DNA of 32,692 nucleotides, from positions 1 through 32,692 of the forward strand of contig JASEHJ010000011.1 in NCBI GenBank assembly GCA_030018905.1. The letters are read 5' to 3'. The translations under genes and the position numbers were made by a program. Numbering within the stretch: the first letter of the stretch is position 1; every line of letters begins with the position of its first letter. This stretch comes from a bacterium. Lineage in GTDB: Bacteria > Sysuimicrobiota > Sysuimicrobiia > Sysuimicrobiales > Humicultoraceae. The notes under the pieces were generated by a model. It saw nothing but the letters and a program-made list of their open reading frames with translations, had not been told where the DNA came from and searched no databases. Shown here piece by piece: positions 1 to 32,692 of the stretch.

Positions 1-107
1 CCTCCTTGGCGCGATGATACCTACTTCGGTAACAGCTATTCATGGCTTGACAGGCCCCCGGGCAAGGCGCGCATTGCCTCATCGGAAATCCAACCCTGGG
101 AAGGGTC

Positions 108-134
108 GTTGCCTCATCGAAGATCTTACCGAGC
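108..134 (+). repeat. Left inner terminal inverted repeat of the IS
   Basis: These 27 bases, read on the minus strand, align without gaps to 1295-1321. GCTCGGTA matches at one edge and TGAGGCAAC at the other, with a divergent centre. An outer related copy of the core begins near 74. The repeat falls inside the longest open frame of the transposase, so translation probably begins downstream of it. Confidence 0.7.
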
Positions 135-166
135 TCGTCTCCCGCGTTGGAGGTCTGCCCGGTCCC

Positions 167-1303
167 ATGACGCCCCTCGCTCGACGCCAGCTCTTGCAGG
201 CACTGCACCCCCACTACCGGTCGGCTCCCAGGGCAGGGAAAACCCAGATCCTGGACACCTTTGCCACCGCCACCGGCTATCACCGCAAGTACGCCCTCGG
301 CCTCCTCCGGCACGGACCACCCTCGCCCCGCCGGCCGCGACAGGGCCGGCTCCGTTACGACGCCCCGGTGGTGGAGGCACTCCAGCGGGTGTGGACCCTC
401 TCCGGAGGACTGTGTAGCAAACGCCTCGCCCCTTTCTTGCCCGCCCTCCTGGAGGCCCTGGAGCGCCACGGTGAGATCCGCCTCGCCCCCACGATCAGGC
501 AGCGGCTCCTTCTGATGAGCCCGGCCACCATCGACCGCAAGCTTGCCCCCTACCGCCGCCTCAAGCTTCGCGGCCGCACCACCACCCGCCCTGGCGCCCT
601 CCTCAAGCAGCACATACCCGTGCGCACCTTCGCCCAGTGGAACGATCTGCGCCCAGGCTTCACCGAGATAGACCTGGTCGCCCACTGCGGTGAGTCCGCT
701 CACGGTGAGTTCGTCCAGACCTTGAGCCTCGTCGACATCGCCACCGTTTGGTTTGAAGCCCAGGCCGTCCCCACCCGCAGTCAGCGCGCCGTCTTCGCCG
801 CCCTGACCACAATCCAGGCTCGGCTCCCATTCCCCTTGCGAGGCATCGACTCCGACAACGACAGCGCCTTCATCAACGCTCACCTGCTCCAGTACTGCCA
901 GCGCCAGCGCCTCACGTTCACCCGCTCCCGCACCTACACCAAGAACGACCAGGCCCACGTCGAGGAGCGCAACGGCATGGTCATCCGCCGGCTCATCGGC
1001 TACGACCGCTACGAAGGCGACCGGGCCGCCCAGACCCTCAACCGCGTCTACGAGACCCTGCGCCTGTGGACGAACTTCTTTCAGCCCACCATGAAGCTCG
1101 TCCACAAGACCCGCCGCGGTGCGAAGGTCTGGAATCGCTACGATCGCGCCCAGACTCCCTACCAGCGCCTCCTCACCTCCCGATGCCTTTCCACCATCAC
1201 TGCCCAGGTACTGGCCACCCGCTATGCGAATCTCAACCCCATCGCCGTGCGCCAGGGGATCCAGCAGCAGCTCCAGACCATCTGGACCCCGGTAGCTCGG
1301 TAA
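167..1303 (+). CDS. DDE transposase with integrase (rve) core
   Basis: Probable transposase for cut-and-paste or copy-in movement of the surrounding IS. The frame is open from 14, but the IS left-end repeats occupy 74-134. ATG 167 is therefore the preferred start (378 aa), with GGAGG about 13 bp upstream; that spacing is long and the start is not certain. The catalytic core shows TEID (Asp169), SDND (Asp230) and AHVEERN (Glu266). The last two acidic residues are separated by 35 residues, the classic D,D(35)E spacing of retroviral-integrase-fold transposases. The N-terminal ~120 residues are Arg/Leu-rich and helical, as expected for a DNA-binding region. No frameshift or stop interrupts the frame, so the copy may be active. 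The family resembles integrase-core transposases outside the large named IS families; the exact IS family was not determined. Confidence 0.85.
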   Translation: MTPLARRQLLQALHPHYRSAPRAGKTQILDTFATATGYHRKYALGLLRHGPPSPRRPRQGRLRYDAPVVEALQRVWTLSGGLCSKRLAPFLPALLEALERHGEIRLAPTIRQRLLLMSPATIDRKLAPYRRLKLRGRTTTRPGALLKQHIPVRTFAQWNDLRPGFTEIDLVAHCGESAHGEFVQTLSLVDIATVWFEAQAVPTRSQRAVFAALTTIQARLPFPLRGIDSDNDSAFINAHLLQYCQRQRLTFTRSRTYTKNDQAHVEERNGMVIRRLIGYDRYEGDRAAQTLNRVYETLRLWTNFFQPTMKLVHKTRRGAKVWNRYDRAQTPYQRLLTSRCLSTITAQVLATRYANLNPIAVRQGIQQQLQTIWTPVAR

Positions 1304-1357
1304 CATCAGTCGTGAGGCAACGCATCAGCCTTCGGTAACATCCTTATCTGAGGCAAC
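1295..1357 (+). repeat. Right terminal repeats of the IS (two copies)
   Basis: There are two tandem copies of a CGGTAACATC...TGAGGCAAC unit, at about 1298-1321 and 1333-1357. Both are complementary to the repeats at the left end. The first copy overlaps the last codons and the TAA stop of the transposase gene. Confidence 0.7.
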
Positions 1358-1385
1358 ACGGACGGACCTTGTTGCAGTATGTCTG

Positions 1386-1410
1386 CCCGGCCCTTTCCCG
1401 GGGTCATTTT
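1386..1410 (+). terminator. Weak hairpin with short T-rich tail downstream of the IS
   Basis: CCCGG at 1386-1390 pairs with CCGGG at 1398-1402 across a 7-base loop, and GTCATTTT follows. It could end transcription coming out of the transposase gene. The stem is only five pairs, so confidence is low. Confidence 0.25.
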
Positions 1411-1422
1411 GGCCCGTGCATG

Positions 1423-1451
1423 TTGAAACCGCCGCCGCTTACTCTTATCGG
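1423..1451 (+). promoter_or_regulatory. Possible sigma70-type promoter for the plus-strand accessory block
   Basis: TTGAAA at 1423-1428 is followed after 17 bp by TATCGG at 1446-1451. The predicted start of transcription would lie about 20 bp before the ATG at 1479. The -35 matches 5 of 6 consensus positions; the -10 is poor. Confidence 0.3.
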
Positions 1452-1478
1452 TGTGCGTTCATCGGCGCAGGAGGGTAC

Positions 1479-1949
1479 ATGAGCAACCCCAACCAGACGG
1501 TTTGGAAGGTTCGCCTCGCGTGGCTTCTTGACGGGCACGTGCTCGATTCTCCCGCCTCGCTCGCCTGCCTGCCGGCCGCGTGGCTGGAACAAGGACCACC
1601 ACAGCTGCTTGCCTATGTGGTCGGCGAACAGATAGGTGCCGCCTCTTACGCCGTTGCCCGCGCCAGCGCGCCGCGCAACTGCTTTCTCCCCTCTGGCGTT
1701 CCCCAAGTGCACTTCCGATGGAACACCGCCTGGGCCGCAGCATGGGCCTCCGAGGGCGATCCCGCGCACCTGGCGGATATGCTTGAGCGCGCAGGCCCTC
1801 CGGACTGGCTTGTCCTCGTCTGTGGGGCCGGTATCGCCCTGCAGGCGCTCCGCCGCCAGCCGCGCCTGCCTGAGAACCCCCTTTGTCATCTGCTGACGTT
1901 CGCGCCGGAGGGCGCAACGAAAAGCGCGACTGCGCGGCTCACCGAATAG
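1479..1949 (+). CDS. Hypothetical protein, 156 aa
   Basis: I do not recognise this protein. The start at ATG 1479 is chosen because AGGAGGG (1469-1475) sits just upstream; the frame is open back to 1416 but has no better signal there. The protein has no obvious signal peptide. It is rich in Trp and Ala, with an aromatic HFRWNTAWAAAW stretch and a short hydrophobic patch (DWLVLVCGAGIALQAL). An antisense frame over the same bases is also open, which is common in high-GC DNA. The plus frame is preferred for its ribosome-binding site and its agreement in strand with the genes that follow. It lies between the IS and the secreted protein at 2057 and may be part of a mobile-element-derived block. 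Confidence 0.6.
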   Translation: MSNPNQTVWKVRLAWLLDGHVLDSPASLACLPAAWLEQGPPQLLAYVVGEQIGAASYAVARASAPRNCFLPSGVPQVHFRWNTAWAAAWASEGDPAHLADMLERAGPPDWLVLVCGAGIALQALRRQPRLPENPLCHLLTFAPEGATKSATARLTE

Positions 1950-2056
1950 ACGGCTTGACGAATAGCCATCTTCCCTGCTAGGATGCTGTTCGGCAGTGGG
2001 GCGCGCGACCCTGTGTGCGCCAAGCAGCCGGCTGCAGCTCTTCGGGGAGGCTATCT

Positions 2057-2782
2057 GTGCCGCGCAGTGCGCACTTCAGAGCTCGCGCCCTAGGACTTGC
2101 CCTCATCGGCGCGCTTGCCCTCTCTGCCCCCCTTGGCGCTGCCTGGAGCCCTCTCCCCCCAGGAGGCATCGCCACCCTAAGCTTCATCGGAGAGGACGCG
2201 GTTGATCTGGTCTATCAGTCCCGCGACATCCCCCTGAACGCCGCATCCTTCGCGCAAACCCTCGCCGCGGTCTCCATCGTCGCTTCCACGCCCCCCAGCC
2301 CAATCAACCCCGTGCTTGTCCAGCTTGGCTTGGGCGCCGCCGGCATCCCCTATCTTCCGGCCCGTAGTTGCTGGCCGGGTGACGGCGCGCTGGCAATCGT
2401 CCCCACCGCTCCTGCAGGAGCGGTCGACCTCGCGTTGAGCGCCGCAGGAAAGTATTTCGACCCCAACACCCAGGCGCACGAGTTCGCGACGGCGTACTGG
2501 CAGCGACTGTTCACCACTACCCCCAGAAGCGAGCCTGCGCCGCCCGGTTGGCCCGGCCAGCCGGCCCTGGAAGCCCTCAAGGAGTCTATCGTCGGCGGCC
2601 TGCCCTTCCCGTCCAACCTGGGCCCGATGACCACCTATCAGGCGAGGGGTATCGTGCCGTTCCTGATGGTCCGCGGCGACTACGTCCCGGTCTGCTTCTT
2701 CTTCATCTGCTTCTGGTTCCCAAAGTGCCAGGTGGTATTCGCTCCCTCCAGCGAGGGCTACGGCCTGCGGGAAGTGCGGTAG
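2057..2782 (+). CDS. Secreted or lipid-facing hypothetical protein, 241 aa
   Basis: The function is not recognised. GTG 2057 is the chosen start because GGGGAGG lies six bases upstream. It places a textbook signal peptide at the N-terminus: Arg/His-rich residues, then a hydrophobic run LGLALIGALALSAPLGA, with likely cleavage after Ala-Ala before WSPLPP. The mature part is Pro/Ala/Gly-rich with few charged residues in its first half. Near the C-terminus is an unusual aromatic and cysteine-rich hydrophobic stretch, VCFFFICFWFPKC, about 20 residues before the end. It could be a membrane-inserting hairpin or a disulfide-bonded strand. The next gene starts 69 bp downstream on the same strand. An export role is inferred from the signal peptide only. 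Confidence 0.6.
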   Translation: MPRSAHFRARALGLALIGALALSAPLGAAWSPLPPGGIATLSFIGEDAVDLVYQSRDIPLNAASFAQTLAAVSIVASTPPSPINPVLVQLGLGAAGIPYLPARSCWPGDGALAIVPTAPAGAVDLALSAAGKYFDPNTQAHEFATAYWQRLFTTTPRSEPAPPGWPGQPALEALKESIVGGLPFPSNLGPMTTYQARGIVPFLMVRGDYVPVCFFFICFWFPKCQVVFAPSSEGYGLREVR

Positions 2783-2851
2783 TGAAGGGCTTTGTGCGCC
2801 TGGCGGCGCCGGTTCTTCGCGCACTTTACCCCACAGGAGGCTGGTGACCCA

Positions 2852-4207
2852 ATGAGCCAGATCGTCCCCCTGGATGAGATCAAGACTTTCTACCCCCGCA
2901 TCGGTAAGATCTCTGCCGGCTACAAGTCCGCGAAGACCACCAACGGCAGGACCGTCACGTTCCCGGTCCGCAGCGACACACTCGTGTTCCGCTCGGATGA
3001 CCGCAGCCGGCTCGAAGCGATCGCGGCCAAGCTGGGAGGCGCCGTCACTTCCTCGCCCGATCCCGCCACCGAAGGCACCTGGAGGCTGATCTCCAAGGCC
3101 ATGTCCGTCGACGTCGTCGTCCCGGCCAACGACCGGCGCGGCTGGGCGGCCGTCTATGAGTTCTGGGGGGCCGGCGGCAAGCTGCGCGAGTGCGACGGCC
3201 GCACCTGCCGCTTTGCGGTTGACCCGCAGACCGGCGAGCGACGCGAGGACATCCCCTGCGTCTGTCGCGAGCTCGAGCTGGAAGGCGACCAGGCGTGCAA
3301 GCTCACCAGCCGCCTCAACGTTATCCTCCCCGACCTGCTCGACGTCCCCGGCCTAGGGGTCTGGCAGGTCGAAAGCCGTGGCACCTCCACCTACATGGCC
3401 CTCCAAGGCACGGTCAACTTCCTCGAGCACGCCGGCGGCATCATGGGGGTCCCGCTGGCCCTGCGTATCGAGATACGCCAGTCCCGCGACCCCAGCGGGC
3501 AGATCCGCAAGTGGCCGGTGTTCACGCTGGCGGCCAAGGAGTCCTTTGCCCGCGCGGCTGCGCGCGCGCGGAAGATGCGCCGGCTCATCGACCCTGCCAA
3601 CGTTCCCGCACCCGAGGACAGCACGCCGCCGCTGGGCGCCGTGATGACTTCGGAGGAAATGCAGGCCGCCGCCAAGGCTGAAGCCGGAACTCCCCTTGCA
3701 GCGCTCGCGGCACCCGAGCCCCAGACGGCCCACGTGCCCGCGCCGCCCGTCAACACCCCGCCTCCGCCTGCGCCAGAGAGCACCAAGACCCGATCGGGCC
3801 GCCCGACTACAACCGATTTCTGGAAGGTTGTTCGACGGGCCGCTGCGCTGCAGTCGGTGGACCCGGTTGCCTGGCTGGCCGATCGCACCGGGGGCATCCC
3901 CGACATCCGCCAGCTGACCGACGACCAGGTCCGCGCGGTCTACAGCGAAGCCCAGCGCCTCGTTACCAACCCTCAGGGGGAGCTGCCACCGGTCGCACCG
4001 GCGCCCAAGACCAACAACGGTCAGCCCAGCTACCCACAGATTGCCAACCTCCAGACGCTCTTTCGCGAGAAGCGCATCAGCGCAAAGGCACAGGCAGCCC
4101 TCATCCAGACAGCCAGCCAGAAGCGCACCGCCATCGTGAACGAGTTGACCGCGGCGGAAACTGACACCCTGATCGCGATGCTGACGACAGGTGCCACCAC
4201 ATGCTGA
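2852..4207 (+). CDS. Recombination directionality factor-like (Gp3-like) protein
   Basis: The protein (451 aa) resembles the phage phiC31 Gp3-type recombination directionality factor family, in which Gp3 switches a serine integrase from integration to excision. The N-terminus has the PRIGKI...K...GK/GRTVTFPV pattern followed by F.SDD, as in that family. A cysteine cluster follows (Cys114, Cys119, Cys136, Cys138, Cys149), then a KLTSRLNVILPDL...G.GVWQVESRGTSTY block. After a Pro/Ala-rich linker (about 285-320) come two helical modules; the last ends LTAAETDTLIAML, like short C-terminal modules of phage recombination proteins. ATG 2852 is chosen for the ACAGGAGG upstream. The last seven bases overlap the start of nrdJ, so the two are probably translated together. 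No serine integrase is present in the window. Family assignment is from recalled motifs, not a search. Confidence 0.65.
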   Translation: MSQIVPLDEIKTFYPRIGKISAGYKSAKTTNGRTVTFPVRSDTLVFRSDDRSRLEAIAAKLGGAVTSSPDPATEGTWRLISKAMSVDVVVPANDRRGWAAVYEFWGAGGKLRECDGRTCRFAVDPQTGERREDIPCVCRELELEGDQACKLTSRLNVILPDLLDVPGLGVWQVESRGTSTYMALQGTVNFLEHAGGIMGVPLALRIEIRQSRDPSGQIRKWPVFTLAAKESFARAAARARKMRRLIDPANVPAPEDSTPPLGAVMTSEEMQAAAKAEAGTPLAALAAPEPQTAHVPAPPVNTPPPPAPESTKTRSGRPTTTDFWKVVRRAAALQSVDPVAWLADRTGGIPDIRQLTDDQVRAVYSEAQRLVTNPQGELPPVAPAPKTNNGQPSYPQIANLQTLFREKRISAKAQAALIQTASQKRTAIVNELTAAETDTLIAMLTTGATTC

Positions 4208-6729
4208 GTAGCAAACTCGCTCTTCCCGCCACCACCCTGGCCGCCTTCGGCGGCGACGAGCTGGCCGCGCGCGTGTTCCATGAGAAATACGCCCTGCGCG
4301 ACAGCGCCCATCAGGTCGTTGAACACACCCCCGACGAGATGTGGAGGCGCGTGGCCACCGAGATCGCGTCCGTCGAGGAGAGCGAGAAGAACAGAGTCAT
4401 GTGGACTTCGGCGTTCCACTGGCTGCTCTCGGACTTCCGCTTTCTCCCCGGCGGCCGAATCCTTCACGGCGCAGGTAATCCGGCCAAAGTGACGCTCCTC
4501 AACTGCTACGCGGTAGCGATCCGCGACGATAGCCTGGAAGGCATCTACGACGCCGCTTACCGCGCTGCCCGCACCTACTCCCGTGGCGGAGGCGTCGGCA
4601 TTGACATCACCCCCCTTCGCCCCAAGTCCGCACCCGTTCACAACGCCGCCCGCACAAGCACCGGCGCCGTCTCGTTCATGGACCTCTTCTCGCAGACCAC
4701 CGGGCTGATCGGGCAGTTCGGCCGGCGCGGAGCGATGATGATCACCATCGCCGACCACCACCCCGACGTGCTGGACTTCGTCAAGGCCAAGCGCAACACC
4801 GAGAAGGTCCGGTACGCCAACCTCAGCGTCCGCATCTCGGACGCCTTTATGCGCGCAGTCGAACGCGACGAGCCGTGGACGCTCTGGTTCGCCTCCGACG
4901 TCGTCGGGCGTATCGAACGCCAGATCCGCGCCCGCGACCTATGGAAGGAGATCGTCCACAGCGCGCACGCCTGGGCAGAACCCGGCCTGCTGTTCTGGGA
5001 TACGGTGATCCGCGGAGGAACCAGCAACTACGCGGGGATGACCCCCATTACCACAAACCCATGCTCCGAAATCCCGCTTGACGACGGAGGCGCCTGCAAT
5101 CTTGGCTCGCTCAACCTGGCCCGGTTTGTCCGCGATCCGTTCACCCCGAACGCGCTCGTTGACATGAGCGCTCTGCTCGCGGCCGTCGGGGCGGGAGTGC
5201 GCTTCTTGGACAACACGCTCACCTACAACCAGGGCCGCCATCCTCTCCCCGACCAGGAGGAGTCCGCAAGACGCAGCCGCCGCATCGGGTTGGGCATCAC
5301 CGGCCTCGGGGATGCCCTCGTCATGCTCGGGCGGCGCTACGATAGCGACGAAGCCATCGACACCGCCGAGTTTCTGATGCGAGCAATCAAGGAGGCCGCC
5401 TACACCACCAGCGTGGCGTGGGCCATCGAGCGAGGACCGTTTCCGGCCTTCGACGTTGAGAAGCATCTCAGCGCGCCGTTCTTCGATGGCTTCCCCTCCG
5501 ACCTTCTGGCAAAGATCCGGAACTATGGCCTGCGGAACGTGTCGCTTCTTACCATCCCGCCCGTCGGCTCAGGATCCGCTCTTGCCGGCGTCACAAACGG
5601 CCTGGAGCCGATTTTCGCGCTTCACTACCTGCGCCGGTCGGAGTCGCTCTCGGTGGATACCTTTGGCGTGCTCCACCCGCTGGTCTCCGCGTACTTCCAC
5701 GCCACCGGTCAGACCATCGATCCCGTAGCGATCTCCTGCATGGAGGCCCCGGACGCCTATCTCCAAGAGCGTCTGCCGGCCGCGTTCGTTACGGCGCACC
5801 AGGTTGCGCCGCTCAAGCGGGTCGAGATGCAGGCGGCTCTACAGCGGCATATCGACCAGGGCATCAGCAGCACCGTCAACCTGCCTCAGGATGCCACCGA
5901 GGAGACCGTCAGCCAGATCTACGTGGAAGCGTGGCGCTGCGGCCTCAAGGGCGTCAGCGTCTACCGCGAAGGGTCGCGTGAAGGCGTTCTTCTGACCACC
6001 AGAGGTGCGAAGCCCGACGCTGTCCTCACCACCTTGCGTGACGACGTGGTGGAAATCGCCCAGGCGGCGCTCCCCTCCCTCCCCGCGGAGGGTGTCACGC
6101 CGGCGGAGCACGTCAAGAGCATCGTCCGCGTCTTAGCCGACGCCGCCCGGCCACGCATCGAGCAGCTGGAGCTTCTTCCCGAAGAGCCCGGCCTGCTGCG
6201 CTCCCGTCCGCAGCATCTGCCCGGGGTCACCTACCGAACGGAGACGCCGGAATACTCTTCCTTCGTCACAATCACGGAGCACAACGGTCATCCGTTCGAG
6301 ATCTTCGCCACGATCGGCAAGAACGGCGCTCAAACCCAGGCGATAGCCGAATCGATCGGCCGGCTGTCCAGCTTCATCCTGCGCATGAAGGACGGCCTCA
6401 GCGGCGAAGCTCGGCTGCAGGGCATTTTCGATCAGCTCGACGGGATCGGCAGCAACAGACCGTCCGGCTTCGGGCCCAACAAGGTCCACTCGATTCCCGA
6501 CTCGATTGCCGTTGCAATCGGTCGCTACCTGCGCAATCGCCACGCCGGGACAGACTCCTTCCCGGATGGCCCACCGCGACCCGCCGATCCGCACGAGCAC
6601 GAGGCCCAGGAGCCCCGCGCAACACCCAACGGCAACGCGCACGCCGACATCTGCCCGCGCTGCCACCACCTCTCTCTCGTCACCACCGAGGGCTGCGCCA
6701 AGTGCGCCTGCGGCTACCGAGAGTGTTGA
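4201..6729 (+). CDS. nrdJ: Adenosylcobalamin-dependent (class II) ribonucleotide reductase
   Basis: Reduces ribonucleotides to deoxyribonucleotides using a B12-generated thiyl radical, independently of oxygen. The protein has 842 aa. The active-site loop NPCSEIP holds the expected Asn286, Cys288 (radical) and Glu290. The substrate-reducing cysteine pair is Cys102 (LLNCYA) and Cys299 (GACNLGSLNL). STVNLPQ and WRCGLKGVSVYREGS are typical of NrdJ. Residues ~670-780 form a TSCPD-like domain (SIPDSIAVAIGRYL at its end). The C-terminus is a Cys-rich tail, CPRCHH...CAKCACGYREC, that would shuttle electrons to the active site. The start ATG lies inside the end of the preceding gene (ATGCTGA), so expression is probably coupled to the directionality-factor-like protein. 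That partner is unusual for a housekeeping reductase and common for phage or element-borne ones. Enzyme identity is secure; element origin is inference. Confidence 0.92.
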   Translation: MLSSKLALPATTLAAFGGDELAARVFHEKYALRDSAHQVVEHTPDEMWRRVATEIASVEESEKNRVMWTSAFHWLLSDFRFLPGGRILHGAGNPAKVTLLNCYAVAIRDDSLEGIYDAAYRAARTYSRGGGVGIDITPLRPKSAPVHNAARTSTGAVSFMDLFSQTTGLIGQFGRRGAMMITIADHHPDVLDFVKAKRNTEKVRYANLSVRISDAFMRAVERDEPWTLWFASDVVGRIERQIRARDLWKEIVHSAHAWAEPGLLFWDTVIRGGTSNYAGMTPITTNPCSEIPLDDGGACNLGSLNLARFVRDPFTPNALVDMSALLAAVGAGVRFLDNTLTYNQGRHPLPDQEESARRSRRIGLGITGLGDALVMLGRRYDSDEAIDTAEFLMRAIKEAAYTTSVAWAIERGPFPAFDVEKHLSAPFFDGFPSDLLAKIRNYGLRNVSLLTIPPVGSGSALAGVTNGLEPIFALHYLRRSESLSVDTFGVLHPLVSAYFHATGQTIDPVAISCMEAPDAYLQERLPAAFVTAHQVAPLKRVEMQAALQRHIDQGISSTVNLPQDATEETVSQIYVEAWRCGLKGVSVYREGSREGVLLTTRGAKPDAVLTTLRDDVVEIAQAALPSLPAEGVTPAEHVKSIVRVLADAARPRIEQLELLPEEPGLLRSRPQHLPGVTYRTETPEYSSFVTITEHNGHPFEIFATIGKNGAQTQAIAESIGRLSSFILRMKDGLSGEARLQGIFDQLDGIGSNRPSGFGPNKVHSIPDSIAVAIGRYLRNRHAGTDSFPDGPPRPADPHEHEAQEPRATPNGNAHADICPRCHHLSLVTTEGCAKCACGYREC

Positions 6730-6821
6730 GGATCCCCAATAACCGCTATCCGAGCTCACTGGTCTGATTGTTGCTGGCACGGAGTGCAGGTGGGGAGAAA
6801 AACCTCGAGGAGGGATTTCCG

Positions 6822-7247
6822 ATGTTGAAGTGCTTCTGGAAGAAGAGGGGGCAGCGCGGCTTCACGCTGATCAAGATGGTCGTCGTGCTCGCGATCCTCG
6901 GCATCCTGATTGCCCTGGCGGTGCCCCGATACCTCGGCGCCCGCCGCAGTGCCCTGATCGCAGAGGGCGACAACGTGCTGCAGGAGATCAAGACGCTGGC
7001 GTGGGCCTACTACCAGCAGTACAGGACGTTCGCTGGCGGAGGCTCGGCGACGGTCCTGGGATTCGTCGCGCCTCCCGACGCCGTCGGATGCTGGGACTAC
7101 ACTTTTCCGACCGCTACTGGAACCCTGATCCAGATTGTCGCCACCGGCAACAACACCCCGGCCAAGTGCGGCCCAGTGAACGGTGCGACCATCACCCTGA
7201 CGTTGAACAACGGCGGTTCTTTCTCGCGGGCGCAGGTGCTGCCGTAG
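6822..7247 (+). CDS. Type IV prepilin-like protein with Lys at mature position 5
   Basis: A 141-aa pilin or pseudopilin precursor. The start ATG 6822 follows GAGGAGGG. A short basic leader (13 residues ending RGQRG) precedes the prepilin peptidase site G13|F14. A hydrophobic helix follows (FTLIKMVVVLAILGILIALAVP) and then the globular domain ARRSALIAEGDNVLQEIKTLAWAYYQQY. Two Cys in the C-terminal half (within GCWDY and AKCGPV) could form the usual D-region disulfide. The odd point is Lys at mature position 5, where almost all major pilins have Glu, which pairs with the N-terminal amine during assembly. That suggests a minor, initiating or non-polymerising pilin, or an early decay mutation. 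No assembly genes (pilB, pilC, pilD) lie nearby. The domain assignment is firm; the role is not. Confidence 0.85.
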   Translation: MLKCFWKKRGQRGFTLIKMVVVLAILGILIALAVPRYLGARRSALIAEGDNVLQEIKTLAWAYYQQYRTFAGGGSATVLGFVAPPDAVGCWDYTFPTATGTLIQIVATGNNTPAKCGPVNGATITLTLNNGGSFSRAQVLP

Positions 7248-7341
7248 CAGCCTGGCACGCGTGAGTTCGGGCAGGAAAGGACGTGGCCAGCACGGTCATT
7301 GCGGTTACAGAACGCGGCGTGACGTACTAAACCACCACCCC

Positions 7342-7373
7342 CGTGGGGCGGCGTTTGCAGTCGCCGCTCCACG
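7342..7373 (+). other. Strong 12-bp RNA hairpin in the leader of the 55-aa ORF
   Basis: CGTGGGGCGGCG (7342-7353) pairs with CGCCGCTCCACG (7362-7373) across the 8-base loop TTTGCAGT. The stem has 12 pairs including one G-U. No T-run follows on the plus strand, so it is not a standard intrinsic terminator. It lies 95 bp after the prepilin stop and 30 bp before the next start codon. It may protect the prepilin transcript's 3' end or regulate the small ORF. It did not match a riboswitch class I know. Confidence 0.55.
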
Positions 7374-7402
7374 CAGGGAGGGGAATCACGGAGGAGGCCA
7401 CT

Positions 7403-7570
7403 ATGGAAGCTGTTATTGCGATCTTGCTCACGCTCGCGATCTTGCTCACGGGATCTCCGGAGCTTCTTCCTCGCAGGCGCCCGGCACCCCCGGCCGCAGT
7501 CGTCACCGTCACCCCTACCACCCCGTCCGTTCTACTTCCGGGGCCAATCGATATCGGGCGAGACCAGTAG
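7403..7570 (+). CDS. Small membrane-anchored peptide, 55 aa
   Basis: Unrecognised. A strong ribosome-binding site (CGGAGGAGG, about 7388-7396) precedes ATG 7403. The first ~17 residues (MEAVIAILLTLAILLTG) are hydrophobic and would act as a signal or anchor. A short Arg patch (LLPRRRP) and a Pro/Thr/Val-rich tail follow. The hydrophobic part is encoded by a near-perfect duplication of GCGATCTTGCTCAC, so it may have grown by a local repeat. It follows the prepilin and hairpin on the same strand. The good ribosome-binding site and clear topology support expression, but a chance ORF is not excluded. Confidence 0.5.
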   Translation: MEAVIAILLTLAILLTGSPELLPRRRPAPPAAVVTVTPTTPSVLLPGPIDIGRDQ

Positions 7571-7617
7571 GTCAAGCCGGGCCGTGACGGCGCGTCCTGA
7601 GCGGCTTTGCGCCGCTC

Positions 7618-8168
7618 GTGTACCTACGGACTGTCGAACCCGGGTCGATCTTCGGCGCCCCGATCGCCGTGGGGCTGCACCGGGGGGACAGGGTTCGAGG
7701 CCTCCATCGTCCTGCGGATGGTCGCCTCGATGGCGACTGCGCCGGTGGGGGCCGAGATCATCGTCTACGTCCTCTACCAGACCCTGGCGGCGGGGCGGCG
7801 ACCCTCTTCCATCGATTCGTCCGCTCCGCCGCCGTGGTGGTCGGCTGCTACGCGGCGTACGCACTGGGCTCCAACAACGTCGGCAACGCCATGGCCACCT
7901 TCGTGGCGGTGGGCGCCCTCGACCCGGTCTCGGCGCTGGTGGCCACGGCCGCCACCCCGGCGACCGTGCACCTGTTCGCCCAGCTGGGCATCCCAGGTTC
8001 GACCTCGCAGGCGATCGTGGAGGCGGTGGTGGGCGTGGGCCTCACCAAGGGCGTGCTGGCCGTCAACCTCCGCACGGTCCTGATGATCCCGGCGGCTGGT
8101 TCGTCAGCGTCACCGGCGCCGCCGGAGGGGCGTTTCTCCTGAGCCTCGGCTGGGCCCTGTGCCGCTAG
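7618..8168 (+). pseudogene. Decayed PiT-family inorganic phosphate transporter
   Basis: Remnant of a sodium- or proton-coupled phosphate permease, scattered over all three plus frames. Frame changes occur near 7690, within the G-rich run about 7786-7799, and near 8090. Recognisable pieces in order are GAPIAVGLHRG, TAPVGAEIIVYVLYQTLAAG, then VGCYAAYALGSNNVGNAMA (the family's GANNVGNA signature), GIPGSTSQAIVEAVVGVGL (the second signature, normally PVSTSQA), and finally GWFVSVTGAAGGAFLLSLGW. The first half of the transporter is absent. The distance between the two signatures is much shorter than usual, which points to an internal deletion. The stop codon (8166-8168) overlaps the convergent stop of the ferritin-like gene. 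No functional product is expected. Confidence 0.7.
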
Positions 8169-8623
8169 GCAGATTCCCGGCGGCTGGAGGCCTCCGACGT
8201 GTGTTCCAGCTGCGGTCTGCGGCCCCGTCTCCTCTTCGCCACAGCCTCGAAGGCCCTCGGGACATCGGCCATCAGCGGCTTAGACTGCTCCACAGCGTCG
8301 GAGTAGAACTTCAGGATCTTTCCCTCGATCTCCACAGCCCTGCCCAGGGCATCAGACAGTCCTGAATCCTCAGCCAGGCCGGCGTCGAACGCGTATTCGT
8401 CCGTCTCGATGTTGAAGGCGAAGCAACCCTCGATGGCGTCGGTGATGACGCCGTAGTACGCTCTTTCAATCTGTGCCACGTTCTTTGCGTTCTCCCTGGC
8501 AAAGGAGAGGAACACGTCCTTGTGTTCCGGGTGTTTCTGAGACAAGGTCTCGTAGAACTCTGCAGACTCGCTCTCAAGCGTTCTGGCAAAGGTAATGGTC
8601 GCGGAGGCCGTCTGGACCTTCAT
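8165..8623 (-). CDS. Ferritin-like (rubrerythrin-type) domain protein
   Basis: A 152-aa four-helix protein of the ferritin-like/rubrerythrin-type class. Helix A carries LESESAEFY (Glu17, Tyr24), helix B FARENAKN (Glu44), and helix C EIEGKILKFY (Glu100). The usual ExxH in helix B reads ENAK, and the final helix (FEAVAKRRRGR) lacks the second ExxH. The di-iron site therefore looks incomplete, and a peroxidase or iron-storage role cannot be assumed. There is no C-terminal rubredoxin domain; the protein ends in a basic, Ser-rich tail. It starts at ATG 8623, 15 bp downstream of the mmsA-like stop, with GAGGGG upstream, so it is probably co-transcribed with that gene. The fold is likely; the biochemical role is unknown. 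Confidence 0.7.
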   Translation of the reverse strand: MKVQTASATITFARTLESESAEFYETLSQKHPEHKDVFLSFARENAKNVAQIERAYYGVITDAIEGCFAFNIETDEYAFDAGLAEDSGLSDALGRAVEIEGKILKFYSDAVEQSKPLMADVPRAFEAVAKRRRGRRPQLEHTSEASSRRESA

Positions 8624-8640
8624 CTTCGGCTACCCCTCAC

Positions 8641-10131
8641 TTAGAACCACCGTTCGATGACGACCTTGCTTTCGGTGAAGAAGCGAATGGCTTCTTGGCC
8701 TTGCGTGTGCAGTACGCCGAAGAACGACTCCTTCATCCCGCTGAACGGGAAGAACGCCATGGGCGCCACGATGCCCACGTTGATGCCGACGTTGCCGCTG
8801 ATGACGCGGTATCGGAATTCCCTGGCGTATCCACCGTTTGAGGTGAAGATGGCATGGCCGTTGCCGAACGGGTTGGCGTTGGCCATCTCGATGGCATGGT
8901 CGAGGTCCCTGGCTCGCATGACGCTCATGACCGGCCCGAAGATCTCTTCGCGCCCAATCCGCATGTCCGGGCTGACGTGCTCGAAGATGGTGGCGCCCAG
9001 GAAGCAGGTTCGGGGATAGTCGCCGACAATGTTAAAATCCTCTCTGCCGTCGAGCCTGAGGGTCGCCCCTTCGCGTGTTCCGCTTTCGATGTATCCTATG
9101 ATTCTCGCTTTCTTCTCCCCGTCGCGCAGGGGCCCCATCTGGACCGACTCATCAAGCCCGTACCCGATGACGATCCTGGATGCGGCCTCCGCGACCCTCT
9201 TGAGGAAGTTGTCGTAGAAGGAATCGTCCTCCCCGACGATGACGAGGTTGGCGCCTGACAGACACCGCTGGCCAGTGTTGCCGAAAAAGGAGGTCATGAG
9301 GGCCGGAATGGTCCTATCGACGTTGCAGTCCGGCATGACCACCATGAAGTTCTTAGCGCCGCCCTGGGCGATGACCCGCTTTCCTGTATCCCCGCACCGC
9401 TGGTAGACGAGCCGGGCTGTGGGGGTAGAGCCGACGAAGGTGATGCCAACAATGTCGCGATGCTCCAGCATGGCGTTGCCGACTGTTCCTCCGCCGTGGA
9501 CGACGTTCCACACGCCCGGCGGAATGCCAGCCTCCTCTGTCAGCTCGGCAAGCCGTGTCTGGCTGATGGGGACCTCGGGGGACGGTTTGATGACAACGCA
9601 GTTACCTGTTGCCACCGCGTACGGTGCTGACCAGAGTGGAATCATGAACGGGAAGTTGAACGGGGCGATGATCCCGAACACCCCGAGCGGCTGCCGGATG
9701 AGATACTCATCGATGCCTGCCGCAATGTCCTCGGAATAGAGGCCCTGCATCAGCGTGGCGATCCCGCAGGCCACCTCGACGTTCTCGATTCCACGCCGGG
9801 TCTCTCCTCGCGATTCGTCTATGGTCTTGCCGTGCTCCTGGGTCTGGATCCGGCTGATCTCCTCGAAGCATCCTTCCAGCAGCTCTTTCAATCTGAACAG
9901 GCATCTCGCCCTGGCCACCGGCGGCGTGGCCCTCCAGTCCGGGAAGGCATTCTTGGCCGCTTCCACGGCGGCATCGAGTTCCTCTTTCGTCGAAATGGGC
10001 ACTCTTGCGATGGTTTGCCCCGCAACCGGGTTCACCACATCAACAAGCTGCCCGCTGGATTCGACCCATTCTCCCCCGATGAAGTTCTTCAACGTTCTTA
10101 CCTCTTTGATCGGTTCCTCCAGGAGCGCCAT
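8641..10131 (-). CDS. mmsA: Methylmalonate/malonate-semialdehyde dehydrogenase (CoA-acylating type)
   Basis: Oxidises methylmalonate or malonate semialdehyde to propionyl-CoA or acetyl-CoA, using NAD and CoA. The protein is 496 aa from ATG 10131, which follows AAGGGGGTG; an open frame extends further upstream without a signal. Family markers are the PFNFPFMIPLW cofactor segment, QGGAKNF in place of the ELGGK of ordinary aldehyde dehydrogenases, catalytic Cys290 in GQRCLSG, and EIFGPV near the C-terminus. The QGGAKN variant separates the MMSDH/IolA group from non-CoA aldehyde dehydrogenases. The upstream neighbour, 40 bp away, is a class III aminotransferase. The pair could convert beta-alanine or beta-aminoisobutyrate to acyl-CoA, a common arrangement in pyrimidine and valine breakdown. 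The exact substrate is inferred. Confidence 0.88.
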   Translation of the reverse strand: MALLEEPIKEVRTLKNFIGGEWVESSGQLVDVVNPVAGQTIARVPISTKEELDAAVEAAKNAFPDWRATPPVARARCLFRLKELLEGCFEEISRIQTQEHGKTIDESRGETRRGIENVEVACGIATLMQGLYSEDIAAGIDEYLIRQPLGVFGIIAPFNFPFMIPLWSAPYAVATGNCVVIKPSPEVPISQTRLAELTEEAGIPPGVWNVVHGGGTVGNAMLEHRDIVGITFVGSTPTARLVYQRCGDTGKRVIAQGGAKNFMVVMPDCNVDRTIPALMTSFFGNTGQRCLSGANLVIVGEDDSFYDNFLKRVAEAASRIVIGYGLDESVQMGPLRDGEKKARIIGYIESGTREGATLRLDGREDFNIVGDYPRTCFLGATIFEHVSPDMRIGREEIFGPVMSVMRARDLDHAIEMANANPFGNGHAIFTSNGGYAREFRYRVISGNVGINVGIVAPMAFFPFSGMKESFFGVLHTQGQEAIRFFTESKVVIERWF

Positions 10132-10171
10132 GCTGTTCACCCCCTTTCGAAGCGTACGGGCGGGCTTCAGA

Positions 10172-11512
10172 TCAGGCGGCCTTGAGCACGAGTTCCGCCA
10201 GGCTCTCGTCGAGGGCCCCCACGCCCAGCTCGACCTCCTCGCGTGCAATCGTGAGAGGCGGGGCGATGAGGAGGATGTTGTACCGCCCGAAGATGTAGAC
10301 CCCCCGGCTCCTCAGGGCCGCGTGAAACTCCCTGAGCGGCGCCGGGTCCCCACCGTATTTCGAGACCAGAGGCTCCCGGCTTTTTCGATCTCTCACCAGT
10401 TCCAAGGCGAAGAACGCCCCCAACCCCCGGACGTCCCCCACGATGGCATGCTTGTCGTGGAGCTCTTGCAGGGCGGGCCGCAGCCAGCCCTCCACTTCAA
10501 GGGCCCGTGTGAGCAGGCCCTCCTCACGATAGGCCTGCTGGACCGCCAGAGCGACGGCCACTGCAAAGGGATGGCCTGAGAAGGTGTGCCCGCACCAGAG
10601 GACGTTGTTGTCGAAGTGACTCGCCAGGGACTCGCGGACCAGGACGCCGCCCAGTGGCACGTAGGCGGAAGTCGCGGCCTTGGCAAAGGTAATCATGTCA
10701 GGGGTGACCCCAAAGCGCTGGGCGGCAAAAGGCGCCCCGGTGCGGCCAAACCCGGTCATGATCTCGTCGAAGATCAGGATGATGCCATGCCGCTCGGTGA
10801 TCCTCCGGACCCCCTCCAGGTACCCTTCTGGGTACACGATAACGCCATTGGTCCCTACCACCGGCTCAATGATAACGGCGGCGATACGCTGGGGATCCTC
10901 GTGCTGCAGAATCAGTTCCAGATGCTCAAGGGCCCGGCGCGTCTCTTCCTCGGGCTCCTCGGTGAAGAAGGGACTCCGGTAGGGGTACGGAGTAAGGAAA
11001 TGGATCACGCCGGGAATCCCGGGCTCTGCTGCGAACCGACGGTCATCCCCGGTGAGGGTGGCCGCTCCGTAGCTCGATCCGTGGAATGAGCGGTATGCTG
11101 CAAGCACCTTAGGGCGCCCGGTGATGAGCCGGGCCATCTTGATGGCATCCTCATTGGCCTCCGCCCCACCGGTGGTGAAGAACACCCTGCCTTCCTCCGG
11201 CCATGGGGCCAGCTTGATCAGGGTCTCCGCGAGCTCGGCCCGCGCATCGTGAAAGAACGAGGGGGCTGTGTAGCAGAGACGCTCGGCCTGGGCCTGCATG
11301 GCCCGCACCACCTCGGGGTGCGAGTGCCCCAGGTTGACCGCCACCAGCCCGGAAGAGAAGTCCAGGTATCGCTTGCCCTCGGCGTCGTAGATAAACGGCC
11401 CTTCCCCGCGGACGATCACCGGGGGCCGCAGCCCGGCCTGTGCCGACCAGGGCGTCAGCACATAGCGGGCGTGCTTCGCCTGATACTCCGATGCCTGCCC
11501 AGCCATCTTCAT
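10172..11512 (-). CDS. Class III omega-aminotransferase (PLP-dependent)
   Basis: Transfers an amino group from an omega-amino acid or amine to pyruvate or another oxo acid; 446 aa, full length. It has YLDFSSGLVAVNLGHSHP, the PLP phosphate-binding TTGGAEANE, the cofactor Asp in FDEIMTGFGR, and the Schiff-base Lys278 in FAKAATSAYVPLGG. WCGHTFSGHPFA follows. The nearest relative in the window is the broken aminotransferase at 13576-14802, with which it shares long stretches; the two look like ancient paralogues. Start ATG 11512 follows AAAGGTGG; an ATG two codons later is also possible. With mmsA directly downstream, the likely substrate is beta-alanine, beta-aminoisobutyrate or a similar compound, but taurine- or putrescine-type enzymes share these motifs. 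Confidence 0.88.
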   Translation of the reverse strand: MKMAGQASEYQAKHARYVLTPWSAQAGLRPPVIVRGEGPFIYDAEGKRYLDFSSGLVAVNLGHSHPEVVRAMQAQAERLCYTAPSFFHDARAELAETLIKLAPWPEEGRVFFTTGGAEANEDAIKMARLITGRPKVLAAYRSFHGSSYGAATLTGDDRRFAAEPGIPGVIHFLTPYPYRSPFFTEEPEEETRRALEHLELILQHEDPQRIAAVIIEPVVGTNGVIVYPEGYLEGVRRITERHGIILIFDEIMTGFGRTGAPFAAQRFGVTPDMITFAKAATSAYVPLGGVLVRESLASHFDNNVLWCGHTFSGHPFAVAVALAVQQAYREEGLLTRALEVEGWLRPALQELHDKHAIVGDVRGLGAFFALELVRDRKSREPLVSKYGGDPAPLREFHAALRSRGVYIFGRYNILLIAPPLTIAREEVELGVGALDESLAELVLKAA

Positions 11513-11590
11513 GCCACCACCTTTCCCGGCTCAAGGGGCAGGAATCACCAGACTGTAGGTGGCTCCCCCCATCCGGGCAAGATTGCCCCA

Positions 11591-11935
11591 CTAGACTCCC
11601 AGGTACGCCTTCTTCACCTGTTGATCTGCCAGCAGGGTCGCGCTGTCACCGCTCAGCACGATCCTGCCGTTCTCCAGGACGTACCCGCGGTGAGCCAGTT
11701 CCAGGCTCTTGCGTACGTTCTGCTCCACCAGGAGGACGGTGATGCCCTCGTCGATCAGCCTCCGGATGGAGCCGAATACAGTGAACACCACGAACGGGGC
11801 GAGGCCCAGAGACGGTTTGTCCATCATCAGGAGCCTCGGGTTCGACATCAAGGCTCTGCCGATCACCAGCATCTGCTGCTCTCCACCGCTCAGGGTGCCC
11901 GCCAGCTGGTGGCTGCGGTCTTTCAAGATCGGCAC
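11591..11935 (-). pseudogene. livF: LivF-type ABC ATPase remnant (C-terminal half)
   Basis: Only the C-terminal ~115 residues of a branched-chain amino acid transporter ATPase remain. The signature LAGTLSGGEQQML, the Walker B region LLMMDKPSLGLAP and the switch region LLVEQNV are present, and the end (KKAYLGV) matches the normal LivF C-terminus. Walker A and the entire N-terminal half are missing. The catalytic Glu that should follow the Walker B Asp is Lys (DKPS instead of DEPS), so ATP hydrolysis would fail even if a product were made. The upstream bases belong to fragments of other genes in another frame. No other liv genes are present. It is best read as a deletion remnant. Confidence 0.85.
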
Positions 11936-12056
11936 CGCGCCGCACGACCAGAACCGACGTAGCCTGCTCGACCGGCTTGAATAGCACGCGCTCCGTGTAG
12001 AAGCGCGTGACGCTCTCCAGGTGGTACCCGTTGTACAGCACCTGCCGCCGGCTGGT
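11936..12056 (-). pseudogene. Orphan coding fragment between SDR and LivF remnants
   Basis: This ~40-codon stretch continues in the same frame as the SDR remnant but does not look like SDR. It reads TSRRQVLYNGYHLES... through VLVVRRGADLE, then runs into the LivF remnant in a different frame. The pattern of a GYH motif followed by a hydrophobic VLVV strand loosely recalls N-terminal domains of M24 (Xaa-Pro-type) peptidases. That is speculation. It probably marks a third gene lost in the same deletion events. Confidence 0.35.
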
Positions 12057-12302
12057 GACGCCCTGGACTAGGTCGGTGACGCTGGCCGGGTCGGTGATGT
12101 CCACGTGTACGGCCTCGGCGGTTCAGCTGTCGCGCACGAGCCCGTCGGCGACGGCCCGCGCACCCTCCAGGTTCACATCCGCGCAGACGGTGACGGCCCC
12201 GTGTGCCGCCAGTCCCGCTGCCGCTACCGCGCCGATGCCTGAGGCCGCGCCCACGACCAGGGCCGTGCGGCCGTTCCTGCGAAACGGGCGCTCGTAGTTC
12301 AT
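12057..12302 (-). pseudogene. Short-chain dehydrogenase/reductase N-terminal remnant with in-frame TGA
   Basis: The start overlaps the M20 peptidase stop (ATGA), as in a real operon. The first 60 codons give a clean Rossmann start: ALVVGAASGIGAVAAAGLAAHGA, then VTVCADVNLEGARAVADGL. A TGA codon (12123-12125) follows RDS. The reading frame continues straight on as TAEAVHVDITDPASVTDLV, which is the expected next part of an SDR (the D.TDPASV segment). The protein homology then breaks off near 12057, before the NNAG, catalytic Ser and YxxxK motifs. The simplest history is a nonsense mutation (for example GGA to TGA) plus loss of the C-terminal two thirds by deletion. Confidence 0.8.
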
Positions 12303-13579
12303 GGTGATCCCTCCCCGAGGAAGTACACGGCGGCGGCCGCGTAGAGCCGCGCCGCCACCACCAACTCTGCGATCTCGACGTACTCGTCCGCCTGGTGGGG
12401 GATCTCCCGACCGCCCGGCCCGATGGTGACGATGGGGATCCCCACCCAAGCGCGGAGGAACGTCCCGTCCGTGGCGCCGGGCACGCCGCCGTAGCGCGGC
12501 TCTGCGCCGAGGATCGTGCGATATGCGCGCTCGACCGCGCCCACGATGGGGTCCGTCGCCGGCGTCTCGGTCCAGGGCCGGTCCTCGATCACGTCGAGGG
12601 CGATCTGCGCTGCGGGGTCCTGGGCCCGGACGTGATCGGCAATGGCCTCCAAGCTGCGGCGGATCTCGGCGTGGTCCTGGCCCGGGATGGTGCGCACGTC
12701 CACCGTCACCTGGGCCTCGCCCGCCATGACGTTGAACTGGGGCTCCCCGGCTGCCGGCGCGCGCACCGTCGTCGGGGTGATGTGGGGAAGCCCCAGAGAG
12801 GTGTGCGCGCCGTGCCGCGCCTGCTCGCGGGCCTCCGCCTCAGCCAGGCCCAGCACGAACCGCGCCGCCCAGGGGATGGGGTTCGTACCGGCATAGGGCA
12901 TCGCGCCGTGGGCCATCTTCCCGCGGAAGGTCGCCAGCACCCGCATGGCGCCCCTCTGGTGCAGGCAGATCTGGTTCTCCTCGGGCTCACAGATGAGGGC
13001 GGCGTCGAACCCCTGTGCGTATCCGCCCCGGATGAAGGCCTTGATGCCCAGCATCATCCCTTCCTCGTCGGCTAATGCGGCCAGCCGGACGCGGCCCGGC
13101 AGGTCGGGCGCGGTGCGGCACACGGCGTCCAGCGCGCAGATCGCGGCGGCCAACCCACCCTTCATGTCCGCCGCGCCGCGTCCGTAGATGCGACCGCTGG
13201 CGACCACGGCACCGAAGGGCGAAAATGACCAGGCCGCGGGATCGCCCTCGGTGACCACATCGGTGTGGCCTTCCAGGATCAGGCTGCGGCCGGGCCGGCC
13301 GGAATTCCAGTCGGCCACGACGTTGGGACGGTTCGGGGCGGCCTCGTGGACGGCGACCTCGAATCCCAGCATGCCCAGGTGGTCGGCCAGGTACGCCGCG
13401 GTCTCCGCCTCGGTGGTACTGCCCGGGCGATAAACGCTGGGGATGCGCACGAGGTCGCGCGTGAGGCGGACGAGCGCGTCGGCATCGATGGCCGCAGCCG
13501 CCCGTCGGGCAAGGGCCTCGAGCGCTGTGGTGTCCAGCATCGCACCGCCAGACCCGTCGTGCGGAGGACGACTCTTCAT
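12299..13579 (-). CDS. M20-family metallopeptidase/deacylase (ArgE/DapE-like)
   Basis: A 426-aa zinc enzyme of the ArgE/DapE/carboxypeptidase G2 group that hydrolyses N-acyl amino acids or small peptides. Metal and catalytic residues are in place: His105 and Asp107 in GHTDVV, Asp138 in GRGAADMKGG, Glu172/Glu173 in ADEEG, an acidic ligand in CEPE (about 198-200) and His395 in REIPHQADEYV. The dimerisation insert lies between. ATG 13579 overlaps the preceding pseudogene stop (TCATGA) and has a GAGGGAGGGAG site. An alternative start is ATG at codon 14 (MLDTT), which has a poorer site. The first codons (MKSRxxHD) match those of the binding-protein gene at 18193. The frame is intact although both neighbours are broken. 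The substrate is unknown. Confidence 0.88.
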   Translation of the reverse strand: MKSRPPHDGSGGAMLDTTALEALARRAAAAIDADALVRLTRDLVRIPSVYRPGSTTEAETAAYLADHLGMLGFEVAVHEAAPNRPNVVADWNSGRPGRSLILEGHTDVVTEGDPAAWSFSPFGAVVASGRIYGRGAADMKGGLAAAICALDAVCRTAPDLPGRVRLAALADEEGMMLGIKAFIRGGYAQGFDAALICEPEENQICLHQRGAMRVLATFRGKMAHGAMPYAGTNPIPWAARFVLGLAEAEAREQARHGAHTSLGLPHITPTTVRAPAAGEPQFNVMAGEAQVTVDVRTIPGQDHAEIRRSLEAIADHVRAQDPAAQIALDVIEDRPWTETPATDPIVGAVERAYRTILGAEPRYGGVPGATDGTFLRAWVGIPIVTIGPGGREIPHQADEYVEIAELVVAARLYAAAAVYFLGEGSP

Positions 13580-14802
13580 GACTGCTCCCTCCCTCGAATG
13601 AGGTTACGTGTGATCTCCGGCATGACGCCCTGGCTGGGGCTGTTCCAGGGGACCAGCATCTCCTTCGTCTGGCGATCCCTGACGAGCTCGATCGCCCAGA
13701 ACAAGCCCTGTCCGCGGACGTCGCCCACGATGGGATGCCGGGTGGCCAGATTGCGCAGCGCCGCCCCAAGCGACTCACCGATCCTGCGCGCCCGATCGTT
13801 CAACCCCTCCTCCCGGTAGGCCGCCACGGCCGCGAAGCCGGCCGCACACGCCAGCGGGTGCCCGCTTTAGGTCAGGCCGGCCCACAGCGTACGCGTGTCA
13901 AAATGCGCCGCGACCGCCGGTGAGACACTAACCCCACCGAGCGGCACATAGCCGGAGGTGACGCCTTTGACGAAGGTCATGATGTCCGGCACCACGCTCC
14001 AGTGCTCGCTGCCCCACCACCGGCCGAAGCCGGTCATGACCTCATCGAAGATCAGGAGGATCCCGTGGCGGGTGCAGATGTCGCGCACGCCCTGGAGGTA
14101 GCCGTCGGGAGGGACGATCACCCCGTTCGTGCCGGGGACCAGCTCGAGCAGGATCGCGGCGATGTTGTCCGCGCCCTCGTACATGATCACCCCTTCGAGG
14201 TGGCGGAGGGCCGGGCCGGCCTCATGCTCGGGCGCCACCTCGAACGGACTGCGGTACGGGTACGGTCCGAAGAAGTGCACCACGCCCGGAATCCCCGGCT
14301 CGGCGGCCCAGCGCCGTTTGTCGCCGCTGGCGGTGGCCGCGCCGTAGGTCGCGCCGTGGAACGAGCGGTACGCGGTGAGGATCTTATGCCGGCCCGTAAC
14401 CATGCGCGCGATCTTGATGGCGTTCTCGTTCGCCTCGCCACCGCCTGTGGTGAACAGCGTCTTGGTGAGCGCTCCGCTGGGCGAGACCTCGTGCAGGGCG
14501 CGGGCCAGCGCCGCGCGCGAGTCGCTGCCGAAGCTCGAGGTGACATAGCACGGGCGGGCGGCTTGCTCCTGAATGGCCCTCACCACCTTCGGGTGGCCGT
14601 GGCCGAGGTTGACGTTGATCAGGCCGGACGAGAAATCCAGATAGGTCGAGCCGTCGGCCGCCCGGAGCGTGGAGCCGTGCGCCTCGACGATGGGGATGGG
14701 GCTCAGACGACCCTGTTCGGACCACGAGACCAGCACGTGGGCACGGGTCCACTCCCGAATCGTTGCTGCGCTCAGTGTCTCTGATCTCGTCACGCTGCTC
14801 AC
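13576..14802 (-). pseudogene. Class III aminotransferase with in-frame stop and lost C-terminus
   Basis: Once a full PLP aminotransferase, paralogous to the intact gene at 10172-11512. The start is GTG 14802 after GAGGAGG. It keeps YLDFSSGLINVNLGHGHP, TTGGGEANE, FDEVMTGFGR and the PLP Lys in FVKGVTSGYVPLGG. At 13867-13869 a TAA replaces the aromatic residue of the T(Y/F)SGHP motif; the frame then continues as SGHPLACAAGFAAVAAYREEG with good family similarity. The C-terminus ends abruptly after MPEITRNLIRGREQS, about 50 residues before the normal end, exactly at the M20 start. It is thus doubly damaged, by nonsense mutation and by 3' truncation. Readthrough would still give an incomplete enzyme. 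A sequencing error could explain the stop but not the missing end. Confidence 0.85.
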
Positions 14803-14870
14803 GTTCCGTTCCTCCTCGGCTGCCCATGCTGCGCCTTCTCTTTTGTGACGGCCGCTCGAATCCCTCCGCT

Positions 14871-15707
14871 CTACCCCCGGTCGCGCCGCAGCCGCGGGTC
14901 CAGCAGGTCGCGCAGGCCGTCGCCCAGCAGGTTCCAGCCGAGCACCGCGGCGGCGATGGCGACCCCCGGCCAGATGGCCATCCAGGGGGCCACGAACAGC
15001 GTGTCGCGGGCCTCCTGCAGCATGCCGCCCCAGCTCGGCGTCGGCGGCTGCGTGCCCAGCCCCAGATAGCTCAGCGCCGCCTCGGCCAGCACCGCGCCCG
15101 AGAAGGCTACCGTGGCCTGGATCAGCAGCGGCCCGGCGATGTTGGGCAGGATGTGGGCCCGCATGATCCGGCTGTCCCTGGCGCCCAGGGCCCGGGCGGC
15201 CAGCACGAACTCCTGGCTCCTGGTCACCAGCGTCTGCGCCCGCGCCAGGCGGGCGAAGATGGGGATGAGGACGACGCCGATGGCGGCCATGGTCTGGACG
15301 TGGCCAGGGCCCAGCGCCGCCACCACCAGGATCGCCAGCAGCAGCGTGGGGAATGCCATCATCCCGTCCACCACGCGCATGAGGATCGCGTCCAGCCGGC
15401 CCGCCTGGTATCCCGAGACCAGGCCCAGCGTGATCCCGCCTCCCGCGCCGATGGAGACGGCCACGACGCCGACGACCACCGCAACCCGGCCTCCATAGAG
15501 GATCCTGCTGAGGACGTCGCGGCCCAACCGGTCGGTGCCCAGCGGATGGCCGGGCCCTGCCGGGAGTAGCCGGCCCGGAGGATCTATGGCCGTCGGATCG
15601 TGAGGCGCCAGCACCGGCGCCAGCAGGGCGGTTGCCGCGACCAGCGAGACCAGCGCACCGCCGATCAGCAGAGGCAGGTTGTAGCGGCGGCGGCGGGCGG
15701 GCGCCAT
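14871..15707 (-). CDS. dppC: Dipeptide/oligopeptide-type ABC transporter permease (DppC-like)
   Basis: A 278-aa inner-membrane permease. It has an N-terminal membrane segment (LLIGGALVSLVAATALLAPVLAP), the HPLGTDRLGRDVLSRILYG segment typical of DppC/OppC, several further hydrophobic helices, and the cytoplasmic coupling EAA loop AARALGARDSRIMRAHILPN. The end (GWNLLGDGLRDLLDPRLR) is the classic DppC C-terminus. The start overlaps the dppB-like stop by one base (TGATG). The two ATPases normally found downstream (DppD, DppF) are absent; a 68-bp gap leads instead to the aminotransferase pseudogene. ATPases must come from elsewhere if the system works. Confidence 0.92.
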   Translation of the reverse strand: MAPARRRRYNLPLLIGGALVSLVAATALLAPVLAPHDPTAIDPPGRLLPAGPGHPLGTDRLGRDVLSRILYGGRVAVVVGVVAVSIGAGGGITLGLVSGYQAGRLDAILMRVVDGMMAFPTLLLAILVVAALGPGHVQTMAAIGVVLIPIFARLARAQTLVTRSQEFVLAARALGARDSRIMRAHILPNIAGPLLIQATVAFSGAVLAEAALSYLGLGTQPPTPSWGGMLQEARDTLFVAPWMAIWPGVAIAAAVLGWNLLGDGLRDLLDPRLRRDRG

Positions 15708-16648
15708 CAGTCGTAGGTGATGCGCGGATCCACCACGGCGTAGAGCAGATCCACCAGCAGGTTGAGCAGCGCGAACATGATGGCAATGGTGATGACCACG
15801 CCCTGCACCACGAGCAGGTCGCGGGAGTAGATCCCGTGCAGGAGCAGGCGCCCCAGCCCGGGCAGGCCAAAGACCTGCTCGATCACGATGGCGCCGCCCA
15901 TCAGGTAGCCCAGCTGCAGCCCAGCCACCGTCAAGACAGGGATGAGTGCGTTGCGCAGCACGTGACGGCGCACCACGTACGTCTCAACCAGGCCCTTGCT
16001 CCTGGCGGTGCGCACGTAGTCGCGGTGCAGCTCGTCCAGGGTCGCAGCGCGGCTCAGGCGCACCAGCGCGGCCGCACGCTCCGTGCCCAGCGCCAGCGCC
16101 GGCAGGAACAGGTGCCGCCCCCACTCAATCGGATTGCTGCCAAACGCCACGTAGCCCTGCAGCGGGAAGATGGGAAGCGCCGCGGCGAGCCCCAGTATCA
16201 GCAGGATGCCCATCCAGAACGCCGGCACCGCCAGACCGGCCTGCGAGCCCGCCAGCACCGCCAGGTCCACCACCGACCAGGGCCTCCGGGCGGCGATCAC
16301 GCCCAGCGGGAGCGCCACGACGATCGCAAGGAGCATGGCACCGCCGGCAACCGACGTCGTGACGGGGAGCCGGGCCAGGATCAGGCGCATGACGGGCTCC
16401 CTGTAGCTGATCGACATCCCGAAGTCTCCGCGCGCCATGTGGCCAAGCCATTCCAGGTACCGCAACCCCAGGGGCCGGTCGAGCCCGAGCTCGTGGCGCA
16501 GTTGCGCCAGGTCCTCCCGTCGTGCGTCCACGCCGAGCATGATCTCCGCGATGTCTCCGGGGACAACCTGAAGCGCGAAGAAGGCGACGGTGGCGACCAC
16601 GAGGACCGTAGGCGCCACCGCGAGCAGCCGTCGAACGACAAACGGCAT
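15707..16648 (-). CDS. dppB: Dipeptide/oligopeptide-type ABC transporter permease (DppB-like)
   Basis: A 313-aa permease partner of the DppC-like protein. It starts with the N-terminal helix RRLLAVAPTVLVVATVAFFAL and the family block GDIAEIMLG...RHELGLDRPLGLRYLEWL. The EAA-type loop YVRTARSKGLVETYVVRRHVLRNALIPVLT and the C-terminal GLLAVVDPRI-like ending (LLYAVVDPRITYD) follow. The ATG directly abuts the stop codon of the binding-protein gene and the stop overlaps dppC, so the three are a translationally linked unit. Substrates of this family include peptides, opines, nickel complexes and sugars; nothing in the sequence narrows that. Confidence 0.92.
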   Translation of the reverse strand: MPFVVRRLLAVAPTVLVVATVAFFALQVVPGDIAEIMLGVDARREDLAQLRHELGLDRPLGLRYLEWLGHMARGDFGMSISYREPVMRLILARLPVTTSVAGGAMLLAIVVALPLGVIAARRPWSVVDLAVLAGSQAGLAVPAFWMGILLILGLAAALPIFPLQGYVAFGSNPIEWGRHLFLPALALGTERAAALVRLSRAATLDELHRDYVRTARSKGLVETYVVRRHVLRNALIPVLTVAGLQLGYLMGGAIVIEQVFGLPGLGRLLLHGIYSRDLLVVQGVVITIAIMFALLNLLVDLLYAVVDPRITYD

Positions 16649-18193
16649 CTACTTCGTGGTCTTGCGGAAATCGTAGGAGTCCACGGCGTAGACCTGCCGG
16701 AACTCCCGAACGGTTCTGCCGGTCGCCACGTACCGGATCGTCGTGCCGAGAATAACCATCATCGCGTCCTCGGTCATGATCTTCAGTGCCTCGGCGTAGA
16801 TTCTCTTACGGTGCTCCGGGTTCGAGGTGATGCGGCCGGCGTGGATCAGATCAACGACCTTCTGGTTTTCGTACCGTATGTAGTTCCTCGTGGAATCACC
16901 CCAGCCGGTCAGGCGGCCTTCCGGATCGAGCTTGCCCGTGTGGCCGATGACGGTGAGATCGTACTCGCCGCCGCCGAAGACGCGCGAAAGCCAGAAAGCC
17001 CACTCTACGACGCGCGGGCGCGCCGTGATACCGACCTTTGCCAACATGGCCTGGACAAGCTGCCCGGCCTCGATGTGCATCTGATATGGCTGGGGCAGCA
17101 CCAGGTCGAGGGTGAGCCCGGCACCGTGCCCGGCCTCCGACAGCAGCCGTCGCGCACGTTCGGGATCAAACGGGTACGGGTCTCCCAGGTCAACCCAGTA
17201 GGGACTCGTGACATCCATGAACACCGAGGACGGCACCGACTCGGCCCCATAGGCCGTCTTGAGCACCTGCTTGCGGTCTATGGCGTGCCACAGCGCGCGA
17301 CGGACGCGCACGTCACGCAGCGGTCCCCGGCTGTTGTTGACGGCGACGACGTTGACGAGACTGGTGAGCTGCGTGATGACCCTGACCTCCGGGTTGGCGC
17401 GGACGCGGGGCAGGTCGTCCGGATCTATGGTGTCCACGGCGTCGAACTCGCCGGACAGGACCCCCGCGACCTTCACGGCCCGCTCCGGAACAAATCTTAT
17501 GAACACCTCTCGCAGCCTGGGATGGCCCTTGATCCAGTAGCCGTCGAAGCGCTGCAACCGGACGAACGAGTCGCGCTGCCACTCGCCCAGGGTAAACGGA
17601 CCAGTGCCGACGGGCTTGGTGCCGAAATCGTGCTTGCGGGCGATGAGATCCGCAGGCAGGATCGCTCCCCATCCCTCGGCGAGGGCGGCGAGAACCGGCG
17701 AGAACCGACCCTCCAGCACGATCCTGACGGTCAGCGGGTCCACTACCTCCACGCTGCGGATCGGCCCGATCTGGAGACGCCGGGGCGACCGTGTCGCCGG
17801 ATCGAGGATCCGCTCCAGCGTCGCCTTGACGTCACCTGCATCGAGTATCTTGCCGTGGTGGAACCGCACGCCCGGCCGCAGCTTGAACGTCCAGGTGATG
17901 CCATCGGGGGAGACGCTCCATGACTCGGCGAGGGCGGGGACCATCTTGCCCTCATCGTCGGGCTCAACCAACGTGTCATACAGGCTCTTCATCACCATGA
18001 AACCTAGGGTTGCCGCCGTGCCGTGGGGATCAAGCGTGTCCGGGCCGCCCGATAGCGCCAACACGAATCGGTCTCTGGGCGACTGGGCACTGACCGGAGC
18101 GCCCGCGACCGCCAGGGCGGCGAACAGCGCCAACACAACCAGCTTCCAAGCCCACCGGGTGGTCCTCAGATCGTGCGCGGTTCGGCTCTTCAT
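16649..18193 (-). CDS. Family 5 extracellular solute-binding protein (DppA/OppA-like)
   Basis: A 514-aa exported binding protein that would feed the DppBC-like permease. A basic N-terminus and hydrophobic run (LVVLALFAALAVAGAPVSA) form a signal peptide with probable cleavage at SAQ. There is no lipobox Cys. Family blocks include GGPDTLDPHGTAA, LAESWSVSPDGITWTFKLRPGVRFHHGK (in part), VGTGPFTLGEWQRD and RALWHAIDRKQVL. ATG 18193 follows CGAGGAGGGGACAGCC and overlaps the preceding TIM-barrel gene stop by four bases. The context of peptidases, deacylase and aminotransferases suggests peptides or acylated amino acids as ligand, but this is inference. Confidence 0.92.
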   Translation of the reverse strand: MKSRTAHDLRTTRWAWKLVVLALFAALAVAGAPVSAQSPRDRFVLALSGGPDTLDPHGTAATLGFMVMKSLYDTLVEPDDEGKMVPALAESWSVSPDGITWTFKLRPGVRFHHGKILDAGDVKATLERILDPATRSPRRLQIGPIRSVEVVDPLTVRIVLEGRFSPVLAALAEGWGAILPADLIARKHDFGTKPVGTGPFTLGEWQRDSFVRLQRFDGYWIKGHPRLREVFIRFVPERAVKVAGVLSGEFDAVDTIDPDDLPRVRANPEVRVITQLTSLVNVVAVNNSRGPLRDVRVRRALWHAIDRKQVLKTAYGAESVPSSVFMDVTSPYWVDLGDPYPFDPERARRLLSEAGHGAGLTLDLVLPQPYQMHIEAGQLVQAMLAKVGITARPRVVEWAFWLSRVFGGGEYDLTVIGHTGKLDPEGRLTGWGDSTRNYIRYENQKVVDLIHAGRITSNPEHRKRIYAEALKIMTEDAMMVILGTTIRYVATGRTVREFRQVYAVDSYDFRKTTK

Positions 18194-18999
18194 GGCTGTC
18201 CCCTCCTCGACAGGAGATCCTTCGAGATACGCTCGAGTGACTTCCGGGATGCCTCCAGAGATGCAGCCTCGACGATGACGTTCTGGACTGATTCGGGCAG
18301 GTCGCGGGCGAGGTCCACGACTTGGGTGATGTCACCATCGCCCCACGCCAGGTGATCGTCGCGCCATCCATGGTTGTCGCTCACGTGCACGTGTACGACG
18401 TCGTGATCGTGCAACATCGCCTTCAGAGTGTCGCCGCCGGCCAGATAGGCGTGGCCGAGGTCCAGGCACAGGCGCAGCGATGGGTGGTTCACCTGTTCAA
18501 AGATGCTGCGCAGCTCCTCGTAGCGCACGCCGTATGAGAAGGCCATCGGTCGCACGCCGTCGGCAATGGAGACGGCCGGCATGTTCTCCAGGTACACCTC
18601 GACGCCTGCGGCCTCGGCCGCCTCGGCGACCCGGCGCAGCGACTCGACTGCGTAGGGAAGCCCACGTTCGTACGAAAGGACCTCCTTGTAAGGCGGGATG
18701 CCGGGATGCACCACGACCCCGCGGGCGCCCAGCCGTGCCGCTTCGCCGACGGTGGCCAGCACCTGTCGCACCGACTCCTCACGGATGCCGGGGTTCGTGC
18801 TGGCCATATTGATCCCCAGGATCGGCATGTGCAGGCAGATCAGCAGGCCGCCATGCCACGGCACCGGCGCCGGCCAAGCATGTGGGGATTCGCACATCAC
18901 CTCCACGCCGACGCCCATGCTGTCGAGCTCCGCCTCAACATCCTGCAGCGGCTGCCTGACGGCGGCGAAGCTCGATATGCCCAGCTTCACGGGTGCCAC
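18190..18999 (-). CDS. Sugar phosphate isomerase/epimerase-like TIM-barrel protein
   Basis: A 269-aa protein of the xylose-isomerase-like TIM-barrel superfamily (AP endonuclease family 2). GTG 18999 is selected because GGAGGTGG sits seven bases upstream and yields MAPVKLGISSF, a normal first strand. Metal-site candidates appear in the family order: VVVHPG, YLENMP (Glu), CLDLGHAYL (Asp, His), HVHVSDNHG (His, Asp) and the late Glu in NVIVEAAS. The reaction is unknown; members isomerise or epimerise sugars, inositols or hydroxypyruvate. It lies between the P1 peptidase and the binding-protein gene, overlapping the latter by four bases, so it belongs to the transporter operon. The family call is firm; the substrate is not. 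Confidence 0.82.
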   Translation of the reverse strand: MAPVKLGISSFAAVRQPLQDVEAELDSMGVGVEVMCESPHAWPAPVPWHGGLLICLHMPILGINMASTNPGIREESVRQVLATVGEAARLGARGVVVHPGIPPYKEVLSYERGLPYAVESLRRVAEAAEAAGVEVYLENMPAVSIADGVRPMAFSYGVRYEELRSIFEQVNHPSLRLCLDLGHAYLAGGDTLKAMLHDHDVVHVHVSDNHGWRDDHLAWGDGDITQVVDLARDLPESVQNVIVEAASLEASRKSLERISKDLLSRRGQP

Positions 19000-19051
19000 A
19001 TGACCACCTCCAGAGCGATGAATGACGCGCTGATGATCGCGAGCATGCAAG

Positions 19052-20068
19052 TCAACCGCGACCGGCCAGGTCGGCGCGGCCCGGTATTCCGCCGAGCCCC
19101 TTTGCTGCACGGACGGCCCGGCGTACGGCTTCGGCGACCGCCTCGGCCGTCGCTTCACCGATCTGGATCAACTCCTGGGATTGCCCCGCGCCGATCTCAT
19201 GCCGACCCGTCGCCAGGACGAAAACCGTATCGCCATCGTAGAGCGTGTGAGAGGGGACGATCGCGCGTGAGAACCCCGCGTGGCCCTGGACAGCGAGACG
19301 CCAGGCCTGAGCCTTGGTCAGAGCCGCGGTGGTGACAACGACGGCCAACGTGGTGTTCCCACCGAACGGCATGCCGGGTGCGCCTGTCCGCAACACCTGC
19401 GACGTGCCCGCAAACCGCCCGTCCGGCCCCCGGGCACCTGCCAGGATATCGCCCGTGCCTTCGTCCACCACGTCGCCGTAGGCGTTGACCACCACCAGCG
19501 CGCCTACGGACGGACCGCCGGGCAGGCGAACGCACCAGGACCCGATGCCGCCTTTCATCGCACGATCCATTCCCAGCGCCTTGCCCACGGTCGCGCCCGC
19601 ACCGGCACCCACGCTGCCTTCATCCACCGGCTCTGCCGTGGCCCGCACGCAGGCTTCGTATCCCATGGCGGTATCGGGGCGTGCGCGCGGATCGCCGATG
19701 GCGAGATCGAAGATCACGGCGGACGGCACTATCGGAACCCGCGCCACCACGGCATCGAACCCGATCCCGCGCTCTTCGAGATACCTCACCACGCCGTCGG
19801 CGGCGGCCAGGCCAAAGGCGCTCCCGCCTGCCAGAAGCACTGCGTGGGCGTGTTGGACAAGGGCTCCGGGGTGCAGCAAATCGGTCTCGCGCGTGCCCGG
19901 CGCGGCTCCGCGCACCTCACCGCTGGCGACGGCACCCGCCTCGCAGAGCACGACGGTGCAGCCGGTTATCCCCACAGGGTCGGTGACGTGGCCTACGCGG
20001 ATGTCGGGGATATCGGTGAGTGACAGCACGGCGTGCTCGCTTCCGCCTGCGGCCTCCGCGATCTGCAT
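19052..20068 (-). CDS. P1-family aminopeptidase (DmpA-like, self-processing Ntn-type fold)
   Basis: A member of the DmpA/BapA-type P1 peptidases, which cut themselves into two chains and release N-terminal residues from small or beta-peptides. The family start LTDIPDIRVGHVTD is present, as are LLAGGSAFGLAAADGV, TVGKALG and KGGIGSW. The probable self-cleavage site is GGNTTLAV, giving Thr239 as the new N-terminal nucleophile (numbered from ATG 20068). The real start is unclear. ATG 20068 lacks a good ribosome-binding site, while GTG 20029 has a GCGGAAGCGAG stretch and would begin just before the conserved LTDIPD. A cytoplasmic enzyme is likely. Its place beside a peptide-type transporter operon suggests it digests imported peptides or amides. 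Confidence 0.85.
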   Translation of the reverse strand: MQIAEAAGGSEHAVLSLTDIPDIRVGHVTDPVGITGCTVVLCEAGAVASGEVRGAAPGTRETDLLHPGALVQHAHAVLLAGGSAFGLAAADGVVRYLEERGIGFDAVVARVPIVPSAVIFDLAIGDPRARPDTAMGYEACVRATAEPVDEGSVGAGAGATVGKALGMDRAMKGGIGSWCVRLPGGPSVGALVVVNAYGDVVDEGTGDILAGARGPDGRFAGTSQVLRTGAPGMPFGGNTTLAVVVTTAALTKAQAWRLAVQGHAGFSRAIVPSHTLYDGDTVFVLATGRHEIGAGQSQELIQIGEATAEAVAEAVRRAVRAAKGLGGIPGRADLAGRG

Positions 20069-20329
20069 GAAGAAGCCCGGGGTCTCGATGCTGGCTTCCT
20101 GGCCTGGATTGAGCATACGGTCGAACGTCTGGCCATGGCAGGATTCGGGATCGGTGGGAGGATTCCTGTTCCAGCCTGGCTGCATGGGGCCGCCGGGACC
20201 GAGCCTGCGAAGGAAGCGCGCATCGTAGGCAGCGGAAAGAAACGGGAGAGGGGAATCCGAGTCAGCCACCAATACCTGCAACCCCCCACGACGGCCGCGT
20301 GGCACCCGGGGGTTCTCCCAGCGTGATGG
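20069..20329 (-). other. Long spacer between lutC and the P1 peptidase, with a GC hairpin
   Basis: This ~260-bp stretch separates two transcription blocks on the same strand. An open frame runs through most of it in phase with the peptidase, but its translation has no family resemblance and no ribosome-binding site. A hairpin lies at 20280-20314: AACCCCC pairs with GGGGGTT, and inside it CCACG pairs with CGTGG. It sits 16-50 bases after the lutC stop. There is no T-run, so it may be a rho-dependent pause or 3'-end structure, not a standard terminator. No convincing promoter for the peptidase was seen. Confidence 0.4.
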
Positions 20330-20911
20330 CTAGCCAGAATCTCCCAGGAACAAGCCAGCGACGAGGAGGACGGCAACGGCGGTAGGCCCGTGCGCGCCCA
20401 ACACCGGCACCAACCCGATGTCAGCGCTGCGACTGGGTCCGGTGATGAGAACCAGCGCCGACGGCAGCGGGCCGCACCGCTCCAGGAGCGTCGCCAGGCC
20501 CGGCACGATGCGATCGGACCGCAGCACCGCAATGTGTAGAGGCGCCAGCAGGGATGCCGCCTGCGGCTTGCCTGGGCCGGCGGATAAGACCAACGACCCG
20601 GTCTCAGCCACTCCCCACTCTGCCCCGGTAATCCCGATCTCGGCCCCAGCAAGCGTCTCAAAGGATCCCCGCGGGTCGAGGATCTCCACTCCCTCCGCGC
20701 GCAGCCGATCCCGAATCGGTGCCATCTCCGGCGTATCCCACAGCGCGGCGCGCTGCACGCGCCGCTCCCTGCACAACGCGACCGCCCGCTCGACCGCCTC
20801 ATCGTAGGTGCCGACGGTGATGACGGAGATGCCCACCTGCTCGGCCCTCTCGGAAAAGAGCGCCACCGGATCGTCCACAAGCCCGTCACCGGGGGGAACC
20901 GGCCGGTTCAT
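20330..20911 (-). CDS. lutC: LutC/YkgG-family lactate utilisation protein
   Basis: The third component of the LutABC complex, which oxidises L-lactate to pyruvate. The protein (193 aa) shows the LUD-domain pattern EIGITGAEWGVAETGSLVLSAGPG and the C-terminal LITGPSRSADIGLVPVLGAHGP. It starts at ATG 20911 in an ATGA overlap with the lutB stop, so its translation is coupled to lutB. After the conserved end it adds a short VAVLLVAGLFLGDSG tail, slightly hydrophobic and not typical. No lactate permease or LutR regulator is adjacent. Confidence 0.9.
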   Translation of the reverse strand: MNRPVPPGDGLVDDPVALFSERAEQVGISVITVGTYDEAVERAVALCRERRVQRAALWDTPEMAPIRDRLRAEGVEILDPRGSFETLAGAEIGITGAEWGVAETGSLVLSAGPGKPQAASLLAPLHIAVLRSDRIVPGLATLLERCGPLPSALVLITGPSRSADIGLVPVLGAHGPTAVAVLLVAGLFLGDSG

Positions 20912-22329
20912 CGCCCCTCCCCCTGCCGCGACTTCCACCACGTGCGGAAGGGCGTCGAGGCCAGGACCGGCGCGGTGCGGTGCGCGGTCCACCCTGACAG
21001 CGGGTACGGCAGGCGCTCGATCTTGCCGCCGCGCGCCACCAGCCGCTGCGCCAGGCGTCCCAGGCTTCCTGCCAGCATGAATCGCGCAGGACTGCGCGTG
21101 AAGAAGGTCCACGCGCCCACGAGCATCCTGTCCCGCCAGGACGCAAGCCCGGTTCGCACGGCCCGCGCCCGCAGCTCGACCAGCATGCCGGGCAGATCAA
21201 TCTTCACCGGGCAGACGTCGGCGCAAGCCCGGCACAGCGTGGACACGAACGGCAGGTCGCGGGCCCTCTCCAGCCCCTCGTAGGCCGGGGTCAGCACCGC
21301 GCCGATCGGGCCGGCATAGACCGACCCGTAGGCGTGCCCGCCCGCATGCTGGTAGACAGGGCACTCGTTCTGGCACGCCCCGCACCGAATGCACCGCAGC
21401 GCCCCGCGCAGGTCGGGATCGGCCAGCAGGCGCCTCCGGCCGTTGTCCAGGATGATCAGGTGCAGCTCCTCGGGACCGTCGGTCTCACCGGCCCGCCGCG
21501 GCCCGGTCAGCAGCGACACGTAGACGCTTGCGCGCTGCCCGGTGCCGCTGCGCGCGAGGATCCGGAGGAAGACGCTCAGGTCTGCCAGTTGGGGCAGGAC
21601 CTTCTCCACTCCCATCACCGCCACGTGGATGCGCGGCCGGGCGGTCGTGAGTCGGGCGTTGCCCTCGTTCTCCACGATCACCAGCGTTCCGCTCTCCGCG
21701 ATGGCGAAGTTGACCCCGGTGATCCCCATCTCGGCTGCCAGGAACTCCGCGCGCAGCACCTCCCGAGCCACGCGCGCCAGCTCCTCCGGCCGCTCGTAGC
21801 GTGGGACGCCCAGCTTCTTGACAAAGAGGTCGGCGATCTCCTCGGTGGGCTTGTGGACCACGGGCGCTATGAGGTGGCTGGGCCGCTCGCCGGCAAGCTG
21901 CACCACGTACTCGCCCAGATCGGTCTCGACCACGCGGGCGCCGGCCGCTTCCAGCGCCGGATTGAGGAAGATCTCCTCGGTGGTCATGGACTTGCTCTTC
22001 ACGATCCGGCGCACACCCCGCGAGCGGGCCAGGTCCGTAATGATCGCGCGCGCCTCCGCGGCATCGAAGGCCCAGTGAACGGTGCCGCCAAGTGCAGAGA
22101 TCTGCGATTCGAGCTGCCGCAGGTACTTCTCCAAGTCTGCCAGCACGTGATCCTTGATCCCGGCCGCGGCGCTGCGCAGCGACTCCCACTCGGGCAGTTC
22201 GGCCACCGCGTCGGCCCGCGCCCTGCGGGACGCCGGCATGGCCTTCCCCATCTGGCGCTGCAGTGACTCATCCCGCAGCGCCCGCTCGATGTTTCGGATC
22301 AGGTCAATCCGGGTCGGATGGTCCGGCAT
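20908..22329 (-). CDS. lutB: LutB-family iron-sulfur lactate utilisation protein
   Basis: The iron-sulfur subunit of the LutABC lactate oxidase; 473 aa. Residues ~70-310 form the LUD domain (KSKSMTTEEI, EMGITGVNFAIAESGTLVIVENEGNARL). Two ferredoxin-type clusters follow: CIRCGACQNECP (Cys313, 316, 319, 323) and CRACADVCP (Cys366, 369, 373). The C-terminal region is the usual DUF-like tail ending WKSRQGEGR. ATG 22329 overlaps the lutA stop by one base (TGATG); an open frame upstream is an antisense-style extension inside lutA. Electrons would pass to the respiratory chain. The order lutA-lutB-lutC is the standard one. Confidence 0.93.
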   Translation of the reverse strand: MPDHPTRIDLIRNIERALRDESLQRQMGKAMPASRRARADAVAELPEWESLRSAAAGIKDHVLADLEKYLRQLESQISALGGTVHWAFDAAEARAIITDLARSRGVRRIVKSKSMTTEEIFLNPALEAAGARVVETDLGEYVVQLAGERPSHLIAPVVHKPTEEIADLFVKKLGVPRYERPEELARVAREVLRAEFLAAEMGITGVNFAIAESGTLVIVENEGNARLTTARPRIHVAVMGVEKVLPQLADLSVFLRILARSGTGQRASVYVSLLTGPRRAGETDGPEELHLIILDNGRRRLLADPDLRGALRCIRCGACQNECPVYQHAGGHAYGSVYAGPIGAVLTPAYEGLERARDLPFVSTLCRACADVCPVKIDLPGMLVELRARAVRTGLASWRDRMLVGAWTFFTRSPARFMLAGSLGRLAQRLVARGGKIERLPYPLSGWTAHRTAPVLASTPFRTWWKSRQGEGR

Positions 22330-23051
22330 CACGATCCCGCCAGGATCTCTGCCAGGTGCAGCGCGCGCACGCGGCTGCAGCGGCGGGAGAGCCCGCCGGA
22401 GATGTGCATCAGACAGCTCACATCGGTGGCGGTGACCACCTCGGCGCCGCTGGCCTCGATGGTGTCGAGCTTGGCGGAGAGCATCGCGCCGGAGAGCGCC
22501 GCGAACTTGATCGAGAAGAACCCTCCGAACCCGCAGCACTGCTCTGCGGCAGGAAGCTCCACGAAGCGTAGATCCCGGACCGCCCGGAGCAGGCCGAGCG
22601 GCTCGTCCCGCAACCCCAGCCCGCGCAGGCCGTGGCAGGACGGGTGGTAGGTGACGGTGGCAGGAAAGCGGGCGCCCAGGTCGGTCACGCCCAGCACGCG
22701 GACGAGATACTCGCTCAGCTCAAAGGTGCGGGAAGCAACGGATCGCGCCAGGTCCAGGAGCGCCGGCGCGTCGCGAAACAAATGCGGGTACCACTCGCGC
22801 ACCATGTCCGCGCAGGAACCCGACGGCGCCACGATGGCCGGCGCATCCGCAAACACGTCCAGGAACCTCCGCGCCAGCACGCGCGCCTCTTCCTGGAACC
22901 CATTGTTGAACGCCGCCTGGCCGCAGCAGGTCTGTTCCTCCGGGAACGCCACGGTGCAGCCGGCGCGTTCCAGCACACGCACCGCGGCCTCGCCCACGCG
23001 CGGATAGAGCTGGTCAACCAGACAGGTGACGAAGAGCGCGACCGGCTTCAC
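22329..23051 (-). CDS. lutA: LutA-family (CCG-domain) lactate utilisation protein
   Basis: A 240-aa protein with two cysteine-rich CCG domains of the GlpC/HdrB type: TCCGQAAFN (Cys42, Cys43) with Cys10 nearby, and QCCGFGGFFS (Cys172, Cys173) with Cys80 and Cys139. These ligate iron-sulfur centres in the lactate-oxidising complex. The start is GTG 23051 after GGAGAC, 17 bases from the end of the aminotransferase gene, so transcription probably continues from the gene before it. Confidence 0.92.
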   Translation of the reverse strand: MKPVALFVTCLVDQLYPRVGEAAVRVLERAGCTVAFPEEQTCCGQAAFNNGFQEEARVLARRFLDVFADAPAIVAPSGSCADMVREWYPHLFRDAPALLDLARSVASRTFELSEYLVRVLGVTDLGARFPATVTYHPSCHGLRGLGLRDEPLGLLRAVRDLRFVELPAAEQCCGFGGFFSIKFAALSGAMLSAKLDTIEASGAEVVTATDVSCLMHISGGLSRRCSRVRALHLAEILAGS

Positions 23052-23068
23052 TGTCTCCGGTCGCTATC

Positions 23069-24223
23069 TCACAGGAGTGCCGCTGCCTGAGCAGAAGCGG
23101 CTCCCTTCGGCAACCGGACTCCCTCGGCGGAAAGGACGGCCTCCAGCGCGCTGAGAAGCAACAGGACCCAGCGCGGCTGGCTCGAGTGTCCCATCAGGCC
23201 GACCCTCCAGATCCTGCCCCGCAGCGGCCCCAGCCCGCCGGCGATCTCGATCCCGTACTCCCGCAGCATCCGGGTGCGCACGCGGGCATCGTCCACCCCT
23301 TCGGGGATGGTAACCGTCGTGATGGTGGGCGACCGATCGGGCTCGGCGGCCAGCAGCTCCAGGCCCATGGCCCGCACTCCCGCCCAAAGGGCTCGGGTGT
23401 TACGCCAGTGACGTGCCACCCGGGCCTCAATTCCCTCCTCCACTACCAGCCTGAGCGCCGCGCGCATCGCGTAGATCTGCTGCACCGGCACGGTGTGGTG
23501 ATATGCATGCGCGGGTCCCCAGTACTTCCACAGGCCCTCGAGATCCAGGTAGAAGGCGGCGGGCGCACCCCGGCCGCGCGTGCGCGCGTGCACCGTCAGC
23601 GGCGCCATTCCGGGAGGCGCGCTCAGGCACTTCTGACTCCCGCTGTAGCAGGCGTCAATGCCCCACCCGTCCACCGGCAGCTCGGCTCCGGCCAGCGAGG
23701 CGACCGCGTCCACCAGGAACGTCGCGCCGTGTTCGTGCGCCACGCGGGCAAGATCGGTCAGGGGCTGCAGCACTCCCGTTGAGGTCTCGACGTGCACCAC
23801 CGCCACGCAGGTTATCCCACGGCCTCCGGGGCGCGATGCCAGCGTGCGCTCGAGATCGGCCGCGTTCACCGCTCGCCCCCAGGGCGCTTCGACCCTGACC
23901 ACCTCGGCGCCGATCCGGGTTGCGATCTCGACGATGCGGTCGGCGAAGAACCCGGCGGTGCAGACGGCCAGCCCCTCGCCCGGTTTCACCATGTGCAGCA
24001 GCGCCGCCTCCATCCCCGCGGTCCCTGTACCAGAGACCGGCAGCGCCAGCTCGTTCTCGGTCTGGAACACACGGCGCAGCAGAGCGACGGTCTCGTCGAG
24101 AATGAGGAGCATGTCGGGGTCCATGTGTCCGAGCAGTGGCTGCGCAAGTGCCTCGGTGACCTCGGGGGGGAGCAGGCTTGGCCCGGGGCCAAGGAGGATT
24201 CGCTCGCCGGGAGTCGTGCTCAT
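23069..24223 (-). CDS. Class V aminotransferase, alanine/serine-glyoxylate type
   Basis: A 384-aa PLP enzyme of the alanine-glyoxylate/serine-glyoxylate/(S)-ureidoglycine-glyoxylate group. The N-terminal LLGPGPSLLPPEV and GHMDPD match the family's GP.P and GH.dp motifs. SGTGTAGMEA binds PLP phosphate, DAVASL carries the ring-stacking Asp, and SGSQKCLSAPPG holds the Schiff-base Lys198. ATG 24223 has a strong AAGGAGG site. Downstream, 17 bases away, is lutA. With glycerate 2-kinase in the same block, a serine-glyoxylate route (glyoxylate to glycine, serine to hydroxypyruvate) is plausible. Pyridoxamine-pyruvate or phosphonate-specific relatives cannot be excluded by motif alone. Confidence 0.87.
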   Translation of the reverse strand: MSTTPGERILLGPGPSLLPPEVTEALAQPLLGHMDPDMLLILDETVALLRRVFQTENELALPVSGTGTAGMEAALLHMVKPGEGLAVCTAGFFADRIVEIATRIGAEVVRVEAPWGRAVNAADLERTLASRPGGRGITCVAVVHVETSTGVLQPLTDLARVAHEHGATFLVDAVASLAGAELPVDGWGIDACYSGSQKCLSAPPGMAPLTVHARTRGRGAPAAFYLDLEGLWKYWGPAHAYHHTVPVQQIYAMRAALRLVVEEGIEARVARHWRNTRALWAGVRAMGLELLAAEPDRSPTITTVTIPEGVDDARVRTRMLREYGIEIAGGLGPLRGRIWRVGLMGHSSQPRWVLLLLSALEAVLSAEGVRLPKGAASAQAAALL

Positions 24224-24276
24224 CGGTGCCTCCTTCTGGAATGTGCGGCAGTGCGTCGCCGTGCTCTATCCCGATA

Positions 24277-25320
24277 CTATTCGTTCTCCCCGCCGGGCGC
24301 CAATACCTCGGCGACCGACTTCATGGCGCACTCGCGCAGGAACCGCGCACCCTGCTCGGGCACTACGGGGTTGATGTAGAACCCAGAACCCCACTCGAAC
24401 CCGGCGACCTGCGTCAGCCGCGGCATGATCTCAAGGTGCCAATGGTAGAAGTGCCCGGCGTGATCGGAATAGGGCGCGGTGTGCACGATGTAGTTGTACG
24501 GAGGGTTGTTCAGGCACGAGTGCAGCGCGTGCAGCGTTGTCCGCAGCGCCTCCGCAAACGGGAGGACGTCGCCCTCGTCCAGCGCCCCGAACGAGGCCCG
24601 GTGCTCCTTGGGCATCAGCCAGGTCTCGAAGGGAAAGCGCGCCGCGTAGGGCTGCAGCGCCACGAACCGCTCGTTCTCGAAAACGATCCGGTCGCGGACC
24701 GCCAGTTCTTGCTCAATCAGGCGACAGAAGACACACACCCCGTTGCGACCGAAGTGTCGCTCTGACGCTTCCAGCTCCTCGGCCGCGCGTTTGGGGATGA
24801 CCGGCAGGGCGATGAGCTGCGAGTGCGGGTGGGACAACGAGGCGCCGGCGGCACGGCCGTGGTTGCGGAAGAGCAGCGCGTACTCAAACCGGTCGTCGCC
24901 GTCCAGGTCCCGATAGCGCTGCAGGTAGGCCCTGACCACGTTGGCCACCTCGCGGACCGGCATCAGGCCGAGGTGGGTGTGATGATCGGTCGTCTCGATG
25001 ATGACCTCGTGCGCTCCAACCCCGTCCATGCGCGTGAACATGCCGGTGCTGCTGCGCGTGGTGTCGCCTTCGATGCGCAGCGCCGGGAACTTGTTAGAAA
25101 CGACCCGCACCTGCCAGCCGGGCGCATTTCGCGCCGTGCCGGGGTCGCGGACGGCGAAGATCTCGGGCGGCGTCCGGGCCTCGCGGCCGGAACAGAACGG
25201 GCAGTGCTCCAGGTCGTTTACCTCCACCGGCGGCGTCGAGAAATCGGTGGGCCGCGCCGCCCGCTCGGTGGCGATGATCACCCAGCGGCCGGAGATCGGA
25301 TCGGTGCGCAGTTCAGGCAA
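24277..25320 (-). CDS. galT: Galactose-1-phosphate uridylyltransferase
   Basis: Swaps UMP between UDP-glucose and galactose-1-phosphate in the Leloir pathway. The protein has 347 aa. The nucleophile motif is SHPHSQ with His164-Pro-His166, where His166 takes the UMP. Zinc-site cysteines lie in HCPFCSGRE (Cys40, Cys43). A second CxxC (Cys196, Cys199) follows. Start MPELRTDPISGRWV is the conserved family N-terminus. It sits 32 bp after glgA on the same strand, a pairing seen in many thermophilic and anaerobic lineages. In that setting GalT may feed hexose phosphates into ADP/UDP-glucose for glycogen. galK and galE are not in the window. Confidence 0.94.
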   Translation of the reverse strand: MPELRTDPISGRWVIIATERAARPTDFSTPPVEVNDLEHCPFCSGREARTPPEIFAVRDPGTARNAPGWQVRVVSNKFPALRIEGDTTRSSTGMFTRMDGVGAHEVIIETTDHHTHLGLMPVREVANVVRAYLQRYRDLDGDDRFEYALLFRNHGRAAGASLSHPHSQLIALPVIPKRAAEELEASERHFGRNGVCVFCRLIEQELAVRDRIVFENERFVALQPYAARFPFETWLMPKEHRASFGALDEGDVLPFAEALRTTLHALHSCLNNPPYNYIVHTAPYSDHAGHFYHWHLEIMPRLTQVAGFEWGSGFYINPVVPEQGARFLRECAMKSVAEVLAPGGENE

Positions 25321-25352
25321 GACCGTTCACCTCGCTCACAAGATGTGCTGCC

Positions 25353-26798
25353 TCAGGACGGCCGCTCCGCGGCCCGCCGGACGGTGGCATCGTACAGTTC
25401 GAGATACCGGCCGGCAACCCTGTCCCACGAGAAGTCCGCCCGCATCCCGACCTGCTGCAGCGACCGCCACAGGAGCGGGTCGCGGTAGGCGGCAACGGCA
25501 CGGCCGATTGCCGCCACCAGCGCCTCCGGGGTGTAGTCGTCGAAGACGAACCCATTGGCGCACCCAAGGCGCAGGTTCTCCGGCGTGGCGTCTACAATGC
25601 TGTCCGCCAACCCGCCGGTACGCCGCACCACAGGTTGGGTACCGTAGCGAAGACTGTAGAGCTGGTTGAGGCCTGAGGGCTCGAAGCGCGAGGGCATCAG
25701 GAAGATGTCGGCGCCTGCCTCGATCCGGTGCGCTAGTCCCTCGTCGAACCCTATGATGACACGCACCTGGTGAGGGAACCGGGCGGACGCGGCTCGGAAC
25801 GCCTCCTCGAAGGCGGGCTCACCCGCGCCCAGGATGACTACCTGCGCCCCGGTCGCGACGATCGCATCCAGCGCGGCGGCCACCAGGTCGAACCCCTTCT
25901 GGGGCGCCAGCCGGGCAACGGTCCCGATCAGGGGCGCGTAGGCCTGGACCGGCAGGTCCATCTCCTGTTGAAGCGCCGCCTTGCATCGGGCCTTCCCGGC
26001 AAGGTCGCCGGCGTGATACCGGGCCGGGATGTGCGGGTCCACGCTCGGATCCCACAGCGCGTAGTCCACGCCGTTTAGGATCCCGAACAGGTCGGCCGAG
26101 CGCGCCCGCAGCAGCCCGTCCAACCCGGCTCCGAACTCCTCGGTCTGGATCTCCCTGGCGTAGGTCTCGCTCACGGTGCTCAGGGCGTGCGAGTATACCA
26201 GACCCGCCTTCATGACGTTGACGTTCCCGTAGAACTCCAGGCCGTCCGGCGTGAAGGTCTCGGGGGGCAGGCAACTCAACGGAAACTGCTCGCCCGGAAA
26301 GATCCCCTGGTGAGCCAGGTTGTGCACGGTGAACAGGGTCGGAAGAGGGTTGCGGTGTGCCCGGAGGTAAGCAGGTATGAGCGCGGTGTGCCAGTCGTGG
26401 CAGTGCACTAGGTCCGGCGTCCAGGTCTTGTGCATCAGCCCCAGCGCGGATTGACAGAAGAAGGCGAACCGCACCAGGTTGTCCTCGAAGTCCCGTCCTC
26501 CTTCGCCGTAGAGACCGCCGCGGTCATAGAGGAAGGGCTGGTCCAGGAAGTAGTGTGGCACGCCGTCGGAGGATGTCCCCATCCAGACCGCGCCCTCGAG
26601 CGCAGTCCCACCGATGACGCTGTATACCTGCTGCACCGGCTCGAGCCCGTTGCGGTTTATGCCGCGGTAGCGCGGCATCATCACCCGCACGTCCAGGCCC
26701 TTGCGGCGCAGCGCCGCGGGTAGGGCCCCGGCCACGTCCGCAAGCCCTCCGGTCTTCGCGTACGGCACCGCCTCACACGCGCAGAACAGAACCTTCAT
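25353..26798 (-). CDS. glgA: Glycogen synthase (ADP-glucose type, GT5)
   Basis: Adds glucose from ADP-glucose to growing glycogen chains; 481 aa. ATG 26798 gives the normal start MKVLFCACEAVPYAKTGGLADV with the nucleotide-binding KTGGL (Lys15). An open frame runs 28 codons upstream without resemblance to GlgA. The second Rossmann half contains GTVARLAPQKGFDL and the catalytic-acid loop PSRFEPSGLNQLYSLRYGTQPVVRRTGGL, broken here only for description; usual bacterial GlgA has FEPCGL, so Ser replaces Cys. Only 13 bp separate it from glycerate 2-kinase. glgB, glgC and glgP are not in the window. Confidence 0.94.
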   Translation of the reverse strand: MKVLFCACEAVPYAKTGGLADVAGALPAALRRKGLDVRVMMPRYRGINRNGLEPVQQVYSVIGGTALEGAVWMGTSSDGVPHYFLDQPFLYDRGGLYGEGGRDFEDNLVRFAFFCQSALGLMHKTWTPDLVHCHDWHTALIPAYLRAHRNPLPTLFTVHNLAHQGIFPGEQFPLSCLPPETFTPDGLEFYGNVNVMKAGLVYSHALSTVSETYAREIQTEEFGAGLDGLLRARSADLFGILNGVDYALWDPSVDPHIPARYHAGDLAGKARCKAALQQEMDLPVQAYAPLIGTVARLAPQKGFDLVAAALDAIVATGAQVVILGAGEPAFEEAFRAASARFPHQVRVIIGFDEGLAHRIEAGADIFLMPSRFEPSGLNQLYSLRYGTQPVVRRTGGLADSIVDATPENLRLGCANGFVFDDYTPEALVAAIGRAVAAYRDPLLWRSLQQVGMRADFSWDRVAGRYLELYDATVRRAAERPS

Positions 26799-26811
26799 GG
26801 ATCGCTCGCCC

Positions 26812-28185
26812 TCACCTTGTCTCCTGTGCAGGCCCGATGAGCCCCAGCCACAGGTCGTTGACGTTCGTGTTCGTTGGTCCACTGATGATCAGGTCGCCCA
26901 ACGCGTCAAAGAACGCGTAGGCGTCGTTGTTGGCCAGAGCCGCAACCGGGTCGAGCCCCATGGCGCGGGCCCGCGCCAACGTTGTCCCATCGGCCACCGC
27001 GCCCGCGGCATCGGTGGGCCCGTCGGTCCCGTCGGTCCCGAACGCCGCCACCAACGTCTGCGGGAGTCCGGCGATGATCTCGGCGCAGGCCAGCGCCAGT
27101 TCCTGGTTGCGACCTCCCCGGCCCGTCCCCCGCACCGTCACCGTGGTCTCGCCGCCCATGATCAGGCATGCCGGATGCGGGCGTGACTTCCCGGCGGCCC
27201 GCTCGTTGCGCACCTGCGCGCCGAACCGCGCCCCTACGTCGCGCGCCTCGCCTTCGGTGTCGGTCGCAGACAAAACAACATGATAGCCCAACTCCTTGGC
27301 CTGCTCAACCGCTGCGTCCGCGGCCAGGGTGATGTCGCCGACCACCACGGTCCGCGCCCCGGCAAAGGACGGGTCACCTGGTTTGGGGGTCTCGGGGACG
27401 TCACCTGCCGCGCCGCGCTCCAGATACCCGCGGACCGGGGCGGGCAGCGCGCCGCGCAGCCCGTAGCGGTCCACCACCGCCAGCGCATCGGCAAAGGTAG
27501 TCGGATCGGGCACGGTCGGGCCCGAGGCGATGGCGTCGAGAGGATTTCCGAGAACGTCGGAAAGAATCAGCGTCACAACCTCTGCGGGCGCCGCCCGGCG
27601 GGCCAGCCATCCGCCCTTCACCCTGGAGAGGTGCTTGCGGACGGCGTTCACCTCGGTGATCGTGGCGCCCGAGCGCAGCAGCAGGTCGGTCGTGGCGATC
27701 TTCTCTTCCAGCGTCATGCCCTCGGCAGGCATCGGCAACAGGGCCGAACCCCCGCCGGAGATCAGCACGAACACTAGATCGCCCTTTCCGGCGCCACCAA
27801 CGATGTCGACAATCCGACCGGCTGCCTGCAGGCCGGCAGCATCGGGCAGTGGGTGGCCGGCCTCGGAGACCTGGATCCGCTGAAGAGGCCCGCGGTATCC
27901 GTACTTGGTGGTGACGGCTCCACCGGCAATGCGGTCGCCCAGCACGGCTTCCAGCGCCGAGGCCATCCGCGCCGAGGCCTTGCCCGCGCCCACCACGAAG
28001 ATACGGCCGTCTGGGGCAAGATCGCAGGGTTCGCCGCCGATCATCAGGCTCTCCCCATCCCACCGTAGGGCGCGGAGCACGGCTCCTGCGGGATCGGCGG
28101 CGGCCACCGCCGATCCCAGGATCTGGGCGGCGTGGCGGCGCAGTCCCGCGGTCTCGCCGTGAAACAGCCGGCCGTCAACGTTCAT
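26812..28185 (-). CDS. gckA: Glycerate 2-kinase (MOFRL/TtuD family)
   Basis: Phosphorylates D-glycerate at C2, giving 2-phosphoglycerate for glycolysis or gluconeogenesis. The protein is 457 aa from ATG 28185. The N-terminal half has VVGAGKASARMASALE, then VFVLISGGGSALLPMPAEG, EVNAVRKHLSRVKGG and LSDVLGNPLDAIASGPT. The C-terminal half is the MOFRL domain with MGGETTVTVRGTGRGGRNQELAL and FGTDGTDGPTDAAGA. All conserved blocks are in order and length is normal. The start overlaps the MBL-hydrolase stop (ATGA). Together with the class V aminotransferase two genes on, it points to serine/glyoxylate-derived hydroxypyruvate and glycerate recovery, although no hydroxypyruvate reductase is visible. 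Confidence 0.92.
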   Translation of the reverse strand: MNVDGRLFHGETAGLRRHAAQILGSAVAAADPAGAVLRALRWDGESLMIGGEPCDLAPDGRIFVVGAGKASARMASALEAVLGDRIAGGAVTTKYGYRGPLQRIQVSEAGHPLPDAAGLQAAGRIVDIVGGAGKGDLVFVLISGGGSALLPMPAEGMTLEEKIATTDLLLRSGATITEVNAVRKHLSRVKGGWLARRAAPAEVVTLILSDVLGNPLDAIASGPTVPDPTTFADALAVVDRYGLRGALPAPVRGYLERGAAGDVPETPKPGDPSFAGARTVVVGDITLAADAAVEQAKELGYHVVLSATDTEGEARDVGARFGAQVRNERAAGKSRPHPACLIMGGETTVTVRGTGRGGRNQELALACAEIIAGLPQTLVAAFGTDGTDGPTDAAGAVADGTTLARARAMGLDPVAALANNDAYAFFDALGDLIISGPTNTNVNDLWLGLIGPAQETR

Positions 28186-28991
28186 CGCGCACCAGGCGCG
28201 GGCGAAGCGGTCCACCACGACCCGCCGCGGTTGGGGCGGACCGCCTCAACCCGCACGCCGCGCGCCTCGGCGGCGTCCAGCGCGGCCCTAACGGTGTCGC
28301 GTGCCAGCGGCGCGAGATTGTTCGCCTCGCTCAGGTGGACCAGACAGATGGTCTGCGGCCTGCCGTCGGCCGCGGCGACCGCCGCGCGCGCCGCACCGTC
28401 GTTGGACAGGTGCCCCTGCGCGCCGACGATGCGGTTCTTGAGGAACCACGGATAGGACGAGACCGCCATGAGACCCAGGTCGTAGTTGGCCTCCAGGACG
28501 AACAGGTCGGCGCCGCAGGCGCGCGCGAGCAACTCATCGGTAACTTCGCCCAGATCAGTGGCGATGGTCGCGCGCACGCCGTCCCTGGAGAGCATGAACC
28601 CTACGGGCTCCGCGGCATCATGAGGAAGCGGGAATGACGTCACCTCCACGGACCCCAGTGCAAACGGCCTCCCCGGTCTGAACAACTCCACGCGGACGCC
28701 GGCAAGCAACGGACCCGCTGCCCTGAGGGTAGGCTCGTTGGCCAGCACCACGGCGCCTGTTGCGCGGGCGACGGCCGCCGCTCCTCTGGCGTGATCGTCG
28801 TGCTCGTGGGTCAGGAGGATCGCGTCCAGGCGCGGTACCCGGCCATCTTCCCCGATCTCCCTCAGAACCGCCTCGGCCGTCAGCCCCGCGTCAACCAGGA
28901 AGCGTGTTAGTCCTGCCTCGACCAGGATCGCGTTGCCTGAGCTGCCGCTGCGCAGCACTCGCACGCGGAGCGGACTCTGCCGCAGTGTCAC
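28182..28991 (-). CDS. MBL-fold metallohydrolase (YycJ/WalJ-like)
   Basis: A 269-aa metallo-beta-lactamase-fold hydrolase. The metal motif THEHDDH, the later His in PLPHDAAEP, and Asp in IATDLGEV are all present, as is SGSSGNAILVE at the start, characteristic of the YycJ/WalJ branch. GHLSNDGAA and VHLSEANN also match that branch. Relatives are proposed 5'-exonucleases or nucleases; the role is not settled. Start GTG 28991 overlaps the sppA stop (GTGA) and its stop overlaps the glycerate-kinase start, so it is tightly inside the operon. Function here is inferred from family only. Confidence 0.85.
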   Translation of the reverse strand: MTLRQSPLRVRVLRSGSSGNAILVEAGLTRFLVDAGLTAEAVLREIGEDGRVPRLDAILLTHEHDDHARGAAAVARATGAVVLANEPTLRAAGPLLAGVRVELFRPGRPFALGSVEVTSFPLPHDAAEPVGFMLSRDGVRATIATDLGEVTDELLARACGADLFVLEANYDLGLMAVSSYPWFLKNRIVGAQGHLSNDGAARAAVAAADGRPQTICLVHLSEANNLAPLARDTVRAALDAAEARGVRVEAVRPNRGGSWWTASPAPGAR

Positions 28992-30715
28992 GAGCGCAGT
29001 AGCTCCTCGGCCTCAGGCATCAGGAGCAGAGCACCCTCCTCTGCCAACCCGGCCGCAACCCTGAAGGCCTCGACCGTCTCCGCCAGCGCGGCAAATCCGG
29101 TTGCCGCCACAGAGCCAATGGATGCCGAGGGAACGGCCGCTGCGTGCGGGGGCCGGATCGTGACAGTGATCGCACCCGCTGCGTCGGGGATCCCGGCCGT
29201 CTCGCGCGCCCGGCGCACCGCCAGAGGGAAATCCCCCATCTCGTCCACTAGCCCCTGCTCCATTGCCTGGCGGCCGGTCCACACGCGGCCGCGGGCGATG
29301 GCTTCAATCTCGGCCTCGCTCTTGGCGCGACCCCGGGCCGCCTTGCCCACGAAGCGCCGGTATACCGCTTGGATCTCGTGGCGGATCCGGTCGAGCTGGG
29401 TCGGGGTAAACGGCTCGAAGCCCGAGGGCATCGTGGCCGCATCGCCCCGCGCCACGACCTCGCGGTTGAGCCCGAGCCTGCCAAACAGACCGCGAGCCGT
29501 CAGCTTGCCGTTGATCACGCCGATCGAGCCGGTGACGGTCGCGGGCTGCGCGATGATCCGGCTGGCGCCGCAGGAGACATAGTAGCCGCCTGAGCCGGCC
29601 ACGTTACCCATGAACGCGACCACGGGCTTCCTGGCCTTGATGCGCTCAACCTCGCGCCAGATCAGGTCGCTGGCCAGCGCGGATCCGCCGCGCGAGTCCA
29701 CGTGGAAGACGACCGCGCGCACGCGCGGGTCGCGCTCCGCCGCCCTGAAGGCGCGGGCTACAGTCTCGGAGCCCGCGAATCTTCCTCCCACGAACGGCAG
29801 GGGAAGCGGCAGATCGCGGCTCTCGCCGGTAACGATCATGCCGATCAACTCAACGACGCCGATCACCGCGGCGCGTGAGCGCCACCGGTACGGCGTCTGC
29901 AGGCGCCTGCGGGCCTGCGCCCATGGACGCAGGGCGGCCGGGCGGGACGAGGATCCCAGGCGGGCGGGCAGCTCGTCCTCGTAGCAGATGCCGTCAACCA
30001 GCCCGGCGGTCCACGCATCGTGCGCGCTGAGCGGGGCGCGGTCCACGGCCGCGCGCACGGCGCCGGGATCGAGGCGCCGCGCCGTGGCCACATCCTCCAC
30101 GAACCCGGTCATCACCGAGTCGAGCACCGACTCGACGACCTCGCGGTGATGCTCGGAGAGGCCGGACCGCATGAACGGGTCGGCCGAGGTCTTGTACTCG
30201 GCGATCCGCTCGAACTCCGGGAGAATCCCGGCCCGATCGAACGCTTCGCGAAAGAAGGTGATCTCGGTGCGCAACCCCAGCACAATCCAGTGGCCGGCCT
30301 CGGGCATCCAGATTTCGTCGGCTGCCGCGGCTAGGTAGTAGTCAGGCAGATCGGCCTCCTGCAGGTAGGCGACAACCCGCTTGCCCCGGCCCCGGAACTC
30401 CTTCAGGGCCTCCCGTAGGCTCTGCACCGTCGCCATTCCGGCGCGCAGGCCGTGCACGCGCAGCACGATGCCGCGCACGCGCGCATCCCCGGCGATGCGC
30501 TCCAGCCGCTCCCTCAGCGCCTCCAGGCTCTCCTCCGGGCGCTGCAGGGGCCGCATCAGCATCCGCTGTGCCAGGGGCCGAGGCGCGGGGTTGCGCTCGG
30601 GGTACGAGCCCGTCAGCTCAACGATCACATAGTCCAGCGGCGGGCCGGGCAGGCGGGCCAGGGCGTTGGAAAGAAGGAGCAGGCCGTTGCGCACCAGATC
30701 CAGAATCCAGGTCAT
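28988..30715 (-). CDS. sppA: Signal peptide peptidase A, long tandem form
   Basis: A membrane-attached serine protease (S49) that degrades leftover signal peptides. The 575-aa length matches the E. coli-type protein with two fused S49 halves. The Lys/Ser dyad is split between halves as expected: Lys175 in AEYKTSADPF (N half) and Ser375 in GNVAGSGGYYVS (C half). An N-terminal hydrophobic stretch (ILDLVRNGLLLLSNALA) is weak as a membrane anchor and may be amphipathic. TVTGSIGVINGK is the typical oligomer/active-site block. The ATG has no Shine-Dalgarno; TAGAAT lies six bases upstream, so the mRNA may be leaderless. It is the first gene of the long minus-strand block. Confidence 0.92.
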   Translation of the reverse strand: MTWILDLVRNGLLLLSNALARLPGPPLDYVIVELTGSYPERNPAPRPLAQRMLMRPLQRPEESLEALRERLERIAGDARVRGIVLRVHGLRAGMATVQSLREALKEFRGRGKRVVAYLQEADLPDYYLAAAADEIWMPEAGHWIVLGLRTEITFFREAFDRAGILPEFERIAEYKTSADPFMRSGLSEHHREVVESVLDSVMTGFVEDVATARRLDPGAVRAAVDRAPLSAHDAWTAGLVDGICYEDELPARLGSSSRPAALRPWAQARRRLQTPYRWRSRAAVIGVVELIGMIVTGESRDLPLPLPFVGGRFAGSETVARAFRAAERDPRVRAVVFHVDSRGGSALASDLIWREVERIKARKPVVAFMGNVAGSGGYYVSCGASRIIAQPATVTGSIGVINGKLTARGLFGRLGLNREVVARGDAATMPSGFEPFTPTQLDRIRHEIQAVYRRFVGKAARGRAKSEAEIEAIARGRVWTGRQAMEQGLVDEMGDFPLAVRRARETAGIPDAAGAITVTIRPPHAAAVPSASIGSVAATGFAALAETVEAFRVAAGLAEEGALLLMPEAEELLRS

Positions 30716-30755
30716 GAGACTATTCTAACCACCGGCGACGACGACGCCTAGCGGT
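30716..30755 (-). promoter_or_regulatory. Divergent 40-bp promoter region, likely leaderless for sppA
   Basis: The whole space between the sppA and AGPS-like starts is 40 bp. On the minus strand TAGAAT (30727-30722) matches five of six -10 positions and ends six bases before the sppA ATG, which would place transcription start at the ATG itself. No clear -35 is visible. For the plus strand, TATTCT at 30721-30726 overlaps the same bases, giving a short leader without a ribosome-binding site. Confidence 0.4.
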
Positions 30756-32423
30756 ATGGACACTGCCGCTCCTGAACCGATGAAGTGGTGGGGCTGGGGG
30801 GAGCCCAGAAAGACCTATCCGCTCGATCACCGCCCCGGGTTCTGGCCGTTCCTCATCTCGAAGATAGGTGCCCCCTCTGGAGGCCCCGCGCCCCGGGCCA
30901 ACCTCGACCAGATCCGGATCCCGACGCCCCGCATCCCGGCCCGGGCCCTGGAGGCGCTCGCCGCGACCGTGGGCGCCGAGCACCTCTCCCTCTCCCACAA
31001 CGTTCGAATCGCGCACGCCTGCGGCAGGGGCTATCAGGATCTGGTCCGGCTGCGGCGAGGCGAGGTGCCGCGTCCGCCCGACGCGGTGGTGTTCCCGTCC
31101 TCCGAGGAAGCAGTCGTGCGTCTGCTCCGCATCGCGGGCAGCGAGGGGCTTGCCGTCATCCCGTTTGGAGGCGGGACTAGCGTGGTGGGAGGCGTTGAGG
31201 CATCGGACGGCGATCGACCGGTCCTGTGTGTTGATCTGCAGGGCATGAACCGGCTCGTCAGCGCGGATCCGGCAGGTCTCGTGGCCACCGCTGAGGCCGG
31301 CATCCTGGGCCCCGCGCTAGAGGCCTCACTCGGCGCGCACGGCCTGACGCTGGGCCACTTCCCCCAGTCGTTCGAGTTCTCCACGCTGGGGGGCTGGATC
31401 GCCACCCGCTCGGCCGGATATGCTTCGACCGGCTACGGCAAGATCGAGGCGATGGTCATCGCGCTCCGCGTGGTCACTCCGCGCGGGACCATAGCGACGC
31501 GCATCGTGCCTGCCAGCGCCAGCGGGCCGGATCTGAACGCGCTGTTGGCCGGCTCCGAGGGCACACTCGGGATCATCTCGCAGGCCACGCTGCGGGTGCA
31601 CCTGCTGCCCGCAAAGAGGGATTACCGGGCCTGGCTCTTTCGCGGGTTCCCGGACGGTCTCTCCGCGGTGCGCGCCATGCTGCAGGAAGGACCGGTCCCC
31701 ACGACCGTCCGGCTCTCCGATGCGCCCGAGACCGAGGCCTACCTGGCGATGCGGGAACGCAGACCCGGATGGCCTTTGCGGGCGCAGGAGTGGGCTGGGG
31801 TGCGCGTGATCCGGGCTCGCGGGTTCGCGCCAGGGCGCATGTGCCTCGCCATTATCGGGGTCGAGGGAAGCGCAGTGGCAACCTCGCAGGCGTGGGGGGG
31901 CCTGCGCCGGGTGCTGGGGCGGTACGGCGCCTTTCCTCTGGGATCCGGACCGGCCGGTGCCTGGTACCGGGAACGCTTCGAGCTTCCCTACCTGCGGGAT
32001 GAGTTGCTGGATGCCGGCATCATGGTGGACACGCTGGAGACCGCCGCCCCCTGGGATCGTCTGCTGCCGCTGCACGCGCGCGTCGCAGGTGCCCTGCGCG
32101 ATGCGCTGACACCGTCCGGCGCCTCGCCCCTCGTGCTCTGCCACCTCTCGCATGCGTATCCCACGGGCGCCTCCCTCTACTTCACCTTCATGGCCCGTCA
32201 GGCGCCGGGACGCGAGATGGAGCAGTGGCAGGCGGCCAAGCGCGTAGCGACCGACGCCATCATGGCAGGAGGCGGGACGCTCAGCCATCACCACGGCATT
32301 GGGACGGTGCACCAGGCCTGGATGCACGAGGAGCACGGAAAGGACGGCCTCCAGACGATCCGTGCGATCAAGACCGCGCTCGATCCCGACGGCATCATGA
32401 ATCCGGGTAAGCTGGTGCCCTGA
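30756..32423 (+). CDS. FAD-linked oxidoreductase, alkyldihydroxyacetonephosphate synthase-like
   Basis: A 555-aa flavoprotein of the VAO/PCMH fold. The N-terminus MKWWGWG (ATG 30780 is a second possible start), FAD loop PFGGGTSVVGG, TLGGWIATRSAGYASTGYGKIEAMV, CHLSHAYPTGASLYFTF and the triple-His motif SHHHGIGTVH all follow eukaryotic and bacterial AGPS closely. The C-terminus DPDGIMNPGKL is common to the wider FAD-linked oxidase group. AGPS swaps an acyl for an alkyl group on DHAP to make ether lipids; many bacterial homologues are of unproven activity and may be glycerol-phosphate or hydroxyacid oxidases. The gene is followed four bases later by glpD, so a role in glycerol-3-phosphate/DHAP metabolism is likely. 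A glycolate or D-lactate dehydrogenase role is a weaker alternative. Confidence 0.87.
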   Translation: MDTAAPEPMKWWGWGEPRKTYPLDHRPGFWPFLISKIGAPSGGPAPRANLDQIRIPTPRIPARALEALAATVGAEHLSLSHNVRIAHACGRGYQDLVRLRRGEVPRPPDAVVFPSSEEAVVRLLRIAGSEGLAVIPFGGGTSVVGGVEASDGDRPVLCVDLQGMNRLVSADPAGLVATAEAGILGPALEASLGAHGLTLGHFPQSFEFSTLGGWIATRSAGYASTGYGKIEAMVIALRVVTPRGTIATRIVPASASGPDLNALLAGSEGTLGIISQATLRVHLLPAKRDYRAWLFRGFPDGLSAVRAMLQEGPVPTTVRLSDAPETEAYLAMRERRPGWPLRAQEWAGVRVIRARGFAPGRMCLAIIGVEGSAVATSQAWGGLRRVLGRYGAFPLGSGPAGAWYRERFELPYLRDELLDAGIMVDTLETAAPWDRLLPLHARVAGALRDALTPSGASPLVLCHLSHAYPTGASLYFTFMARQAPGREMEQWQAAKRVATDAIMAGGGTLSHHHGIGTVHQAWMHEEHGKDGLQTIRAIKTALDPDGIMNPGKLVP

Positions 32424-32427
32424 GATC

Positions 32428-32692
32428 ATGCCCTCGGACGAGTTCTCGATCACGACGCGCCGCGAGAACCTCGACCGCGCCTCCCGCGGAAACTGGGACC
32501 TCCTTGTGATCGGCGGGGGCATCACCGGCGCAGGCACAGCGCGGGACGCGGCGCAGCGGGGTCTGCGGGTGGCGCTCGTCGAGGGGGAAGACTTCGCCGG
32601 CGGCACCAGCAGCCGCACCGGCCGGATGGTGCACGGAGGCCTGCGCTACCTGGCGGAGGGACATCTCCGGCTGGTCGTCGAGTCGCTGGCGG
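32428..32692 (+). CDS. glpD: Glycerol-3-phosphate dehydrogenase, FAD-dependent (5' part only)
   Basis: The first 88 codons of a GlpD-type enzyme that oxidises glycerol-3-phosphate to DHAP at the membrane. The dinucleotide-binding VIGGGITGAGTARDAAQRGL is complete, followed by GTSSRTGRMVHGGLRYL, where most GlpD have SSRSTKLIHGGLRYL. ATG 32428 lies four bases after the AGPS-like stop. The frame is open to the window end, so the gene is cut by the window and not broken. The Arg-Met variant in the FAD-contact motif hints at a divergent subgroup. Confidence 0.88.
   Translation, partial: MPSDEFSITTRRENLDRASRGNWDLLVIGGGITGAGTARDAAQRGLRVALVEGEDFAGGTSSRTGRMVHGGLRYLAEGHLRLVVESLA

Follow-up and report, generated by a model that had tools for sequence, protein, structure and literature searches.

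The window, a bacterial contig analysed over its whole length of 32,692 nt (C22), contains a gene for a Gp3-like protein of 451 aa (P0001), which runs directly into a gene for a class II ribonucleotide reductase (RNR) of 842 aa (NrdJ, P0002). The pair most likely arrived by horizontal transfer as a small cassette and lies amid ordinary host genes. With moderate confidence, we explain it as a two-gene cassette in which gp3-like precedes nrdJ, both genes being co-transcribed and probably translationally coupled, one for a putative phage-family ssDNA binder and the other for dNTP supply. The contig belongs to a MAG of 340 contigs (92% complete) and displays the following features:

14-1303, forward strand: IS481-like DDE transposase at the left contig end (NF033577 3.9e-9, rve 2.7e-6; both below the curated cut-offs)
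2015-2782, forward strand: upstream ORF with a signal-peptide-like start; membership in the cassette uncertain
2837-2842, forward strand: Shine-Dalgarno-like AGGAGG ahead of the Gp3-like gene (read from the sequence; position approximate to 1-2 nt)
2852-4207, forward strand: Gp3-like (PF18897) gene, 451 aa, with the domain at residues 16-230, a linker and C-terminal helices (Pfam, PHROG, AlphaFold2, Foldseek)
4201-4207, forward strand: ATGCTGA overlap between the gp3-like stop and the nrdJ start (ORF coordinates and sequence)
4201-6729, forward strand: class II (B12-dependent) ribonucleotide reductase NrdJ, 842 aa (TIGR02504, Ribonuc_red_lgC, invariant residues, tree)
6730-6759, no strand: right edge, with similarity to the host genome restarting at 6753-6759 (blastn of the flank)

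The AGGAGG motif lies 11-12 nt 5' of the Gp3-like ATG and thereby backs the start at 2852. A preliminary description of this DNA had reported the seven-base overlap, and the ORFs 2852-4207 and 4201-6729 indeed share positions 4201-4207. It further took the overlap to force co-expression. In 77 of the 104 viral Gp3-like genes with downstream sequence, an open frame begins with a start codon no more than 14 nt from the stop, mostly as ATGA or GTGA. Overlap with the next gene is therefore common in the family and points to ordinary operon packing; it shows no special regulation.

The left end of the contig falls inside the IS. We considered whether the rve/IS481 match could represent the transposase of a Mu-like phage and rejected this, given the weakness of the match and the lack of any observed Mu genes. 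Searches of Pfam, PHROG and NCBIfam revealed no match for the ORF 2015-2782; its single homologue (55%) lies amid host-type genes in genome G035, and a phage match was looked for and not found. Apart from the IS481-like transposase, the window ORFs scanned with Pfam contained neither a tyrosine nor a serine integrase, in agreement with the preliminary description, which had noted no integrase nearby. We found no phage structural or packaging genes, recognised no further phage gene beside the pair, and detected no att-like direct repeats around it. Rfam, tRNA and defence-family searches gave no match. From 8.6 kb onward, the window carries ordinary genes of peptide, amino-acid and sugar metabolism.

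Residues 17-217 of P0001 match PF18897 (Gp3-like) with E=1e-26 and 94.4 bits against a cut-off of 23.6, which confirmed the earlier Gp3-like assignment; phiC31 gp3 scores 1.7e-17 against the same model. P0001 also matches phrog_16191 (1.9e-30). The AlphaFold2 model of P0001 reached a mean pLDDT of 78, with domain blocks mostly at 80-97. In Foldseek, it matched the solved phiC31 recombination directionality factor (RDF; PDB 9teh) with E=7e-14 and a TM score of 0.72 on the target, and the model of a VWB-type domain (pLDDT 92) likewise matched 9teh (3.5e-13). Below this hit, the matches were weak (E 0.02-0.7, none individually significant) and mostly OB-fold ssDNA-binding proteins (SSB, RPA, RB69 gp32); no RecT/Red beta/Rad52-type fold was among the matches listed. 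Cysteines in the motifs C.RRCDG, PCxC and C are invariant across the family and, from the sequences, look metal-binding. P0001 keeps C114, C136, C138 and C149 and is without one of the near-invariant cysteines. Gp32 and RPA70 are zinc-containing OB proteins. The preliminary description had regarded the linker and the C-terminal modules as unexpected extras. Viral Gp3-like members have a median length of 370 aa (range 295-518, n=57), and a long C-terminal tail is usual for the family. A comparison of the P0001 C-terminal helices with the tails of other members gave a best E of about 0.02, with no tie made.

To look at genomic neighbours, we used viral loci from a scan of IMG/VR with a degenerate motif, which returned 120 stretches, nearly all coding for Gp3-like proteins; the sample is biased, since the loci were fetched with the motif, and partly redundant, with 60 loci left at a 70% identity cut. 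Of the viral Gp3-like loci, 95 have 900 nt or more of upstream sequence; in 84 of these, a phrog_298-type exonuclease gene lies on the same strand no more than 400 nt upstream, and in four others of this set it lies within 1.7 kb. In another exception, L120, a YqaJ/RecE-like exonuclease takes its place. In VWB, mu1/6 and SF3, an exonuclease gene is followed by the Gp3-like homologue and then by DnaQ-like and RuvC-like genes; the order exonuclease, Gp3-like is also found in Streptomyces plasmids, and in phiC31 one gene lies between the two (gp1 (exonuclease)-gp2-gp3). Distant members from a different phylum (three bacterial genomes) adjoin nuclease or ATPase genes: a PD-(D/E)XK nuclease and an SbcC-like ATPase at L239, SbcD and SbcC at L241, and DnaB and SbcC nearby at L240. 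Several nuclease types thus stand beside Gp3-like members, and different nucleases recur as neighbours. The three distant loci are perhaps prophages. Among Gp3-bearing viral contigs of at least 50 kb, a serine recombinase was detected on 9 of 50 and a tyrosine integrase on 26 of 50, counts in which fragments may miss genes; mu1/6 has a separate annotated excisionase.

Judged from family neighbourhoods and fold model, P0001 is a phage-type, exonuclease-linked and probably ssDNA-binding protein, and reading it as an RDF is unlikely. P0001 resembles the actinophage proteins VWB gp9, mu1/6 gp14 and SF3 gp49 (phrog_16191), which share the domain, the long tail and an operon position with overlapping genes; in these, an exonuclease gene lies in front and DnaQ-/RuvC-like genes behind, whereas P0001 is followed by nrdJ and has no nuclease beside it. 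The exonuclease gene is absent from the cassette, and a genome-wide search gave weak partial matches only. Red beta/RecT/Sak and T4-type gp32 resemble the Gp3-like family in the genomic slot beside an exonuclease or SbcCD and perhaps, weakly, in an OB-like fold, but have no sequence match to it.

In the mechanism that we propose, the Gp3-like protein would coat or anneal the ssDNA left by a partner nuclease in phage replication and recombination, a place that other phages fill with annealing proteins or SSBs. In the present cassette, which a phage or other element may have brought in, the nuclease gene is missing and the RNR gene adjoins the Gp3-like gene instead. The two genes would be co-transcribed, the overlap would couple the synthesis of both proteins, and NrdJ would supply deoxynucleotides and raise the dNTP supply, so that the pair could serve a joint function. 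The hint in the preliminary description that the protein may serve replication or repair is judged right.

P0002 matches TIGR02504 with 3.7e-157 and 524.5 bits (equivalog cut-off 399.95) and Ribonuc_red_lgC with 1.3e-104, and also contains a TSCPD domain. In an alignment of P0002 with three relatives, no variation was seen at C102, N286, C288, E290, C299 or the C-terminal cysteines. By these sequence criteria, P0002 qualifies as a complete class II NrdJ with the full domain set and catalytic residues, as had been described before. It is a second, divergent copy: another nrdJ of the same genome, on contig C314, is 59% identical to P0002 and groups with the copies of the sister genomes. In the tree, P0002 joins the second NrdJ copies of G018 and G021 and the G034 copy, all from the same order (support 99/99), while three phage NrdJ sequences form a separate clade. 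The grouping with phages that the earlier reader had suggested looking for was thus not recovered with the phage NrdJ sampled. As an observation on the phylum, this divergent second lineage is patchy and occurs beside the usual copy (G018:C2, G021:C2, G034:C69, G038:C8 and window 4201-6729). Host NrdJ proteins with long in-frame insertions, probably inteins, were also seen in several relatives (G005:C48, G016:C172, G017:C139, G019:C26, G035:C80).

The gp3-like and nrdJ pairing was found only once, at this locus. A Gp3-like gene is absent from the three sister genomes and from all 42 other genomes of the phylum, and no RNR barrel domain was detected on 50 long Gp3-bearing viral contigs. Protein searches with P0001 over genome contigs and viral contigs and with P0002 over viral contigs, a search with the clade alignment A4 and a motif variant that included the P0001 insertion of three residues all revealed no match. 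The preliminary description had named a single occurrence without a conserved neighbourhood as refuting its proposal, and by that measure of its own the pair as such fails.

Host-like sequence (pilin regions) restarts 24-30 bp past the nrdJ stop; blastn of the right flank matched contig C75 of the same genome from 6753 onward (88%) and sister genome G003 from 6759 onward (84%). The coding-strand GC skew is -0.11 in both gp3-like and nrdJ, below the 5th percentile of 52 host ORFs (-0.057), and the ORFs starting at 2015, 2852 and 4201 range from -0.11 to -0.15. Codon usage of the pair is host-like and gave no separation; strand skew alone separates it. The right flank, the skew and the IS481-like left side fit a horizontally acquired piece. 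Further to the right, we noted a type IV pilin-like gene (6822-7247) with paralogues of 84-88% in its own and sister genomes, and a PiT-type transporter gene remnant with a broken frame (7645-8117), which has tandem relatives on G000:C320 and G003:C3. Counted against the cassette explanation are the lack of any other recognised phage gene beside the pair, the host-phylum-like NrdJ, the weak OB matches, the missing cysteine of P0001 and the biased viral sample.

The clustering of P0002 with second copies from the same order, which in G018 and G021 lie among host genes, would also suit a selected host pair, in which a domesticated Gp3-like protein would work together with the second NrdJ to repair or replicate the chromosome in certain circumstances. 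Both frames are intact and a strong ribosome site is present, in keeping with such selection. We nevertheless consider a host pair improbable: the Gp3-like gene is missing from the sister genomes and all 42 other genomes of the phylum, the related second NrdJ copies in G018 and G021 have no Gp3-like neighbour, and the strand skew is atypical. Still less probable is that a phage-derived gene and nrdJ were joined by chance, through rearrangement or misassembly next to the IS. The 340 contigs of the MAG, the contig end within an IS, the degraded PiT transporter remnant close by and the single occurrence would all agree with such a junction, but misassembly would hardly produce two intact frames that overlap by 7 bases, as is typical of an operon join, and the unusual skew is common to both genes. 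That P0001 is a true RDF and a remnant of a temperate phage or integrative element, with its serine integrase lost or on another contig, is very unlikely despite its sequence and fold kinship with the proven phiC31 RDF and the rearranged region indicated by the IS and the host junction, because most relatives lie beside nucleases on contigs without a detected serine recombinase, no integrase is seen in the window, and P0001 and phiC31 gp3 are distant in sequence.

The cassette explanation leads to a re-reading of PF18897, which the neighbourhoods suggest to be a nuclease-linked phage DNA-processing family. The gp3 RDFs of phiC31 and phiBT1 share PF18897 with P0001; the phiC31 RDF superposes with its model, and phiC31 gp3 lies close downstream of the exonuclease gene gp1. 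They differ from P0001, which has no serine integrase found nearby and adjoins an RNR; in the fold alignment, phiC31 gp3 (244 aa) and P0001 (451 aa) are about 19% identical, and the last conserved cysteine is kept in P0001 and lost in phiC31 gp3. Since the family adjoins recombination nucleases and is often found on tyrosine-integrase phages, integrase control in phiC31 looks derived, and RDF activity there looks like a second use; this reverses the earlier suggestion, in which it was a directionality factor that became repurposed. Deletion of phiC31 gp3 abolished plaques, and a DNA replication role besides excision was proposed (PMC3836970); the RDFs of Bxb1 and phiC31 both have phage replication functions (PMC5311408). 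In the literature, we found no paper connecting Gp3/RDF with annealing proteins and no demonstration of ssDNA binding by a Gp3-like protein, and a 2024 annealase survey does not mention Gp3/RDF. We tentatively put forward, at somewhat less than even chances, that the family is an unrecognised phage ssDNA-binding/annealing class, probably with an OB fold in which clustered cysteines bind metal. It would work with recombination nucleases of several unrelated types, would have been co-opted by phiC31 to reverse its integrase and, in the member described here, would have been rewired to travel with an RNR. If true, the phiC31 RDF, a much-used genome-engineering component, derives from a widespread phage DNA-processing family. 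Such an origin would explain why gp3 is reportedly needed to form plaques and make the source of large RDFs a testable question, and the family would supply candidate recombination proteins for high-GC hosts. PF18897 matches should meanwhile not be named directionality factors. As a separate observation on one of the viral contigs, QueD-, QueE- and QueC-like genes were recognised by eye from the sequence near a Gp3-like gene (L137:3232-7079).
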